In this document: piece after piece, positions 1 through 64,000 of the stretch | Position numbering within the stretch: the stretch's first letter is position 1 | Layout of the letters: each line of letters opens with the position of its first letter | Source: Neisseriaceae bacterium | GTDB taxonomy: Bacteria; Pseudomonadota; Gammaproteobacteria; Burkholderiales; UBA11063 | Length of the DNA: 64,000 nucleotides | NCBI GenBank assembly: GCA_947446595.1 | Contig: CANFGS010000003.1 | Coordinates: 1 to 64,000 of the forward strand | Reading direction: 5' to 3' | Position numbers and translations under genes: made by a program | Notes under the pieces: model-generated | Database searches by the model: none | What the model saw: only the letters and a program-made list of their open reading frames with translations | Told to the model about the DNA's origin: nothing

Positions 1-1
1 A

Positions 2-3000
2 GCTAGTGATGCATTTAATGCTCCTGTATTATCAAGTGTACATTATAGCTATAATATTCCAACTAATCGTACCAATCAAAGAAGTGCTAGCTTTAGTAGC
101 CCTATAGAACAAGACACTTATCAAGGTAAGGTACAAGTTGAGAAGGTAAACACTAGCTATGATGATTACAATCAAGTAACAAGTACTACTAATACGATAT
201 TAATGAATTCAGTATTGACACCATTTCAAAATACTAAAACTCAATATTATCCAGGTGATTCATATTATCTAGTAGAAGATAGTACTACTACTGACTTAAT
301 AAACAATGAGACCAAAGAAGAGCGTAACACTTTAACACCAGATGGTCATCATATAGCCCAAACAGCTACATTTTATAAAGGTAGTGCTTGGAAGACTTTA
401 AACTATGGTTATGATGATTATGGGCGCTTAACTAGTAATGCTATTTCATGGGCTGGTAATGTACCAACAGGTAGTGTTAAAAGTAGCAATATGACTGATA
501 GCTACAGCTATAGTAATGGTATCTTAACTGACAAACAAACTGATGCTCTAAACAATACAACTACAATAGTCCATGATACTACATTACCAGGTGCTCCTAT
601 CATAAGTAAGACTGACCCTAATGGGAATGTTACAACTTATAAATATGATATCGAAGGACGACAAACACTACTAACTACACCATTAGGTAATTCAACCACC
701 ATGAGCTATACTGTTGCAAGTGCTGATAAAGATAATACTGTTACCACAACTGATGCACTTGGTCATGCTACAACAGTTCAGTATAATGAACTAGGGCAAG
801 TGCTGCTAGTTAGTGATAATGGAGATAATGGTAATGGTAAAAGCCGTACCATCCAAAGTAATAGTTATTATCCTAATGGTAGTCTTCAAAGTAGTAGTAA
901 TAAACTAGGTAATACTACTAGCTATACTTATGACAATCTTGGGCGTCAACTAACAGCTACTGATTCTTTAGGTAATCTAACTAGCACTACTTATGATGAT
1001 AGTAGTTTAACTAAGACGGTATTTCTAAATGGGAATAAGGTCGGTAGTGAAGTAACTGATGGTATAGGTAATAAAGTTACTAGTAGCTCATATAGTATCC
1101 CAACTTTATCAGACAATGAACAGCACACCATAGAAGAACATAGTAATTATAATGGCCTAAAAGAAAATCTAACTTCTACAACTATGGCTGATAACAATCA
1201 GATTAAGCAAACTAGCAACACTTATAATGGTGATGGCGATATTGAGGTAGCTAATAACACTTTAACAAATACAGGTCCTTCCAATGATAACTCTCAAGTA
1301 TATTCAAATAGCCAGAAAGATTTATTAGGTAAACCGTTAACTATAAATACAGAAGTCAATGGGGTAGCTACTGATAATGGTTACACTAATGGTTATGATG
1401 CAACTGGATTACTACAAACTAGCAGTAATAGCATGGGTAATAAGACTATGACATATTATCCTAATGGTAGTATCAAAACACTAACAACTAACTATGATGG
1501 AACTACTACTAGTTATACCTATGATGCTGATGGAAATGAAAAAACCCAAACCAAATCTGGAGTTACTATTACTAAAGAATATGATGCAAATCATAATATA
1601 ACCAGTATCACTAATTCAAGTATTCCAAATAGTACTATACATTATACCTATACCAAAACCAATTTATTAAGTACAGTAACTTATCCTGATGGTAAGAGTG
1701 TAATTTATACATACTATGATAATGGACTACTAAAGAGTAAGACTAGTGCTCTAGGTGTTACTACTAACTATATAGAAGATAGCCAAGGACGTATACAAAG
1801 CATCAGTACTAATGGTAGCACCTTAATCTATAGCTATGATGATACTAACCCAAATGCTGGAAAGAAAGGAATGTTAAAAAGCACTACTCTTACCAATCCT
1901 AATGGTATTAAAACAATGCACACTTATACCTATGACGGATGGGGTGCTATAGCTAGTGATACTACTAATGAAGCGGGTCATATAACTACTGTTACTTATA
2001 AGAAGGATGCACAGAAAAGAACCACACAAGAAATAATCACTAGTGACCAAGCAAGTCAGAATCTGAATCTTACTAAGACTTATCAATATGATAGTATGAG
2101 CCGCCTAAAACAAGCTACAACAGTATATGCTAATTCTCCAGAATCAGTAACTGAAATCTATAGCTATGATAAAGATAGTAATGTAAAAACTTATACTAAT
2201 AATGGATCAATAACTAAGTATACTTATAATGACAAAGACCAGTTAACTCTAGTTAACAGTGAAAGTATAAGCTATGACAATGCTGGTGATATGAAGACTG
2301 ATGATAAAGGGAATATCTATAATTATAATAGCTTAAACCAACTAGTATCGGTAACAGATAGTCATAATCAACTACTTAGTAGTTATAGCTATTATGCAGA
2401 TGGCATGCTAAGTACCAAGAAGTCTCAAGATACTAGCATGCTCAACTTCTATTATGATAATAGCCATATTGATGGCATTACTAGTAGTACTTTATCAGCT
2501 ACAAACTTTATGTTAGATACTAATGGTAATGTCATTGCTTCATTTGATGCTAATGGTATCAATAGTTATTTAACTGCTGGTAATTCAACTATCGGGATGT
2601 TTGATGAATCAGGTGGTATAAGTAATAGTTATAGCTATACTGGCTATGGTTCGATAATGAATGAAGGTACTACCACATCACCAACTAAGAGTCTACTTTG
2701 GGATGGAGAATATAATGACTCTGATACTGGATTAGTATATTTAAGAGCAAGATTTTATAGCCCAAGTCTAATGAGATTTATTAATGCAGATACTGTAAAC
2801 GTAGCTAATCTATACAACTTTGGTAATGGAGATCCTATTGATAATCTAGATCCAAGTGGTCATATGCCGGTGTGGGCTAATTATGTGTTAAATGTTGCCG
2901 CTATTATTGGAGGGGTAGCTGCAGTAGCTCTCAGTGGTGGTGCATTAGCTCCTGAGGTTGCGAGTTTAGACGGTGGTGCGTTTATAGGAGATGAATTCGG

Positions 3001-3667
3001 TGGTGCGTTTATAGGAGATACTAGTGAAGCATCTTCAGTTGCATATAGTAATGTTGCGGTGGCATCTCGTAGTGCAGCTAATATTGAGGATGTTTCAGAA
3101 GCTGCTGGCAATGAAATTGACTCATCGATTGCAGCAAGTAGAAGATATGCTAAATTAGGTAATTTAGGGGGTGCTTTAGGAGCTATATCAGGAGTTACTG
3201 GAGTAGGTGGTCAAGCGTATAACTGCTCAATGTGTAGCAATATTTCGACTATGACTGGAATTGCAGGGATGGCACTTGATGTTCCATCACTATTTTCTGC
3301 AACATCCTCATTTATTATTAGAAGTAGATTAGCGGCAAGAGAAGTTGTTGATGTATTAGAACCTACTTCAAATATAGAACAGGAAGCTGATGATATATTA
3401 GAAGAAACTCAGAATAATATAGAAATAGCAACTAATGAGCCTAACTATGAGAATGTCCAAAATTTTTCTGATGGAGGTAATCGTAGAGGGTGGATTAATG
3501 AGATTGATACTGATGCAGATGATGTTGATCAAGATTATTATAATGATACTGAGCATGGTTATGCTCCTCCAGTTCAAGGGTGGAGTTATGCAAGACGAAA
3601 TCCTGCAATTGATTTTTATCGAGCAGGTGCTGATATGCTTAGGGGGACGAATTTTCCAGAGATATAA
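2..3667 (+). CDS. RHS/YD-repeat protein, 5' end outside window
   Basis: The frame is open from base 2, so the gene starts upstream; the ATG at 203 is internal. The protein is a chain of YD repeats (for example YGYDDYGRL, YKYDIEGRQ, YTYDNLGRQ, YTYDADGNE), which in this family fold into a beta-barrel shell around a C-terminal effector. An RHS core motif follows (GLVYLRARFYSP, then RFINAD and NLYNFGNGDP), ending in DPSG at about base 2849. After it lie about 265 residues of unrelated sequence: a hydrophobic Ala/Gly-rich stretch (bases 2870-2960), a short internal repeat, an acidic Asp-rich part and a polar end. That is the usual place for a polymorphic toxin tip, but I recognise no nuclease or other toxin motif. 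The next gene is 13 bases away on the other strand, so no immunity gene follows. RHS-family membership is certain; toxin function is inference. Confidence 0.9.
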   Translation, partial: ASDAFNAPVLSSVHYSYNIPTNRTNQRSASFSSPIEQDTYQGKVQVEKVNTSYDDYNQVTSTTNTILMNSVLTPFQNTKTQYYPGDSYYLVEDSTTTDLINNETKEERNTLTPDGHHIAQTATFYKGSAWKTLNYGYDDYGRLTSNAISWAGNVPTGSVKSSNMTDSYSYSNGILTDKQTDALNNTTTIVHDTTLPGAPIISKTDPNGNVTTYKYDIEGRQTLLTTPLGNSTTMSYTVASADKDNTVTTTDALGHATTVQYNELGQVLLVSDNGDNGNGKSRTIQSNSYYPNGSLQSSSNKLGNTTSYTYDNLGRQLTATDSLGNLTSTTYDDSSLTKTVFLNGNKVGSEVTDGIGNKVTSSSYSIPTLSDNEQHTIEEHSNYNGLKENLTSTTMADNNQIKQTSNTYNGDGDIEVANNTLTNTGPSNDNSQVYSNSQKDLLGKPLTINTEVNGVATDNGYTNGYDATGLLQTSSNSMGNKTMTYYPNGSIKTLTTNYDGTTTSYTYDADGNEKTQTKSGVTITKEYDANHNITSITNSSIPNSTIHYTYTKTNLLSTVTYPDGKSVIYTYYDNGLLKSKTSALGVTTNYIEDSQGRIQSISTNGSTLIYSYDDTNPNAGKKGMLKSTTLTNPNGIKTMHTYTYDGWGAIASDTTNEAGHITTVTYKKDAQKRTTQEIITSDQASQNLNLTKTYQYDSMSRLKQATTVYANSPESVTEIYSYDKDSNVKTYTNNGSITKYTYNDKDQLTLVNSESISYDNAGDMKTDDKGNIYNYNSLNQLVSVTDSHNQLLSSYSYYADGMLSTKKSQDTSMLNFYYDNSHIDGITSSTLSATNFMLDTNGNVIASFDANGINSYLTAGNSTIGMFDESGGISNSYSYTGYGSIMNEGTTTSPTKSLLWDGEYNDSDTGLVYLRARFYSPSLMRFINADTVNVANLYNFGNGDPIDNLDPSGHMPVWANYVLNVAAIIGGVAAVALSGGALAPEVASLDGGAFIGDEFGGAFIGDTSEASSVAYSNVAVASRSAANIEDVSEAAGNEIDSSIAASRRYAKLGNLGGALGAISGVTGVGGQAYNCSMCSNISTMTGIAGMALDVPSLFSATSSFIIRSRLAAREVVDVLEPTSNIEQEADDILEETQNNIEIATNEPNYENVQNFSDGGNRRGWINEIDTDADDVDQDYYNDTEHGYAPPVQGWSYARRNPAIDFYRAGADMLRGTNFPEI
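2972..3019 (+). repeat. Two direct 21-bp copies inside the RHS tip
   Basis: The 21-base unit beginning GGTGGTGCGTTTATAGG occurs at 2972-2992 and again at 2999-3019, a 27-bp period, encoding GGAFIGD twice in frame. It lies in the variable C-terminal region of the RHS protein and looks like a recent in-frame duplication. Confidence 0.8.
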
Positions 3668-3679
3668 GATATATGAATA

Positions 3680-4924
3680 TTAAAGCTTGGTATTGGTAAT
3701 AATGTTTTTTATCCAGAAGCGATTAGGGTGAAGTGCGATACGAATTGATTCACTAACACTAAACTCACTATTCTCAATATAGTTAGCTATTATTTCACCA
3801 CAAAGTGGAGCAAATAAAAATCCTTTAGAGCCAAACCCCGCATTTACATATAAGCCAGGTAAATAGGGGCAGTTGCTAGTTAATTTATAGTTTTTATCTT
3901 TAGATAGTAAGGAATATACAAAATTAAATTTGTCATAATCAGCTATCGGGCCAACTAGTGGTAGGTGATCAAGAGTATGCATTCTTATATTTGCATCTCC
4001 CGTAACATTTTTTAGCTTAATGTTACAATCACCTATGTATTTAGCAATTTTTGATATATTTTCAATATGTTCACCATCAGTTACTTTCAAATTAGATATA
4101 TCGTTATTAAAAGTTGCTCCTATTGTGTAGGAGTCTCCTAGATTTGGGGTAATATAGCCATTACCACAAACAATTGTTTTTAGCTCCAGATTACCGTTAA
4201 CTATAGTTGTTTGACCACGGGTTTTATTTAATGGTAAATTCTTGGTATAAGTGAAATCTTTGAGATTGTGAGAATTACAAAGTACTAGATGATAGCTACT
4301 ATCAATAATGCCATTTTGAGTAGCAATTTGCCATTTATCAGTATAATTTATATCAGTTATGAAACTATTACATACTATTTTTATATTAGGGTGGCTGGTA
4401 AGGTAATTAATTAAAGCTTTTGGGCTCACCCAAAGTCCTGATGGATAATATATCCCACGCTCTATATCTAATTTCATCCCCGCGATTTTGTTAATTTGTT
4501 CTTTGTCAATTTGGTAACAAAAATCCACAGGGTAATTATTTCGAAGTAGTTGTTTAAGCTCATAATCACTATCTATTGGTTCAATTATTCCACAGATACC
4601 ATAGTTGTCATTTGATAATCTAGTAATTAAATCATGACTATATTGATATCCCTGTATAGTTAGTTCTAGATCAGGGCAAGGGTTACCTCCGAAATGTCCA
4701 TATAGTATTGCTTGATAATTACCACTAGCCTCCATTGCAAGAGCTGGGTTTTTCTCATAAATGGTAACATTATATCCGCGATTTGCTAGACTATATGCAG
4801 TTGTTGCACCACTAATCCCACCGCCAATAATGATAACTTTTTTATCTGGGTTGATATTGGTATCTCTTTTATACCAAGCTCTAGTATATGGTTTTTGTAT
4901 GTGATTGTCAGATTGATTATGCAT
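3680..4924 (-). CDS. mnmC: FAD-dependent tRNA-modifying oxidoreductase, MnmC C-terminal domain type
   Basis: This 414-residue protein has an N-terminal FAD-binding Rossmann motif (VIIIGGGISGA, residues 30-40), followed by EASGNYQAILY, the hallmark of the MnmC oxidoreductase domain. Near the C-terminus come HTLDHLPLVGP and GLYVNAGFGSKG, also typical. In MnmC this domain converts cmnm5(s2)U34 to nm5(s2)U34 in tRNA by oxidative removal of the carboxymethyl group. The methyltransferase domain found in the fused E. coli MnmC is absent, so this is the stand-alone MnmC2 form; a partner would have to be elsewhere. Its start overlaps the end of the upstream transporter gene by 8 bases, which suggests translational coupling. 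Assignment rests on motifs; another DAO-family oxidase is the main alternative. Confidence 0.82.
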   Translation of the reverse strand: MHNQSDNHIQKPYTRAWYKRDTNINPDKKVIIIGGGISGATTAYSLANRGYNVTIYEKNPALAMEASGNYQAILYGHFGGNPCPDLELTIQGYQYSHDLITRLSNDNYGICGIIEPIDSDYELKQLLRNNYPVDFCYQIDKEQINKIAGMKLDIERGIYYPSGLWVSPKALINYLTSHPNIKIVCNSFITDINYTDKWQIATQNGIIDSSYHLVLCNSHNLKDFTYTKNLPLNKTRGQTTIVNGNLELKTIVCGNGYITPNLGDSYTIGATFNNDISNLKVTDGEHIENISKIAKYIGDCNIKLKNVTGDANIRMHTLDHLPLVGPIADYDKFNFVYSLLSKDKNYKLTSNCPYLPGLYVNAGFGSKGFLFAPLCGEIIANYIENSEFSVSESIRIALHPNRFWIKNIITNTKL

Positions 4925-6203
4925 GCTCAGTCATTTTCTTAAAGTTAGCTAAACCAATTATACTGATTAGTGCAATTACTGAAGCATATACTGCATGAAT
5001 AATAAAATACTTATGAGTAAGATAAGTTAGGCTAATAATAATTAATGGGCTTAATACTCCAAATAAAGTATAGCTTAAATTAACAGACATATAAATACCT
5101 GATAACCGAAAGCGTGCTGGGAATAAATGCTTTTTAAATACTCTAGGAGTAAAAGATGCCAATAAGCAGTGTAAGGATATTAAAATACCTACAGCTAATT
5201 CGATATGGGATTTATACAAGAGGAAATAATGGCTTAAGCAAATAGCAGGTATTGAAAGAAATAAAGTAGTTCTTAAAAGTTTAAATGGATCTAATTTTTT
5301 GGCTAAGGTTGTGATTAAATATGATGTAAGTATTGCATAAATAGTTGCATTAAAAATGATATTACTTACATCAAGATAACTTAGTTCAGACTCATGGTGT
5401 AAAATTGCCGGCATATAAATTATACAAGTAACCCATATAGTACTATTAATTGCAACAATACTACCTAAAACTAACATCCGATAGCGATACTGTTTAATAA
5501 AATTAATAAAAGCTCTGGAACTAATTGGAGAAACAATGGTATTATGAGTACGATAAAAATAAAAACGGTAAGAATAAAATAATATAGATAATAAACAGCT
5601 GACAAAAAATGGTATTCTCCATCCAAAAGACAGTATATGTTGGTGCACCATAGTATGGTTAAGGATTTGATTAATTCCTATGGCAGCTAATCCACCAAGC
5701 TCAGAACTTAATAATAGGCCGCTAACTGTGTGGTGAAGTTTGTTAGGCGGGATATTTTGATTAATATAGCGCATCATGCCGCGTATTTCACCACCTGAGG
5801 CTAAACCTTGCAGCATTCGTGCAAGTATCATTAGTATTCCAGCGTATACCCCAATAGATTGATGGCTTGGAATTACCCCCATAATAAAACTACATATCCC
5901 CATAATTAGTATAGTATTTATCAAAATTCGTTTGGTATTTATTTTATTAATTAATTTTTCAGCGATTATAAAGCCAATTGGCTTACATAAAAAACCTAAG
6001 GTAAATACTAAATACACAGTTATCATTGATAATAGGCTATCTTTTTCTGGAAAGATTTCTCCTCCAAAGTAAATTGAATAAAAACCAAATATAGTAAAAT
6101 CAAAAAATTCGATAAATGCACCAAAAGTAGCAATTAGCATAACTTTCTTTTCGTCACGCGTATATTTTTGTTCGCGTATGGCTTTAAAGTTCATCCCAAT
6201 CAT
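4917..6203 (-). CDS. MFS transporter, metabolite:H+ symporter (ProP/shikimate-like) family
   Basis: A 428-residue inner-membrane protein with about 12 hydrophobic segments. It opens with AFIEFFDFTIFGFYS, close to the first-helix signature of the MHS family (GxxxExxDFxxYG), and contains ARMLQGLASGGEIRG in the middle of the N-terminal half, matching the family motif RxLQGxxxGGE. These proteins import osmolytes, dicarboxylates or aromatic acids with protons; the substrate here cannot be read from the sequence. It is co-directional and overlapping with mnmC, so both are probably on one transcript. The start at 6203 has no strong ribosome site; an in-frame ATG three codons later (6194) is equally possible. 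Confidence 0.85.
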   Translation of the reverse strand: MIGMNFKAIREQKYTRDEKKVMLIATFGAFIEFFDFTIFGFYSIYFGGEIFPEKDSLLSMITVYLVFTLGFLCKPIGFIIAEKLINKINTKRILINTILIMGICSFIMGVIPSHQSIGVYAGILMILARMLQGLASGGEIRGMMRYINQNIPPNKLHHTVSGLLLSSELGGLAAIGINQILNHTMVHQHILSFGWRIPFFVSCLLSILFYSYRFYFYRTHNTIVSPISSRAFINFIKQYRYRMLVLGSIVAINSTIWVTCIIYMPAILHHESELSYLDVSNIIFNATIYAILTSYLITTLAKKLDPFKLLRTTLFLSIPAICLSHYFLLYKSHIELAVGILISLHCLLASFTPRVFKKHLFPARFRLSGIYMSVNLSYTLFGVLSPLIIISLTYLTHKYFIIHAVYASVIALISIIGLANFKKMTEHA

Positions 6204-6295
6204 ACTGTTTTTTAACGCCTAGAAAATTTTGAATCTAACTATGTTTTGATAATACTTGTATAATAATGCTATGCTAACAAAGGATTATACACAAA

Positions 6296-7075
6296 ATGGA
6301 AGAACTTATACAACAATATAAAACTGCATTTGATAAATTCAAAAATATAGAGTTTATCCCTGAGAGCCATACGTATCTTATTAATAATAAAATTGCACAA
6401 TCAGTAACTACTACTCTTAAACAATATGTTAAACCATTTGAGCGTGATTACTGGGCTAACAAAAAAGCTGATGAAACAGGTGTTAGTGTTGATGATATTC
6501 TTCTTAAATGGGAATACAATGCTAAGTTTTCCCAAATAAAGGGTACTTTGGTGCATCAGTTTCTCGAGTGTAGCTTAACTAATCAAGACTTTGAGTATCC
6601 TGAAGAGCTTATAGTAAATGAGTTTGGTTTTGATCCAATTCAAACTCCATTTAATAGTATTGTAGAATTAGCTAAACAGTTTTTGTCAGATATAGATAAT
6701 AAAATGTATCCTGTAGCTTCAGAGTTGATTATTGGGCATAGTGAGTATTTAGTTGGTGGAACTATCGATCAATTATTTTATAATAAAAAAAGTGGCAATT
6801 TGGAAATATGGGATTGGAAAACCAATAAAGAAATTAAAACCACTTCACGATATTCTCATTTATCGCCGCTAGAGCATATTCCAGATACTGAGTTAGATCA
6901 TTATTCATTACAACTATCATTATACAAGTATATAGTAGAGTCTAGTACTGGTCTACAACTGGGAAATTCATATATAGTATGGCTTAATGAAAACTCGAAT
7001 AAATATCAAATTTATAAAACACACGATTATAATTCAGAAGCTGAAATTATATTAAAAGCAGCTATACCAAAATAG
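6296..7075 (+). CDS. PD-(D/E)XK superfamily nuclease, RecB/Cas4-like
   Basis: A 259-residue protein with the ordered motifs of the PD-(D/E)XK exonuclease fold: GTLVHQFLE (His87), a Glu near residue 143, GGTIDQLF (Asp158), EIWDWKTNK (Asp173 and Lys175) and the downstream QLSLYKY helix (Gln206, Tyr210). Such proteins cut or trim DNA and are common in phages, mobile elements and RecB/Cas4-like repair systems. It stands alone between a transporter pair on the opposite strand and an export operon, with no helicase, cas or phage genes nearby, so its pathway is unknown. A TATAAT at 6259-6264 could be the -10 element. The nuclease fold is well supported; substrate and role are not. Confidence 0.8.
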   Translation: MEELIQQYKTAFDKFKNIEFIPESHTYLINNKIAQSVTTTLKQYVKPFERDYWANKKADETGVSVDDILLKWEYNAKFSQIKGTLVHQFLECSLTNQDFEYPEELIVNEFGFDPIQTPFNSIVELAKQFLSDIDNKMYPVASELIIGHSEYLVGGTIDQLFYNKKSGNLEIWDWKTNKEIKTTSRYSHLSPLEHIPDTELDHYSLQLSLYKYIVESSTGLQLGNSYIVWLNENSNKYQIYKTHDYNSEAEIILKAAIPK

Positions 7076-7180
7076 TATTAGCGGCCAATAAATATTTTAA
7101 TATAATAAATAAAATCAATATGCTATAAAAAATCAACTTAAAACTGTGTGAAAATTTAGTAAGTGCGAATGGTTCTCATG

Positions 7181-7220
7181 TATAATTGCGTCTTGAGACT
7201 TAAATTAACTTGATTAAGTT
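7181..7220 (+). promoter_or_regulatory. Possible promoter and small palindrome before the export operon
   Basis: The 171-base gap before the ABC gene has a TATAAT at 7181-7186 without a convincing -35 box, and an inverted repeat AACTT-GATT-AAGTT at about 7207-7220 that could be an operator. Nothing else recognisable lies in the gap. Weak evidence. Confidence 0.25.
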
Positions 7221-7246
7221 AGTTAAAATCAGTAAGTTAATCGACA

Positions 7247-8926
7247 ATGTATATTATGGCTAAATTTATGACTCAAATAGTGGATATAAAAAGAATACTC
7301 CAGCAGGCAGTGTACAAAGATAAAAGCTTCTTCTTTTATATTATAAGCTACGCAATTGTAATTGCAATTATTAATCTATCAATGCCAATATCAATACAGT
7401 TATTAATAAATAGTATTGCAAACACTGCGCTAATTCAACCAATTTTAATCATTGGTATTATTTTAACATTTCTACTCGGATTTTCAGCTGTTCTTAGTGT
7501 TATGCAAAAACATTTACTTGAGATTTATAAACAAAACTCATTTGTTAGATTATCTTCTGAAATGTTTATCAAATCTATTGATACTGAACATCAGGAGTTT
7601 AAAAGAAGTAATACAGGTTATTTAAGTAGCCACTATTTTGATATTTTTAATATTCAACACTCTGCGTCACTCTTAGTAATGGAGGGGTTCATTTCTTTTT
7701 TACAAATCTTAATTTGTTTCATTCTATCTAGCCTTTATCATCCATATTTTATGGTTATGAATATAATTGCTTTGGTTATAATCTGGTTATCCTGGGCGGT
7801 TTTTAAAAACAATGCTATCAAATATTCTATTCAACGTTCTGAATCAAAATACAAAGTTTTTGGGTGGCTTAATGATATCTTTCGTTTAAATAGCTGTTTT
7901 AAATCAAAAGCAGCTAAAAATTATGCCTTAGACAAAAGCTTTAACCTAATAAATGATTACATTATTAAACGCAAGAATTATTGGAAAATATCATTAAGCC
8001 AACTAAGCATTTTAACTTTACTTTATGTGGCTTTAGCCATTACTTTATTTATTGTTGGTTCTATTTTGGTTATTAAAGGTCAACTCAGTTTAGGGCAGTT
8101 AATAGCTGCTGAAATTTTATATAATGTGGCTTTGTTTAGCTCTTCAAAGCTCAGTAATTACTTCGATTTATACTATAGCCTTGTTGCTTCGGCAGATGAA
8201 TTAGATCATCTTTTTGAGTTAACTGACGAAAAAAAATCACAAAATAAAGTACATGGAATAACTGAAACAGATTGTGAACATATTTTAACTTTATCTAATC
8301 TTAAATATACAGATTATTCCCACAATGTATATACATTTAACTTTAAAGTTAAAAAGTTTTCTAATAATCTAATTGTTAGTGATGATGATGCGCAAAGGGA
8401 TATTCTACTTGGATTAATTAGTAATATTATAAGCCCTAAAAGTGGCCAAATTGAATTTTATAATTATCAATATAGCGACTTTAATGAGCAAGAGTTAAGA
8501 AATCATTTATGGGTTATTGATAATTCAGATATATTTTCTTGTACTATATATGAATACCTAACACATGGTTATAATGAAGTATCGGATACAGTTATAAATA
8601 AAGTGCTAGAACTAACATTATTAAAAGATTTGTTTTATAACTTACCAGATGCGCTGCAAACTAAATTAATTGGTAATGGTTTTCCTCTACACAACAACCA
8701 TATTATACAATTAAAGCTTGCTAGAGCAATTTTACACCAACCCAAAATACTTATCATTACTGATATTTTATATAAAATATCCTATAATGTGCAGTTAAAT
8801 ATCTTTAATTATATTAAAAATCATACAAAGATAACTCTTCTTCATATTTCTTATTTACTAAACCAGCCAAATATAAAGTATGATAATGTAATTAAACTTG
8901 ATAACTCTTATACAAAAGAGATTTAA
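7247..8926 (+). CDS. ABC exporter-like membrane protein with degenerate ATPase domain
   Basis: A 559-residue protein laid out like a type 1 ABC exporter half: about five or six membrane helices in residues 25-310, then a C-terminal domain aligning with an ABC nucleotide-binding domain (SPKSGQIEF, ELRNHLWVIDNSDIFSCTI, KLARAILHQPKILII). The catalytic motifs are gone. The Walker A position reads VSDDDAQRD (about residues 377-385) instead of GxxGxGKST, the LSGGQ position reads PLHNNHIIQ (about 478-486), and Walker B ends TDIL with no catalytic Glu. There is no N-terminal C39 peptidase. It is the first gene of an operon with HlyD and TolC homologues, so it probably forms the inner-membrane part of a tripartite secretion system, but one that cannot hydrolyse ATP by itself. 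The reading frame is otherwise intact. Start by first ATG; another ATG is three codons in. Confidence 0.8.
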   Translation: MYIMAKFMTQIVDIKRILQQAVYKDKSFFFYIISYAIVIAIINLSMPISIQLLINSIANTALIQPILIIGIILTFLLGFSAVLSVMQKHLLEIYKQNSFVRLSSEMFIKSIDTEHQEFKRSNTGYLSSHYFDIFNIQHSASLLVMEGFISFLQILICFILSSLYHPYFMVMNIIALVIIWLSWAVFKNNAIKYSIQRSESKYKVFGWLNDIFRLNSCFKSKAAKNYALDKSFNLINDYIIKRKNYWKISLSQLSILTLLYVALAITLFIVGSILVIKGQLSLGQLIAAEILYNVALFSSSKLSNYFDLYYSLVASADELDHLFELTDEKKSQNKVHGITETDCEHILTLSNLKYTDYSHNVYTFNFKVKKFSNNLIVSDDDAQRDILLGLISNIISPKSGQIEFYNYQYSDFNEQELRNHLWVIDNSDIFSCTIYEYLTHGYNEVSDTVINKVLELTLLKDLFYNLPDALQTKLIGNGFPLHNNHIIQLKLARAILHQPKILIITDILYKISYNVQLNIFNYIKNHTKITLLHISYLLNQPNIKYDNVIKLDNSYTKEI

Positions 8927-8927
8927 G

Positions 8928-10007
8928 ATGTCTAAAACTAATAAACAGTATTTTTACGAGCGAGACAAGCAAAAGTTTGCAAATATTCAAGATGTTGAGA
9001 TACCTAGAATCTTCCCACGTCTTACAACGCTTTTAATAATAGTTTTACTTTTTATAATTAGCTGCATGTTTTTACCATGGATACAAACCTCAAAAGGAAA
9101 TGGGTTAATTACAACCCTAACACCGCAAAATAGAGAGCAACAAATAATAGCTCCAGTTGGTGGTCGTGTAGAAAAATGGTTTGTTCAAGATGGCTCAAGA
9201 GTAAAAAGCGGTGATAAAATTGTTGAAATCAATGATATTGATCCACAAAATATTGAACGGATAACCAATGAGATATCGGCAACAAAAGAACGTTTTGATG
9301 CAGTGAGTATTGCAACCCAATTAGCTCTTAAAAACTATACCCGCCAAAAAAAATTATTTGAAGCAGGTTTAACCTCTAGAAAAGAAATGGAAGCAGCAAA
9401 CATAAGCTACCAAAAATCATTAGGTGATCAAAAATACTATCAAACGCTTTTGATTAAGTCCCAGGCGATGCTACGTAGACAAGAGAATCAATTTATTACA
9501 GCAACTCGTGACGGTTATATTAATAGAACGCTTCCTAGCTCTGACTCTTTGGTTGTTAAAGCCGGAGACTCTCTAGCAACATTCATTCCTGATACGGAAG
9601 ATGTTGCAGTTGAACTATATGTCAATGGAAACGATATTCCATTAGTTCAAATTGGTCAACATGTTAGGCTTATATTTGATGGATGGCCATCTGTGCAATT
9701 TAGTGGTTGGCCATCTGTTTCAATTGGTACATTTCCAGGAGTGGTAAAATTTGTAGATTATACAGCTAATAATAATGGCTTGTTTAGAATATTAGTAGTT
9801 CCGGATCCTGGTTCTTGTATTGATTGGCCAAATAAAGTATATCTTCGCTTAGGAACAAAGGTTTTAGGATATATTCAGATGAACCAAGTTCATTTAGGTT
9901 TTGAACTTTGGCGACAAATTAATGGCTTTCCAATTTCGATTAACAATAGCAAAAATAGCTTTAAAATTCATGGTGTTAGCTCTGAGTATCAGGATCAAAA
10001 GAAATAA
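8928..10007 (+). CDS. HlyD-family periplasmic adaptor (membrane fusion protein)
   Basis: A 359-residue adaptor: short cytoplasmic N-terminus, one membrane helix (about residues 30-50, LLIIVLLFIISCMF), then a lipoyl half-motif (IIAPVGGRVEKWFVQDGS), a helical hairpin (about residues 105-185) and beta-barrel segments containing the duplicated GWPSVQFSGWPSVSIGTFPG. HlyD proteins bridge an inner-membrane transporter and an outer-membrane TolC channel. The ATG at 8928, one base after the preceding stop and behind AAGAG, is preferred over an in-frame ATG at 8898 inside the ABC gene. Its stop overlaps the next ATG by one base, so the three genes are translationally linked. The conserved adaptor beside a degenerate ABC protein suggests the complex is still maintained. 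Confidence 0.9.
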   Translation: MSKTNKQYFYERDKQKFANIQDVEIPRIFPRLTTLLIIVLLFIISCMFLPWIQTSKGNGLITTLTPQNREQQIIAPVGGRVEKWFVQDGSRVKSGDKIVEINDIDPQNIERITNEISATKERFDAVSIATQLALKNYTRQKKLFEAGLTSRKEMEAANISYQKSLGDQKYYQTLLIKSQAMLRRQENQFITATRDGYINRTLPSSDSLVVKAGDSLATFIPDTEDVAVELYVNGNDIPLVQIGQHVRLIFDGWPSVQFSGWPSVSIGTFPGVVKFVDYTANNNGLFRILVVPDPGSCIDWPNKVYLRLGTKVLGYIQMNQVHLGFELWRQINGFPISINNSKNSFKIHGVSSEYQDQKK

Positions 10008-11422
10008 TGTATAAAATTATTCTATTAATGACTCTATTTTTAATTTGTAGTCATGATGTTATTGCGCAGAATCTTTTTATTAACTCTCTAGACGCTAGTA
10101 TCAATAAATGCTATCCCAAAATTTTAAATGCTGAGATACAAAGTGAAATTAATCAAAGTGAAGTAACTAAAAATAAATCGCCATTTGATACACGCTTAAA
10201 TAGTGATGCTACACAAAGAAGTGGTAGCACTTATAATACTTCTTATCAGAAAGTTGCTATAGAAAAAAGGTTTTATGGTTCTCCAATTACAGCATATACT
10301 GGGTTTGATCTTTCTAATGGTTATACACCACAATATGATTCTGCACAAATTACATCAACTCAAGGTCGCGAGTTTATTGGTCTGAAGTTTAATCTTCTTA
10401 ATGGTTTTGCAATTGACAAAGAGCGCTTAGATTTATACAACTCTATACTAGATTCAGATAAAGCGCGGTATGAAATAGAGCTATCTAAATTACTTGTTAA
10501 AACAGATGCTGCCAAAGCTTATATAGGATGGATTATTGCTGGTGCTGAATTAAAGTCATATCAAAAACTTCTAACTATAGCTCAAACTCGCCAAAAAGCT
10601 CTTGAAAAAAAATTTAAGCAAGGTGATGTATCTAAGATAGCATTAACTGAAAATTATAACTATATTTTAAAACGCGAAATTAAAGTAATGGCAGCAAAAG
10701 ATTATTTTAATAAGGCGTCTCTTGAGTTGTCTATGTTTTATCGCAATTCAAATTGTACCATTGAAAATATAGATGAAAAACTTTTACCGCTAAATTTGCC
10801 TAAAGATAAAATTTTACAAAATGAATCTGATTCAGATGAAATTAATGCAGCAATTCGCAATAGACCAGAATTTAAAGTAATTGAAACCCAATTAGAAAAA
10901 ATTAGAAAAGAGCAAGAATATGCAAAAACTTCGATGTTGCCAAAACTTGAACTAAACGTTAAATATAACCAAAATAATTCTGCAACTTCTCCAACAAGTT
11001 ACTTTACGATAAATCAACAAGAAGCGGTGGCTACAGCTAGTTTTTCTATGCCTTTGGAGCGCAGTAACGGCAAAGGGTTGAATAGTGCAGCATCACAAAA
11101 AATGTCTAAATTATTAAATGAACGTGGTTTTTTAGTGGATCAAGTTGCAACGAAAATTAAGTCTCTACATTATACTGTAAATAATACTGCTACACAGACA
11201 CATCTAGCCGAAAGTGAATATGCCATATCTGAAAAGCTAGTTATTGCAGAAAATCAAAAAATTACTAATGGTGATAGTAATTTTTTCATGTTAAATGCTC
11301 GTGAAGAAAATATGACAAACTCTTATTTATCTTATTTAAATAGCTTATATGAAAACTATAAAGCTCATATAGAATATAATTTTCTTAATGGAAAAAATAT
11401 AGATTTAAATACCCTATATTAA
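10007..11422 (+). CDS. TolC-family outer-membrane efflux protein
   Basis: A 471-residue protein with an N-terminal signal peptide (hydrophobic IILLMTLFLICS, probable cleavage after VIAQ) and long alternating helical and strand segments typical of TolC/OEP trimers: two similar halves with helical coiled coils (for example residues 140-250 and 285-460). TolC proteins form the outer-membrane and periplasmic exit duct for type I secretion or efflux. It is the third gene of the ABC-HlyD-TolC operon, overlapping the adaptor stop by one base (TAATG). No cargo gene with RTX repeats or a bacteriocin-like leader is visible nearby. Confidence 0.88.
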   Translation: MYKIILLMTLFLICSHDVIAQNLFINSLDASINKCYPKILNAEIQSEINQSEVTKNKSPFDTRLNSDATQRSGSTYNTSYQKVAIEKRFYGSPITAYTGFDLSNGYTPQYDSAQITSTQGREFIGLKFNLLNGFAIDKERLDLYNSILDSDKARYEIELSKLLVKTDAAKAYIGWIIAGAELKSYQKLLTIAQTRQKALEKKFKQGDVSKIALTENYNYILKREIKVMAAKDYFNKASLELSMFYRNSNCTIENIDEKLLPLNLPKDKILQNESDSDEINAAIRNRPEFKVIETQLEKIRKEQEYAKTSMLPKLELNVKYNQNNSATSPTSYFTINQQEAVATASFSMPLERSNGKGLNSAASQKMSKLLNERGFLVDQVATKIKSLHYTVNNTATQTHLAESEYAISEKLVIAENQKITNGDSNFFMLNAREENMTNSYLSYLNSLYENYKAHIEYNFLNGKNIDLNTLY

Positions 11423-11444
11423 ATATTGTTTCCACAGCTATAGA

Positions 11445-14400
11445 CTAATTAACAAACTCGCGCGCATTTAGGAATAGTTTAAACCAAGGTCCCATTTCAC
11501 CCCATGATTTTTCATGCCAAGACATTTGCTGAGTTCTAAATGTTCTTTCAGGATGCGGCATTAGTATCGTAAAGCGCCCATCAGTATTACATACTCCAGC
11601 TATTCCTTTTGGTGAGCCATTTGGGTTGTATGGATAGATTTCACTTATTTCACCAGAATTGTTTATATATTGAAGTGCAATGTCAATATTATCTAGATGA
11701 GTGTTATTACTAAAGTTTGCATAACCCTCACCATGAGATACAATTACTGGTATTTGTGAGCCATGCATGCCTTTGAATAATACTGATGGAGATTTGGCAA
11801 TTTCTGCCATTACGACACGAGCTTCAAATTGTGAGGAAATGTTCTTCCCAAATCTTGGGAAATTATCAGCGCCTGGAATAATTTGTGCTAAATGAGCCAT
11901 TACTTGGCAGCCATTACATACTCCAAGGCCAAATGTTTCTTTGCGGTTAAAGAAATTACTAAACTCTTCTTTTAGGTGTGAATTAAATAATATACTATTA
12001 GCAAACCCAAGTCCAGCTCCAAGTACATCACCATAACTAAACCCACCGCAAATAGCAATCCCAATAAAATCTTTTAGACTAACATGGCTACTTAAAATAT
12101 CGTTTAGGTGTACGTCAATAGCATTAAACCCAGATTTAACAAAAGCAGCAGCCATTTCTACATGCCCATTAACACCTTGTTCACGTAATATCGCAATTCG
12201 TGGCTTAGTTAAACTAAGAGCAGGAGCTTGTTTTATGTCAAAACTAAGTTTTGCAAATAAACCTGTATTCTTACTTTCTAAAAGTTCAAATTCACTCTTG
12301 GCACATACTGGGTTATCACGAAGTTTCTGCATGCTATAGCTTATATTACTCCAAGATTGTTGGAGTTTTAGGCGGTTTTCATGTAATACTAATTGATCAT
12401 TGTTACGGATAACTAGTTTATCTTCTTTAATAGTTATAGTTCCCAAATCTTGGATATTTAAGTCTAGATTGTCTCCAAGTTTTTTCATTTTATCAAGTTT
12501 ATCATCTGCTACTTGTAATACAACACCAATTTCTTCATTAAACAAAAATTCAATTGGGTTTTGTGTATTTATTTTAATTGCTATTCCAATACGACTAGCA
12601 AATATCATTTCACATAAAGTGACTATCAATCCACCATCTGATCTATCATGATAAGAAAGAATCTCATCATGGGTTTGGATTAGGAATTCACATAGGTTTT
12701 TTAGTTGTTCTAGCTTATCAATATCAGGTGTTGTACCACCAATATCATGGTAGCATTCTTGTAATATACTTGCGCCCATTCGAGTTTGATTATCTAAACT
12801 TACTAAAATAATTCTACTATTTGGATTTGCTACTAGTTCAGGGGTTATATGAGAAGTAACATCATTAGTGGTTGCAAAAGCAGAAATAATAACTGATACT
12901 GGTGAAATCACTTCTTTACTATGCCCATTATCTTGCCATTTCATTTTCATGGAAAGCGAGTCTTTACCAACGGGAATTGCGATATTTAGTAGCTTACATG
13001 TTTGGCTTACTGCTTCTACTGTTTGGTAGAGTAGGGCATCTTGGTTATGGCTACCGCAGCTTGCCATCCAGTTTGCGGATAGTTTAATATCATTAAGGTT
13101 TGTTATCTTGCTACCTAAAATATTGGTTAGGCTCTCAGCTATAGCAAGACGACCTGATGCTCTTGGATTTAATATAGCAACTGGCGTTTTTTCTCCAATA
13201 GCCATTACTTCACCAGATTTATCTAACATCCCAAACGCTGTAATTGCGTAATCAGATACGGGAACTTGCCATTTACCAACCATCTGGTCTCGTACGGTAT
13301 TACCACCGACACTTCTATCGCCAATTGTGATTAAAAAAGATTTGTTAGCAACAGTTGGGTGAGCGATAATTTTATATAGAGCTTCTTCAATTTTAAGTTT
13401 TTTGGTGTCTAATTGACTAACTATATTCTTTGGAGTATAGGTTACATTTTTGATAGTTTTGGGTGGCTTACCAAGAAGTATATCAGTATCCATATTTATC
13501 GGAGTATTATTAAATTTAGTATCATTTAATATTAGTTGTTTGTCTTTTGTTGCAACACCCAAAACAGCAAAAGGGCAGTTTTCGCGTTCACAAATACTTT
13601 TAAATTTATCAAGGCTTTGTGGGGCTATTGCAAGGACATAGCGTTCTTGTGATTCATTGCACCAAATTTCTAGTGGTGACATACTATTGTCATAGCTTGG
13701 TATATTACGTAGCTCAAATCGCCCACCCATATCAGAGCCATGGACTAATTCTGGTACCGCATTAGATAAGCCACCAGCCCCTACATCATGGATTGATAGT
13801 ATAGGATTATCGTATCCTAATGAGCAGCAGGTATTAATTACTTCTTGGCACCTGCGTTCAATTTCTGGATTAGATCTTTGTACCGAATTAAAGTCAAGCT
13901 CGATTTCATTATCTCCTCCAGACATTGAAGAAGCTGAACCACCGCCTAAACCAATTAAAAATCCAGGGCCACCGATTTGGATAATTAGAGCCCCAGCAAC
14001 TACAGCTTCTTTTTTTACTTGTTCATCTTTGATAGAGCCATAGCCACCAGCTAACATGATTGGTTTATGGTAACCATAATGAATACCATCAACACTTTCT
14101 TCAAAACTTCTAAAGTAACCACATAGGTTAGGGCGGCCAAACTCATTATTAAAGCTAGCTGCTCCAATAGGGCCTTGTAACATTATTTCAAGTGCTGATT
14201 TGATATGATGTGGTTTACTATAATTTGCATTAAAATTATGTAAATTAAGATTAGAGACGCTAAACCCACATAATCCAGCTTTTGGTTTAGAGCCACGACC
14301 AGTAGCCCCTTCGTCTCTAATTTCGCCACCACTACCTGTTGCAGCACCTGCAAATGGTTCTATGGCTGTTGGGTGGTTATGAGTTTCTACTTTCATAATT

Positions 14401-15233
14401 ACGTGATTAGTAGCGGTTTTAAATTGATATTCTTTAGTTTCATAATTAGGGTTAATTGCTTCAAAAGTACCACCAGAAATCACGGAAGAATTGTCATTAT
14501 AAGCAACTAGCACATTTTGAGGAGCGTTTTTATACGTATCTTTTATCATCTGAAATAGGGTTTTTTGTTCCTTCTCTCCATTTATGATAAATTCAGCATT
14601 AAAAATCTTATGGCGACAGTGTTCGCTGTTGGCTTGTGCAAACATCATTAGTTCAACATCAGTAATGTTTTTATTGATTTTGGTGTAGTTATCAAAGAGA
14701 TAATCTACTTCATCACTTGATAATGCTAATCCCATTTTCTGGTTAGCTTCTTCTAGAATTGTTTTACCATGAGTTAGAATATCTATTTCAGTATATGTAG
14801 TACCGTCATTATTTAAAAACAATTGCTCTAACTGTTTTTTGTCAGTGACTATTGATTCAGTCATTCTGTCATGAAGTGTATTGGTTATGTTATTGAGATT
14901 CACATTTGCTTGATAATAAATACTTTTTTCAATACGAGATATATCATTTAGGCCGCAGCGGTAAGCGATTTCAGTTGCTTTTGAAGACCAAGCAGAGATT
15001 GTTCCAAAACGAGGGGTAATTATTACATTATTACTATTAATATTTATAGTTTTAATTAGACTACCACTTAGTAGAAGCTCGAGTTTTTGTATGGTTTTGT
15101 CATTTAGTGGTTTTGGAGATAGTATGAAATATAATTCATTACTTTTGAGGCTTTCGTCATTTAGAGTTTTTGATAATTTAGTTCTTCTAAATTCAGATAG
15201 TGCATTTTTTCCGTATATAATAGTTTGCTGCAT
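11445..15233 (-). CDS. purL: Phosphoribosylformylglycinamidine synthase
   Basis: Large single-chain PurL (1,262 residues; the E. coli enzyme is about 1,295). It makes FGAM from FGAR, glutamine and ATP in purine synthesis. Visible landmarks are AYRCGLNDISRIE in the N-terminal domain, the VETHNHPTAIEPFAGAATG loop, SIHDVGAGGLSNA, and a C-terminal class I glutamine amidotransferase with nucleophile Cys in GLGVCNGCQ (about residue 1100) and His/Glu in PHPERTFR. The chosen start gives MQQTIIYGKNALSEFR, matching where the family begins. A longer in-frame start at 15347 would add 38 unconserved residues, and would run through a sigma-32-type promoter belonging to the divergent groES, so the short form is preferred. 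It converges with the TolC gene 22 bases away. Confidence 0.96.
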   Translation of the reverse strand: MQQTIIYGKNALSEFRRTKLSKTLNDESLKSNELYFILSPKPLNDKTIQKLELLLSGSLIKTININSNNVIITPRFGTISAWSSKATEIAYRCGLNDISRIEKSIYYQANVNLNNITNTLHDRMTESIVTDKKQLEQLFLNNDGTTYTEIDILTHGKTILEEANQKMGLALSSDEVDYLFDNYTKINKNITDVELMMFAQANSEHCRHKIFNAEFIINGEKEQKTLFQMIKDTYKNAPQNVLVAYNDNSSVISGGTFEAINPNYETKEYQFKTATNHVIMKVETHNHPTAIEPFAGAATGSGGEIRDEGATGRGSKPKAGLCGFSVSNLNLHNFNANYSKPHHIKSALEIMLQGPIGAASFNNEFGRPNLCGYFRSFEESVDGIHYGYHKPIMLAGGYGSIKDEQVKKEAVVAGALIIQIGGPGFLIGLGGGSASSMSGGDNEIELDFNSVQRSNPEIERRCQEVINTCCSLGYDNPILSIHDVGAGGLSNAVPELVHGSDMGGRFELRNIPSYDNSMSPLEIWCNESQERYVLAIAPQSLDKFKSICERENCPFAVLGVATKDKQLILNDTKFNNTPINMDTDILLGKPPKTIKNVTYTPKNIVSQLDTKKLKIEEALYKIIAHPTVANKSFLITIGDRSVGGNTVRDQMVGKWQVPVSDYAITAFGMLDKSGEVMAIGEKTPVAILNPRASGRLAIAESLTNILGSKITNLNDIKLSANWMASCGSHNQDALLYQTVEAVSQTCKLLNIAIPVGKDSLSMKMKWQDNGHSKEVISPVSVIISAFATTNDVTSHITPELVANPNSRIILVSLDNQTRMGASILQECYHDIGGTTPDIDKLEQLKNLCEFLIQTHDEILSYHDRSDGGLIVTLCEMIFASRIGIAIKINTQNPIEFLFNEEIGVVLQVADDKLDKMKKLGDNLDLNIQDLGTITIKEDKLVIRNNDQLVLHENRLKLQQSWSNISYSMQKLRDNPVCAKSEFELLESKNTGLFAKLSFDIKQAPALSLTKPRIAILREQGVNGHVEMAAAFVKSGFNAIDVHLNDILSSHVSLKDFIGIAICGGFSYGDVLGAGLGFANSILFNSHLKEEFSNFFNRKETFGLGVCNGCQVMAHLAQIIPGADNFPRFGKNISSQFEARVVMAEIAKSPSVLFKGMHGSQIPVIVSHGEGYANFSNNTHLDNIDIALQYINNSGEISEIYPYNPNGSPKGIAGVCNTDGRFTILMPHPERTFRTQQMSWHEKSWGEMGPWFKLFLNAREFVN

Positions 15234-15321
15234 AGGTTTTCTTTTGAATACATTTACATTTGTTGTAGGTATATATTGTCGCTGATTTTGGGATAAATTT
15301 GTAAAAAATTTATTTTCAGCT

Positions 15322-15349
15322 CTTGAAATATCCTTTGATAGCACCATAT
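15322..15349 (+). promoter_or_regulatory. Sigma-32-type heat-shock promoter for groESL
   Basis: CTTGAAA at 15322-15328, a 13-base spacer, then CACCATAT at 15342-15349. The consensus is CTTGAAA-N13-15-CCCCATNT, so the -35 is perfect and the -10 differs at one specified base. It would start transcription near 15356, leaving a leader of about 87 bases before groES at 15443. No CIRCE inverted repeat is present, so sigma-32 control is the simplest model. The element overlaps the divergent purL upstream region. Confidence 0.75.
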
Positions 15350-15442
15350 ACCATCATAGGAGATATGTTTAATAAATTATGTATAAAGCTCTAAGTTTTA
15401 TATGTAAGCAGGAATTAAATTTTTATTATGAGGAGTTCTTAA

Positions 15443-15733
15443 ATGGCGTCTATAAAGCCTTTACATGATCGCGTAGTTGTTGAACGCGTTGAAGCAGAAG
15501 AAAAAACAGCTTCAGGTATAATATTAGCGGCTAGTGCTGTTGAAAAACCTGATATGGGTATTGTTATTGCTGCCGGAGATGGAAAAGTTTTGGATAATGG
15601 TAGCAAAATTGGTATGAGTGTTAAAGTTGGTGATAAAGTTCTTTTTGGTAAATATGCAGGTCAAGCTGTAAAATTAGATAACAAAGAATTTTTAATCATG
15701 CGTGAAGATGATATTTTGGGCGTTATTGCTTAA
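15443..15733 (+). CDS. groES: Co-chaperonin GroES
   Basis: A 96-residue protein with the whole GroES fold: [23 protein letters not shown] at the start (given here only as a family landmark in parts: [18 protein letters not shown]), the mobile loop region after it, and the C-terminal [14 protein letters not shown]. It caps the GroEL ring in the cytoplasm. AGGAG at 15431-15435 sits seven bases before the ATG. It is the first gene of the groES-groEL operon, 21 bases ahead of groEL, behind a sigma-32-like promoter. Confidence 0.99.
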
Positions 15734-15754
15734 TTTTTATAAAGGATAATATAA

Positions 15755-17401
<1,647 letters not shown>

Positions 17402-17427
17402 AGTCATCCATTAGGGCATGTATTTCC

Positions 17428-17455
17428 GTCATCTCCGCAAAGGCTGGGACCCATG
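17428..17455 (+). repeat. Intergenic palindromic repeat, unit 1
   Basis: A 28-base unit beginning GTCATCTCC and ending GGGACCCATG, after groEL. It shares its ends (GTCAT... and ...GGGAYCCATG) with the units at 17459, 19782, 23006, 23095 and 36520. The pattern resembles REP/dRS3-like dispersed palindromes of proteobacteria. Confidence 0.65.
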
Positions 17456-17458
17456 TCA

Positions 17459-17486
17459 GTCATCCCATCGAAGGATGGGATCCATG
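17459..17486 (+). repeat. Intergenic palindromic repeat, unit 2 (perfect hairpin)
   Basis: A 28-base unit from GTCATCCC to TCCATG. Its core forms an 8-bp perfect stem, ATCCCATC (17462-17469) with GATGGGAT (17474-17481), and a four-base loop. It could protect or end the groEL mRNA, although no T-run follows. Confidence 0.7.
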
Positions 17487-17540
17487 CCCTTGCTCTATAT
17501 ATTTTAGGGGTTAGAAAGCTTTAATATAGCAATCTAATCT

Positions 17541-18797
17541 CTAAGATATATCATTAATATTTGTTGTAAGTTCAAGTGGCTGATAATTTTTTAAAAGATC
17601 AAAATTTTGTGATAATACATTATAATCTTTATCCCAGAAAATAATACTACAAGAAATATCTAATAAATTTTTAGCTTGATATAACTCATCATTTGGTTTG
17701 ACAAATTCAAGAAATTCGTGATCAATGCTAATATCAGGTTTTTTAATTTTTTGGACTACTCCCTTAATATAAGGAAAGTTCAAAAAACCTGCATAAATGT
17801 TTCGTTGATGTATAGTAACTTTATTGGTTAACCCCATTTGTATTAAGTAATTAGTTTCTTCAATATTAACACCAAAGACTTTTTCATATACATTGGTAAT
17901 TAATGCACCACCAGTTCTAGCTGCTATCTCTAAAAACACAAGCTCTTGGGTACTTCTTTGTAAAAATAATTCCAAATGATAAGCACCATCTGGACAGTTT
18001 AGTATTTTAAATACTTGGTTATTGAATAGTTTTATTTGAGAAAATAGCTCATTATCAATAATTGGAATACTACCTACTGCTTTGCCTTCAAAAAATCTTG
18101 ACAATGCAAAACTGCATTTGCCAATCATGAAAAATTCAATCTTGCCGTTAATTATCATAGCATCACAATGAAATAACTCACCGTCAATAAATTCATCAAT
18201 TTCAAAATTATATTCATGTGATAAAGCGTGAGTAGCAAGTTTTTCAAGGTTATCAAAGTCATCAATACGATGAGTTTCTACGCTACTAACTAAATCTATT
18301 GGTTTAGCAAATAATGGAAAGCCTCCTAGTTGAACAACAAGCTCATTTAAATAAATCGTTTTGTTGTTTTTGTATAATGTTTTGTTAAATTCAACAAATT
18401 TTGGTAATTTAACTTTTGATTTAAGTTTGTTTTTAGATATTACTTTATTTACAAATGGTAAAATTATTTCTGTGTTGTGACCAACAATGCCATATTTTTC
18501 ACGTAATTTTGCACAAGCTATTTGAGTACTATCTTCATTTGTAAAGAGTTTTATATTTTGTGCGCCGTATTGTTTTACATATTTTTCAACTATTTGTTCA
18601 ATTTCATTGTAATCAATCTCATGAAAATTTCGAGAAATTTCATGTATATGTTCAAAACAGATTTTATTAGTTTGATTTAATTTGTCTAAACAATAGGGGC
18701 TACCGATTAATATAAATTTAGTGTTTTTAACCAAGGTTTTCAATTTTGAGAAATCTGATTTTATATTAACTACATTGTATAAGAAAATATTATGCAT
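17541..18797 (-). CDS. ATP-grasp domain protein (carboxylate-amine ligase-like)
   Basis: A 418-residue protein with an ATP-grasp architecture: a PreATP-grasp Rossmann-like N-terminal domain (residues 1-110), a central domain with GGFPLFAKPIDLVSS (about 160-180) as the ATP-binding lysine strand, and HLELFLQ followed by FLEIAARTGGALI as the metal and ATP-binding acidic end. Enzymes of this fold join a carboxylate to an amine or thiol through an acyl phosphate, for example amino-acid ligases and CarB/PurK relatives. The substrate is unknown. It is divergent from the PAS-LuxR gene with its start only 87 bases away, so that regulator may control it. Codon use is AT-rich like its neighbours. Confidence 0.75.
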   Translation of the reverse strand: MHNIFLYNVVNIKSDFSKLKTLVKNTKFILIGSPYCLDKLNQTNKICFEHIHEISRNFHEIDYNEIEQIVEKYVKQYGAQNIKLFTNEDSTQIACAKLREKYGIVGHNTEIILPFVNKVISKNKLKSKVKLPKFVEFNKTLYKNNKTIYLNELVVQLGGFPLFAKPIDLVSSVETHRIDDFDNLEKLATHALSHEYNFEIDEFIDGELFHCDAMIINGKIEFFMIGKCSFALSRFFEGKAVGSIPIIDNELFSQIKLFNNQVFKILNCPDGAYHLELFLQRSTQELVFLEIAARTGGALITNVYEKVFGVNIEETNYLIQMGLTNKVTIHQRNIYAGFLNFPYIKGVVQKIKKPDISIDHEFLEFVKPNDELYQAKNLLDISCSIIFWDKDYNVLSQNFDLLKNYQPLELTTNINDIS

Positions 18798-18884
18798 AAT
18801 TTGATTGCTTTTCTGGTAAAATACTACTTACAAACCTTTCTTACAAAAATTAGTAAGAACACCTTATTTAGAACGATATTATAT

Positions 18885-19712
18885 ATGAATTTAAACAACC
18901 ATAACACAATTCTTGAAACTGTTTTTAACTCTCTATCTTTTGTCTTTTGGAAAGACCGACAAGGGAGGTATTGTGGATGTAACCAAAACCAAGCTAAAGC
19001 ATTTGGATTTAATTCCCCGGAAGGCATAATTGGCAAAACGGTTTTTGAATTATTAGACGATTATAACTCAGCAAAATTAATCGATGATAATGATAATAAA
19101 ATTATGTTGGATAAAAATGTTTTGGTATTTGAAGAGACCCTTGTTTCAGGGGGTGGAATGAAGACATATTTATCTAAAAAACAACCAATTTTTGATGACA
19201 ATCAAAATGTAATTGGTTTATTAGGTACCGCAACTGACATTACAGAGTTAGTTAAGGTCAGAGATGAAAAATATAAATTACAAAGTGAAAAAGAAAAGTT
19301 AATATTGCAATCAAAAATTGATTTGCAAGAAGCAGTTATTGCAGAAAACATAAAATTCAATAGTTTTGTTGATGAAATACAGAGAATTACCAAGGCTTAT
19401 CAATTATCATTTTTAAAAGAAAAAATAAATGATAATTTTAGCAAAGACTATTCTTCTGGGGATGTTAAATTAACTAAACGGGAAACTGAGATTCTATATT
19501 TATTATCGTTAGGTAAATCTCCTAAAGAAATTGCAAGTATTTTATCTAAGATTCAAAATAAACCCGTATGTTCAGCTACCATTGGAGCTTTGGTGAATAA
19601 GAAGCTTTATCCTAAATTTGACGTGTATAATCTCAACCAATTAATTGAAAAAGCACAGCTTATGAAAATAATTCCCTTTATGCCAGATAGTTTAATTAAT
19701 AATAATGAATAG
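18885..19712 (+). CDS. PAS-domain LuxR-type transcriptional regulator
   Basis: A 275-residue regulator. Residues 10-120 form a PAS domain (ETVFNSLSFVFWKDRQGRY near the start, GLLGTATDITE at its end), followed by a helical linker rich in Lys/Glu (about 120-185) and a C-terminal LuxR-like helix-turn-helix opening LTKRETEILYLLSLGKSPKE (about 196-215). PAS domains sense small molecules, light or redox; the ligand here is unknown. The ATG at 18885 is preferred because the longer frame from 18792 overlaps the start of the divergent ATP-grasp gene and adds residues outside the PAS fold. Divergent pairing suggests local regulation. Confidence 0.82.
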   Translation: MNLNNHNTILETVFNSLSFVFWKDRQGRYCGCNQNQAKAFGFNSPEGIIGKTVFELLDDYNSAKLIDDNDNKIMLDKNVLVFEETLVSGGGMKTYLSKKQPIFDDNQNVIGLLGTATDITELVKVRDEKYKLQSEKEKLILQSKIDLQEAVIAENIKFNSFVDEIQRITKAYQLSFLKEKINDNFSKDYSSGDVKLTKRETEILYLLSLGKSPKEIASILSKIQNKPVCSATIGALVNKKLYPKFDVYNLNQLIEKAQLMKIIPFMPDSLINNNE

Positions 19713-19781
19713 TAGAAACGATAAAATGATTTTAATTAGCACCAGCAACTTTTTAACCAAATGTCATTAAAGCATTTTTTT

Positions 19782-19810
19782 GTCATCGAAGCAGGAGGCT
19801 GGGATCCATG
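19782..19810 (+). repeat. Intergenic palindromic repeat, unit 3
   Basis: GTCATCGAAGCAGG... to ...GGGATCCATG, followed by CTCTTGCCC. It shares the ends and the downstream CTTGCCC-like extension with the unit at 23006, which is in the opposite orientation. It lies 27 bases before a small secreted-protein gene. A weak stem AAATG/CATTT with T-run just upstream (about 19759-19781) may end the regulator transcript. Confidence 0.6.
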
Positions 19811-19837
19811 CTCTTGCCCTTTTTTTGAAATATAATT

Positions 19838-20116
19838 ATGCGTAAATTCATTCTTCCTTTTTTATTAATCGGATTAGTAGTTGCTGAAGATAAAGAATTT
19901 GTTGTTACATGTCCAATGATTGCAATATGTAAGGCATCAGATGGAGCAAAACAAAATAAAGCATTTGTAAAAATAAACCAAGAAGCATACGATTGTTATC
20001 GCGATGTTGGGGAGACCGATTTAGCCGAAAGTGCGGCAATTGCTACGACAAAGTGTCTAGCAATTTATGGTTCAACCACTGCAACTACAATGACTAATAA
20101 TTCTAAATCAAAATAG
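19838..20116 (+). CDS. Small secreted or periplasmic protein with four cysteines, unknown
   Basis: A 92-residue protein with a typical signal peptide (MRKFILPFLLIGLVVAE, cleavage around residue 16-18) leaving a mature chain of about 75 residues containing four cysteines (about positions 25, 31, 53 and 70) and ending in a Thr/Asn/Ser/Lys-rich tail. Two disulfides in the periplasm are plausible. I do not recognise a family. It begins right after a palindromic repeat and ends two bases before the convergent comF stop. No strong ribosome site is visible. It could be a real small envelope protein; expression is unproven. Confidence 0.55.
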   Translation: MRKFILPFLLIGLVVAEDKEFVVTCPMIAICKASDGAKQNKAFVKINQEAYDCYRDVGETDLAESAAIATTKCLAIYGSTTATTMTNNSKSK

Positions 20117-20118
20117 TA

Positions 20119-20823
20119 TTATACCGCTCTCATTAAAGCACATATATCAACTTTGATAGCTCCTGCTTCTTTTAGAACTCTGGATACTTCATTGACTGTT
20201 GAAGTTGTAGTAACTACATCATCAACTACAAGTATTTTAAGTCCAATTACATTATCTTTTACTAAAAAGGCATCTATAATATTGGTTTTTCGACCTTCAA
20301 TATCGCTTAGAGCTTGAGATGGAGAGTTTTTTATCCGTACAACAACGTTGTTTTTAATAGGTACTTCATAAGGATAATCAAGCATCAGCGATATTTGATT
20401 AAATCCGCGTAATTTCATTTTATTTTTATGTAGTGGAACAGGGATTATTAAATCATAGTCTTTGCTATTTTTAAGCGTATCTGATAGTACATACGCTAAG
20501 GTATCTCTGTAGTATTTTTGCTTTTTGTATTTCAAAGCATACAGGACGTTTTTTAGTGGTATAGTATTGCTGTATTTGCAGTAAATATTATCGAAATACA
20601 CTACTTTACTAGCGCAATTTATGCATTTTTGATTCTCGTATTTAAATGGAGTTAGGCATTTTTCGCATTTTAGATCAGGTAGTGTATCAATCTCACTATA
20701 ACAGTGACTACAAATTAAATTGGTATTTGGTATGCCACAAAGCTTACAATAATGCCAAAGATGATTATTAACCCATAATTTTAATTGTGAGCTCTTATGC
20801 CTAATTTTATCCAACAAAAACAT
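20119..20823 (-). CDS. comF: ComF family phosphoribosyltransferase-like protein
   Basis: A 234-residue ComF homologue. The N-terminal half has four Cys pairs (CKLCG, CSHC, CEKC, CINC; residues about 26-75), a double zinc finger. The C-terminal half is a phosphoribosyltransferase fold with YDLIIPVPLHKNKMKLRGFNQ (split: DLIIPVPLHK and LRGFNQ) and the PRPP loop ILVVDDVVTTTST (about 197-209). ComF is needed for uptake or processing of transforming single-stranded DNA in competent bacteria. It is divergent from the bioC-like gene, with start regions overlapping by 27 bases, an arrangement seen in other Betaproteobacteria. Confidence 0.92.
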   Translation of the reverse strand: MFLLDKIRHKSSQLKLWVNNHLWHYCKLCGIPNTNLICSHCYSEIDTLPDLKCEKCLTPFKYENQKCINCASKVVYFDNIYCKYSNTIPLKNVLYALKYKKQKYYRDTLAYVLSDTLKNSKDYDLIIPVPLHKNKMKLRGFNQISLMLDYPYEVPIKNNVVVRIKNSPSQALSDIEGRKTNIIDAFLVKDNVIGLKILVVDDVVTTTSTVNEVSRVLKEAGAIKVDICALMRAV

Positions 20824-21630
20824 AATCTAAATGCTCCAAAAGTATCTAAACTTGATTTTATTTATCAAGAAATCGCCAAACGAATGTTTGATAGGTTAGA
20901 TTATATCAAAATTACGCCTGATACGATTTTAGATATTGGTAGTGGTTTGGGAATTGATGCTAAATTATTAAAATCAAAATTTACTAAAACATCAATTATA
21001 GAGCTTGATTTATCAATAAATATACTAAAACAGTATCAAACAAAACAAGGCATATTAAAAAAAATATTTGCAAATGAAATGAAGCATATATGTGCTGATG
21101 CAGTAGCATTACCTATAAGAAGCCAATCGGTAAATTTGGTTTGGTCTAATTTGTGCTTACCTTATATAGATGATATGGAAGCATATTTTAAAGAAATTAG
21201 AAGGGTTTTAACTCTTGGTGGGCTGTTTTTAGTAACTGGGTTTGGGGTGGATTCTCTGCAGCAGTTACGTGATGTTGGGCTTAATACTTATAACTTTCCA
21301 GATATGCATATTATAGGAGATATCCTAGTTAAGCTTGGGTTTAGTCATCCAGTGACTGATCTTGAGTATATTACTCTAGAATATGATAGCGTTGATCAAT
21401 TACTATCAGATATCCGTATTGTTGGATGTGGAGGGGCAGTTAAAAATCGTCGCTCAAGGTTAAGTAAAACCCAGTATAATGATTTGAGCAATCGCTTTAA
21501 TCAAATAACTAAAAATGGCAAGATTCCACTAACTTTAGAAGTGTTTTATGCTCATGGTTGGAAAGATAATGTGAGTTTAGATTTACCAGATAATAAAAAA
21601 ATTATACAGTTTCATCATAAAGGCAGCTAG
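20797..21630 (+). CDS. bioC: SAM-dependent methyltransferase, probably malonyl-ACP O-methyltransferase BioC
   Basis: A 277-residue class I methyltransferase. The SAM-binding motif LDIGSGLGIDAKLL is near residue 48, an acidic IIELDLS follows, and then NLVWSNLCLPYIDD, ALTLGGLF-like RVLTLGGLFLVTGFG and GFSHPVTDLEYITL, the pattern of BioC. BioC methylates malonyl-ACP to start pimelate synthesis for biotin. The context, divergent from comF, supports this, but no other biotin genes are in the window, so a different class I methyltransferase cannot be excluded. The tRNA-Lys gene follows on the same strand. Confidence 0.75.
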   Translation: MPNFIQQKHNLNAPKVSKLDFIYQEIAKRMFDRLDYIKITPDTILDIGSGLGIDAKLLKSKFTKTSIIELDLSINILKQYQTKQGILKKIFANEMKHICADAVALPIRSQSVNLVWSNLCLPYIDDMEAYFKEIRRVLTLGGLFLVTGFGVDSLQQLRDVGLNTYNFPDMHIIGDILVKLGFSHPVTDLEYITLEYDSVDQLLSDIRIVGCGGAVKNRRSRLSKTQYNDLSNRFNQITKNGKIPLTLEVFYAHGWKDNVSLDLPDNKKIIQFHHKGS

Positions 21631-21636
21631 GTAAGG

Positions 21637-21642
21637 TATAAT
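21637..21642 (+). promoter_or_regulatory. -10 element for tRNA-Lys
   Basis: A perfect TATAAT lies 14 bases upstream of the tRNA 5' end, in the short gap after the bioC-like gene. No good -35 box is seen at the matching distance, so this is tentative. Confidence 0.4.
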
Positions 21643-21656
21643 ACCGTTATGAGTTT

Positions 21657-21732
21657 GGGGTGTTAGCTCAGTTGGTAGAGCAGCTGACTCTTAATCAGTT
21701 TGTCGCCGGTTCGAACCCGGCACGCCCCACCA
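21657..21732 (+). tRNA. tRNA-Lys (anticodon CUU)
   Basis: A 76-base cloverleaf. The acceptor stem pairs GGGGTGT with ACGCCCC, including one G-T pair; the D arm is AGCTCAGTTGGTAGAGC; the anticodon arm is CTGA-CTCTTAA-TCAG with CTT at the anticodon; the T arm is CCGG-TTCGAAC-CCGG; and CCA is encoded. It reads AAG lysine codons. It lies between the bioC-like gene and mltB, with no integrase or duplicated 3' end nearby that would mark an attachment site. Confidence 0.97.
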
Positions 21733-21770
21733 ATGTATACTATATCTGAGAGAATAGGAATATTATTCAT

Positions 21771-22580
21771 ATGACCCAAATTCAATTTAAAGTTTTATTA
21801 TTTATAATTGGGTTTATTACATCAACATTTGCTTCAACTCGTCCTATTTTTACTGATGATCAAGAGGACGCATTTATAAAAGCCTACTCTTCAAAATACG
21901 ATATCCCAGAAAAGTTTATTAGAAGAACTCTAGAAAAAGCTGTATTTCAGCCTCGTACCTATGCTTTAGAGCAAAACCATCACGTTAATACTACACCGCT
22001 AGAGAATAGAAATTTTAAAAGAAGAGTTAGAATAAGCCCTCAAATGGTAAAGGCGGGGCAGAAGTTTATGTGTGAACATAAAGGCGCACTTGATTTAGCC
22101 AAAAAAAAATATGGTATTCCACCTAATTATATTGTTGGTATAATAGGAATTGAGACGCTATATGGTCGTTTTGTGGGTAATTATCGCGAGCTTGATACAT
22201 TGGCAACATTAGCTTTTAGTTCACCAGAAAGAACTACTTTTTTTCAGGATGAGTTAGCAGAATATTTGAAGATGTGTTACAAAAATGATATTGATCCAAC
22301 AAGTATTATTAGTTCAATTGATGGTGGTTTTGGGTTATCTCAGTTTATGCCAAGCTCATATAACAAATTTGCGATAAGTATGAGTGGTAATCCACCTAAT
22401 TTATTTTCTCCAGATGATGCAATTATGAGTGTTGCTAATTATCTTAAAGAGCATGACTGGAAATATTCACAAAAAAATCTCGAGGCGATTTATTCATATA
22501 ATCATAGTGTGTTGTACGTTCTTAAAGTGTATCAATTGGGTTCTAAAGTAGTAAAACAAAACTCCAAGTATGGATGTTAG
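21771..22580 (+). CDS. mltB: Lytic murein transglycosylase B
   Basis: A 269-residue MltB-family enzyme. After an N-terminal signal segment (VLLFIIGFITSTFAS, residues 8-22) come the family landmarks IPEKFIRRTL, KYGIPPNYIVGIIGIETLYG (catalytic Glu in GIETLYGR, about residue 128), RELDTLATLAF, SIDGGFGLSQFMPSSY and SVANYLKEHDW. It cleaves peptidoglycan with formation of 1,6-anhydromuramyl ends. There is no lipobox cysteine, so unlike E. coli MltB it is probably periplasmic and soluble. It is shorter than the E. coli protein (361 residues). GAGAGAATAGGAA precedes the ATG. It follows the tRNA and precedes a MAPEG gene by 15 bases. Confidence 0.92.
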   Translation: MTQIQFKVLLFIIGFITSTFASTRPIFTDDQEDAFIKAYSSKYDIPEKFIRRTLEKAVFQPRTYALEQNHHVNTTPLENRNFKRRVRISPQMVKAGQKFMCEHKGALDLAKKKYGIPPNYIVGIIGIETLYGRFVGNYRELDTLATLAFSSPERTTFFQDELAEYLKMCYKNDIDPTSIISSIDGGFGLSQFMPSSYNKFAISMSGNPPNLFSPDDAIMSVANYLKEHDWKYSQKNLEAIYSYNHSVLYVLKVYQLGSKVVKQNSKYGC

Positions 22581-22595
22581 TCTGAGGAGACAAAA

Positions 22596-22961
22596 ATGAC
22601 AATTACAAGTATTCTTATAATGTGTTTCTTACCATATGTTTTAGCTGGATTAGCTAAATTTGGCGGCAAAGGTGGGTTTAACAATCATGTGCCGCGAGTT
22701 GCATTAGCCAAACTAACTGGATGGCGGCAAAGGGCTAATTTTGCACAAGCTAATCAGTTTGAAGCATTACCCTTATTTATAGCTGGAGTTGTCTTTGCAA
22801 CACTTCATAATGCTCCTGTTGGGTTACTTAATATCATATTAGCATTAATTGTAATTATTCGGATAGTTTATAGTTTTTTATATATTACGGATAAAGCAAG
22901 TTTACGTAGCTTAGTGTGGTTAAGTGGTATTATTTTAAGTATTTCTTTATTCTTTATATAG
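22596..22961 (+). CDS. MAPEG-family membrane protein
   Basis: A 121-residue protein with four membrane helices in the MAPEG pattern: a first helix ending in GLAKFGG, then GWRQRANFAQANQFEALPLF, the family signature (the N-x-x-E-x-x-P element lies in ANQFEALPLF), and two C-terminal helices (IVIIRIVYSFLYI and LVWLSGIILSISLFF). Eukaryotic members act on eicosanoids and glutathione; bacterial ones are mostly uncharacterised. A strong GAGGAG lies nine bases before the ATG. It follows mltB closely and is probably co-transcribed. An A/T-rich hairpin (AAAGT-ATCAT-ACTTT, 22981-22995, then T) may terminate the transcript. Confidence 0.85.
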   Translation: MTITSILIMCFLPYVLAGLAKFGGKGGFNNHVPRVALAKLTGWRQRANFAQANQFEALPLFIAGVVFATLHNAPVGLLNIILALIVIIRIVYSFLYITDKASLRSLVWLSGIILSISLFFI

Positions 22962-23005
22962 TCTAGGCATATCCGAGATAAAAGTATCATACTTTTACTA
23001 TCTTA

Positions 23006-23044
23006 GGGCAAGAGCACGGATCCTAGCCTGCTGCTTTGATGATG
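23006..23044 (-). repeat. Intergenic palindromic repeat, unit 4 (reverse orientation)
   Basis: Read on the minus strand this runs from CATCATCAAAGCAGCAGGCT to GGATCCGTGCTCTTGCCC. That is the same element as the unit at 19782 (GTCATCGAAGCAGGAGGCT, GGATCCATG, CTCTTGCCC) with a few changes. It lies after the MAPEG gene. Confidence 0.6.
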
Positions 23045-23094
23045 GATATAAATTATGAGATGGTCGGGACTGATGTGCGGTTTCGACTTTTCGC

Positions 23095-23145
23095 GTCACC
23101 CCAAACATAAATATTTTGCTGTTCACACCGAGTTTGGGGTCCATG
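23095..23145 (+). repeat. Intergenic hairpin repeat, unit 5 (long-loop form), possible terminator
   Basis: It begins GTCACCCCAAAC and ends GTTTGGGGTCCATG, so it shares the family ends. A perfect 9-bp stem, ACCCCAAAC (23098-23106) with GTTTGGGGT (23132-23140), encloses a 25-base loop. It lies nine bases beyond the stop codon of the minus-strand gene at 23154 and could end that transcript from either side. Confidence 0.55.
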
Positions 23146-23153
23146 CACTAATG

Positions 23154-24149
23154 TTACTTCTTCGGTATTGCTACTAAAGTAAGTCTACTACTAAGGGTTA
23201 GCGTGCTATTATCTTTATTAGCTAATAAATAGATAGAATTATTATCTATCCCCATAAAAAGCCTACTATAGCGAAGTGGATTAGTATTCTCAGTATAAAT
23301 CACATTACATTTACCACTATTGACCATGCATTTGGATATAGCGAAACTCCCAGGTTTATTGTCTCTGATATTATTAATAGAATTCATAACGTATAAATTA
23401 GCATCTTTGTCAAGCACAAATGCTGAGGCGTTATAAACATCAAGCTTCTTAGTTTTATATGAGTTATCTAAAATATCTACTGTAATTAATGTATTGTAAT
23501 TAACTAAAAAATATAATTTATTATTTATTATTTGGAAATTTGATATTGTTTTAGCAGTAGGCTTCACTTTGATTTTATTTTGCTTACACAAATGCTTCAA
23601 ATCACAAGTAATCCAAGAAAGCTGCTGTTTATATGTATCATTACTAATACCTAAATAGTTAGTTGGAGTGCCATTACTTTCAAATTCGGTTGCAGCAAAG
23701 AGTTTTATACTTGAACCCATAGTGCCGATGTCTATTTTACTCTCAATTTCAGTAGAGCTTAACTGACTTTGATATTTAATATCGTTATCCTCAATAACCA
23801 AGCTATTAGGGTGAAAACAGCTTATTGTTCCATTGAGATTGTAATTGCAAATACTAGGGAAACTACTTTTATTTATAGGGAAAGAATTGGTTAACCCAGA
23901 TTCTATTTGAAGCTTACCAGAGGTTGATATTACTGTCTGACCAGTAAAATTAGCCATTCCACCCTTTATAGAAAAAATAGATAATTCCATAGAGTTATTT
24001 TTGGGGTTTATAAGTGTAGTCATAGTTTTATAAGCTGTAAGATCCATGTTTTTGGGTAAATTAAAACTACTAGTTATAGGTAAAGATTCATTTGGGTTAG
24101 CGATTGCGAGATTTATTAATGAGCATAGAATTAAAATTAATTTTTTCAT
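23154..24149 (-). CDS. Secreted or periplasmic protein of unknown function
   Basis: A 331-residue protein with a clear signal peptide (KKLILILCSLINLAIA, cleavage near residue 18). The mature part is Asn/Ser/Thr-rich and strand-rich with recurring short hydrophobic segments (NKLYFLVNYNTLITVDI, ANLYVMNSINNI, NSIYLLANKDNSTLTL). That spacing resembles beta-propeller blades, but this is an impression, not a recognised family. Several cysteines (SICNYNLNGTISCF, CDLKHLCKQ, CMVNSGKC) could form disulfides outside the cytoplasm. It is a single-gene unit, divergent from queH and flanked by palindromic repeats on its 3' side. Confidence 0.6.
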   Translation of the reverse strand: MKKLILILCSLINLAIANPNESLPITSSFNLPKNMDLTAYKTMTTLINPKNNSMELSIFSIKGGMANFTGQTVISTSGKLQIESGLTNSFPINKSSFPSICNYNLNGTISCFHPNSLVIEDNDIKYQSQLSSTEIESKIDIGTMGSSIKLFAATEFESNGTPTNYLGISNDTYKQQLSWITCDLKHLCKQNKIKVKPTAKTISNFQIINNKLYFLVNYNTLITVDILDNSYKTKKLDVYNASAFVLDKDANLYVMNSINNIRDNKPGSFAISKCMVNSGKCNVIYTENTNPLRYSRLFMGIDNNSIYLLANKDNSTLTLSSRLTLVAIPKK

Positions 24150-24278
24150 GTATATAGTACCTTAGTTTAAATATAGCTTTTATTATACTACTGCTTAGGC
24201 AAAAAATGCAAAAAAACTATTTTCTAAAACAAAATTGTGATACAGTTACGATAGTATAAAATTAATGAAAGTATACTT

Positions 24279-24938
24279 ATGACATTCACTCGGACTAAAC
24301 TGACATTGCCAGATAATCAGAATAAATTATTATTACATTCTTGTTGTGCTCCATGTTCTGGGGAAGTTATGGAAGCTCTTATCTTCTCAGAAATTGATTT
24401 TTCAATTTTCTTTTATAATCCAAATATTCATCCACTAAAAGAATATGAATTACGTAAAGAAGAAAATATTCGTTTTGCACAGAAACATAATATTCCCTTC
24501 ATTGATGCAGATTATGATAAAGATAACTGGTTTGAGAGAGCTAAAGGGATGGAAGACGAACCAGAGCGAGGTATACGTTGTAGCATGTGTTTTGATATGC
24601 GATTTGAGCGTTCAGCCCTATATGCATTTGAACATGGGTTTAATGTGTTTTCTAGTTCCTTAGGTATCTCGCGCTGGAAGGATATGAATCAGATTAATGA
24701 TTCTGGAATAAGAGCGGCTTCTAAATATCCAGATCTTACTTATTGGACGTATAATTGGCGTAAGGATAATGGATCTAAACGGATGATAGAAATATCCAAA
24801 AAAGAAGAATTCTATCAACAAGAATATTGTGGTTGTGCCTATTCACTAAGAGATACAAATAAATGGCGTAAATCTCAAGATAGATCTGTTATTAAACTTG
24901 GAGTTAAATATTATAAATTAGAAGATGAGGTAATTTAA
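24279..24938 (+). CDS. queH: Epoxyqueuosine reductase QueH
   Basis: A 219-residue QueH (old DUF208) protein. Conserved cysteines are in [14 protein letters not shown] (about residues 18-31), RCSMCFDMR (about 107-115) and [12 protein letters not shown] (about 184-195); these bind the 4Fe-4S cluster and a second metal site. QueH carries out the last step of queuosine synthesis in tRNA, reducing epoxyqueuosine, and replaces the unrelated QueG in many bacteria. The ATG of the patatin gene follows its stop by one base, so the pair is probably co-transcribed. No other queuosine genes are in the window. Confidence 0.93.
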
Positions 24939-24939
24939 A

Positions 24940-26115
24940 ATGGTAACCCAGACTAAAAAAATTACAGCTACAAAAAAAGTTCCTAAAGTAAAAAAATTAA
25001 AACGTAAAATTTGTTATGTATTTCAAGGCGGTGGTGCTCTTGGTGTTTATCAAACTGGAGCGTATCAAGCATTCCATGAACAAGGATACAAGCCTGATAT
25101 GATAGTTGGAATCTCAATTGGTGGGATTAACGCTGCAATTATTGCGGGCAACAAACCAGAGAATAGAACTGCGAAATTAAATCAATTTTGGGATAGAATT
25201 ACGCTAGACAGCCCGACAAATAATTTGTATGACATAGGTCTTGAGAAATTATCTAACTGGTTTGGTGCCAATAATTCTTTGGTAGGAAATCCAGCTTTTT
25301 ATAAACCTAGATTATTTACTCCAAGCATGTTTGGAACAGCTAAACCTGAAGAGTTAAGCTATTATGATACATCTCCATTGCGAGAGACTCTGAAAGATCT
25401 AATTGATTTTAAATATCTAAATGAAAAACATGTACGTCTATGTTTAGGGTCGGTTGAGTTAAGTTCTGGAGAGTTTGTGTTTTTTGATAGTTTGAAACAA
25501 GAAATAACCATGGATCATGTTCTTGCAACTGGTGCCCTGCCACCAGGGTTTCCACCAGTTAAAATAGGTGATAAATACTATGTTGATGGTGGCGTCTTTT
25601 CCAATACTCCAATTTTTAAAGTTTTGGATGAGTTTGCGGAAAATCCAGATGATATGGAAAATGTGCTATGCTTTATTGTGGATTTATTTTCGGCAAGTGG
25701 GCCATATCCACATACAATGGATGGAATGCTCGAACGAGTAAAAGATATTCAGTACTCCTCACATTCAAAGCGTCCTACTACTATGTTTGCAACGACTCAA
25801 AATTTATCCCATGCCATTAATTACTTAAGTAGTTTATTGACTGAGGAGCAGTTGCAACGTCCCGAGGTTCAAGATATTATAAAGCTTGGATTTGCGCATA
25901 GAGTTGATGTGGTAAGGCTAATTTATCATTCGCCAACTGGGACAGAGCTTCAAAGTAAAGATTATAATTTTAGTAAAAAGTCGGCTCAAATGCATTATGA
26001 TATGGGATACCAAACCGCCAAAAAATTAGTTGAAAATCGCCAAAGTGAATGGGAAAGTGATGGCCATACAGGTCTTACCGTATACACCCAAGACAACGCC
26101 GTTGTCAAATTTTAA
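24940..26115 (+). CDS. Patatin-like phospholipase family protein
   Basis: A 391-residue patatin-fold hydrolase. A Lys-rich N-terminus (residues 1-25) leads to CYVFQGGGALGVYQTGAY (oxyanion loop GGGALG), MIVGISIGGINAAI with the nucleophile serine in GISIG (about residue 58), and the catalytic Asp in YVDGGVFSNTP (about 215). Bacterial patatins hydrolyse acyl chains from phospholipids; some are secreted effectors, others act in lipid turnover. No signal peptide is seen, so this one is probably cytoplasmic or peripheral. GAGG lies before the ATG. It is linked to queH by a one-base gap with no obvious functional connection. Confidence 0.9.
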   Translation: MVTQTKKITATKKVPKVKKLKRKICYVFQGGGALGVYQTGAYQAFHEQGYKPDMIVGISIGGINAAIIAGNKPENRTAKLNQFWDRITLDSPTNNLYDIGLEKLSNWFGANNSLVGNPAFYKPRLFTPSMFGTAKPEELSYYDTSPLRETLKDLIDFKYLNEKHVRLCLGSVELSSGEFVFFDSLKQEITMDHVLATGALPPGFPPVKIGDKYYVDGGVFSNTPIFKVLDEFAENPDDMENVLCFIVDLFSASGPYPHTMDGMLERVKDIQYSSHSKRPTTMFATTQNLSHAINYLSSLLTEEQLQRPEVQDIIKLGFAHRVDVVRLIYHSPTGTELQSKDYNFSKKSAQMHYDMGYQTAKKLVENRQSEWESDGHTGLTVYTQDNAVVKF

Positions 26116-26162
26116 GTTTTATGATATAATATATTCAAAGTGAGTGTTAAGGAGTATTGGAA

Positions 26163-26384
26163 ATGCGGTTACAAATAATGGTCGATGAGTTATTAGGTAC
26201 CGAGTTAAAGAATCAGGCTAATGATATGGGGTTCAGTGTAAGCTCGTATGCAAGATTTTTGTTAAAAAAAGCAATGACAAAACCAAATAAAATTGATAAG
26301 GCTATTGCAGAAATTGAAGAAGGAAAATATGAGACATTTACGCTTGAAGGTTTCAAAAAGCAAATTGCAGAATTAAGAAAATAA
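26163..26384 (+). CDS. RelB/DinJ-type antitoxin
   Basis: A 73-residue protein with a ribbon-helix-helix start (MRLQIMVDELLGTELKNQAN), FSVSSYARFLLKKAM as the second helix, and a Lys/Glu-rich C-terminal tail (EGFKKQIAEL) of the kind that wraps around a toxin. AAGGAG lies about eight bases before the ATG at 26163; an in-frame TTG at 26157 is too close to it to be the start. It is the first gene of a toxin-antitoxin pair, with its stop overlapping the toxin ATG by one base (TAATG). The toxin frame is interrupted, so the antitoxin may now be an orphan that still regulates its own promoter. Confidence 0.85.
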   Translation: MRLQIMVDELLGTELKNQANDMGFSVSSYARFLLKKAMTKPNKIDKAIAEIEEGKYETFTLEGFKKQIAELRK

Positions 26385-26668
26385 TGAGACTAAAGCTTGT
26401 TGTAGCTAATTAATTCAAGAAAGATTTAAAGAAGTATAGGCATAAAAAAGTCGTCTTAGATGAACTAGAGCTTATAGTTGAGTTGCTGATTAATCAAAAG
26501 GTTCTTCCACCAAAGTACAAAAATCATTTTTTATTAGGTAAATTTAGAAATCATACACATGTGCAAGAGCTTCATTTAAAACCTGACGACTTATTGGTAT
26601 ATTTTGAAGTAAAAAATGAAAGCATTAATTTACTAGCTATAGGAAGCCATTCGGATTTATTTAGCTAA
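26384..26668 (+). pseudogene. YafQ/RelE-family toxin broken by a nonsense codon
   Basis: Reading from the ATG at 26384 gives MRLKLVVAN, a TAA at 26411-26413 (codon 10), then an open frame to 26668: FKKDLKKYRHKK, VLPPKYKNHFLLGK, VQELHLKPDDLLVYF and a terminal GSHSDLF. Those are the YafQ landmarks, including the His and Asp of the HxKPD segment and the terminal GSHSxLF. Length (94 codons) and overlap with the antitoxin are normal, so a single base change seems to have silenced an mRNA interferase. No good start codon lies between the stop and codon 33, so reinitiation would lack the N-terminus. The rest looks undamaged, so the mutation may be recent. Confidence 0.85.
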
Positions 26669-26680
26669 TTTTTATATTAT

Positions 26681-27700
26681 TTACTTAGGTGCTATTAAAC
26701 TTATGATTTTCTGATAGTTTGGGTTTTTATAAAACTCATACTCACTGGCTACTGTATATAATAATTTAATATCGTGTAAATCTGTCAGTGAAATTGCCTT
26801 CTCTTCTATCTCATCTGGTGCGCTATATTTATCTGTCGGATGATTATTAGCGGATAAGGTTTTATCAACAGATAAGAATGCAGCCATAAATGCATGCCAA
26901 TAGTGAGTGATTGCAAGCTTTTGTGGTGCGAAATCAAATACTACTCTAAAAGCATGTAGTGAAGTTACACAGTGAAGTAGGGTAAAATCTTGATAGTCAA
27001 TATATACTTCTGATATTGAATTTGCCAAAGTTGTAAGATCATCAGGAGTGTTTTCTATATTGTTTGACAATGCTTTATAAGCACTATTGGTATTCGCTAT
27101 ATGCTTAATCCGTGTTAAAATTCCCGAGGTTTTACTTGAGTGATTTTTTTCAGAAATCAGTTGATTTAATAAGCTTGATAATTTTTTATTTTGATCACCG
27201 TAAATTGGTAACTCAAGATAGCTATCAGCAAAATAAGCTAAAGCTATAACAACTTCATCCTCAGCCAAGGTTGCAAGATGTTGGTTATCTTGTGAATTTG
27301 CATAATTCCATAATTCAAGTGAATATGCTAGACGAATTAGTGGATGAAAGAGACCACCTGCAATCCCCTTTATTAGTTGGGGTAAATAATTATGTAAAAC
27401 CTCTTCGATTCCAAGGATGCTTTTTTTGGCACGAAAAAACTTATAGTATGACCAGAAATATTGATTAGTTCCTAAGTTTTTATTCCAGTTAATACTGGTT
27501 ATTTCAAAATCAGAGTGGACAAGATGTTCAAGATGTGGGGTATACTTATCATATGTATCTTGAAGTTTTTTTTCATCAGCATTTAGGAAATATAAAGCAA
27601 TTAAATCCATTGATAAGTGATTGGAGAAGCCGTTTTTATTAGTTACATGATATTTATGATTGTTTTTTAGTAACTCGATTAGTTTTTCTAGTCTTTGCAT
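26681..27700 (-). CDS. Questin oxidase-like (DUF4243) protein
   Basis: A 339-residue protein resembling the questin oxidase family: NHLSMDLIALYFLNADEKKL near residues 25-45, KGIAGGLFHPLIRLAYSLEL about 130-150, and LLHCVTSLHAFRVV about 240-255. The family includes fungal Baeyer-Villiger-type enzymes opening anthraquinone rings and many uncharacterised bacterial proteins; it has no obvious flavin motif. The ATG at 27700 is preferred over the one at 27733 because GGAG lies eight bases upstream and the family begins near here. It is a single gene on the minus strand after the metG operon. Function in this organism is unknown. Confidence 0.7.
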   Translation of the reverse strand: MQRLEKLIELLKNNHKYHVTNKNGFSNHLSMDLIALYFLNADEKKLQDTYDKYTPHLEHLVHSDFEITSINWNKNLGTNQYFWSYYKFFRAKKSILGIEEVLHNYLPQLIKGIAGGLFHPLIRLAYSLELWNYANSQDNQHLATLAEDEVVIALAYFADSYLELPIYGDQNKKLSSLLNQLISEKNHSSKTSGILTRIKHIANTNSAYKALSNNIENTPDDLTTLANSISEVYIDYQDFTLLHCVTSLHAFRVVFDFAPQKLAITHYWHAFMAAFLSVDKTLSANNHPTDKYSAPDEIEEKAISLTDLHDIKLLYTVASEYEFYKNPNYQKIISLIAPK

Positions 27701-27764
27701 GATATTTACTCCGCTAAAACAAAGTAGGTACATTTAATTAACTGAAATTTACGATAGTATACAC

Positions 27765-28607
27765 CTAAATTAGTTCAAAAAGAAATCTATTTTTAAGTTC
27801 TTCTTTAAGCCCAAGAGTTTCAAGTAATTCTTCTAGCTTTTTATTAGCATTGCTTATCGATTTATTATCTTTGCGATTATTATATCTAGCGATGATAAGC
27901 TCATTTTTCATAGAGTGTTCCCATCCAACTAATTCAGTGATAGTTACATCATAACCCTTAGCTTCTAAAAGGAGTCCACGTAGTACGTTTGTTAGATGGC
28001 TACCAAATTCACGTGTATGTATCGGATGACGCCATATTTCACCCAAAATATTTTGTGATTTAGTTTTTTTTATAATACTTGCTACCTCTGCTTGGCAGCA
28101 TGGCACTAGAACGATATATTTGGATTTTTTATTTAGTGCAAAGCTAATTGCATCATCAGTTGCGGTATCGCAGGCGTGAAGGGCAGTTACAATATCAATA
28201 GTATTTGGTAATAAACTAGATGTAGTTGATTCACTAACTGATAAATTTAGAAAACTCATCCGCTTAAAGTTAAGTGAAGCTGCAAAATCTGTTGATTTAG
28301 TTACTAATTCGCTACGGGTTTCAATTCCATATATATGAGAGCTATCTTCTTTACTTTTGAAAAATAAATCATATAAAATAAAACCTAAGTATGACTTTCC
28401 AGCTCCATGGTCTACAAGATTGATACCTGTAGTAGTTTTATATAGCTCGTTAAGTAGTGGCTCAATAAACTGATACAAATGATATACTTGTTTTAGTTTT
28501 CGTCTGCTATCCTGGTTCATCTTACCATCACGAGTTAGAATATGTAGCTCTTTTAATAGCTCAATCGATTGCTCGGGACGAATATCATGCTTTTGGTTAT
28601 TATTCAT
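27765..28607 (-). CDS. SAM-dependent methyltransferase (Methyltransf_32 type)
   Basis: A 280-residue protein with a SAM-binding motif LVDHGAGKSYLGFILYDL (about residues 65-82), an acidic IYGIETRSELV, the motif TALHACDTATDDAI, and VLVPCCQAEV. These define a methyltransferase group annotated as SAM-dependent without known substrate; the PCCQ element is typical of it. It is the last gene of a minus-strand run metG-rdgB-rhodanese-methyltransferase, 11 bases after the rhodanese gene. RNA or protein methylation would fit the company but is inference. Confidence 0.8.
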   Translation of the reverse strand: MNNNQKHDIRPEQSIELLKELHILTRDGKMNQDSRRKLKQVYHLYQFIEPLLNELYKTTTGINLVDHGAGKSYLGFILYDLFFKSKEDSSHIYGIETRSELVTKSTDFAASLNFKRMSFLNLSVSESTTSSLLPNTIDIVTALHACDTATDDAISFALNKKSKYIVLVPCCQAEVASIIKKTKSQNILGEIWRHPIHTREFGSHLTNVLRGLLLEAKGYDVTITELVGWEHSMKNELIIARYNNRKDNKSISNANKKLEELLETLGLKEELKNRFLFELI

Positions 28608-28618
28608 TGTTTGGATAA

Positions 28619-28987
28619 TTACAAAACCATTTTATGCCCAAAGTTTTGCCAATCGCGAACTCCACCATCCATTGATATTACATTAGTATATCCCATTTTT
28701 TGGATGTTATAAGCTGATAATACCGAACGAAAACCACCGCCACAATATAAGATGATTTCTTGATTTTTATTTGGAATGGCTTTTTCGATATCACGCTCTA
28801 TTATTCCACGTCCCATATGAATTGCTGTAGGTAGATGCCCTTGTTGCCACTCATGATCTTCACGAACGTCAATTAAAACAAATTCTTCTTTGTTGTCTAG
28901 CTTATTTGCTACTGTTTGTACATCAGTTTCTTTTACAAGTGGGCGATATTCTTCTACAAGTTCCAAAAAATTATTTGCATGTTGCAT
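28619..28987 (-). CDS. Rhodanese-like domain protein
   Basis: A 122-residue single rhodanese domain: LIDVREDHEWQQGHLPTAIH (about residues 33-52), active-site loop with Cys in ILYCGGGFRS (about 88-97) and GYTNVISMDGGVRDW at the end. Such proteins carry sulfur as a cysteine persulfide or serve as thiosulfate sulfurtransferases. It lies between rdgB (18 bases) and the methyltransferase (11 bases) in a probable operon behind metG. The active-site loop is six residues, consistent with a sulfur rather than an arsenate substrate. Confidence 0.9.
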   Translation of the reverse strand: MQHANNFLELVEEYRPLVKETDVQTVANKLDNKEEFVLIDVREDHEWQQGHLPTAIHMGRGIIERDIEKAIPNKNQEIILYCGGGFRSVLSAYNIQKMGYTNVISMDGGVRDWQNFGHKMVL

Positions 28988-29005
28988 TATAATCTCTCCA
29001 AAAAA

Positions 29006-29593
29006 TTAAGCGGTTTTAAGTTTATTAATTAAATTATTGGTTGCTAGGCGTCTATGACTAATCTCATTTTTGATTTCATCATCCAACTGGGCTACAGTCT
29101 TCTCCAAGCTTGGTATATAAAAGATTGGATTATAGCCAAAGCCACTACTACCTCGTGGAGAATCAATAATTTCACCATGAATTTTACCATCGGCAATTAT
29201 CGGCTCAGGATCATCATTACTTCTAACTAGTACTAAGACACAGTAAAAATAAGCTTTTCTGTCAGTAATACCAGATAAATCAGCAACTAGCTTTTGATTA
29301 TTACGTAAATCACTCTTAGGTTCTCCAGCATATCGTGCAGAAAACACCCCTGGAGCTCCATTAAGAGCGCTAACACATATTCCAGAGTCATCAGCAAGAC
29401 TGGGTAAGCCTGTGCATTTACTACAGTGGCGTGCCTTATGCAATGAATTTTCAACAAAAGTAAAGTATGGCTCATCAATCTCCGGTACATTAAACTCTGC
29501 TTGAGGAATTATTTCGATATTTAGGTTAGTAAAAATATCTCTAAATTCTTTTATTTTACCTTGATTATTGGAAGCTAATACAATTTGCTTCAT
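29006..29593 (-). CDS. rdgB: dITP/XTP pyrophosphatase (RdgB/HAM1)
   Basis: A 195-residue HAM1-family nucleotide pyrophosphatase. It begins [18 protein letters not shown], the substrate-binding start, then has [21 protein letters not shown] with the catalytic Asp pair, GVFSARYAG, and the [15 protein letters not shown] loop, ending [12 protein letters not shown]. It removes deaminated purine nucleotides such as dITP and XTP before they enter DNA. It overlaps the metG stop by four bases (ATGA), so the two are coupled. Confidence 0.97.
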
Positions 29594-31602
29594 CTAATAC
29601 GCATTCCAGGTTTTGCGCCATCATGAGGCTCCAATATATAAATGCCACTATCTTTATCTTCAAAGCTAGCTGCTAATACCATACCTTGACTAATTCCAAA
29701 TTTCATCTTACGCGGTGCTAGATTTGCTATCATAACCGTGTGTTTGCCAATTAATGAAGTTGGGTCATACGCTTTTTTTATTCCAGCAAATATATTTCTT
29801 TGCTCAATCCCAATATCAAGCGTTAGTTGAATAAGCTTATCAGCACCTTCAACATGATTTGCAGCGACAATTTTGGCTACACGCAAATCAAGTTTACTAA
29901 AGTCATCAATAGTGATTTCTGGAGCGATTGCTTCATATTGTGAAGTAACTGTATTCGTTGTTTCAGTAATTTCTGGTTTATTTGATTCAATTAATTTATC
30001 TACCATTTTTTGTTCAATCCTTGTTGCTAAATGAGTATAGTTGTTAATAGTATGTTCACCTAAGTTTGTATTTAAATCTGACCATTGAAGTTGCTTGATA
30101 TTCAAGAATGTTTCAATTTGTGCGACTATTTCTGGTATTATTGGTTTTAGATAAATGCTTATATATCTAAAAGCGTTAATAAGAGTACTACATGTTTCAT
30201 GTAATTCTGAACTTTTTGCTTCATCTCGTGCCAAAAGCCATGGTTTGGTCTCATCAACATAGATGTTTATTTCGTCAACCAATTGCATGATAACTTTGAT
30301 TAGTTTTGCATATTCACGCTCTTGATAATGTTGTGCTATTACACTTTGTGCAATAGTGATTTTTGATAATAAAGCTGAATTGGTAACATTACTTAGTTTA
30401 TTACCAAACTGTTTACTTAAAAACCCACTACTTCTTGAGGCGATATTTATAAATTTGCCAACTAATTCAGAGTTTACCCGAGCAACAAAATCATCCAGTG
30501 AAAAATCAATATCTTCAATTTTGCTACCTAATTTACTAGCAATATAATAACGATAATAGGTTGTAGATAAGCCACTTTCAATATATTGTCTTGCAGTAAT
30601 AAAAGTGCCACGTGATTTAGACATTTTTTGACCATTGATAGTTAGAAAGCCGTGGACAAATAATCCATCTGGTGTCTTATAACCTGAGTTTTTTAAAACA
30701 CTAGGCCAAAATAGTGCATGAAAATATAGTATATCTTTACCTAGGAAGTGATAAATTTCAGTAGTATCGGAATTCCATAGTGAATAGAAATCAAGGTTGT
30801 TGTTATTACAGTAGTTCATAAGGCTACTCATATAGCCAACTGGTGCATCAAGCCATACATAAAAATATTTATTATCTGTTCCTGGAATTTGAAAACCAAA
30901 ATAAGGGGCATCACGCGAAATATCCCAGTCTTGTAATCCAGTTTCTAACCATTCCTTCATTTTGTTTTTAGCTTCGCTTTGTAAGCCAGAATTTATCCAT
31001 TCTGACAAAAATTCGGTACATTCACTTAATTTAAAAAAATAATGTTCAGATTGTCTAATTACTGGTTTACTTCCAGATACTGCTGAATAAGCATCAATTA
31101 ATTCAGTTGGAGCATATGTTGCACCACATACTTCACAATTGTCCCCATATTGATCCACTGCCTTACATTTGGGGCAAGTGCCTTTGACAAATCTATCAGG
31201 TAAAAACATCTCCTTGGTTTCATCGTACAATTGATTGATAACTTTTGTTGCTATTTTATTATTATCTTTTAGCTTTTTAAAAATATCGTATACTAATTCT
31301 TTACTTTCAGGTGAATTGGTTGTATAATAGTTGTCATAGCTAATACCAAACGCCTTTAAATCGGCTGTATGTTCTTTGTATACACCGGCTATCATGGTTT
31401 CAGGGCTGATACCTAATTGTTCAGCTTTTAGCATAACTGGAGCTCCGTGGGTATCATCAGCGCAGATGAAATAGCAAGAATTTCCTTGCATTTTTTGGAA
31501 GCGTACCCATATATCAGCTTGAATATGTTCAAGCATGTGACCAAGATGTATATCGCCATTGGCATAAGGTAGAGCACAAGTTACTATTAGGTTTTTATCC
31601 AT
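29590..31602 (-). CDS. metG: Methionyl-tRNA synthetase
   Basis: A 670-residue MetRS. The class I HIGH-like motif lies in [15 protein letters not shown] (residues 13-27), the zinc knuckle is CPKC and CEVCG (about 143-160), KMSKS is in [12 protein letters not shown] (about 330), and a C-terminal EMAP/Trbp111-type tRNA-binding and dimerisation domain starts at [14 protein letters not shown] (about 572). It charges tRNA-Met. Length and domain order match the E. coli enzyme. It is divergent from apbC, a common proteobacterial arrangement, and heads the rdgB-rhodanese-methyltransferase run. Confidence 0.98.
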
Positions 31603-31632
31603 TTATTATTTTCTTATTGAAAGCTAATTATT

Positions 31633-32508
31633 ATGAGCGAAAGATTACTCTCCCAAGTTAAGACATCAATTATACCACATAAAGTTAAGAATGGCTTGGT
31701 TCGTATTGCAAACATTAAAAACATTATTGCTGTTACCTCAGGTAAGGGGGGTGTTGGTAAATCTACTACCGCTATTAATCTAGCTGTTAGCTTAGCAAAA
31801 CTAGGTCTAAATGTTGGACTACTGGATGCTGATATTTATGGTCCTTCAATCCCTATGTTGGTGGGGGAGCGTGGTTTTAAGCCTGATGTTGCCGAAAATA
31901 AATTTGTCCCTTTAAATAAATTTGGAATTGAAATACTATCTTTTGGGTTTTTAATTTCAGAAAAAGAACCGGCTATTTGGCGTGGAGCTATTGTAAATAA
32001 AGCACTTGATCAGTTATTGTTTGATACCATGTGGAGTGATCTTGATTGTCTAATAATTGATATGCCACCTGGAACGGGAGATATTCATCTAACGATGTGC
32101 CAAAAAATGCCGATAACAGCAGTTGTTAGTGTTACTACCCCTCAAGATATAGCACTACTTGATGTAGCTAAGAGTCTTCAAATGTATAAAAAAATGGATA
32201 TACCATGCCTTGGCATTATAGAAAATATGAGTATGCATATTTGTAGTAATTGCGGTCAAGTGGATGAAATATTTGGGAGTCTTGGTGGTAATAAACTAGC
32301 AAATGACTTTGATGTTGAGTTACTTGCCAAACTACCACTAAATAGAACCATAAGGGAGGGAAGTGATAATGGAACACCTGTAGCTCTTAATGATAATCTT
32401 CCTGAAGCTGCTATATATCAGGAGCTTGCTACTAATATACTTGATAAATTAAGCAAGCTCCCTAAGGATTATTCATCACTATTAGGTAAGGTTAATGTTA
32501 TAAAATAG
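31633..32508 (+). CDS. apbC: Iron-sulfur cluster carrier ApbC/Mrp
   Basis: A 291-residue P-loop protein of the Mrp/NBP35 family. A deviant Walker A is TSGKGGVGKSTTAIN (about residues 36-50); GLLDADIYGPSIP follows; switch II is IDMPPGTGDIHLT; and a CxxC metal site is in HICSNCGQVDEIFG (about 199). It binds a 4Fe-4S cluster and passes it to apoproteins. The N-terminal DUF59/MIP18 domain present in many Mrp proteins is missing, as in shorter members. It is divergent from metG, 30 bases apart, and its 3' end overlaps the convergent permease by 11 bases. Confidence 0.95.
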   Translation: MSERLLSQVKTSIIPHKVKNGLVRIANIKNIIAVTSGKGGVGKSTTAINLAVSLAKLGLNVGLLDADIYGPSIPMLVGERGFKPDVAENKFVPLNKFGIEILSFGFLISEKEPAIWRGAIVNKALDQLLFDTMWSDLDCLIIDMPPGTGDIHLTMCQKMPITAVVSVTTPQDIALLDVAKSLQMYKKMDIPCLGIIENMSMHICSNCGQVDEIFGSLGGNKLANDFDVELLAKLPLNRTIREGSDNGTPVALNDNLPEAAIYQELATNILDKLSKLPKDYSSLLGKVNVIK

Positions 32509-33865
32509 AGTTGTTACGAAAGAACTTATAATATACCATATACAAACAAAAGAATAATAAAGCACCATAGGCATCAAAAAACCCTAAAATGCTAAAATTA
32601 CCATAAAGGGAATAGCCTTGTCCCAAGATAATAAAAGCTATTAATAACATTGAAAAAATTGGACCTACAGGAAATAATATTGCTTTGTATTTTAGTACGT
32701 TTAAATCTTTAATATGGTTTTTACGGAAGCAGTAATGACATAGTGCAATTCCAAACCAAGCAATAAATCCACAAGATGAAGATACGTTTACAAGTCGTGT
32801 GAATAAAGCACCGTTACTAATTAAAGAGGATAAAAATACTGTAGAACCTACTAGTGCAGTTGCAATTAGTGCATTAATTGGTAGGCCATAGCTTGTTACT
32901 TTTGAGAATATTTTTGGTGCTTGGTTGGTCTGTGACATATACCATAATGTTCGAGTTGCTGAATACATACTAGCATTTGCAGCAGATAAAATAGCTACCA
33001 AAATCACGAAGTTTAGGATATTAGCCGCGATGCCACCAGGCAAATAATGTGCAAAAACCAAAGTAAATGGACTAGCATTCACGCTACTTTGATTCATTAG
33101 ACTTTTATCATTAAATGGTATTAGAAGACTTATTATCAAAGTTGCAAGAATATAGAACATTAGTAAACGCCAAAATACACTTTTAACAGCTTTTGGAATA
33201 CTTTTTTCGGGGTCGCGTGCTTCTCCTGATGAAACACCTATTAGCTCAGAGCCTTGAAAAGAAAATCCGGCTGCTAAAAATACTGCAAAAAACCCACCCA
33301 ACCCGGCATGAAATGGACCATCACTAATAGTCATATTATGTAATCCGAACTGTGGTGTTTTGAGTATTAAAATAGCCCCAAGGATTATAAAAATAACAAT
33401 AGTAGTCACTTTCATAATTGAAAGTAAATATTCAACTTCGCCATAAATGCGCACGGAGAATAAGTTTAGAAATAAAATACTAAAGAAAAATATTGCCGAA
33501 AAAGTTAAGGCTGACCCATGAGGAAACCAATACTGGATGATAATAACTGCGGCAGAGATTTCAGCAGCAATAGTAATTGCCCAGTTAAACCAATAGTTAA
33601 TCCCCATGGCATATCCAAATGATGGGCTTACAAATTTACCTGAATATTCGCAAAAAGAACCGGTTGATGGCATAAAAGTGGACAATTCACCAAGGCTCGT
33701 TATTAAGAAAAACACCATAATTGATATAAGTAAATATGCCGCAAGTGCACCACCTGGACCTGCAACACTAATTGCGTATCCACTAGCAAGGAATATTCCA
33801 GTACCAATTGACCCACCAAGAGCAATCATATTTAAGTGCCGAGTTTCAAGGGTTTTTGCTAACAT
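32498..33865 (-). CDS. Amino-acid permease, LysP-like APC family
   Basis: A 455-residue integral membrane protein with 12 helices. The start, LETRHLNMIALGGSIGTGIF, carries the APC substrate-binding loop GSIGTG; then AYLLISIMVFFLITSLGELS, SFCEYSGKFVSPSFGYAMGI and SFQGSELIGVSSGEARDPEK, all typical of the AAT/LysP branch. It most likely imports lysine or another cationic or neutral amino acid with protons. The 82-base leader is too short for a lysine riboswitch. A single-gene unit. Substrate is inference. Confidence 0.88.
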   Translation of the reverse strand: MLAKTLETRHLNMIALGGSIGTGIFLASGYAISVAGPGGALAAYLLISIMVFFLITSLGELSTFMPSTGSFCEYSGKFVSPSFGYAMGINYWFNWAITIAAEISAAVIIIQYWFPHGSALTFSAIFFFSILFLNLFSVRIYGEVEYLLSIMKVTTIVIFIILGAILILKTPQFGLHNMTISDGPFHAGLGGFFAVFLAAGFSFQGSELIGVSSGEARDPEKSIPKAVKSVFWRLLMFYILATLIISLLIPFNDKSLMNQSSVNASPFTLVFAHYLPGGIAANILNFVILVAILSAANASMYSATRTLWYMSQTNQAPKIFSKVTSYGLPINALIATALVGSTVFLSSLISNGALFTRLVNVSSSCGFIAWFGIALCHYCFRKNHIKDLNVLKYKAILFPVGPIFSMLLIAFIILGQGYSLYGNFSILGFFDAYGALLFFCLYMVYYKFFRNNSIL

Positions 33866-33947
33866 ATATAAGCCTTATTGAAAAACATTAATGATTGAAA
33901 TATAAATATTTGCGGATTATAGCATATATTTTGTAGAAATTGAACTC

Positions 33948-34673
33948 TTATTCAAGCCATATAGTGCTTGCAAAACGTCCAGTGTTTTTTTCTTTTCGAT
34001 ATGAATAAAACAGATCGTTTTTACAGTAAGTGCATAAATTACTGAAATATATATTATGTTCTAATACGCCTAATTTAACAAGTTGTAACTTAGCTATACT
34101 GATTAAATCACATTCAAATTTATCATTGTTTTTTGGGGTGAAAAATACTTTGTTATCAGTGTCTAAGGCGAAGAATATGTCAAATACATCACTACCAACT
34201 TCAAAATGTTTAGCACAAATTGCTGGACCTATATAAGCAATAATGTTTTTTGCTGATGTTTTACTTTGACTAATTGTATTAGAAATTATATTATTTTGTA
34301 CGCCACGCCATCCAGCATGAATTGCACCTGCAAAACTCCCTGCAGTATTTGTAATTAAGATTGGAATGCAATCAGCAGTCATTACCACACAAACCGTGCT
34401 GTTTGTTGTGGTAATAGCTGCATCATAGCTTTTGCCATCAGCTTCGTTTTTATCTAAATCTAGTACTAAATTAGTATGGGTTTGACTAAGCCATTTAGGT
34501 TCATTGGGTAATGAAATTGACAACATCTGGCGATTATGTATTACATTTTTAGGGTTGTCGCCCACATGAAGTGCCAAATTGAAATCATTATCATCAGGAC
34601 TAGTTCTAGTTGTGATTAGGGTTTTTACATTTTTAGGAGCACTCCAGTTGGCTTTTAGATAACTATTTAACAT
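33948..34673 (-). CDS. pgeF: Peptidoglycan editing factor PgeF (YfiH/laccase-domain)
   Basis: A 241-residue YfiH-family enzyme with the three metal ligands visible: His in WLSQTHTN, Cys in VMTADCIPIL and His in GAIHAGWRGV. PgeF removes wrongly incorporated residues from peptidoglycan precursors; older annotation as a polyphenol oxidase reflects side activity. The ATG at 34673 follows GGGAAG by six bases and overlaps the rluD stop by 11 bases; the longer frame from 34703 is less likely. rluD-pgeF is a widely conserved pair. Confidence 0.94.
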   Translation of the reverse strand: MLNSYLKANWSAPKNVKTLITTRTSPDDNDFNLALHVGDNPKNVIHNRQMLSISLPNEPKWLSQTHTNLVLDLDKNEADGKSYDAAITTTNSTVCVVMTADCIPILITNTAGSFAGAIHAGWRGVQNNIISNTISQSKTSAKNIIAYIGPAICAKHFEVGSDVFDIFFALDTDNKVFFTPKNNDKFECDLISIAKLQLVKLGVLEHNIYFSNLCTYCKNDLFYSYRKEKNTGRFASTIWLE

Positions 34674-35688
34674 ATAAAACTTCCCAGTCACCATCATCCC
34701 CATCTATGTCACTATCATCAAAATTATCTTCTGGGTTCTTTAGGGTGTTTAGTAAATATTTAATATCTGAAGCTATTGGGCACGAGAAATTTACCGTTTC
34801 ACCAGTTGAGGGATGGACAAAGCTTAGTTTCATTGCGTGAAGAGCCTGCCTATCAAGAGACTCGATAGCTTCTAAAACATTAGCTGGGTAGTTGATTTTT
34901 CCACTACCATAGGTTTTATCACCAACTAAAGGGTGGCCTAGAGACTTAAGATGTACTCGTATTTGATGTGTTCTTCCGGTTTCAAGGCGGCATTCTATAT
35001 AACTTAGTTTGTCAAAGTGTTCAATTACTTTATAGTGGGTTACCGATTCTTTGCCACCAAATTTAAGAGTGGTCATCTTAATACGGTTTTTTGGATCGCG
35101 TCCAATATTGGTTTTGATAGTTCCTTCAGGAGGTAAAAGACCTTCTGCAATTGCATGATAAATACGGCTTACGCTATGATCTTGTAACTGTTGTACTAGT
35201 TTAGTTTGAGCTAAAAGAGTTTTGGCTACGACCATTAATCCACTAGTATCCTTATCAAGGCGATGAACTATTCCAGCTCTGGGTATTTGAGATAAATGAG
35301 GATAATGAAAAAGTAAACCATTTAATAGTGTTCCACTCCAGTTACCATTACCTGGGTGTACAGTCAATCCTGCTTGTTTATTAATAACTAAAATATGTTC
35401 GTCTTCAAAAATAATATCTAGTGGTATATCCTCAGGCATAAAAGCTTTAGTCTCATCACTAAGCGGTGAATTTATGATAACAACCTCTCTTCCAAATACT
35501 TTATCTTTAGGTTTTGGTATTTGATTATCAACTAAAATGAAGCCCTCTTTTATCCAATTAGTTAGCTTACTTCTTGATAATTCTGGTATAATCGCGGATA
35601 AGGTTGTGTCTAAACGATTCCCGTAATATTCATCTGGAATTGTTAGGTAAATAGGTTCTTGATCTAATTCTGTGTGGGGTATAAACAT
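34663..35688 (-). CDS. rluD: 23S rRNA pseudouridine synthase RluD
   Basis: A 341-residue RluA-family enzyme: N-terminal S4 domain (NRLDTTLSAIIPELSRSKLT and IKEGFILVDNQIPKPKDKV), then the catalytic motif GIVHRLDKDTSGLMVVAK with the active Asp, and RLETGRTHQIRVHLKSLGHP. RluD makes pseudouridines in helix 69 of 23S rRNA, important for ribosome assembly. The ATG at 35688 is chosen because the longer frame from 35775 runs into the divergent bamD signal peptide. The last 25 residues are unusually acidic (DNFDDSDIDGDDGDWE) compared with the family. The pgeF start overlaps its end; bamD is divergent. Confidence 0.95.
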   Translation of the reverse strand: MFIPHTELDQEPIYLTIPDEYYGNRLDTTLSAIIPELSRSKLTNWIKEGFILVDNQIPKPKDKVFGREVVIINSPLSDETKAFMPEDIPLDIIFEDEHILVINKQAGLTVHPGNGNWSGTLLNGLLFHYPHLSQIPRAGIVHRLDKDTSGLMVVAKTLLAQTKLVQQLQDHSVSRIYHAIAEGLLPPEGTIKTNIGRDPKNRIKMTTLKFGGKESVTHYKVIEHFDKLSYIECRLETGRTHQIRVHLKSLGHPLVGDKTYGSGKINYPANVLEAIESLDRQALHAMKLSFVHPSTGETVNFSCPIASDIKYLLNTLKNPEDNFDDSDIDGDDGDWEVLYVK

Positions 35689-35689
35689 A

Positions 35690-36499
35690 TTGTTCTGTTC
35701 TTTCAAAAAAGCCCTGATACTTGTGATTTTATCACTTTTTATCGCTGCGTGTTCAGATAGTGATGATCCTATCAAGGAAGAAACACGTGGTTGGTCAGTG
35801 CAGCAGCTCTATGCTTCAGCTAGTGCGGCATTAGCAAAAAAGAGTTATGATAGAGCAATTAAGCTTTATAGTGCTTTAGAATCAACGTATCCCTATGGTG
35901 TATATGCTCAGCAGGGATTGCTTGATATCGCTTATGCTTATTATCAAAATGATCAACCAGAACTAGCATTGCCGATGATAGATGAATTTATTAAAACTTA
36001 TCCAACAAATACTAATATGGATTATGCTCTTTACCTTAAAGGATATATAAACTACAAAAATGATAATGGTTTATTATCAGGTTTTACTGGCCAAGATTTA
36101 GCCGAACGAGATACCAAAGGAGCTGAGGTGGCATTTGCAGCCTTTACCCAGTTGGTTAATAATTATCCAAACTCACGGTTTACTCCTGATGCTAAAGATA
36201 AGATAAACCGTTTAGTTAATGCTTTAGCTAGAGGTGAGTTATATAAAGCTCGATTTTATATGTCTATCAATGCATATTTAGCTGCAATTGGTAGATCGCA
36301 AAATGTGATTACGCATTACCCAAATACTCCACAAGTCGAAGAGGCTTTGGCAATTCAGGTAACAGCGTATAAAAAATTAGGGCAAGATAATTTGTCAAAC
36401 TCAGTACAAAAGGTGCTTTTGCTTAACTTTCCCAAAAGTGATTATACAAATCATGAATGGGTTTATGGTGATATCCCATGGTATGCTTTTTGGCGATAA
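35690..36499 (+). CDS. bamD: Outer-membrane assembly lipoprotein BamD (ComL)
   Basis: A 269-residue lipoprotein from the TTG at 35690 (a GTG at 35672 would add six residues). The signal is KKALILVILSLFIAAC with the lipobox FIAAC, the lipidated Cys at residue 21. Then come TPR-like helical repeats: QLYASASAALAKKSYDRAIK, YPYGVYAQQGLLDIAYAYYQ, ELALPMIDEFIKTYPTN, FTQLVNNYPNSRFTPDA and a final DIPWYAFWR. BamD is the essential BAM-complex lipoprotein that helps insert outer-membrane proteins. GGGGT lies about nine bases before the TTG. It is divergent from rluD, with start codons two bases apart, as in other Betaproteobacteria. Confidence 0.94.
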   Translation: MFCSFKKALILVILSLFIAACSDSDDPIKEETRGWSVQQLYASASAALAKKSYDRAIKLYSALESTYPYGVYAQQGLLDIAYAYYQNDQPELALPMIDEFIKTYPTNTNMDYALYLKGYINYKNDNGLLSGFTGQDLAERDTKGAEVAFAAFTQLVNNYPNSRFTPDAKDKINRLVNALARGELYKARFYMSINAYLAAIGRSQNVITHYPNTPQVEEALAIQVTAYKKLGQDNLSNSVQKVLLLNFPKSDYTNHEWVYGDIPWYAFWR

Positions 36500-36519
36500 A
36501 TGTTTTGCATGGCTCAGAA

Positions 36520-36550
36520 GGGCATAGATACCAGCCTACGTTGGTATGAC
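36520..36550 (-). repeat. Intergenic palindromic repeat, unit 6 (reverse orientation)
   Basis: On the minus strand it begins GTCATACCAACG and ends GGTATCTATGCCC, matching the family ends GTCAT...ATCCATGCCC. ATACCA pairs with TGGTAT. It lies in the 94-base gap between bamD and the pglL-like gene. Confidence 0.6.
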
Positions 36551-36593
36551 GTATCAAGATGTGTAATGATGTGTTTTTTAAAAGGTGTGGTGT

Positions 36594-38423
36594 ATGAATG
36601 AAAATATTGCAAATAAGTTAGCGGATAAATTAATAGTATTATTTATCTATGCTTTGTTTATTGTTCCATTTTTAATTCCATATAGTTATTTCCCCGTGTC
36701 GAAGTTTTATTCAGAAGCTTCAGCAATGTTATTTTCTCTTGTTATTGGAGTATTGGCTATTTATCGGGCTCCGAAAATTGGAATTTCAAGTGCTGGGATA
36801 TCATGTGGACTATTTGTTATATTTTTATTATTACAGGTTATAGTTATTCCAATTAGATTGCCTGGTATAAACCTGGATGTTGCAATGGAGTTTTTGGTTG
36901 CGGGTATTATGTCAGTTGGGATAACATCTTTACTTAATTCTGATGAAGAAATGCAAGCAAAAATCATCAAACAAATAGCATGGGCAGTATTAATTAGTGT
37001 GACTATTCAAGCTTTATATGGATTTTTACAGTATACTGGACAGGCTGCAAACTATCGAGATTATATATTATTTGGTGGTAGTAGTGACTCAAGTATATTT
37101 GGTAATATCGGGCAGAAAAATGATTATGCTGATTTTATTTCAGTTGGTATTTTTGCTTTGGCATATCTGTATTTTATTCGCCAGATTAATTTAACTGTAT
37201 TTGCACTATATGCATTATTTTTTGGATTTATCATTACAGTTAATACTTCACGTACTTCATTTGTATATTTTATTCTAGCATTATTAGCTACCCTTGGATT
37301 TATGATTTTTAACCGCAAAAAACACCTAACAAATAATAGACAGGTATTGGTTTTGATTTTGTCTATGATTGTGGGATTATTTATATTAGAAGCTTTTTTG
37401 CCTAAAATAATAGCAGCTTTGTCAACTAGTCATGCCGATGCTAATTCTGGCTTATATAGATTTAGTGAAGGTAGTATCAGTCAATCAACGTATAGACGTT
37501 TTTATGAGTGGTACAAGGATATTATTATTTTTATCCACCATCCTATTTTTGGGATTGGCTGGTACCAGTATCCTCATGAAGCAATTTATCTAATGAATAC
37601 CGAACGTTTTATGTATATTCCTGCAAATTCTGCACTATATACTCATAGCCACAATAGTCCATTAAATATTTTGGCTGAGACTGGAATAGTTGGATTTGCA
37701 ATAACAATGATATATGGTTTTGGATATTCATTATATCGGATGTTTAAGAACTTTAACAATTATCATACATTATTTGTTGCTTTTATGATACTGACGATTT
37801 TTGGTCAAAGTTTCTTTCAGTACCCATTATGGTATGCATATTTTTTGATGTTTTTTATATTATTTTTATCACTTGATAAACCTATCTATCAAATTGATAA
37901 CTCAAAAATAATTAAAGGAATTGCAACTTTAGTTTTGCTGGTGTTTTTAGGGGTTGGTTATTCAAATATCCAAACTTATAATCAAATGTTAACTTATACT
38001 CAAGTTCCTGAAGATGCTGATGATTATGCTAATAACCTGCAGCAACTAGAAAAATTTGCTGATAGTAGCTCAATATGGGCAATGCCGGCACTTTTAGTGA
38101 TGGACAATTATATATTACCTACATCACCAAAAACAAATGCTGCAATGTCACCACAAGACCAAGCTAAATATATTGATAAATTAGCCAATGTAGTACCATA
38201 TCCAGGGGCTATTTTCAAACAAATTATTAGCCATAAGGTTATTGGTGATACCAAAGGTTCTTTGGCTTATGCTAATTTATTAGCTCATGCTTTTCCATAC
38301 TTTAAAGATAAATTTGCTGACCAATTGCAATCAAGTCCAGCATTTAGTGATGAAGTAGCAGCAATACGTGGTTTTCAATATGAAGATAGATCAATATTTG
38401 CTAAGAAATTACATAAAGATTAA
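36594..38423 (+). CDS. pglL: PglL-type O-oligosaccharyltransferase (Wzy/WaaL superfamily)
   Basis: A 609-residue membrane protein with about 12 helices. It has the Wzy_C pattern IFGNIGQKNDYADF, NTSRTSFVYF and, in a large periplasmic loop, HHPIFGIGWYQYP and THSHNSPLNILAETGIVGF, where the conserved His is expected to be essential. A soluble C-terminal domain of about 150 residues follows, as in PglL. These enzymes move lipid-linked glycans onto Ser/Thr of periplasmic or pilin proteins; WaaL (lipid A ligase) is the alternative. The ATG at 36594 follows AAAAGG by eight bases. Its presence beside a later O-polysaccharide island (49360-61925) suggests protein O-glycosylation or LPS ligation. Confidence 0.82.
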   Translation: MNENIANKLADKLIVLFIYALFIVPFLIPYSYFPVSKFYSEASAMLFSLVIGVLAIYRAPKIGISSAGISCGLFVIFLLLQVIVIPIRLPGINLDVAMEFLVAGIMSVGITSLLNSDEEMQAKIIKQIAWAVLISVTIQALYGFLQYTGQAANYRDYILFGGSSDSSIFGNIGQKNDYADFISVGIFALAYLYFIRQINLTVFALYALFFGFIITVNTSRTSFVYFILALLATLGFMIFNRKKHLTNNRQVLVLILSMIVGLFILEAFLPKIIAALSTSHADANSGLYRFSEGSISQSTYRRFYEWYKDIIIFIHHPIFGIGWYQYPHEAIYLMNTERFMYIPANSALYTHSHNSPLNILAETGIVGFAITMIYGFGYSLYRMFKNFNNYHTLFVAFMILTIFGQSFFQYPLWYAYFLMFFILFLSLDKPIYQIDNSKIIKGIATLVLLVFLGVGYSNIQTYNQMLTYTQVPEDADDYANNLQQLEKFADSSSIWAMPALLVMDNYILPTSPKTNAAMSPQDQAKYIDKLANVVPYPGAIFKQIISHKVIGDTKGSLAYANLLAHAFPYFKDKFADQLQSSPAFSDEVAAIRGFQYEDRSIFAKKLHKD

Positions 38424-38436
38424 TATTTAACAAAGT

Positions 38437-38463
38437 AGGTTGTCTTTACGGCAGCCTTTATAT
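38437..38463 (+). terminator. Possible intrinsic terminator after pglL
   Basis: AGGTTGTC (38437-38444) pairs with GGCAGCCT (38450-38457) around a five-base loop, with two G-T pairs, followed by TTTATAT. It sits between the pglL-like gene and clpP and could end the first transcript. Confidence 0.5.
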
Positions 38464-38486
38464 AAAACAAGATAAGGATTGTAAGA

Positions 38487-39110
38487 ATGGATATTGTAGC
38501 TAATAATTTTGTACCTGTAGTTGTAGAGCAAAGTGCTAGGGGTGAGCGTTCGTTTGATATATACTCGCGACTTTTACGGGAACGAATTATATTTTTGGTT
38601 GGTGAAGTAAATGACCAAACGGCTAATGTAGTTGTTGCTCAAATGTTATTTCTTGAAGCTGAAAACCCAGATAAGGATATTTATTTTTATATAAATTCTC
38701 CAGGTGGTTCAGTTACAGCAGGGATGTCGATTTATGATACTATGAATTTTGTAAAATGTGATGTTAATACCTTATGTATTGGACAAGCTTGTAGTATGGG
38801 GGCTTTTTTGTTGTCTGCTGGTACTAAGGGTAAACGTTTTGCACTACCTAGTTCACGAATTATGATTCATCAGCCTTTAGGCGGGTTTCAAGGGCAGGCT
38901 TCAGATATAGAAATTCATGCAAAAAATATTTTATTCATGAAACAGCATTTGAATGAATTATTGGCGGAACATACAGGGCAAACCCTTGAAAAAGTGCAGA
39001 ATGATACTGATAGGGATAATTTTATGACGTCAATTGAGGCCTCCGAATATGGATTAATCGACTCAGTTTTAAATAATAGACGTGAATTAGATAAGGAAAA
39101 TGTTAAATGA
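38487..39110 (+). CDS. clpP: ATP-dependent Clp protease proteolytic subunit
   Basis: A 207-residue ClpP. The start matches mature ClpP ([20 protein letters not shown]), the oxyanion region is [16 protein letters not shown], the nucleophile Ser is in [14 protein letters not shown] (about residue 98; most ClpPs have GQAAS here) and the catalytic His in [10 protein letters not shown] (about 123). It forms the tetradecameric proteolytic chamber that works with ClpX or ClpA. GGATTG precedes the ATG. Its stop overlaps the clpX start by four bases (ATGA). tig is not next to it, unlike in E. coli. Confidence 0.98.
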
Positions 39111-40336
39111 TAAATAAGCATTGTGCCTTTTGTGGGCGTGGTGAAAAGCAAGTTGCACATCTAATTGAGGGCAACGAGGGCTTTATTTGTAATGATTGTA
39201 TAAATAACTGTGTGGCAATTTTAAAAAACTCAGTGGAAGCTAATAAAAATTCTGAATTTGCTACTTTTAAACCAGCACCAACGCCTAAAGAGATTAAAGC
39301 TGAGCTTGATAAATACGTTATTGGTCAAGAACACGCTAAGAAAATTTTAGCTGTCTCAGTATACAACCATTATAAGAGAATTGGCGATATGACTGATGAC
39401 GGAGTTGAATTGGCTAAAAGTAATATTTTATTAATTGGACCAACTGGTTCGGGTAAAACACTATTAGCTCAGACTTTGGCTCGCTTTCTTGATGTGCCAT
39501 TCGCTATTGCGGATGCTACCACTTTGACTGAAGCTGGATATGTAGGAGATGATGTAGAGAATGTATTAGTAAGGCTATTACAAAGCTGTGATTTTGATGT
39601 AAAAAAAGCTCAAAAAGGCATTATATATATTGATGAGATAGATAAGATTGCTCGTAAATCAGAAAATACTTCGATTACGCGTGACGTTTCTGGTGAAGGC
39701 GTGCAGCAAGCTCTTCTAAAACTAGTTGAGGGAACGGTAGCTAATGTACCGCCTCAAGGTGGGCGTAAGCATCCGGGGCGTGAAATGATTGCTATTGATA
39801 CTAGTAATATACTATTTATTTGTGGCGGTGCATTTGATGGTTTAGAAAAAATTGTCCAGATGCGAAGTACAAAATCTGGTATTGGTTTTGGAGCTCAGGT
39901 GGTTTCTAAAGATAATGTTGCTAATAAAAATAAATACTTGATGGAAGCACAGCCGCATGACTTGGTTCGTTTTGGTCTTATCCCTGAGTTTATTGGAAGA
40001 CTTCCAGTACACGCAGTGCTATCTGAACTTGATGAAGATAGTTTAATAGCAATTTTGACTGAACCCAAAAATGCTCTTATCAAGCAATATGCTAAATTAT
40101 TTAGAATACAAAATATCGAGTTATCTTTTGATAAAGAAGCGATACATGCAGTTGCCAAAAAAGCACTCAGCCGTAAGACTGGGGCGAGGGGGTTACGTTC
40201 GATATTAGAGAGTATACTACTTGAGACAATGTATGAGTTACCAACTATGGAAAACGTTTCGAAGATTACTATTACAAAAGCTGTAGTTGATGACAATGAT
40301 CAACCATTAGTTACCAACCTAGAAGCGGTATCATAG
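39107..40336 (+). CDS. clpX: ATP-dependent Clp protease ATP-binding subunit ClpX
   Basis: A 409-residue AAA+ unfoldase. The N-terminal zinc-binding domain has CAFCGRGE and ICNDCINNC (four Cys, residues 5-40), followed by the AAA module: Walker [19 protein letters not shown], Walker [15 protein letters not shown], pore loop region [11 protein letters not shown], the [13 protein letters not shown] segment, sensor 2 [13 protein letters not shown]. It unfolds tagged substrates and feeds them into ClpP. It overlaps clpP by four bases and is followed by a strong terminator at 40401. Confidence 0.98.
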
Positions 40337-40400
40337 TATTTGTTTAATACTATTGCTTATTTTTAGAGTATCGGTTATAATAATGTATTAGAGTTAAGGT

Positions 40401-40425
40401 GAGCCTGTTCAGGCTCGCTTTTTTT
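40401..40425 (+). terminator. Intrinsic terminator after clpX
   Basis: GAGCCTG (40401-40407) and CAGGCTC (40410-40416) form a perfect stem with a minimal loop, and GC then a run of eight T follow. It cleanly separates clpPX from the rimP-nusA-infB operon. Confidence 0.9.
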
Positions 40426-40447
40426 TGTTTTATAAAGAATTAAAGCT

Positions 40448-40891
40448 ATGAAATTAAATACAATATTGGAACAAACAGTACCTGGCTTAGGGTACGAGCT
40501 TGTTGATGTAGAGATTGCTCCATCAAAGCTTGTTAGGGTTTATATCGATAAAGAGGGTGGAATTACGATTGAGGACTGTGAGATTGTATCCAATCATTTA
40601 AGTAAGTTATTATTAGTTGAAGAAATTGCTTTTAATCGATTGGAAGTATCATCTCCCGGGATTGAACGACCTTTAAAGAAAATTGAAGATTATATTCGAT
40701 TTAAAGATCGGGTTGCAAAAGTAAAAACTCGTGAACTAATAAATGGAGAAAAGGTATTTCAAGGCGTTATTAATTCTGTAGAAGATAATACGATAGTACT
40801 TGGACTTGAAAATGGTAATACGGTTAATATTGATTTTTCGATTATAAGCCGTGCAAGGTTAATTTTTGAATTTAAAAAAGCGAAAGGGTAA
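40448..40891 (+). CDS. rimP: Ribosome maturation factor RimP
   Basis: A 147-residue RimP: YELVDVEIAPSKLVRVYIDK at the N-terminus, EEIAFNRLEVSSPGIERPLK (the family signature, residues about 58-77) and a C-terminal SH3-like domain with INSVEDNTIVLGLENG. It is needed for 30S subunit maturation. First gene of rimP-nusA-infB; two bases separate it from nusA. An in-frame ATG at 40448 follows the terminator by about 22 bases, so the promoter must overlap or lie within the terminator region. Confidence 0.95.
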   Translation: MKLNTILEQTVPGLGYELVDVEIAPSKLVRVYIDKEGGITIEDCEIVSNHLSKLLLVEEIAFNRLEVSSPGIERPLKKIEDYIRFKDRVAKVKTRELINGEKVFQGVINSVEDNTIVLGLENGNTVNIDFSIISRARLIFEFKKAKG

Positions 40892-40893
40892 GA

Positions 40894-42378
40894 ATGAGTA
40901 AGGAAGTCTTGTTACTGGTTGATGTATTAGCCAAAGAAAAAAATTTGGATAAGGAAGTTGTTTTTGAAAGCCTTGAAAAAGCTCTTGCTATTGCAACCAA
41001 AAAAAGTTATGAAGGTGAATTCCCAGAAATTGACGTATTAATTGATCGTAATACAGGAAAATATAAGACTATTCGTAAATGGAATGTTGTTAGCGATGTC
41101 GATTTTTATGATGATGATAAAGAGTTATCGTTAAGTGATGCTATCGAAAAATACGGAGAAGCTGAAATTGGTGATAGTATTGAAGATGAGATTGCTAATA
41201 TCGATTTAGGGCGTGTTTCTGCCCAAACAGCCAGAAATATTATCGCTCAAGGAATCAAAGATGCAGAGCGTGAACAAGTTCTAAATGAATACTTATCACG
41301 TAATCGCGGGGTTGTTATTGGTAAAGTTCGTAAATTTGAACGCGGTAATGTTATTGTTGATTGTGGTCGTGTTGAAGCTATCATTATGAAGAATGATTTA
41401 ATCCCACGTGAAGTACTGCAACCAGGTGATCAAGTTAAAGGCTATCTTGATAAGAATGATCTAGTAGTTAAAAACGGTCGTATTTCTATTAGTCGAGCGA
41501 GCAGTGAGTTTTTGGCAAAGCTTTTGGAAAATAATATCCCAGAAGTTGCTTCAGGTCGTGTAGAAGTTAAAGCAATTGCTCGTGAACCAGGTATTCGTGC
41601 TAAAGTATCAGTTACTACAACTGACTCAAGAATAGACGCTAAAGGTGCGTGTATTGGTTTTAGAAATCAAAGGGTGGATAGTGTGTCAGCTGAATTAGCT
41701 GGTGAAAATATTGATATTATTGACTATGATGCTGATTTAGCTCAATATGCTATCAATGCTCTAGCTCCTGCTGAAATTGAAAGTATTGTTGTTGACGAAG
41801 AAAAAAGAGTTATTGAAGTAATCGTTGATGATGAGAAGCTTGGTGCAGCAATTGGTCCTGATGGGGTGAATGTGCGTTTGGCTGGGCGCTTGGTTGGCTG
41901 TATAATCAATGTTTTTGGTAAATCTGAGGCGGATACTATTCATAGTGGTGAGCGCGTTGATTTGATAAAAATGTTTAATTTAGCTCTTGACGTGGATGAT
42001 GAAATTTCTGAGATTTTGGTTGATAATGGCTTTAGTACTCTTGATGAAGTGGCCTATGTTGATATCAATGACTTAACTTCAATTGAAGAATTTGATGAAG
42101 ATATCGCATCTCAATTACAAGAAAGAGCAAAAAATAAGGTGTTATCTAAAACTATTTTACATAAAGATGCTATGGATAAATTAGCTCTTGAATTAAATAG
42201 TATAGTTAAATTCTCACGTGATGTTCTTTTGAAATTAGCAGAAGCGAATATTAAATCAATTATGGATTTTGCTGATTTATCGGGTGATGAATTAATGGAA
42301 ATTATAAGTATAGATTTAGATACCGCAAATAAACTGGTATTAAAGGCGCGTGAGGCATCCGGCTATTTTAATGAATAA
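40894..42378 (+). CDS. nusA: Transcription termination/antitermination factor NusA
   Basis: A 494-residue NusA of normal proteobacterial length. The N-terminal RNAP-binding domain begins [21 protein letters not shown]1 domain [20 protein letters not shown] (about 132-151); KH domains with [11 protein letters not shown] and [17 protein letters not shown]; and two acidic C-terminal repeats (about 355-420 and 430-490), as in gamma and beta NusA that contact lambda N or RNAP alpha. It controls pausing and termination. infB starts 11 bases downstream. Confidence 0.97.
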
Positions 42379-42388
42379 GGTGATTAAT

Positions 42389-44893
42389 ATGTCAAGAACA
42401 ATTAATGAATTTGCAGAAGAGCTAGGCGTAGATCATAATATACTGATTGCAAATCTCGCTCAATCAGGAATAATTAAAACCGGAACTGATGAAGTATCTC
42501 CTGAAGATAAAGCAAAACTTATTGCGTTTTTAGGAAGTGCCCAAACCAGTAAGCCAAAATTATCTTTAGGTAAGAAAAAACCTACTGAAGCTAAGGTTGA
42601 AGATATAAAACCATCTTCGAAAACCCTTGATGGTGGTAAAGTTAAAGTTGAAATTAAACGTAAAAAGACTCTAGTGCGTAATTTTGCTACAAAAGAAGAA
42701 CCGCAACCAATAGTAGAAGAGACCGTTGTTGAAGCTCTTAAGGTAGAAGAGGCTCCTTCTCAAGAGCTAAAAGCTGAGGTTGTAGCAGAAGTGGTCGCAC
42801 CAACTGTAATGGATGTTGAAGTAGAGAAACCTGCTAAATCTAAAGTTAAATTTGAGACTGATGAAGAGCAGGATGCTAGAAAAGGCAAGGCTTCATTTAG
42901 CAAATTAGTTAAAAAACCGCAAAAAATGAAAGTTATTGGCAAGACTGACTCTAGTATTGACGATGGGGTTATAGAAGATGTTGATGTTAACGATATTATT
43001 AACATAGTACCTGATGTTCCAGTTGCAGTTCCGGTGATTGATACGTATAGACCAAAACATACGCACAATCATCGTCCTGATAAACCGCGACATATTAAAA
43101 TGCCAAAAGTGCAGGAGTTTCAAAAACCAGATAAACCACAACAATTAGAAATTAGTATTCCTGAAATGATTACGGTTAGCGAATTAGCCCACAAAATGTC
43201 GGTTAAAGCTTCAGAAGTTATTAAGAACCTAATGAAAATGGGTATGATGGTAACAATTAATCAATCACTTGATCAAGATACTGCGGTTCTTATGGTTGAA
43301 GAATTAGGCCATATAGCTAAACTTAGTAAAGCGGATGATCCAGAGAGCTTTTTAGAAGATGTTATTAAACGTGAAGAGTCTGATTTAGTCCATCGGGCAC
43401 CGATTGTTACTATTATGGGTCACGTTGACCATGGTAAGACATCATTACTTGATTATATTCGTAAGGCTAAAGTAGCTCGCGGTGAAGCTGGTGGTATTAC
43501 TCAGCATATTGGAGCTTACCATGTTGATACTGGACATGGGATTATTACATTTTTAGATACTCCAGGTCATGAAGCATTTACTCAGTTAAGAGCTCGTGGT
43601 GCACAACTAACTGATATAGTTATTTTGGTGGTTGCGGCTGATGATGGTGTAATGCCTCAAACTATTGAAGCGATACATCACGCAAAAGCTGCTGGCGTGC
43701 CTGTAGTTGTTGCAATTAATAAAATGGATAAGCCTGATGCAACACCAGATAAAGTTAAGCAAGAACTTACTCAATACGAAATCGTAACTGAGGAATGGGG
43801 TGGAGATGTAATGTGCGTACCAATTTCAGCACTTACAGGTATGGGTATAGATAATCTTCTTGATACTATTTTATTACAAGCAGAAGTGTTAGAACTAAAA
43901 GCTCCAATTAATGCTCCAGCAAAAGCTGTAGTGATAGAGTCAAGACTTGATAAAGGTCGCGGGTCTGTTGTGACAGTTTTGGTTCAAAGTGGTACCCTTC
44001 GCCGTGGTGATATGGTTTTAGCTGGAACTACTTATGGTAAGGTTCGTGCCATGATAGATGAACTTGGGCGTCAAGTTAATGTTGCAGGCCCGTCTATTCC
44101 CGTTGAGCTATTAGGTTTAGCTGATGTACCATCTGCTGGGGACGATATGATAGTTGTTAGTGATGAGAGAAAAGCTCGTGAAATTGCTGCTTTTAGACAT
44201 GATAAGCAACGTCAAGAAAAATTAGCACGTCAACAAAGTGCCAAATTAGAAAATCTGTTCTCAGGAATTAATGAAGGGGTGGTGCAAAATATACCAGTAA
44301 TTATTAAATCTGATGTACAGGGGTCTTTTGAAGCGATAACTGGCTCTCTTGAGAGATTATCAACAGGTGAAATTAAAGTTCAAGTTATCCATGCTGCAGT
44401 CGGTGGGATAAATGAATCCGATATTAACTTAGCTAATGCTTCAAATGCGTTGGTGATTGGATTTAACACTCGGGCTGATTCTAATGCCAAAAAACTTGCT
44501 GAAGCAAATGGTATTGAGATACGTTATTATAATATTATTTATGAAATTATTGATGATGTTAAAGCTGCTATGACAGGTATGTTATCGCCTGAGAAGAAAG
44601 AAATAATTACGGGTAATGTATCAATTCGTCAACTCTTTAGTGTGGGTAAACTAGTAATTGCCGGTTGTATGGTAACTGATGGTATTATTAAACGGAATTC
44701 AAAAATTAGATTAATTCGTGATAGTATGGTAATTCACGATGGCGAATTGAGCTCTTTGAAGCGTTTTAAAGATGATGCTAAAGAAGTTAAATCTGGTTAT
44801 GAATGTGGTCTATCATTGAGTGATTATAATGATCTTAAAGAAGGTGATATATTAGAAGCTTATGAAATTACTGAAGTTAAACGTACGCTTTAA
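42389..44893 (+). CDS. infB: Translation initiation factor IF-2
   Basis: An 834-residue IF-2 from the ATG at 42389 (AAGGTG eight bases upstream); an in-frame start at 42350 lies inside nusA and is rejected. The short N-terminal IF2N domain ([17 protein letters not shown]) is followed by a long charged, Val/Glu/Lys-rich linker (residues about 50-215), a second IF2N ([18 protein letters not shown], about 250), then the G domain: [14 protein letters not shown] (about 347), [19 protein letters not shown] and the C-terminal domains. It places fMet-tRNA on the 30S subunit. Confidence 0.97.
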
Positions 44894-45290
44894 TATTATT
44901 CTTGGCATATACGTGCTACTAACTTCATTTTTAGTTAGTAGCTGTGCTACTTTATATGGTCAAAATAATCGTGAGGTAACAGTTCATTCAATACCAGATG
45001 GTGCCAAACTATATATGAATGGTGTTGAGTATGGTATGACACCTACTTCAATAATATTGCCGAGTGTGGGATACTCTCATCAAAAGCTTACGCTTAAAAA
45101 AACAGGATATGAAGATCAAGATTTTTTTGTTGAAACTGAGTTTCAAAACGTAGGGTATTGGAATTTGATAGTATTACCCGCATTTTTAATTGATCTTGGA
45201 ACTGGATATATGTATAAAATAAAACCTGGATATTATAATTTTAGTATACAACTAGAAAGTAATGAGTATTTTGAAAGTGCGGTTAAATAA
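44862..45290 (+). CDS. PEGA-domain lipoprotein
   Basis: A 142-residue lipoprotein: signal peptide ([19 protein letters not shown], lipidated Cys in LVSSC about residue 28), then a PEGA-like domain with [33 protein letters not shown] and [11 protein letters not shown], which resembles surface-layer or cell-wall associated beta-domains. The final part has [20 protein letters not shown]. It starts inside the last codons of infB (32-base overlap) and its stop overlaps the rbfA ATG by one base, so it is embedded in the ribosome-assembly operon. I do not know a function; a small outer-membrane lipoprotein is the best description. Confidence 0.75.
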
Positions 45291-45679
45291 TGCGTAGATA
45301 TAGTCACGGTAGAAGTCAAAGGATTGCTGATCAAATCCAAAAAGATGTAGTAGATATACTACGCCAAAAAGTTAGAGACCCTCGTATTGTTTGGGTAACT
45401 ATTAATGATGTTGAAGTAACAGATGATAATACATGGGCCAAGATATATTGGACTGTTCTTCAAGAAGAAAAACGTGATGAGGTAACAAAAGCGCTTGATT
45501 CTGCGAAGACTTTTATTCGTTCGGAATTATCCAAAGGCTTTAGAACCTATACAATCCCGCAACTTAAGTTTATCTATGATGAGTCAATGATGCGTGGTAC
45601 CAATATGTTAAATGTCCTAAATAAAGTCAAAGAAGAATTCAGCGATGATGAAGATGAGGATATTCAGCCTCAAGAGTAG
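45290..45679 (+). CDS. rbfA: 30S ribosome-binding factor A
   Basis: A 129-residue RbfA: RSQRIADQIQKDVVDILRQK at the N-terminus, VRDPRIVWVTINDVEVTDDN, and FIRSELSKGFRTYTIPQLKF leading to a DESMMRGTNM end and acidic tail. It helps mature the 5' end of 16S rRNA and is a cold-adaptation factor. It overlaps the PEGA lipoprotein stop by one base. truB would usually come next, but an AlbA-type gene separates them. Confidence 0.95.
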   Translation: MRRYSHGRSQRIADQIQKDVVDILRQKVRDPRIVWVTINDVEVTDDNTWAKIYWTVLQEEKRDEVTKALDSAKTFIRSELSKGFRTYTIPQLKFIYDESMMRGTNMLNVLNKVKEEFSDDEDEDIQPQE

Positions 45680-45724
45680 AAATATATTAAGCTATGCTTT
45701 TTTATTAAGTGGTTGGGATTTATT

Positions 45725-47107
45725 ATGGCTGAAGTTATTTCAGTAACAAATTTATTGCATCATGTTTTGAGCGGTGAGTCTGAAGTTCTTGAATTTAAAG
45801 AGTCGTTTAATGATGAAGCAGTTGAGTCACTTGTAGCATTTATGAATGCTAGAGGCGGTATATTATTACTTGGCATTAAAGACTCGGGTGATATTTGCGG
45901 TTTTGATATTGGCAAGAAAACATTAGAAGATATTGCAAATAAAATACAAGAGGCAACTGACCCGCGCATCCAACCATCAATAACAAACATTTCATACGAG
46001 AATAAGATAGTGGTTGTAATTACTGTTACGCCATCTCTAAGCTGTCCCATTAGTTTTCGTGGTCGATATTTTCGTAGGGTAGGTAAAAGCAATCAACGCA
46101 TGAGCCACGAAGAAATTATGCAGCGTATAATTTCAAGCAATGGTACTACTTGGGATGCAGCTATCGAACCTAATGCAACATTAAATGATCTTAATTTAAA
46201 TAATATTCGTCGATTTATTGATATGGTCAACAGTTCAGGAAGACACCCAGTTCCTGATAATGTAGCACCATTTGATTTTTTAAGAAAATTAAAATTAATT
46301 TTTGATGACAAACCGACTAGAGCGAGTATACTATTATTCTGTGATGACCCAGAAGAGTATTTTGGATCAGCATTTTTGAAACTAGGAAGATTTCGTTCGC
46401 CAACTCTAATAGTTGATGATAGAGAAATGCATGGTTCTTTGTTAAATCAATTAGATGGAACAATGGCTTGGTTTAGAGAGCGACTAGAAACTGCATTTAT
46501 TATTACAGGTAACCCACAGCGTGAAGTTATATGGGAATACCCATTAGATGCAATACGTGAATCAGTAATCAATTTACTTTGTCACCGTGACTATACTAGT
46601 GGTGCCCATAGTCAGATAAGGTTATATGACGAGCGTCTTGAATTCTGGAATGCTGGTGGATTGCCTTTAGGGCTTACGACAGAAATGTTATTTACTGAGC
46701 ATGACTCTTTTCCTAGAAATAGAAAAATTGCTGAAGCATTTTTTTATATGGGATTAGTAGAGCGCTGGGGAAGTGGAACTACTCGTATAGCAAAAGAATT
46801 GCAGGAATATAAACATCCACTACCGATGTTTAAATCTGAGGCTGGAACATTTAGATTGTTTTTTTATAGAGTACCGCTAGAAAATATTGCTAATAATACA
46901 TTAGATTATCATACAGAGAATTTAACTGATCGCCAACTTAAAGCTGTAGAATATGTTAAAAAATTTGGTAGTATAACAAATGCCAAATATAGAGAGATTG
47001 TTAATACATCAAGAGAAACTGCTAAACGTGATCTAAAAAGTTTAATTATGAGTGGTATATTAATTCAAGATGGTGCGGGATACTTGACTAAATATAAGCT
47101 AAAATAG
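45725..47107 (+). CDS. AlbA_2/Schlafen-domain ATP-binding regulator
   Basis: A 460-residue protein. N-terminal AlbA_2 (Schlafen-type) domain with LEFKESFNDEAVESLVAFMN, GGILLLGIKDSGDICGFDI and RYFRRVGKSNQRMSHEEI; middle C-terminal ATP-binding (HATPase_c_4-like) part with AIRESVINLLCHRDY, EFWNAGGLP and ERWGSGTTRI; and a terminal winged-helix HTH (ITNAKYREIVNTSRETAKRD). Such proteins are accessory transcription regulators or parts of defence and mobile elements. It lies between rbfA and truB, where the operon is normally uninterrupted, and is followed by an 11-bp tandem repeat. The ATG at 45725 is chosen; a TTG at 45713 is less likely. Function unknown. Confidence 0.82.
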   Translation: MAEVISVTNLLHHVLSGESEVLEFKESFNDEAVESLVAFMNARGGILLLGIKDSGDICGFDIGKKTLEDIANKIQEATDPRIQPSITNISYENKIVVVITVTPSLSCPISFRGRYFRRVGKSNQRMSHEEIMQRIISSNGTTWDAAIEPNATLNDLNLNNIRRFIDMVNSSGRHPVPDNVAPFDFLRKLKLIFDDKPTRASILLFCDDPEEYFGSAFLKLGRFRSPTLIVDDREMHGSLLNQLDGTMAWFRERLETAFIITGNPQREVIWEYPLDAIRESVINLLCHRDYTSGAHSQIRLYDERLEFWNAGGLPLGLTTEMLFTEHDSFPRNRKIAEAFFYMGLVERWGSGTTRIAKELQEYKHPLPMFKSEAGTFRLFFYRVPLENIANNTLDYHTENLTDRQLKAVEYVKKFGSITNAKYREIVNTSRETAKRDLKSLIMSGILIQDGAGYLTKYKLK

Positions 47108-47117
47108 CGAACTGGTT

Positions 47118-47161
47118 ATCAATGGGTCATCAATGGGTCATCAATGGGTCATCAATGCCCG
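47118..47161 (+). repeat. 11-bp tandem repeat upstream of truB
   Basis: ATCAATGGGTC occurs three times in perfect tandem (47118-47150) followed by a degenerate fourth copy ATCAATGCCCG (47151-47161). Each copy contains an ATG, but 11 is not a multiple of three, so the number of copies decides which ATG is in frame with truB; at present the second copy (47133) is. It sits between the AlbA-type gene and truB. Confidence 0.85.
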
Positions 47162-47204
47162 AATTAATTTATTATTAAAGAATTATCAGATAGAAAAAAT
47201 AATT

Positions 47205-48110
47205 GTGAAATACGAAGAAGTTAATGGGGTTTTATTATTTAATAAACCTCTTGGGTTATCAAGTAATACAGCTCTTCAAAAGGTGAGGCGTTTATTTAAC
47301 GCAGCAAAAGCAGGGCATACAGGTACATTAGATCCACTAGCAACAGGACTACTCCCTATTTGCTTTGGAGAAGCTACCAAATTTTCGTCATTTCTTCTTG
47401 ATGGTGACAAAGAGTATATTGCAACTATCAAGCTTGGGCAAACAACAACTACTTATGATGCTGAGGGTGAAATAACTAGCACCTCAATAGTATCGTCAAC
47501 TCTAGACGAAATATTGGAGTGCATAAATAGTTTTAAGGGAACTATTACCCAAACCCCGCCTATTTATTCAGCTCTCAAAGTCAATGGCAAAGCATTATAT
47601 CAGTACGCTCGAGATGGTGAGGAAGTGGTAATTAAATCACGTGAAATTTGTATCCATGAAATAGAGCTACTCGAATATATAGCTCTTGATATAATAAAGC
47701 TTAGAGTATTATCAAGTAAAGGTACTTATATTAGAACATTAGCAAATGATATAGGACAAAAACTAGGTTGTGGAGCGCATTTGATGGGATTGGTTAGAAC
47801 AAAATCTAATCAATTTGAGCTTAATGATGAGCTAAGTATGGAATATATTATTTCATTAGAATTAGAGCAAAGGCGGCAATTATTACTACCTGTTGATATA
47901 ATGTTATCTGAAATGCCAAAATATGAGTTAAATGAGGATGATTTTAGGTATATAAAAAATGGACATAGCTTTATGCCGTCCACTTGTAATGATTTTGAAA
48001 AAGTGCGCTTATATAAGGATAGTCAGTTTTTTGGGGTAGCTAAGTGTTTGAAGGGGTTGGTCACACCAGTAAGGTTAATGAATACCAGTTGCTATCATTC
48101 ATATGCATGA
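47205..48110 (+). CDS. truB: tRNA pseudouridine-55 synthase
   Basis: A 301-residue TruB from the GTG at 47205, which gives VKYEEVNGVLLFNKPLGLSS, exactly where the family begins; the ATG at 47133 would add 24 residues derived from the tandem repeat. The catalytic Asp is in AGHTGTLDPLATGLLP (about residue 44), followed by IKLGQTTTTYDAEGE, PPIYSALKVNGKALYQYAR and GTYIRTLANDIG. It makes pseudouridine 55 in the T-loop of most tRNAs. The ribosome site is weak. No PUA motif is obvious at the C-terminus. Confidence 0.93.
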   Translation: MKYEEVNGVLLFNKPLGLSSNTALQKVRRLFNAAKAGHTGTLDPLATGLLPICFGEATKFSSFLLDGDKEYIATIKLGQTTTTYDAEGEITSTSIVSSTLDEILECINSFKGTITQTPPIYSALKVNGKALYQYARDGEEVVIKSREICIHEIELLEYIALDIIKLRVLSSKGTYIRTLANDIGQKLGCGAHLMGLVRTKSNQFELNDELSMEYIISLELEQRRQLLLPVDIMLSEMPKYELNEDDFRYIKNGHSFMPSTCNDFEKVRLYKDSQFFGVAKCLKGLVTPVRLMNTSCYHSYA

Positions 48111-48219
48111 ACAAATATAGGATGTGATGCCTTGGGGCATGCATGCTAGAGTAATAACTCAAGAGAAATTGAAGAAGTATATTTGACATATAACAAAAGA
48201 TGGTGCTAATTTTTTGATT

Positions 48220-48243
48220 CCCCTGCATTTTGAAGGGGGTTTT
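48220..48243 (+). terminator. Weak terminator-like hairpin after truB
   Basis: CCCCT (48220-48224) and AGGGG (48234-48238) form a short stem with a nine-base loop, then GTTTT. It lies in the 180-base gap between truB and the IS element. The rest of that gap has no recognisable gene. Confidence 0.4.
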
Positions 48244-48290
48244 GTGGTAAAATTTGTCCTTAATAAAATAAATGGCATCCGCTGACGTGA

Positions 48291-49330
48291 GCAGCAACAC
48301 TTTTAAATTTGTTTGAGCTATAATCTAGCGACTATGTATAATGGAGCTAAATTATGGATAAGTACAAACATTTAGGTGAGAATGAACGTTTTGTAATTGA
48401 GTTGATGTTAAATAAGGGCGATAGTCAAGGTGACATTGCCAAATTTCTGGGATATTCCAGGACAACTATTAGTCGGGAAATAAGCAGGAATAGTGTTGAT
48501 GGAAAGTACAACGCTACGCGGGCACAAGGTATGTATATATTGCGGCGTGAGTACCCAGAGCAGGATCGTAAATTCAATAAACTTAGTGACGAAGCAATAA
48601 AGTTTATTGTTGAGAACTTAAAAAAACGGAGCTCCCCCTGAGGTAATTAGCTATTTATTGAAAGCTGAATTGGGGATACAGATAAGCCGATATTTAATTT
48701 ATAAGTTTATCGAGTATAACATATACGTATTAGGTGGCAATTTACCGCTACCTAAGGAATCACGGTAAGCCCAGGAAAGCCAAAGTGGATGCCAGCAAGG
48801 TTAAAATAGTTGGCATAATAGGTATAGAACACAGACCGGAAATTGCCAGTAGCAAAGAAGAATACGGTCATTGTGAAGGTGACACAATAGTTAGCAAAGA
48901 CCACAATGGTATGGTAGTTACGTTAACTGAAAAGAAGACATTACAGGAATTTATAGTTCCGGTAGAAAATATGGACTCAATTACTGTAGCAAATGCTATA
49001 ATTGAGGTGTTTAAAAATCGGCCAGGCTCAATAATTAAAACCTTAACATTAGACAATGGGTTTGAATTTGCCCGGCATGATTTGATAACCAAAGAATTGG
49101 GGTGTGGTGTTTATTTTGCTAAACCTTATTGCTCAAACGATAAGGCATTGGTAGAAAATCACAACAGACTGATACGGGACTTTGTCCCTAAAGGTTCTGA
49201 TTTCAAGTTGATAAGTAAAGAATATTGGCGGGAAATTCAGGATATATTAAACAACCAGCCGCGTGAGATTCTGGGTTTTAAAACTCCGAATCAGATGGTA
49301 GCTCAAGAGCTTAAACTGTGTTGCTCTTGA
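48291..49330 (+). mobile_element. IS30-family insertion sequence, decayed
   Basis: An element of about 1.03 kb. Left end AGCAACACTTTTAA (about 48293-48306) is an imperfect inverted copy of TTAAACTGTGTTGCT (49311-49325) at the right end, and the transposase gene fills the space between, with its stop codon at the right inverted repeat. Size and gene fit the IS30 family. Two frameshifts break the transposase, so it is a relic. It sits exactly between the conserved truB operon and the O-polysaccharide island. Confidence 0.85.
48354..49330 (+). pseudogene. IS30-family transposase with two frameshifts
   Basis: The N-terminal part (48354-48641) has the IS30 helix-turn-helix: KYKHLGENERFVIELMLNKG, FLGYSRTTISREISRN. 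At the five-C run just before 48641 the frame shifts +1, giving PEVISYLLKAELGIQIS, and near 48735 it shifts +1 again to GNxYRYLRNHGKPRK and the DDE catalytic core: HCEGDTIVSKD (first Asp), LTLDNGFEF (second Asp) and KALVENHNRLIRDFVPKG (Glu). The stop is at 49328-49330. Removing one base from the C-run and one near 48735 restores a single reading frame of about 325 codons. So transposition in cis is not expected. Confidence 0.85.
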
Positions 49331-49359
49331 ATCCTGCGGGCGCGAAATAAGAGTATTTG

Positions 49360-50148
49360 ATGAAGATATTTGTACTTGCCTATAAAAACCAGAGATTATT
49401 ACTAAATCTTATCAGAAATGATTTTAAAAATAGATATCTAGGTAATCATTTGGGGATTGTATGGGCATTTATACAACCCCTTGTAATGGTTATGGTATAT
49501 TGGTTTGTGTTTGTACATGGTTTTAGAGCTACTCCTGTAGCGAATGTGCCATTTTTATTGTGGCTATTGGCTGGTATGGTTCCATGGTTTCTAATTAATG
49601 ATGCAATTGTTAGTGCAAGTAGTGCAATTACTAGTCAAAGTTTCTTAGTTAAAAAAATAGTCTTTGAAGTCAAATTAATCCCAATAGTCAAAATTGGTTC
49701 TGCAGTAATGGTGAATCTTGCATTTTGGGTTTTGATGCTAATAGTTTGTATCTGTTATGGTTATTATCCAAGCTTAATGTGGTTTCAGCTTATATACTAT
49801 ATGATTTGTATTCTTGCTCTGTCTTTGAGTATAAGTTTACTTTTATCAGCAGTTATGCCATTTATGCCAGATGTTGGACAAATAGTTAGTATATTTATGC
49901 AATTAATGTTTTGGGCCACCCCAATTTTTTGGAACAAATCTCTTCTAAAAGGACATATGGTTTTAATTTATAAGCTTAATCCCTTTTCCTATATTGTTAT
50001 TGGTTTTAGAGATTCATTAATTGATCATACTCCTATAATGGAACATTATAATCAAACTATTTATTTTTGGTGTTTAACTGCATTCTTATTCTGGTTTGGT
50101 AATAAAACGTTTAATAAACTTCGCCCACATTTTGCGGATGTGCTCTAG
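49360..50148 (+). CDS. wzm: ABC-2 polysaccharide exporter permease Wzm
   Basis: A 262-residue inner-membrane permease with six helices. NDFKNRYLGNHLGIVWAFIQP at the N-terminus is the classic Wzm/KpsM start; GMVPWFLINDAI and FWATPIFWNKSLLKGHMVLI are further family segments. Together with the ATPase it flips completed undecaprenyl-linked O-polysaccharide to the periplasm. The ATG at 49360 is used (a TTG is one codon earlier); AAGAG precedes it. It begins 29 bases after the IS relic, so its promoter may come from the IS end. The Wzt gene follows with a one-base gap. Confidence 0.92.
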   Translation: MKIFVLAYKNQRLLLNLIRNDFKNRYLGNHLGIVWAFIQPLVMVMVYWFVFVHGFRATPVANVPFLLWLLAGMVPWFLINDAIVSASSAITSQSFLVKKIVFEVKLIPIVKIGSAVMVNLAFWVLMLIVCICYGYYPSLMWFQLIYYMICILALSLSISLLLSAVMPFMPDVGQIVSIFMQLMFWATPIFWNKSLLKGHMVLIYKLNPFSYIVIGFRDSLIDHTPIMEHYNQTIYFWCLTAFLFWFGNKTFNKLRPHFADVL

Positions 50149-50149
50149 T

Positions 50150-51427
50150 ATGGATAAAGATATAGCAATCAAAGTAGAAAATCTATTTAAAGTATATAAG
50201 CTTTATAATGCACCCATAGATAGATTGAAAGAGGCGCTTCATTTGCGTAAGAAAAAGTATCATAAAGATTTCTATGCTTTAAGTGATGTATCTTTTGAGA
50301 TTAAAAAAGGTGAAACAGTAGGCATAATTGGAAAAAATGGCTCAGGAAAATCAACGTTACTAAAAATAATAACTGGTGTATTATCTCCTGCTGCTGGAAA
50401 AGTTACTGTTAATGGGCGAGTTTCAGCGCTATTAGAGCTTGGCGCTGGCTTCAATCCAGAATATACGGGGATTGAAAATATCTACTTTCAAGGCAGCTTG
50501 ATGAGGTACGAGCAAGAAGAGATGGATGCGAAACTACAAGAAATAGAAGATTTTGCAGATATTGGTGATTTTATTCACCAACCGGTCAAAATGTACTCTA
50601 GTGGTATGTTTGCCAGACTTGCATTTGCTGTTGCAATTAATGTAGAGCCTGATATACTGATAGTAGATGAGGCTTTAAGTGTTGGTGATATGGCATTCCA
50701 GTCAAAATGTTTTAATAAATTTAAAGAGTTCAGAGAAAAAGGAATTACAATTTTATTTGTAACACATTCTGTTGATACTGTGATTAAATATTGCCAATCT
50801 GCAATTTTAATAAATAATGGAGTAATTATAAAAAGTGGTGGCAGTAAAGAAACCGTTGAATTATTTCGTAAAATGATGGTTAATACTGCGAGAAGCAACA
50901 TTGTAGATGACTTTGGTAATGATGGTAATATACAACAACCAATACATTACAATTTAAAACAACAGTTGCCCTTGAACCCTAATGTAAATATTTATGGATC
51001 TATGGACGCTGAGATAATTGATTTTGGAATTATTAATCAAGATGGTGTAGTTACGAATCACTTATATCATGATGAAGATTATATCATACAAATTTCGGTT
51101 AAATTTAATGTGGATATATTAGATCCTATATTCGCATATACATTTAGGGATGTAAATGGATTAGAATTAACAGGTACAAATTCCTCGAATCTTAATCAAG
51201 AGTTTGGCTTAATAAAAAGTGGCGAGGTTATAACTGTAAAATTTAGTCAATCTATGATTTTAAATTCTGGGCAGTATTTTCTGGCTTTAGGTTGCGTTAA
51301 GTATTTTAGCAATAATTTAACAGTGTTTCATCGCATGTACGATGTAGTTGTTGTAGATGTGGTTTCTACTAATTTAGGTACAGGTGTAGCATTTACTGTG
51401 TCAGATGTTGAGATTATAAAGAATTAA
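50150..51427 (+). CDS. wzt: O-polysaccharide ABC transporter ATPase Wzt with C-terminal glycan-binding domain
   Basis: A 425-residue ATPase. Walker A GIIGKNGSGKSTLLKII (about residue 58), signature YSSGMFARLAFAVAI (about 147), Walker B ILIVDEALSVGD (about 170) and H-loop ILFVTHSVDTV. After about residue 240 comes a beta-sandwich (Wzt_C) domain of about 160 residues, beginning near DAEIIDFGIINQDG. In E. coli O9a and relatives this domain recognises the chemically capped end of the O-antigen, so it predicts a terminal modification on the exported glycan; the next two genes could supply it. The ATG at 50150, just after the Wzm stop, is preferred over 50096, which overlaps it. Confidence 0.94.
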   Translation: MDKDIAIKVENLFKVYKLYNAPIDRLKEALHLRKKKYHKDFYALSDVSFEIKKGETVGIIGKNGSGKSTLLKIITGVLSPAAGKVTVNGRVSALLELGAGFNPEYTGIENIYFQGSLMRYEQEEMDAKLQEIEDFADIGDFIHQPVKMYSSGMFARLAFAVAINVEPDILIVDEALSVGDMAFQSKCFNKFKEFREKGITILFVTHSVDTVIKYCQSAILINNGVIIKSGGSKETVELFRKMMVNTARSNIVDDFGNDGNIQQPIHYNLKQQLPLNPNVNIYGSMDAEIIDFGIINQDGVVTNHLYHDEDYIIQISVKFNVDILDPIFAYTFRDVNGLELTGTNSSNLNQEFGLIKSGEVITVKFSQSMILNSGQYFLALGCVKYFSNNLTVFHRMYDVVVVDVVSTNLGTGVAFTVSDVEIIKN

Positions 51428-51459
51428 AAAAATATTTTGTTTGGGATTATAGGTAAATA

Positions 51460-52347
51460 ATGACAGTTTTAAATCTTAAGTATTATAATGGTCAAGATCT
51501 TTATTCTGATGGAGATGTTGAAGATGATATATTAAAAATTGTTAAAAATAATACTGATTTTACTGATATATTATGTAATGATAATCGCTGGGCTGTGATG
51601 TACCATCTCACTCCAATTAGACAAAATTTACTTGAGTGGTATGATTTTGATAAGAATGGAAGTTTACTTGAAATAGGTGGTGGATGTGGTGCGTTTTCTG
51701 GTATGTTTGCTGATAAAGTTAGAGATGTTAAGGTAGTTGAATTATCTAAAAGAAGAGCTGAGATAATTTATAATCGTCATAAAGATTATGATAATTTGGA
51801 AGTTATTGCAGGAAACTTAAATGATATTCAGTTTGATGACAAATTTGATTATATCACTTTAATAGGTGTTTTGGAGTATGCCGGTAAGTTTACTGCGGGT
51901 AATGATCCTTATAAAATATTTCTGGAAAAAATAAAAAAGTATCTTAAACCAAATGGTAAGTTATTAATTGCTATAGAAAATAAATTTGGATTGAAATACT
52001 GGGCTGGAGCAAAAGAGGATCATACTGGGAGAAATTTTGATAGTATTGAAAACTATCCTCATGATAAAAGTATTCAGACCTTTGGAAAGTATGAGTTGCA
52101 AGAATTATTAAAGTCTGTAGGATTTGAATATACTGACTTTTACTATCCTATGCCGGATTATAAATTGCCAGCCGTTATTTATTCTGATGATTATTTGCCT
52201 GATGAAGCTACTATTTTCAATGATGTATCACCTAATTTTGATCAAGAGCGGTATATTCTGTTTAACGAACAATTGGCTTTTAATAACATTATAAAGAATA
52301 AAATGTTTGATTTTTTTGCTAATTCTTTTTTAGTGGTGGCCAGTTAA
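51460..52347 (+). CDS. Class I SAM-dependent methyltransferase, probable O-polysaccharide chain terminator (WbdD methyltransferase-like)
   Basis: A 295-residue methyltransferase. The SAM motif is LLEIGGGCGAFSGMFADKV (about residues 68-86), an acidic VVELSKRRAEI follows, and FDYITLIGVLEYAGKF marks motif III. Later LKPNGKLLIAIENKFGLKYW and YPMPDYKLPAVIYSDDYLPD are segments I know from methyltransferases fused to a kinase domain in polysaccharide clusters. Its stop overlaps the ATG of the kinase-like gene by one base. Directly behind Wzt with a C-terminal glycan-binding domain, a role in capping the non-reducing end of the O-chain with methyl (or methyl phosphate) is the best inference. Confidence 0.82.
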   Translation: MTVLNLKYYNGQDLYSDGDVEDDILKIVKNNTDFTDILCNDNRWAVMYHLTPIRQNLLEWYDFDKNGSLLEIGGGCGAFSGMFADKVRDVKVVELSKRRAEIIYNRHKDYDNLEVIAGNLNDIQFDDKFDYITLIGVLEYAGKFTAGNDPYKIFLEKIKKYLKPNGKLLIAIENKFGLKYWAGAKEDHTGRNFDSIENYPHDKSIQTFGKYELQELLKSVGFEYTDFYYPMPDYKLPAVIYSDDYLPDEATIFNDVSPNFDQERYILFNEQLAFNNIIKNKMFDFFANSFLVVAS

Positions 52348-53303
52348 TGAAAACTATATTTGCTAAATATAATCGTGAAAGATTGCCACAATTTCAAACT
52401 GTAACAAAAATAGTTGAACTAAAAGATGGGAGTCGTAAAGTATTTAAGCAGGCTCTAAATATTAAAGCTAGTGGACATATTGCTGAAGTATTTTCTAATT
52501 ATACTCGTTTAACAGACAAATATCCACATATCAAGTTAGTTAAACCTGTACTTGAAAATGACTTAACGGTTAGTTTTCCAATTGTTCAAGGCGTATCATT
52601 GGATAAATTATTAAAGCAAGCCTTGGATAATCAAGATAAAGAAATCCTTTTAGCATTATTAAATAAATTTATTTCCTATGTTGATAGCTTTGTGGATGAG
52701 CGTCAAGTTAAGTTTGTGCCATGTGAAAAGTTTAAAATCGTTTTTGGAGATTGGCAGAGTAAAGAGCTACAGGATACTATTAGTCTTGCAAATATAGATT
52801 TGATATTCAGTAATTTATTCTTGAATGAAGACGAAACGATAGCACAAATTGATTACGAGTGGGTGTTTGAGTTTGCCATACCAGTTAAACTGGTTTTATT
52901 TAGATCTCTTGCAACTCTTCTAAATAGATTGTCTAATAATATTATTCTAAGTGGATATCGAGAGGAAATTATAGAGTTTTTTGGAATTAGTATGTCTGAA
53001 ATTAGCGAATATACTGATAATGAATCTCAATTCTACAAATATGTATATGGCTCAGAAAAAAAATATTTTTTAAACAATAATGTTTTAAAATTTAAAACTT
53101 CTATATTTGAAGAATTACAAAGTAAAGATCAAGAGTTACAAAGTAAAGATCAAGAGTTACAAAGTAAAGATCAAGAGTTACAAAATAAAGATCAGGAGTT
53201 AAATAGTTTACTTAATTCAAAAAGTTGGAGATTAACATCGCCGCTGAGAAAAATATTATATTTTTTTAACAGTAAAAAAGAATGGAAAGATAGATGTTTT
53301 TAA
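52347..53303 (+). CDS. Kinase-like protein with C-terminal heptad-repeat coiled coil (WbdD ruler-like)
   Basis: A 318-residue protein. Residues 1-230 resemble the small-kinase domain found after the methyltransferase in WbdD-type enzymes: VTKIVELKDGSRKVFKQAL (possible ATP-binding Lys), FPIVQGVSLDKLL as hinge, then IDLIFSNLFLNED (about 150-162; Asp and Asn of a catalytic loop) and IAQIDYEW (about 167-174; metal-binding Asp). Residues 256-287 are four heptads based on ELQSKDQ, a coiled coil, encoded by a 21-bp tandem repeat. The end, NSKSWRLTSPLRKILYFF, is an amphipathic tail of the kind seen on membrane-anchored polysaccharide enzymes. In WbdD the coiled coil sets O-antigen length. It overlaps its neighbours on both sides. 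Kinase assignment is from pattern, not alignment. Confidence 0.7.
   Translation: MKTIFAKYNRERLPQFQTVTKIVELKDGSRKVFKQALNIKASGHIAEVFSNYTRLTDKYPHIKLVKPVLENDLTVSFPIVQGVSLDKLLKQALDNQDKEILLALLNKFISYVDSFVDERQVKFVPCEKFKIVFGDWQSKELQDTISLANIDLIFSNLFLNEDETIAQIDYEWVFEFAIPVKLVLFRSLATLLNRLSNNIILSGYREEIIEFFGISMSEISEYTDNESQFYKYVYGSEKKYFLNNNVLKFKTSIFEELQSKDQELQSKDQELQSKDQELQNKDQELNSLLNSKSWRLTSPLRKILYFFNSKKEWKDRCF
53112..53195 (+). repeat. 21-bp tandem repeat, four copies, coding heptads
   Basis: Units at 53112-53132, 53133-53153, 53154-53174 and 53175-53195. Copies 2 and 3 are identical, copy 1 differs by one base and copy 4 by two or three. Each codes ELQSKDQ (copy 4 ELQNKDQ). Twenty-one bases equal seven codons, so gain or loss of a unit keeps frame and heptad register. 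A slippage-prone tract inside a coiled coil. Confidence 0.95.
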
Positions 53304-55060
53304 TTTTTCTATTATGGATTTTATTTTATTATCCATGTGTTTTTGTTTTATTTCGGTATAAATCTATCCAAAATATTATTTTGGGTTTAAAACAAGCAAA
53401 ATCTGTTTTTATTATCATTTCTACTATAATCGTATTAAATGCATTTGTTATTTTTTACATCTCTCATGAAAAATATATATACTTCTGGGATTCCGCTGGA
53501 TATTGGGATATTTTACTTAATAGTATCAAATTTGTTTCAAACAGTACCTTTAATGAAACATTGATAAATTTAATAAACAGTATAAATAATGATGATTACA
53601 ATGTATTTGCTGCTTACCTACTAGTTCCTACGGCAAAATTTTTGGGTATCACTAGGCTAGACTATATTTTAAGTATTTTAAATTTATTCTTGATTCCTGC
53701 AGTTTTTTTTATTTCAATTATTATTAAACAAATTCTAATAGACTTTTTTAAACTTGAATCGATAAAATTTGAATATGTTTTTGTCTTAACTGCTATTTTC
53801 CCCCCCATCTTGTTTCCAATGTTAAGAGGTTATTTAGATGTACTAGGATTAATCCCAGTTAGTTGTTTGATTTTAATATTAATGAATGAAGAATTTAAAC
53901 GAATTAATATTCTAACACATTTAACAATTGCAGTCGCTATATTAATAATCTTGTTTTCTAGGCGATGGTATGCTTTTTTTGTGGTTTCATTTTTATTCTC
54001 TTTTGGGGTGGTTTTTTTAATAGAAATATTAAAAAATTCCAATAGATGGCTTTGGCTGCAAAAAGCTATCTTTAATTGGCTAATTACTTTTAGTTTTATC
54101 TTTTTAATACTATTTTGCTTTTTTAAAGGGTTTTTATTAAAAAGTGCTGGTGTTGATTATTCTTATTTCTATAGTGCATATAAACATGGTGGTTTTCTGT
54201 CCAATATTATCGCTTTAATTAATTATTTTGGCCTTTTTTTAATTTTCATATGTACAGTATCACTTAAAAAAATATTTAACCTAAAAATAACTATAGTATT
54301 ATTTCTTCAACTAATTATAGCGTACTACTTATTTTTTTCAGTTCAATCTTTTGGAGCACAGCACTATTATATTTTGACAGTGGCTATACTTGTTTTATTT
54401 TTTATTGGGTTTAATTTTTTATTAACACAAGTAAAATCGTCAAGTTCATTAATATTTATATTTATAGTGGTTGCATGGATATTGCAAAGTTATAATACTT
54501 TTATTATGCCTGTAAAATATTCTCATTTATTTATTAAATATCCAGAATACCCTCTTTATAGGAACGATATTGGAGATATTAAACATTTATCGCATGCAAT
54601 TGCAAATTTGGATGGTAGCATATACGTTTTAGCTAGTTCTGCTGAATTGAATGATGATATCTTAAGAAAAGTAAATATGCCAGAAAGTGATAACGCTGTC
54701 TCTAACATGCTTCCGACAAGTCACATTGATTTAGCATCAGGCTTCCCTTTTCAATTGTTTGATGCAAAGTATATTTTAGTTGCAAGCCCTATCGATCTAC
54801 ATGCAGGTCAAAAAAATCAACAGGATGTTTATTTTTTTGCTAATTATATTATGCATGGGATTTCTTTCGGAAAAAACTATACTAAAATAAATACTTTTAA
54901 AATTGGAAAACAAATTGTTGTAAATCTTTATCAAAAAACTAAATGTTTTACAGAAACTGATTTATTAACAATATCAGATTACTTTAGGGACTACTATAAA
55001 AATGATGATAGATTTAATAACTTATATCCTTTAATAAAAAAATATAAGTGCTTAAATTAA
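53294..55060 (+). CDS. Multi-pass membrane protein, probable GT-C type glycosyltransferase
   Basis: A 588-residue protein with about 11 hydrophobic helices in residues 1-420 and a soluble C-terminal part. An early periplasmic loop has FWDSAGYWDI, with acidic residues where GT-C enzymes hold the catalytic Asp; LFSRRWYAFFVVSF is another recognisable patch. GT-C enzymes use polyprenyl-phosphate sugars in the periplasm. The next gene encodes a polyprenyl-phosphate glycosyltransferase (GtrB/DPM1 type), which would supply such a donor, so the pair may add side-branch sugars to the O-chain. The start overlaps the upstream stop by 10 bases. Substrate unknown. Confidence 0.65.
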   Translation: MFLIFLLWILFYYPCVFVLFRYKSIQNIILGLKQAKSVFIIISTIIVLNAFVIFYISHEKYIYFWDSAGYWDILLNSIKFVSNSTFNETLINLINSINNDDYNVFAAYLLVPTAKFLGITRLDYILSILNLFLIPAVFFISIIIKQILIDFFKLESIKFEYVFVLTAIFPPILFPMLRGYLDVLGLIPVSCLILILMNEEFKRINILTHLTIAVAILIILFSRRWYAFFVVSFLFSFGVVFLIEILKNSNRWLWLQKAIFNWLITFSFIFLILFCFFKGFLLKSAGVDYSYFYSAYKHGGFLSNIIALINYFGLFLIFICTVSLKKIFNLKITIVLFLQLIIAYYLFFSVQSFGAQHYYILTVAILVLFFIGFNFLLTQVKSSSSLIFIFIVVAWILQSYNTFIMPVKYSHLFIKYPEYPLYRNDIGDIKHLSHAIANLDGSIYVLASSAELNDDILRKVNMPESDNAVSNMLPTSHIDLASGFPFQLFDAKYILVASPIDLHAGQKNQQDVYFFANYIMHGISFGKNYTKINTFKIGKQIVVNLYQKTKCFTETDLLTISDYFRDYYKNDDRFNNLYPLIKKYKCLN

Positions 55061-55114
55061 ATCAGATGCCTTTAGATCGTGTAAAATCAATATTTTTTTA
55101 ATGGGTTTTATTTT

Positions 55115-56044
55115 ATGAAAAAATTATCTATTGTTATACCTGTATATTTTAATGAAAAAAATTTACTGGATACTTATGCTAAATTAGCCGAAGAGGTCTT
55201 TCCACATCTTCCTGATTATGAATTAATACTAGTTGATGATGGTTCAGGTGATGACTCATATTCTGAGATGCTGAAATTGCGTGATATGAATGACAGGGTA
55301 AAGTTAATAAAGTTTTCGCGTAATTTTGGTCATCATATTGCAGTATATGCTGGTTTAGAGCATATAACTGGTGATTGTGCTGTGGTTATTTCAGCTGACC
55401 TTCAGGATCCGCCTAGTTTGATTGTAGATTTATATAATAAATATTTAGAGGGATATAAAATTGTTTTGGCTGTTCGTAAGGGGCGTGATGAACCATTTAT
55501 GCAGAGACTTTTTTCCGGTATTTATTATAAGTTAATGAAGAAATACGCAATTAAAGATATGCCATTAGGTGGTTTTGATTGCTTTTTAGCAGATAGGCAA
55601 GTTATAGAAACTTTAACTAAAATTGAAGAAAAGAATACGTCGCTATTTGCCCAGATATTATGGTTGGGATTTAAACGTGCTGAAGTATATTATGTTCGTC
55701 AAGCAAGACAAGTTGGTGAATCAAGATATACGTTATCAAAAAAAGTTAAATTATTATTAGATTCATTATTAGCCTTCTCTTATGTGCCAATTAGAGTGAT
55801 TTCATTAATTGGTGTAATTGACTGCCTGTTAAGTTTTACATATGCTTTGTATATTATAATTCATAAGGTTATGTATGGCTATTCTGTAGGTTGGTCATCG
55901 CTAATGGTAGCGATAATGTTTAGTTCTGGAGTGCAGATGCTTACCCTTGGTGTAATTGGGGAGTATTTGTGGCGTAATTTTGATGAGAGTCGTAAACGTC
56001 CACTATATGTTCTTGACCAGCTTCAAGGTATACGTAAGTTATAA
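55115..56044 (+). CDS. Polyprenyl-phosphate glycosyltransferase (GT2, GtrB/ArnC/DPM1 type)
   Basis: A 309-residue GT2 enzyme with two C-terminal membrane helices (about 232-255 and 265-290). Catalytic motifs are LSIVIPVYFNEKNL, LILVDDGSGDDS (donor Asp), VVISADLQDPPSLI (DxD-like, ADLQDPP is the DPM1/GtrB hallmark) and GESRYTLSKKVKLLLDS, which follows the RYT(L)xxK pattern of ArnC/GtrB. It transfers a sugar from a nucleotide donor to undecaprenyl phosphate on the cytoplasmic side. Paired with the preceding GT-C protein it fits an O-chain decoration route (inference). No flippase gene (GtrA) is seen next to it. Confidence 0.9.
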   Translation: MKKLSIVIPVYFNEKNLLDTYAKLAEEVFPHLPDYELILVDDGSGDDSYSEMLKLRDMNDRVKLIKFSRNFGHHIAVYAGLEHITGDCAVVISADLQDPPSLIVDLYNKYLEGYKIVLAVRKGRDEPFMQRLFSGIYYKLMKKYAIKDMPLGGFDCFLADRQVIETLTKIEEKNTSLFAQILWLGFKRAEVYYVRQARQVGESRYTLSKKVKLLLDSLLAFSYVPIRVISLIGVIDCLLSFTYALYIIIHKVMYGYSVGWSSLMVAIMFSSGVQMLTLGVIGEYLWRNFDESRKRPLYVLDQLQGIRKL

Positions 56045-56082
56045 AATAAGGTGCAAAAAATAAATAGAAAAGAAGGTATTTA

Positions 56083-56784
56083 ATGATAATTGGTAATGGA
56101 ATGATGGCTAAGCAGTTCGTATCTTATAAAGATAATAATGATGTGATAATTTGCGCTAGTGGAGTATCAAATTCAAAAGAAACAAGAGATGCTGAATTTG
56201 TAAGAGAATATAACTTAATAGAAAAATTAAATGATACTCATTCAGATAAGTTATTTGTATATTTTAGTACTAGTAGTATGTATGATCCATGGGAAAAGAA
56301 GTCTCTTTATGTAAAGCATAAATTAAATATTGAAGAGTATATACAAAGCAATTTCAAAAACTATCATATTTTTCGAGTTTCACAGATAATAGGCAGGGCT
56401 AATAATGCTACTTTAATTAATTATCTGATAAATAGCATTTTACTAGATAAAGAGTTTGAAGTATGGGGAAGAACAACTCGGAATTTAATTGCATTAAGTG
56501 ATGTATATAATATTATTGATTATATTATTAAAAATCAAATTTTAAAAAATAAAATAGTTAATATTGCTAATCCAAATAATATTGCTGTTTTAGATGTTGT
56601 TAATTTTATTGAAGAAGTTTTGAGAAAAAAAGCACGGTATAAAATTATAAATCATGGTTTTCCTTTTGAGAAAGTAAATATTTCTGATATTAAAGAAATT
56701 ATAAATAAGTTATATATTGAATTTGATGAAGAAAAATATTACTTAAATGCAATTAATAAAATAATAATCAATAGTAGATTATAG
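56083..56784 (+). CDS. NAD-dependent epimerase/dehydratase-like (extended SDR)
   Basis: A 233-residue Rossmann protein. The glycine motif is reduced to IIGNGMMAKQF at the very N-terminus, Ser/Thr catalytic context is VYFSTSSMYDPWE, and the YxxxK pair is YVKHK (about residues 86-90). LIALSDVYNIIDYI and VNIANPNNIAVLDVVNFIEE match sugar-nucleotide reductases. It is short for the family (about 300) and the first beta-alpha unit is abbreviated, but the catalytic residues are present. It likely makes a nucleotide-sugar for the O-chain; which one cannot be told. The next gene begins four bases after its stop. Confidence 0.75.
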   Translation: MIIGNGMMAKQFVSYKDNNDVIICASGVSNSKETRDAEFVREYNLIEKLNDTHSDKLFVYFSTSSMYDPWEKKSLYVKHKLNIEEYIQSNFKNYHIFRVSQIIGRANNATLINYLINSILLDKEFEVWGRTTRNLIALSDVYNIIDYIIKNQILKNKIVNIANPNNIAVLDVVNFIEEVLRKKARYKIINHGFPFEKVNISDIKEIINKLYIEFDEEKYYLNAINKIIINSRL

Positions 56785-56788
56785 TAAT

Positions 56789-59700
56789 ATGAAAAAAAAG
56801 GTTAAGAAAATATATAAATACTACCAGTTGGGATATTTGAACAAAACAAATATAAAAAAGATCTTTCGTTTAATAAGAACTATGGGCATAAAACATACGT
56901 TTAATAAAATAAAGCAGTACATACGCTCTGTGAGGGCATTTGAACAAAGTAGTAGGTATTCAGATATACTAAATTTATCATTTGCTAAATACTTTGATAT
57001 AGCAGTTATGCATAGCTTGAAAAATAAATTGGGTGATTCAATTGTTTTTACAACGCCATGTTTGTCATATGGCGGTGGTGAGTTATATTTATTAAGTTTA
57101 GCAAAATCGATACATGAATTAAATCCATCATTACATATTTTTGTAATTGTGCCGGAGTTTATTGGTACGTATAATCCTAATATACACGGTGATTATGACT
57201 TTATTACATTTATTGCTTGTCGTGATTTTATTGCGGATGATAATTTAGAGGAGTCTTATAATTTTTTGAAGGTTTTTATTAGTGTAGTTAAACCTAAAAT
57301 ATTACATAATATAAACTCTTCCATTACATGGAGATTAATTATCAATGAATCTATTTTTCTTAGAAAAAATATTGAAAAAATATATGCATGTATATTTTGC
57401 CCTCAGTATGATAATCTTGGGAATCTAGAGGGTTTTGCAAAAGAATTTTTGGAAGATGGAATAAAAAATATTGATTTACTTATTTCAGATAATCAAAATT
57501 TTAAATTATTCGCTTCACAAAACTTTAGATTATCACATGATGAATTGAAAAAAATTGTTACCATATATACTCCATGCAAATTTGGAAAATCTGATTCAGT
57601 TATTGCTGCGCAAAATAAAAACTTATCTAATATTCCACAAAAAAATATTAAGCTTCTCTGGATAGCACGTTTAGATGAGCAAAAAAATGTCAATTTATTG
57701 TTTCAGATTGCTAATAAGTATACAGGGTTTTTGATTTATGTATATGGCTCAAGTATAGTTGAAGGGGAAAATAAGTTTAGTAATATACCCAAAAATATTA
57801 TTTTAAAAGGTATAGAAATGGATATTGCTAAAATTATGCTTGATAATGACTATACAGCTATGATAATGACCTCCAGGTATGAAGGTATTCCAACCATTTT
57901 GATTATAGGTGGGTATTTAAATATACCAATTATAGCACCAGATGTTGGTGGTATAAGTGATTTAATTAATCATGATACAGGATATCTATTGTCATCAAAT
58001 CCATTACCAATAGATTATAAGTTGGCTGTTGATAGAGTTATTAATGATCATCAAGAGCGATTTAATAAAATTAATAGTATGCACAAGTTAATAGAAAAAC
58101 GCCATTGTTTTGAAATGATGAAAGAGTCATTAATTAAACTCACGTATTTAGATATTTCGAAAGATAATGTGAGATCACTTCCGCTAGTTAGTGTTATTAT
58201 TCCGTGTTATAATCAATATCATTTTTTAATTTCTTGCATCGAGTCTGTTTATGGTGCCTATGCTGGACCATTAGATATTATTGTTATTGATGATTACTCT
58301 ACTGAAGCTAAGAAAGCAACATATCAAAATCTTATTAATAATATCTTCCCAGACGTTAGAGTTATTAATAATGATAGAAATTATGGAGTTTGTAATACCA
58401 GAAATATAGGTATAGATTTAGCTTTAGGAGATTATATACAATTTCTTGATGCTGATGATGTTTTGCTGCCCAATAAAATTTCCATTCAAGTTAGCCAGGT
58501 AGATGAAGAAAAAAATATTCTAATATGTGATTATTTTTTATCAGATAACAACATGGAGCTTTTAAAGTATGAATCAAGTATTAAGCAATTTAATTTGACA
58601 TTAGAGAGTTTCTTATTATTTTGGGAGCGTGGGTTCTGTATTCCAATTCATACAGCTTTATTTCCAAAGGCAATCAAGGAAAACAAATTTGATTCAAATT
58701 TATCATCACGAGAAGATTGGGTTTTTTGGATTAATTTATTAATCAATAATTATAAAATATCATATTTACCTTATCAAGGCGTTATATATAGAATGCATTT
58801 AGATAGCGTAACACATTCAAAATTTTTAATTGCAGGAAAATCTTGGATAAATGCAACTTATTTGATACTGAATAAAATTGCAAACGTAGATTCAGAACTT
58901 AAATCAAAATTTATATCTGTTGCCGCAGAACATTATCTGAATTATTTTATCCCTAAGAGCATTGATGAATTATCACAAAAATCAATTAATAATGAAGTGA
59001 ATATAGTATTTGATAAATCGACGAAGTTCAATGAATTAGATGAATTAAAAGCAAAAATTGATTTTTATGCTAGTACAAAAATATTTTTTGATAAGATGGC
59101 TGATATTACTATTATTATACCAGTTTATAATCATTTTGATAAATTATGGCAATGTATTCAAAGTGCAATAGATCAAACTTGTACTGTGAAGGAAATTATT
59201 ATATTAAATGATAATTCATCTGATAGCATGGTAATTGATTTATTATACTATATTGAAAATAAATTTAGTAATTATATTAAAGTAATAAATTTTAATAAGA
59301 ATATTGGAATTAGTAATATTCAAAATCATGCAATTGAAGTTGCAACAGGAAATTATATTTTATTTTTGGATTGTGATGATTATTTAGAATTGAATGCAGT
59401 AGATGTTATGAGTCAGATATTAGAAAATAGTTCTCCTGATTATATATTTACAGATAACTACCATCTTATGGGGTTTGATAAAACATATAGTTGCTACGGT
59501 GGTTATGATAATATTAAATACTCATCAAATGAAAATATTTGTGTGGATTTATTATATGGAATGGTTGCTAATCATTTAAAAGTTATTAAGCGATCTTCAC
59601 TTTTAGATTGTGGCTTATTTAATGAAAAATATAGCGGTGTTCAAGATTGGGATATGGCTTTAAAATTTTGTGAAAAAGGAATGACTTTCAAATATATACA

Positions 59701-60079
59701 AAAACCATTATATAATCATCGTATTCATGCAAACTCTGTAACAAATTCTATGAGGACATTACAATTCAAACTTATGAATATAGTTAGGCGTAAGCATTTA
59801 GAGATACGCTATCCACATGTTAAGATTGATGATAATTCGAATGCTGAAATTGAGATAATTAAAGAGAGTTGTCAATTATCAATGATTGAATATTGTCTAT
59901 CAAATAAAAAACAAATTGCGTTTATGATAGATGAGCATACTTCATTAAGTGATTATTGGTTTGTAAATGAATTTAATGCGTTTTTTAATCAAATATATAT
60001 CAGTGACCCAAGTCAGTATGCTATTTTGTGTGGTTATTTATGGGATCCAAAAATCATCATGATTAAAAATAATATATAA
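56789..60079 (+). CDS. Three-domain glycosyltransferase (GT4-like plus two GT2)
   Basis: A 1,096-residue protein, the largest of the island. Residues about 75-440 form a GT-B (GT4-like) module with FTTPCLSYGGGELYLLSLAK, LLWIARLDEQKNVNLLFQIA and the donor region SRYEGIPTILIIGG. Residues about 465-700 are a GT2 module: VSVIIPCYNQ, DIIVIDDYS, FLDADDVL. Residues about 770-1000 are a second GT2 module: ITIIIPVYNH, LNDNSSDS, FLDCDDYL. Such fusions add several linkages of one repeat unit. The middle module resembles the separate GT2 encoded next (60091), including a shared GF-IPIH segment and S-REDW. Sugars unknown. Confidence 0.9.
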   Translation: MKKKVKKIYKYYQLGYLNKTNIKKIFRLIRTMGIKHTFNKIKQYIRSVRAFEQSSRYSDILNLSFAKYFDIAVMHSLKNKLGDSIVFTTPCLSYGGGELYLLSLAKSIHELNPSLHIFVIVPEFIGTYNPNIHGDYDFITFIACRDFIADDNLEESYNFLKVFISVVKPKILHNINSSITWRLIINESIFLRKNIEKIYACIFCPQYDNLGNLEGFAKEFLEDGIKNIDLLISDNQNFKLFASQNFRLSHDELKKIVTIYTPCKFGKSDSVIAAQNKNLSNIPQKNIKLLWIARLDEQKNVNLLFQIANKYTGFLIYVYGSSIVEGENKFSNIPKNIILKGIEMDIAKIMLDNDYTAMIMTSRYEGIPTILIIGGYLNIPIIAPDVGGISDLINHDTGYLLSSNPLPIDYKLAVDRVINDHQERFNKINSMHKLIEKRHCFEMMKESLIKLTYLDISKDNVRSLPLVSVIIPCYNQYHFLISCIESVYGAYAGPLDIIVIDDYSTEAKKATYQNLINNIFPDVRVINNDRNYGVCNTRNIGIDLALGDYIQFLDADDVLLPNKISIQVSQVDEEKNILICDYFLSDNNMELLKYESSIKQFNLTLESFLLFWERGFCIPIHTALFPKAIKENKFDSNLSSREDWVFWINLLINNYKISYLPYQGVIYRMHLDSVTHSKFLIAGKSWINATYLILNKIANVDSELKSKFISVAAEHYLNYFIPKSIDELSQKSINNEVNIVFDKSTKFNELDELKAKIDFYASTKIFFDKMADITIIIPVYNHFDKLWQCIQSAIDQTCTVKEIIILNDNSSDSMVIDLLYYIENKFSNYIKVINFNKNIGISNIQNHAIEVATGNYILFLDCDDYLELNAVDVMSQILENSSPDYIFTDNYHLMGFDKTYSCYGGYDNIKYSSNENICVDLLYGMVANHLKVIKRSSLLDCGLFNEKYSGVQDWDMALKFCEKGMTFKYIQKPLYNHRIHANSVTNSMRTLQFKLMNIVRRKHLEIRYPHVKIDDNSNAEIEIIKESCQLSMIEYCLSNKKQIAFMIDEHTSLSDYWFVNEFNAFFNQIYISDPSQYAILCGYLWDPKIIMIKNNI

Positions 60080-60090
60080 GTTGCTATAAA

Positions 60091-60924
60091 ATGGATATTT
60101 CTGTAATAATTCCTTGTTATAACCAAGGAAAGTACTTAGTTGAAGCAATTGATTCTGTTGAGAAAATTAGTGCGTCTTTGTTAATTGAGATATTGATAAT
60201 TAATGATGGCTCAGATGATGTGGAAACTCTTGAGGTTTTAGATAGATTGCTAGAATCTGGTTATAGAGTAATTAATTTTAATAATCATGGAGTATCAAGT
60301 GCACGAAACAAAGGTTTGGAGTTGTCTACGGGTAAATATATTCAATTTCTAGATGCAGATGATATTGTTATAAATAATAAATTTGTTAGGCAACTTGAAT
60401 TATTTAATCGTGATACTAATTTAAGTGTAGCAGTAAGTGATTTTTTATTTGCAGAAGAAGATTTATCAAAAACATATAGTTTATCAACTCACCAAGCATT
60501 TTTTAGCAAAAACTATCCTTTAGAGAGTTTTCTATTTTCTTGGGATAAGGGGTTTTCGATACCTATTCATTGTTTTTTATTTAAAAGTGAAGTGTTTTAT
60601 CAACAAAATCAAAGAATTAAGTTTGATGTTGATTTAGCCTCACGTGAGGATTGGCTTATGTGGTGTAAAATAGCTCTTACAAATGCCAAATTCAAATTTG
60701 ATCCAGAAGTAATGGCAATTTATCGCAAACATGGTTCTTCGATGACCAAAAATGTTATAAAATCTTTAAAAGGCTTTTTGATTGCTCAAATTAAAGTTGC
60801 AGGCTTAATTGATGACACAGCACTGCGTTGTAAGTTTATCAAATATAGCTTTTGTAGATTATTTCGTATAAAACATATTATCAAACTAATATCTTATTTG
60901 GCTCAAAATATTTATAACAGGTAA
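60091..60924 (+). CDS. GT2 family glycosyltransferase
   Basis: A 277-residue GT-A enzyme: ISVIIPCYNQGKYLVEAIDS, LIINDGSDD (nucleotide Asp), GVSSARNKGLE and FLDADDIV (DxD, about residue 93), later KGFSIPIHCFLF and ASREDWLMW, the acceptor-side segment with the putative catalytic base ED. It lies 11 bases after the three-domain enzyme and is clearly related to its middle GT2 module, so one probably arose by duplication of the other. A cytoplasmic, membrane-associated role in O-chain synthesis is inferred from context. Confidence 0.9.
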   Translation: MDISVIIPCYNQGKYLVEAIDSVEKISASLLIEILIINDGSDDVETLEVLDRLLESGYRVINFNNHGVSSARNKGLELSTGKYIQFLDADDIVINNKFVRQLELFNRDTNLSVAVSDFLFAEEDLSKTYSLSTHQAFFSKNYPLESFLFSWDKGFSIPIHCFLFKSEVFYQQNQRIKFDVDLASREDWLMWCKIALTNAKFKFDPEVMAIYRKHGSSMTKNVIKSLKGFLIAQIKVAGLIDDTALRCKFIKYSFCRLFRIKHIIKLISYLAQNIYNR

Positions 60925-61004
60925 TACAAAATACATTAAGTATTATCTGAATTAACAAATATGTTAAAATTCCTGACTAATGTTAAGAAACTATTGCAAA
61001 TATT

Positions 61005-61925
61005 ATGAAAATATCTTTATTTATCCCAACATACAATGCTGCAACATATGTGCATCAAATATTTAGTAACACACTATCAAATATAGCTAAAGCAAATCTT
61101 CATCGCGTATTGGTAATTGATTCATCATCTACTGATAATACCTTAGATCTAGTTAATCAATTTGGGTTTGAAAGTATAGTCATACCCAATAACGAGTTTG
61201 ATCATGGTGGGACGCGTCAGAAAGGGCTAGAAGTACTCTCTGATAGTGATATTATTGTATATATTACACAAGATGTATTAATTGAAGATCCTAATGCGAT
61301 TATTAATTTGGCTCAAGTATTAATTGATAATGAAAAAATTGCTGGGGCATATGCTAGACAATTACCTCATGATAATGCTGATATTTATGCTCAGCATTTA
61401 AGAAAGTATAATTATGATTCTACAAGCTATGTGCGTAAATATAACGATAGATTTATTTCTGGTATGCGTTGTATTTTTTCATCAGATTCATTTGCAGCTT
61501 ATAAAGTTTCAGCATTAAAAGAAGTTGGCGGATTTCCCGAGCATTTGATTATGGGGGAAGATGTATATCTTTTTGCTAAATTTTTACATGCTGGTTATAA
61601 AGTAGCTTATGCTGCTGATGTTACGTGCAAACATTCTCATAATTATACACTCGGTCAGACATTTCAGCGTTATTTTGATATTGGGGTGTTTCATAAATCA
61701 GAGTCTTGGATATTAGAAGAATTTGGAACTGCTAATAAAGATGGGATAAAGTATTTGTTATCTGAATTAAAATATGTAGCTCTTCGTAGACCTTGGCTTT
61801 TGCCTGTTTCTTTAGCACTTACCTTTACGAAATACTGTGGTTATAAACTTGGGCGTAATTATGATGAGATTGGTGTTAGATTATGCCGAAAATTTAGTAA
61901 AAATAAAACTTTCTGGTGGCAGTAA
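61005..61925 (+). CDS. GT2 family glycosyltransferase, rhamnosyltransferase-like
   Basis: A 306-residue GT2 enzyme. It begins ISLFIPTYNAATYVHQIF, donor Asp in VLVIDSSSTDNT, then FDHGGTRQKGLE, a segment typical of bacterial rhamnosyltransferases (H-GGTRN), YITQDVLIEDP as the DxD-like site, and GFPEHLIMGEDVYLFAKFLH with the catalytic ED. CKHSHNYTLGQTFQRYFDIG is also usual there. It likely adds rhamnose or a similar deoxysugar. No dTDP-rhamnose (rml) genes lie in the window. Last gene of the island; 80 bases separate it from the previous gene, so it may have its own promoter. Confidence 0.88.
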   Translation: MKISLFIPTYNAATYVHQIFSNTLSNIAKANLHRVLVIDSSSTDNTLDLVNQFGFESIVIPNNEFDHGGTRQKGLEVLSDSDIIVYITQDVLIEDPNAIINLAQVLIDNEKIAGAYARQLPHDNADIYAQHLRKYNYDSTSYVRKYNDRFISGMRCIFSSDSFAAYKVSALKEVGGFPEHLIMGEDVYLFAKFLHAGYKVAYAADVTCKHSHNYTLGQTFQRYFDIGVFHKSESWILEEFGTANKDGIKYLLSELKYVALRRPWLLPVSLALTFTKYCGYKLGRNYDEIGVRLCRKFSKNKTFWWQ

Positions 61926-61939
61926 ATCATTTTTGATTT

Positions 61940-62227
61940 TCATTTACGACCTCGATGTCTTGAATTATCTTGTAAAATATCTTCCAAGGAAATAGGTTTG
62001 TTAATAGCCGTCTTTGTAAATAGTTGATCAAAATTATCTATGGAATCCAAAATGTAAGATATTTGTAATAATGATTCTAGAGATATTTTGCCACGTTGCT
62101 CAAATTTTTTTAAACTACCTAAGCTAACTCCAGATCGCTCTGCTAGAGTTTTTTGACTTAAATTTAGAGATAGTCGTTTTTCGCGAGCTCGATTTGCTAT
62201 TTCAAGTGCAACTTCTTTTGGATTATG
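61940..62227 (-). pseudogene. XRE-family HTH regulator (HipB-like) without a start codon
   Basis: On the minus strand a frame of 95 sense codons runs from directly after the glpD stop codon to a TGA at 61940-61942: NPKEVALEIANRAREKRLSL, SQKTLAERSGVSLGSLKKFE (XRE/Cro helix-turn-helix) and ISLESLLQISYIL. This is the start-to-end pattern of short XRE repressors that partner HipA-like toxins. No ATG, GTG or TTG occurs before the HTH; the codon where relatives have Met-Asn-Pro reads CAT-AAT-CCA. So either a base was lost at the start codon or a non-standard start is used. No hipA-like gene is present; the next gene downstream is the convergent glycosyltransferase. Not marked by simple ATG-based gene calling. 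Confidence 0.7.
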
Positions 62228-63748
62228 TTATGGTAAATACTGTTTTGCTATTTTATTAAAATTATTTAATTGATCTTCTATCCATTTATTATCGTACCCC
62301 ATTTCAGTAGCCATTAGTTTGGCAACTGTTGGTGCTGCTTCTATTGCTGCTTTTGCATTTAGAAGAATGGCTCTGGTGCGTCTACATAATACATCTTCAA
62401 TTGTTTTAGCTTGTTCATGGCGTATTTGATATATTACTTCAGCACAAAGGTATGGAAGATCTGGGTGCAGTTTTTCATGGGTTTTAGTTTCTTCAGTAAT
62501 TTTGAGAATTTTATTTGCTTCACTAGCATAAACACTAAGCGGGTAGGGCAATACTGTATCAGTATTCTGAGCGTATAGTTTAAGTTCTTTTGTAATAGAT
62601 TTGGTATTATTAAGCATACCATTATTTATCGCAAAATTAATGGTATCTTCACCCATCAAGCGATATATTGTCCATTTGCCACCTACAATGGAAATAAGAC
62701 CGCTACTACTTAAGAGAATTTCATGCTTTCTTGAGATTTTAGAGCTATTAGTTTGATTCTGTGGTCTTACTAATGGTCTTTGACCTGCAAATACAGATTT
62801 TATATCGTCCCGCGTAACTATCTTACTCGTATAGTTATTTAGAGTATCTAGTATAAAATCTATTTCATTTATCTGTGCTATTGGATCTATTTCGGGCTTG
62901 TCAATAGCAATATCGGTTGTACCAACTACGACTTTATTATGCCAAGGTAATACAAATAGTATCCTACCGTCATTAGTTTTAGGAATTACGATAGCGTATT
63001 TAGAATCAAAGATATCTTTATTAAATACTAGATGAGTTCCTTGGGCGGCTGCTACATTCTTATGGCTTTCTACGGGTTCATCAATATCTAGTATCGTATC
63101 AGTTAGTGTGCCTGTAGCATTAATAACTATTTTTGCTTTAATTTCATAATCTTCATTAGTGAGTTTATTTTGTACTTTCAGTCCTGTAACTTTGTCTTCT
63201 GAGTTTTTAGTGAATCCTGTGACATTTGTATAGTTATGAGCTATTCCACCAAGACTCTCAAATGTCTTTAGTAATGAAACAAGCATACGAGTATCATCAA
63301 ACTGCCCATCATAATATACGGCAGAGCCTTTAAGACCAGCTGTGTTTAGATTTGGAGCTTTACCCAGTGTATCATTACGATTTAGAAATTCACTGTGTCC
63401 TACTTTTTCTTTGCCAGCCAAAAAATCATATAGCTTTATTCCTACAAAGTATTTTAATTTATCCATCCATGAGTATAAAGGTACCATATAGGGCTGTGCT
63501 TTAGCAATATGTGGTGCATTTTTTAGAAAAAAATGTCGTTCTGATAGACCTTCTTTAACTAGTTCAAAATCAAAATTTGCAAGATAACGTATGCCGCCAT
63601 GGACAAGCTTGGTAGATTTTGAAGAAGTTCCTTTGCCGTAATCATATGCTTCAAATAAAATAGTCTTGTAACCCCTTGAAGCAGCCTCAACAGCAACACC
63701 AAGTCCAGTTGCACCGCCTCCAATAATAGCTACATCATATTCGTTCAT
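62228..63748 (-). CDS. glpD: Aerobic glycerol-3-phosphate dehydrogenase
   Basis: A 506-residue FAD enzyme. FAD motif YDVAIIGGGATGLGVAVEAA at residues 4-23, then GTSSKSTKLVHGGIRYLANF (the GlpD signature), RILFVLPWHNKVVVGTTDI, and SIVGGKWTIYRLMGEDTI near residue 370. It oxidises glycerol-3-phosphate to dihydroxyacetone phosphate at the inner membrane. Start at 63748, in the ATGA overlap with the end of glpK; the longer frame from 63760 lies inside glpK. Length and order (glpK then glpD) are as expected. Confidence 0.96.
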   Translation of the reverse strand: MNEYDVAIIGGGATGLGVAVEAASRGYKTILFEAYDYGKGTSSKSTKLVHGGIRYLANFDFELVKEGLSERHFFLKNAPHIAKAQPYMVPLYSWMDKLKYFVGIKLYDFLAGKEKVGHSEFLNRNDTLGKAPNLNTAGLKGSAVYYDGQFDDTRMLVSLLKTFESLGGIAHNYTNVTGFTKNSEDKVTGLKVQNKLTNEDYEIKAKIVINATGTLTDTILDIDEPVESHKNVAAAQGTHLVFNKDIFDSKYAIVIPKTNDGRILFVLPWHNKVVVGTTDIAIDKPEIDPIAQINEIDFILDTLNNYTSKIVTRDDIKSVFAGQRPLVRPQNQTNSSKISRKHEILLSSSGLISIVGGKWTIYRLMGEDTINFAINNGMLNNTKSITKELKLYAQNTDTVLPYPLSVYASEANKILKITEETKTHEKLHPDLPYLCAEVIYQIRHEQAKTIEDVLCRRTRAILLNAKAAIEAAPTVAKLMATEMGYDNKWIEDQLNNFNKIAKQYLP

Positions 63749-64000
63749 GGCTGTACCCATCCTTTGGTTCTATTTACGGCTTCATGCCATATTGCAAGTA
63801 ACTCTTGTCGTGTTTGGTTATTTATTAGTGGTTCAAATTGACGATCTATTTGCCATACAGCTTCGAGTTCGTCAACACTACTCCAAAAACCAACAGCTAT
63901 TCCAGCCAAATATGCAGCCCCAAGGGCTGTTAACTCTAAACATTTAGGGCGTTCAACAACAGTGTTTAATATATCAGCCTGAAATTGCATCAAGAAGTTA
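63745..64000 (-). CDS. glpK: Glycerol kinase, C-terminal end only
   Basis: The frame continues past the right window edge. The visible 84 residues contain NFLMQFQADILNTVVERPKC and TALGAAYLAGIAVGFWSS, the last conserved block of glycerol kinase (FGGY family), and end NRTKGWVQP. The enzyme phosphorylates glycerol to glycerol-3-phosphate, the substrate of glpD just downstream; the two overlap by four bases. Confidence 0.95.
   Translation of the reverse strand, partial: NFLMQFQADILNTVVERPKCLELTALGAAYLAGIAVGFWSSVDELEAVWQIDRQFEPLINNQTRQELLAIWHEAVNRTKGWVQP

Follow-up and report, generated by a model that had tools for sequence, protein, structure and literature searches.

The terminator of the Klebsiella pneumoniae O7 polysaccharide, ORF6, combines a biochemically proven methyltransferase with a kinase that lacks annotation and is structurally closest to AmiN, and in characterised terminators the enzyme that ends the chain consistently sits at the far tip of a coil (PMC11231755). 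In WbdD, found in E. coli O9/O9a and K. pneumoniae O3, methyltransferase, kinase and coil follow one another in a single polypeptide, and the length of the coil, about 20 nm, sets the length of the chain (PMC5082667). Heptads encoded by a tandem DNA repeat are known from NeuO, the polysialate O-acetyltransferase of E. coli K1, whose poly-psi VNTR of 7-bp units, three per heptad, encodes 1-31 heptads in isolates; these RLKTQDS heptads are built by slippage and raise the efficiency of the enzyme linearly, and structural data do not bear out the coiled coil proposed for them (PMC3046976). Phase variation that governs O-antigen chain length has been described for opvAB of Salmonella, a locus of two small inner-membrane proteins (PMC3350482). 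The gene pair described here, from a Neisseriaceae bacterium, is most likely a split form of the O7-type methyl-phosphate terminator, and O7 rather than WbdD is its nearest described system.

Within the window, by which is meant the whole 64-kb stretch of DNA that was analysed, an ABC-export polysaccharide cluster lies behind truB and a two-part IS30 remnant (Table 1). The presence of both Wzm and a Wzt with a C-terminal carbohydrate-binding module (CBM) identifies ABC-dependent export with recognition of capped chains, and this Wzt is 38% identical over 416 aa to the Wzt of E. coli HS (O9). The first-pass annotation, made from the sequence alone, had placed a methyltransferase directly behind a Wzt with a C-terminal glycan-binding domain and, overlapping it by one base, a protein with a kinase-like pattern. 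Both the gene order and the overlap were borne out: position 52347 is common to the methyltransferase, P0002, and the kinase-like P0001, whose ORF begins at the final base of the methyltransferase stop codon (TAATG). At its 3' end P0001 overlaps by 10 bases the gene of a membrane protein of 588 aa, behind which come glycosyltransferases and an epimerase-like protein. The membrane protein belongs to no Pfam family and is followed by a GT2 that itself looks like a polyprenyl-phosphate sugar synthase; together (window 53294-56044) they resemble part of a putative periplasmic side-chain glycosylation system. On the other side of the cluster, the IS30-family transposase is split into two ORFs between truB and wzm (window 48354-49330), and the 5' end of truB holds an 11-bp tandem repeat, GGTCATCAATG x4 (96%, window 47114-47157); because every unit contains an ATG, the frame in which a start is on offer would change with the number of copies.

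Table 1. Features of the terminator locus, in window coordinates
Feature	Position	Strand	Basis or detail
Wzm-like ABC-2 export permease	49357..50148	+	PF01061 4.8e-20
Wzt-like ATPase with C-terminal glycan-binding domain Wzt_C	50147..51427	+	PF14524 3.5e-31, ABC_tran 1.6e-25
Class I SAM methyltransferase P0002 (predicted methylating half of terminator)	51460..52347	+	PF13489 7.5e-13
P0001, 318 aa, kinase-like ORF	52347..53303	+	ORF list
Kinase domain of P0001, residues 1-243 (predicted phosphorylating half)	52347..53075	+	AlphaFold model, structural matches, invariant residues
21-bp tandem array (TRF extent 53110-53201, 4.4 copies, 95% matches), four units	53112..53195	+	ELQSKDQ x3, ELQNKDQ
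Helical spacer, residues 255-290	53109..53216	+	model secondary structure; core register LKLKLKLKLL
Basic tail (residues 291-318) with the motif SKSWRLTSPLR; predicted to anchor the protein to a membrane or complex	53217..53300	+	

Pfam and NCBIfam searches of P0001 returned no kinase family, and sequence searches of the PDB, with P0001 alone or as a profile, gave no meaningful match; because sequence libraries do not recognise residues 1-243, the kinase fold had to be taken from a model. The AlphaFold model has a mean pLDDT of 86, exceeding 90 for most of residues 1-230, and its residues 1-243 match APH(3')-Ia (Z 14.6, 3.6 A over 197 residues), the amicoumacin kinase AmiN (6sum; Z 13.2) and the choline kinase LicA (Z 12.0). 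Residues K34, D151, N156 and D169, which we take to be the kinase lysine, the catalytic Asp, the Mg-binding Asn and the DFG-type Asp, are invariant in all 16 kinase sequences aligned. The structural matches and the invariant catalytic set support the kinase guessed from the sequence pattern, and the model confirms a true kinase fold for residues 1-243. WbdD is absent among the structural matches listed, which excludes nothing. The model of P0002 (pLDDT 86.6) has structural matches at Z about 16-17.6, phosphoethanolamine methyltransferases among them.

Compared by the residue numbers given in the O7 paper only (PMC11231755), the SAM-site residues Y66, G91, G93, E112 and Y158 of ORF6-O7 correspond to Y48, G73, G75, E94 and Y140 of P0002 at a constant offset of 18, and Y28 corresponds to Y15 across a 5-residue indel. 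P0001 supplies the APH/AmiN-like fold and the catalytic Asp of an O7-type kinase. The SAM residues at one offset, together with the kinase fold, thus place the pair with the O7 type and not with WbdD. Other likenesses to ORF6 are a kinase that is invisible to Pfam, the coil behind it, the Wzm/Wzt system, and fused relatives that occur in the same order as the window genome (L067 and L068). Unlike ORF6, the window pair consists of two overlapping genes, has a short coil of tandem heptads, and is without both the CBM that follows the kinase of ORF6 and its C-terminal glycosyltransferase modules.

The pair had at first been called WbdD-like, and the name fits in part. Shared with WbdD are a methyltransferase and a kinase beside a CBM-type Wzt, the predicted methyl-phosphate cap, the methyltransferase-kinase-coil order, and an SW(R/K)xT motif after the coil; the WbdD coil is directly followed by SRSWRMTKGYR, the same motif as that in the tail of P0001, which argues that the order of enzyme, coil and anchor is common to both. 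The kinase half of WbdD resembles eukaryotic protein kinases and that of P0001 is APH-like; a profile of the latter (A1) gives WbdD a probability of 0.1%, with no sequence similarity, both proteins falling within the broad kinase-like fold. WbdD also differs from the two ORFs of the window in being one polypeptide, with a longer C-terminal region that recruits WbdA.

A genome scan recovered 15 relatives of the kinase, from Sulfurospirillum, Paenibacillus, Clostridia/Lachnospiraceae and one Woykebacteria genome, and the Wzt-methyltransferase-kinase neighbourhood is kept in those from Campylobacterota, Bacillota and the CPR genome. A CBM-type Wzt is tightly linked in 12 of the 15; the methyltransferase lies directly upstream of the kinase or is fused to it (L010, L016), and Wzt precedes in most. 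Both genes are in view at 14 loci, and at 12 of these they are split, with spacings that lie between a gap of 18 bases and an overlap of 4, so that the split, rightly read from the two ORFs of the window, is the common state of the family and not unusual. In the nearest relative (L002) the methyltransferase is 74% identical to that of the window and the kinase only 40%, and the kinase half therefore evolves much faster. In the Woykebacteria relative (L014), which shares the kinase-coil-tail build but has neither glycosyltransferase modules nor a DNA repeat, the coil is shorter by two heptads, exactly 14 residues. Closer to the window genome, kinase searches of the phylum and order gave two distant fused proteins and nothing else, and no relative of P0001 beyond its tail was found in the same genus. 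Only one genus genome (G012) has the methyltransferase (76% identical), and its sequence stops inside that gene; there, an AAA_21 ATPase and RloB pair lies between Wzt and the methyltransferase homologue (L050:3075-5209).

Best fitting these comparisons, with a probability of roughly 60%, is a split O7-type methyl-phosphate terminator with a heptad-built spacer that caps an ABC-exported surface polysaccharide. The pair probably caps completed chains of surface sugars. In the scheme that we infer, for substrate and capping reaction as for ruler function and chain-length effect, the APH-like kinase would phosphorylate a finished chain at its non-reducing end, the methyltransferase would then methylate the terminal phosphate, and the glycan-binding domain of Wzt would allow export of capped chains only. 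The helical spacer and its SWRxTxPLR anchor would hold the kinase off the membrane and the polymerising enzymes, a ruler step for P0001 that leans on the work on WbdD and Klebsiella. The spacer probably grew as entire 21-bp heptad units were duplicated in tandem, a route that recurs in the evolution of this class of proteins, so that its length, and probably the modal chain length too, would change in heptad steps between lineages.

The spacer had been reported as four exact heptads coded by a 21-bp tandem repeat, and the tandem repeat is real, with three exact heptads and a fourth in which S is replaced by N. Copies 2 and 3 are identical in DNA; copy 1 departs from them by 1 base and copy 4 by 2. 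In self-matching at lag 21 the array scores 59, whereas 2000 codon shuffles of the gene never exceed 14 and the score stays below 18 everywhere else in the 64-kb window; synonymous codons agree between copies more than codon usage would lead one to expect, codon pairs being identical in 33 of 42 cases, compared with 22.7 expected (P = 0.0075). The units are in frame, in tandem and almost identical, as those of a VNTR locus would be, and the exact 21-bp pattern was found, among 23 genus genomes, in the window only. The AlphaFold model runs one continuous helix, residues 252-313, through array and tail. The spacer has 36 residues, or about 5 nm against the roughly 20 nm of WbdD (PMC5082667), and its core is Leu-Lys (or Leu-Asp) with one Leu per heptad, which makes an oligomeric coiled coil doubtful. 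As a canonical coiled coil, the predicted heptad helix would thus be weak. The tail, described as basic and amphipathic, is basic, but it is short, and its amphipathicity is moderate, with a moment of about 0.39 where the strongest WbdD helix has 0.76.

A survey of tail-bearing coils from the order and genus, in which an array was counted if it lay within 450 nt of the tail, found coil proteins with the P0001-type tail motif in 68 of 300 genomes of the order. Arrays are present in 15 of 38 SWRxTxPLR-tailed coils. The best period is 21, 42, 63 or 105 bp in 13 of the 15, and a multiple of 21 in all nine arrays of at least 90% identity; the binomial P of about 8e-10 for the 13 assumes that any in-frame period is equally likely (1/7), a generous null because helices already have a 7-residue periodicity that favours slippage in heptad register. 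The nearest relative, from Sulfurospirillum, has a 105-bp x 2.7 array (98%). Besides the P0001 kinase, the array-bearing enzymes include methyltransferases (MT-type in G013 and G645, FkbM in G469, Methyltransf_24 in G560), a Sulfotransfer_3-like protein (G480), glycosyltransferases (GT2 in G004 and G022, GT4 in G018) and an RgpF-like protein (G005), and several of them lie beside Wzt, which strengthens the earlier report of a whole-heptad coil repeat next to this transporter. Since the repeats differ by protein (ELQSKDQ, AELSSTQ, SELSNTQ, TKAQQAE, AARDAQL and others), the arrays arose repeatedly. Heptad-multiple periods on unrelated enzymes point to extension of the coils by whole-heptad duplication, and suggest that spacer length evolves by heptad addition. 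Two proteins with a coil and an SWxxT tail are candidate sulfating chain terminators, judged from their sequences: a Sulfotransfer_3 match directly behind Wzt, with a 42-bp x 3.5 heptad array (L107:593-1825, minus strand), and a sulfotransferase-like protein directly behind Wzt, so assigned by visual inspection of its N-terminal sequence only (L118:3365-7930, minus strand).

The same breadth counts against the terminator reading, as similar arrays on glycosyltransferases do not necessarily belong to terminators. On a less probable reading the heptads would measure nothing and would serve as a tolerant helical linker that joins the enzyme to its membrane anchor, where tandem duplications accumulate because the register of the helix is kept. 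Arrays on enzymes as diverse as GT2, GT4 and RgpF-like proteins would be expected of such a linker, as would polar core residues and the 23 of 38 tailed coils that have no array. Against it, the periods of high-identity arrays are almost exclusively multiples of 21, which implies a role for register, and in the described systems the chain length made by WbdD follows from the length of its coil, and coils are a consistent feature of terminators (PMC5082667, PMC11231755).

A stronger claim, made in the first-pass annotation, is that replication slippage alters the array among the cells of a population, such that the rulers of sister cells differ by one heptad and modal chain length varies. The near-identical 21-bp units with diverged edge copies are consistent with this, and NeuO is a precedent in which in-frame heptad VNTRs grade enzyme activity in nature (PMC3046976). 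Two genomes of genus relatives bear on the question, the comparison covering one genome per species. Two contigs of G013 end inside a 21-bp array, one on each side (L055:9520-9600, 81 bp; L053:10699-10775, 77 bp), and together look like one methyltransferase-CBM-coil-tail gene broken at the repeat. In the GT2 gene of G022, an indel within a 21-bp x 5.6 array shifts the frame and cuts the tail off (L054:13066-13181), and is either a real off-state or an assembly error. Contig breaks and indel alike may be assembly artefacts, however, and as a VNTR four imperfect units are modest. The proven ruler, moreover, has no tandem array in E. coli, and every one of the 48 full-length wbdD copies sampled from 210 genomes, with identities as low as 89.9%, measures exactly 2127 bp, so that variable length is no general property of rulers. 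The regions of E. coli H53 and H49 hold only wbdD remnants truncated by IS1. Searches for close orthologues of two array-bearing methyltransferases gave none in 18 genus relatives and only proteins about 50% identical in 85, and terminators thus turn over too fast for copy-number comparison; in the two methyltransferases themselves the tail was not found. No report of tandem-repeat variation in O-chain rulers was found in the open-access literature, a weak negative as subscription papers lie partly outside it. The proposed variation resembles that of opvAB in its effect on chain length, but opvAB is not a tandem repeat inside a terminator. Slippage in the population is accordingly doubtful, and so is its generalisation, in which the rulers of ABC-dependent polysaccharides would form an adjustable class whose 21n-bp coil repeats slip in growing populations in steps of about 1 nm without loss of frame.

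The resemblance to NeuO allows another reading, in which the charged heptads act on the binding of the acceptor or on the efficiency of catalysis and not on distance. RLKTQDS is similar in composition to ELQSKDQ, and the NeuO repeat is both slippage-built and linear in its effect (PMC3046976). Yet that repeat is N-terminal, switches between on and off frames and serves no ruler, and its graded variation is demonstrated, whereas that of the window array is hypothetical. The window array is placed, like the coil of WbdD, between the enzyme domain and a tail of membrane type rather than at a free N-terminus, and is predicted to form a single continuous helix; tuning of this kind is unlikely here. 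That the target of the pair is not the chain end but, for instance, an internal sugar or a lipid-linked primer, finds some support in the many small-molecule kinases within the APH-like fold but is improbable, given the tight linkage of most relatives to CBM-type Wzt and the correspondence with a terminator that has been proven by biochemistry.

If the heptad arrays of terminator coils set polysaccharide length, then the length of a surface glycan would be readable, and partly predictable, from repeat number in the genome. The molecular-ruler model has so far reportedly been established by engineered insertions and deletions in WbdD, and the arrays would provide a natural allelic series in which to test it. 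The survey makes the repeat-ruler idea testable in many non-pathogenic bacteria, and yields candidate terminators of unexpected chemistry, such as the sulfotransferase-like proteins with heptad arrays directly behind Wzt.
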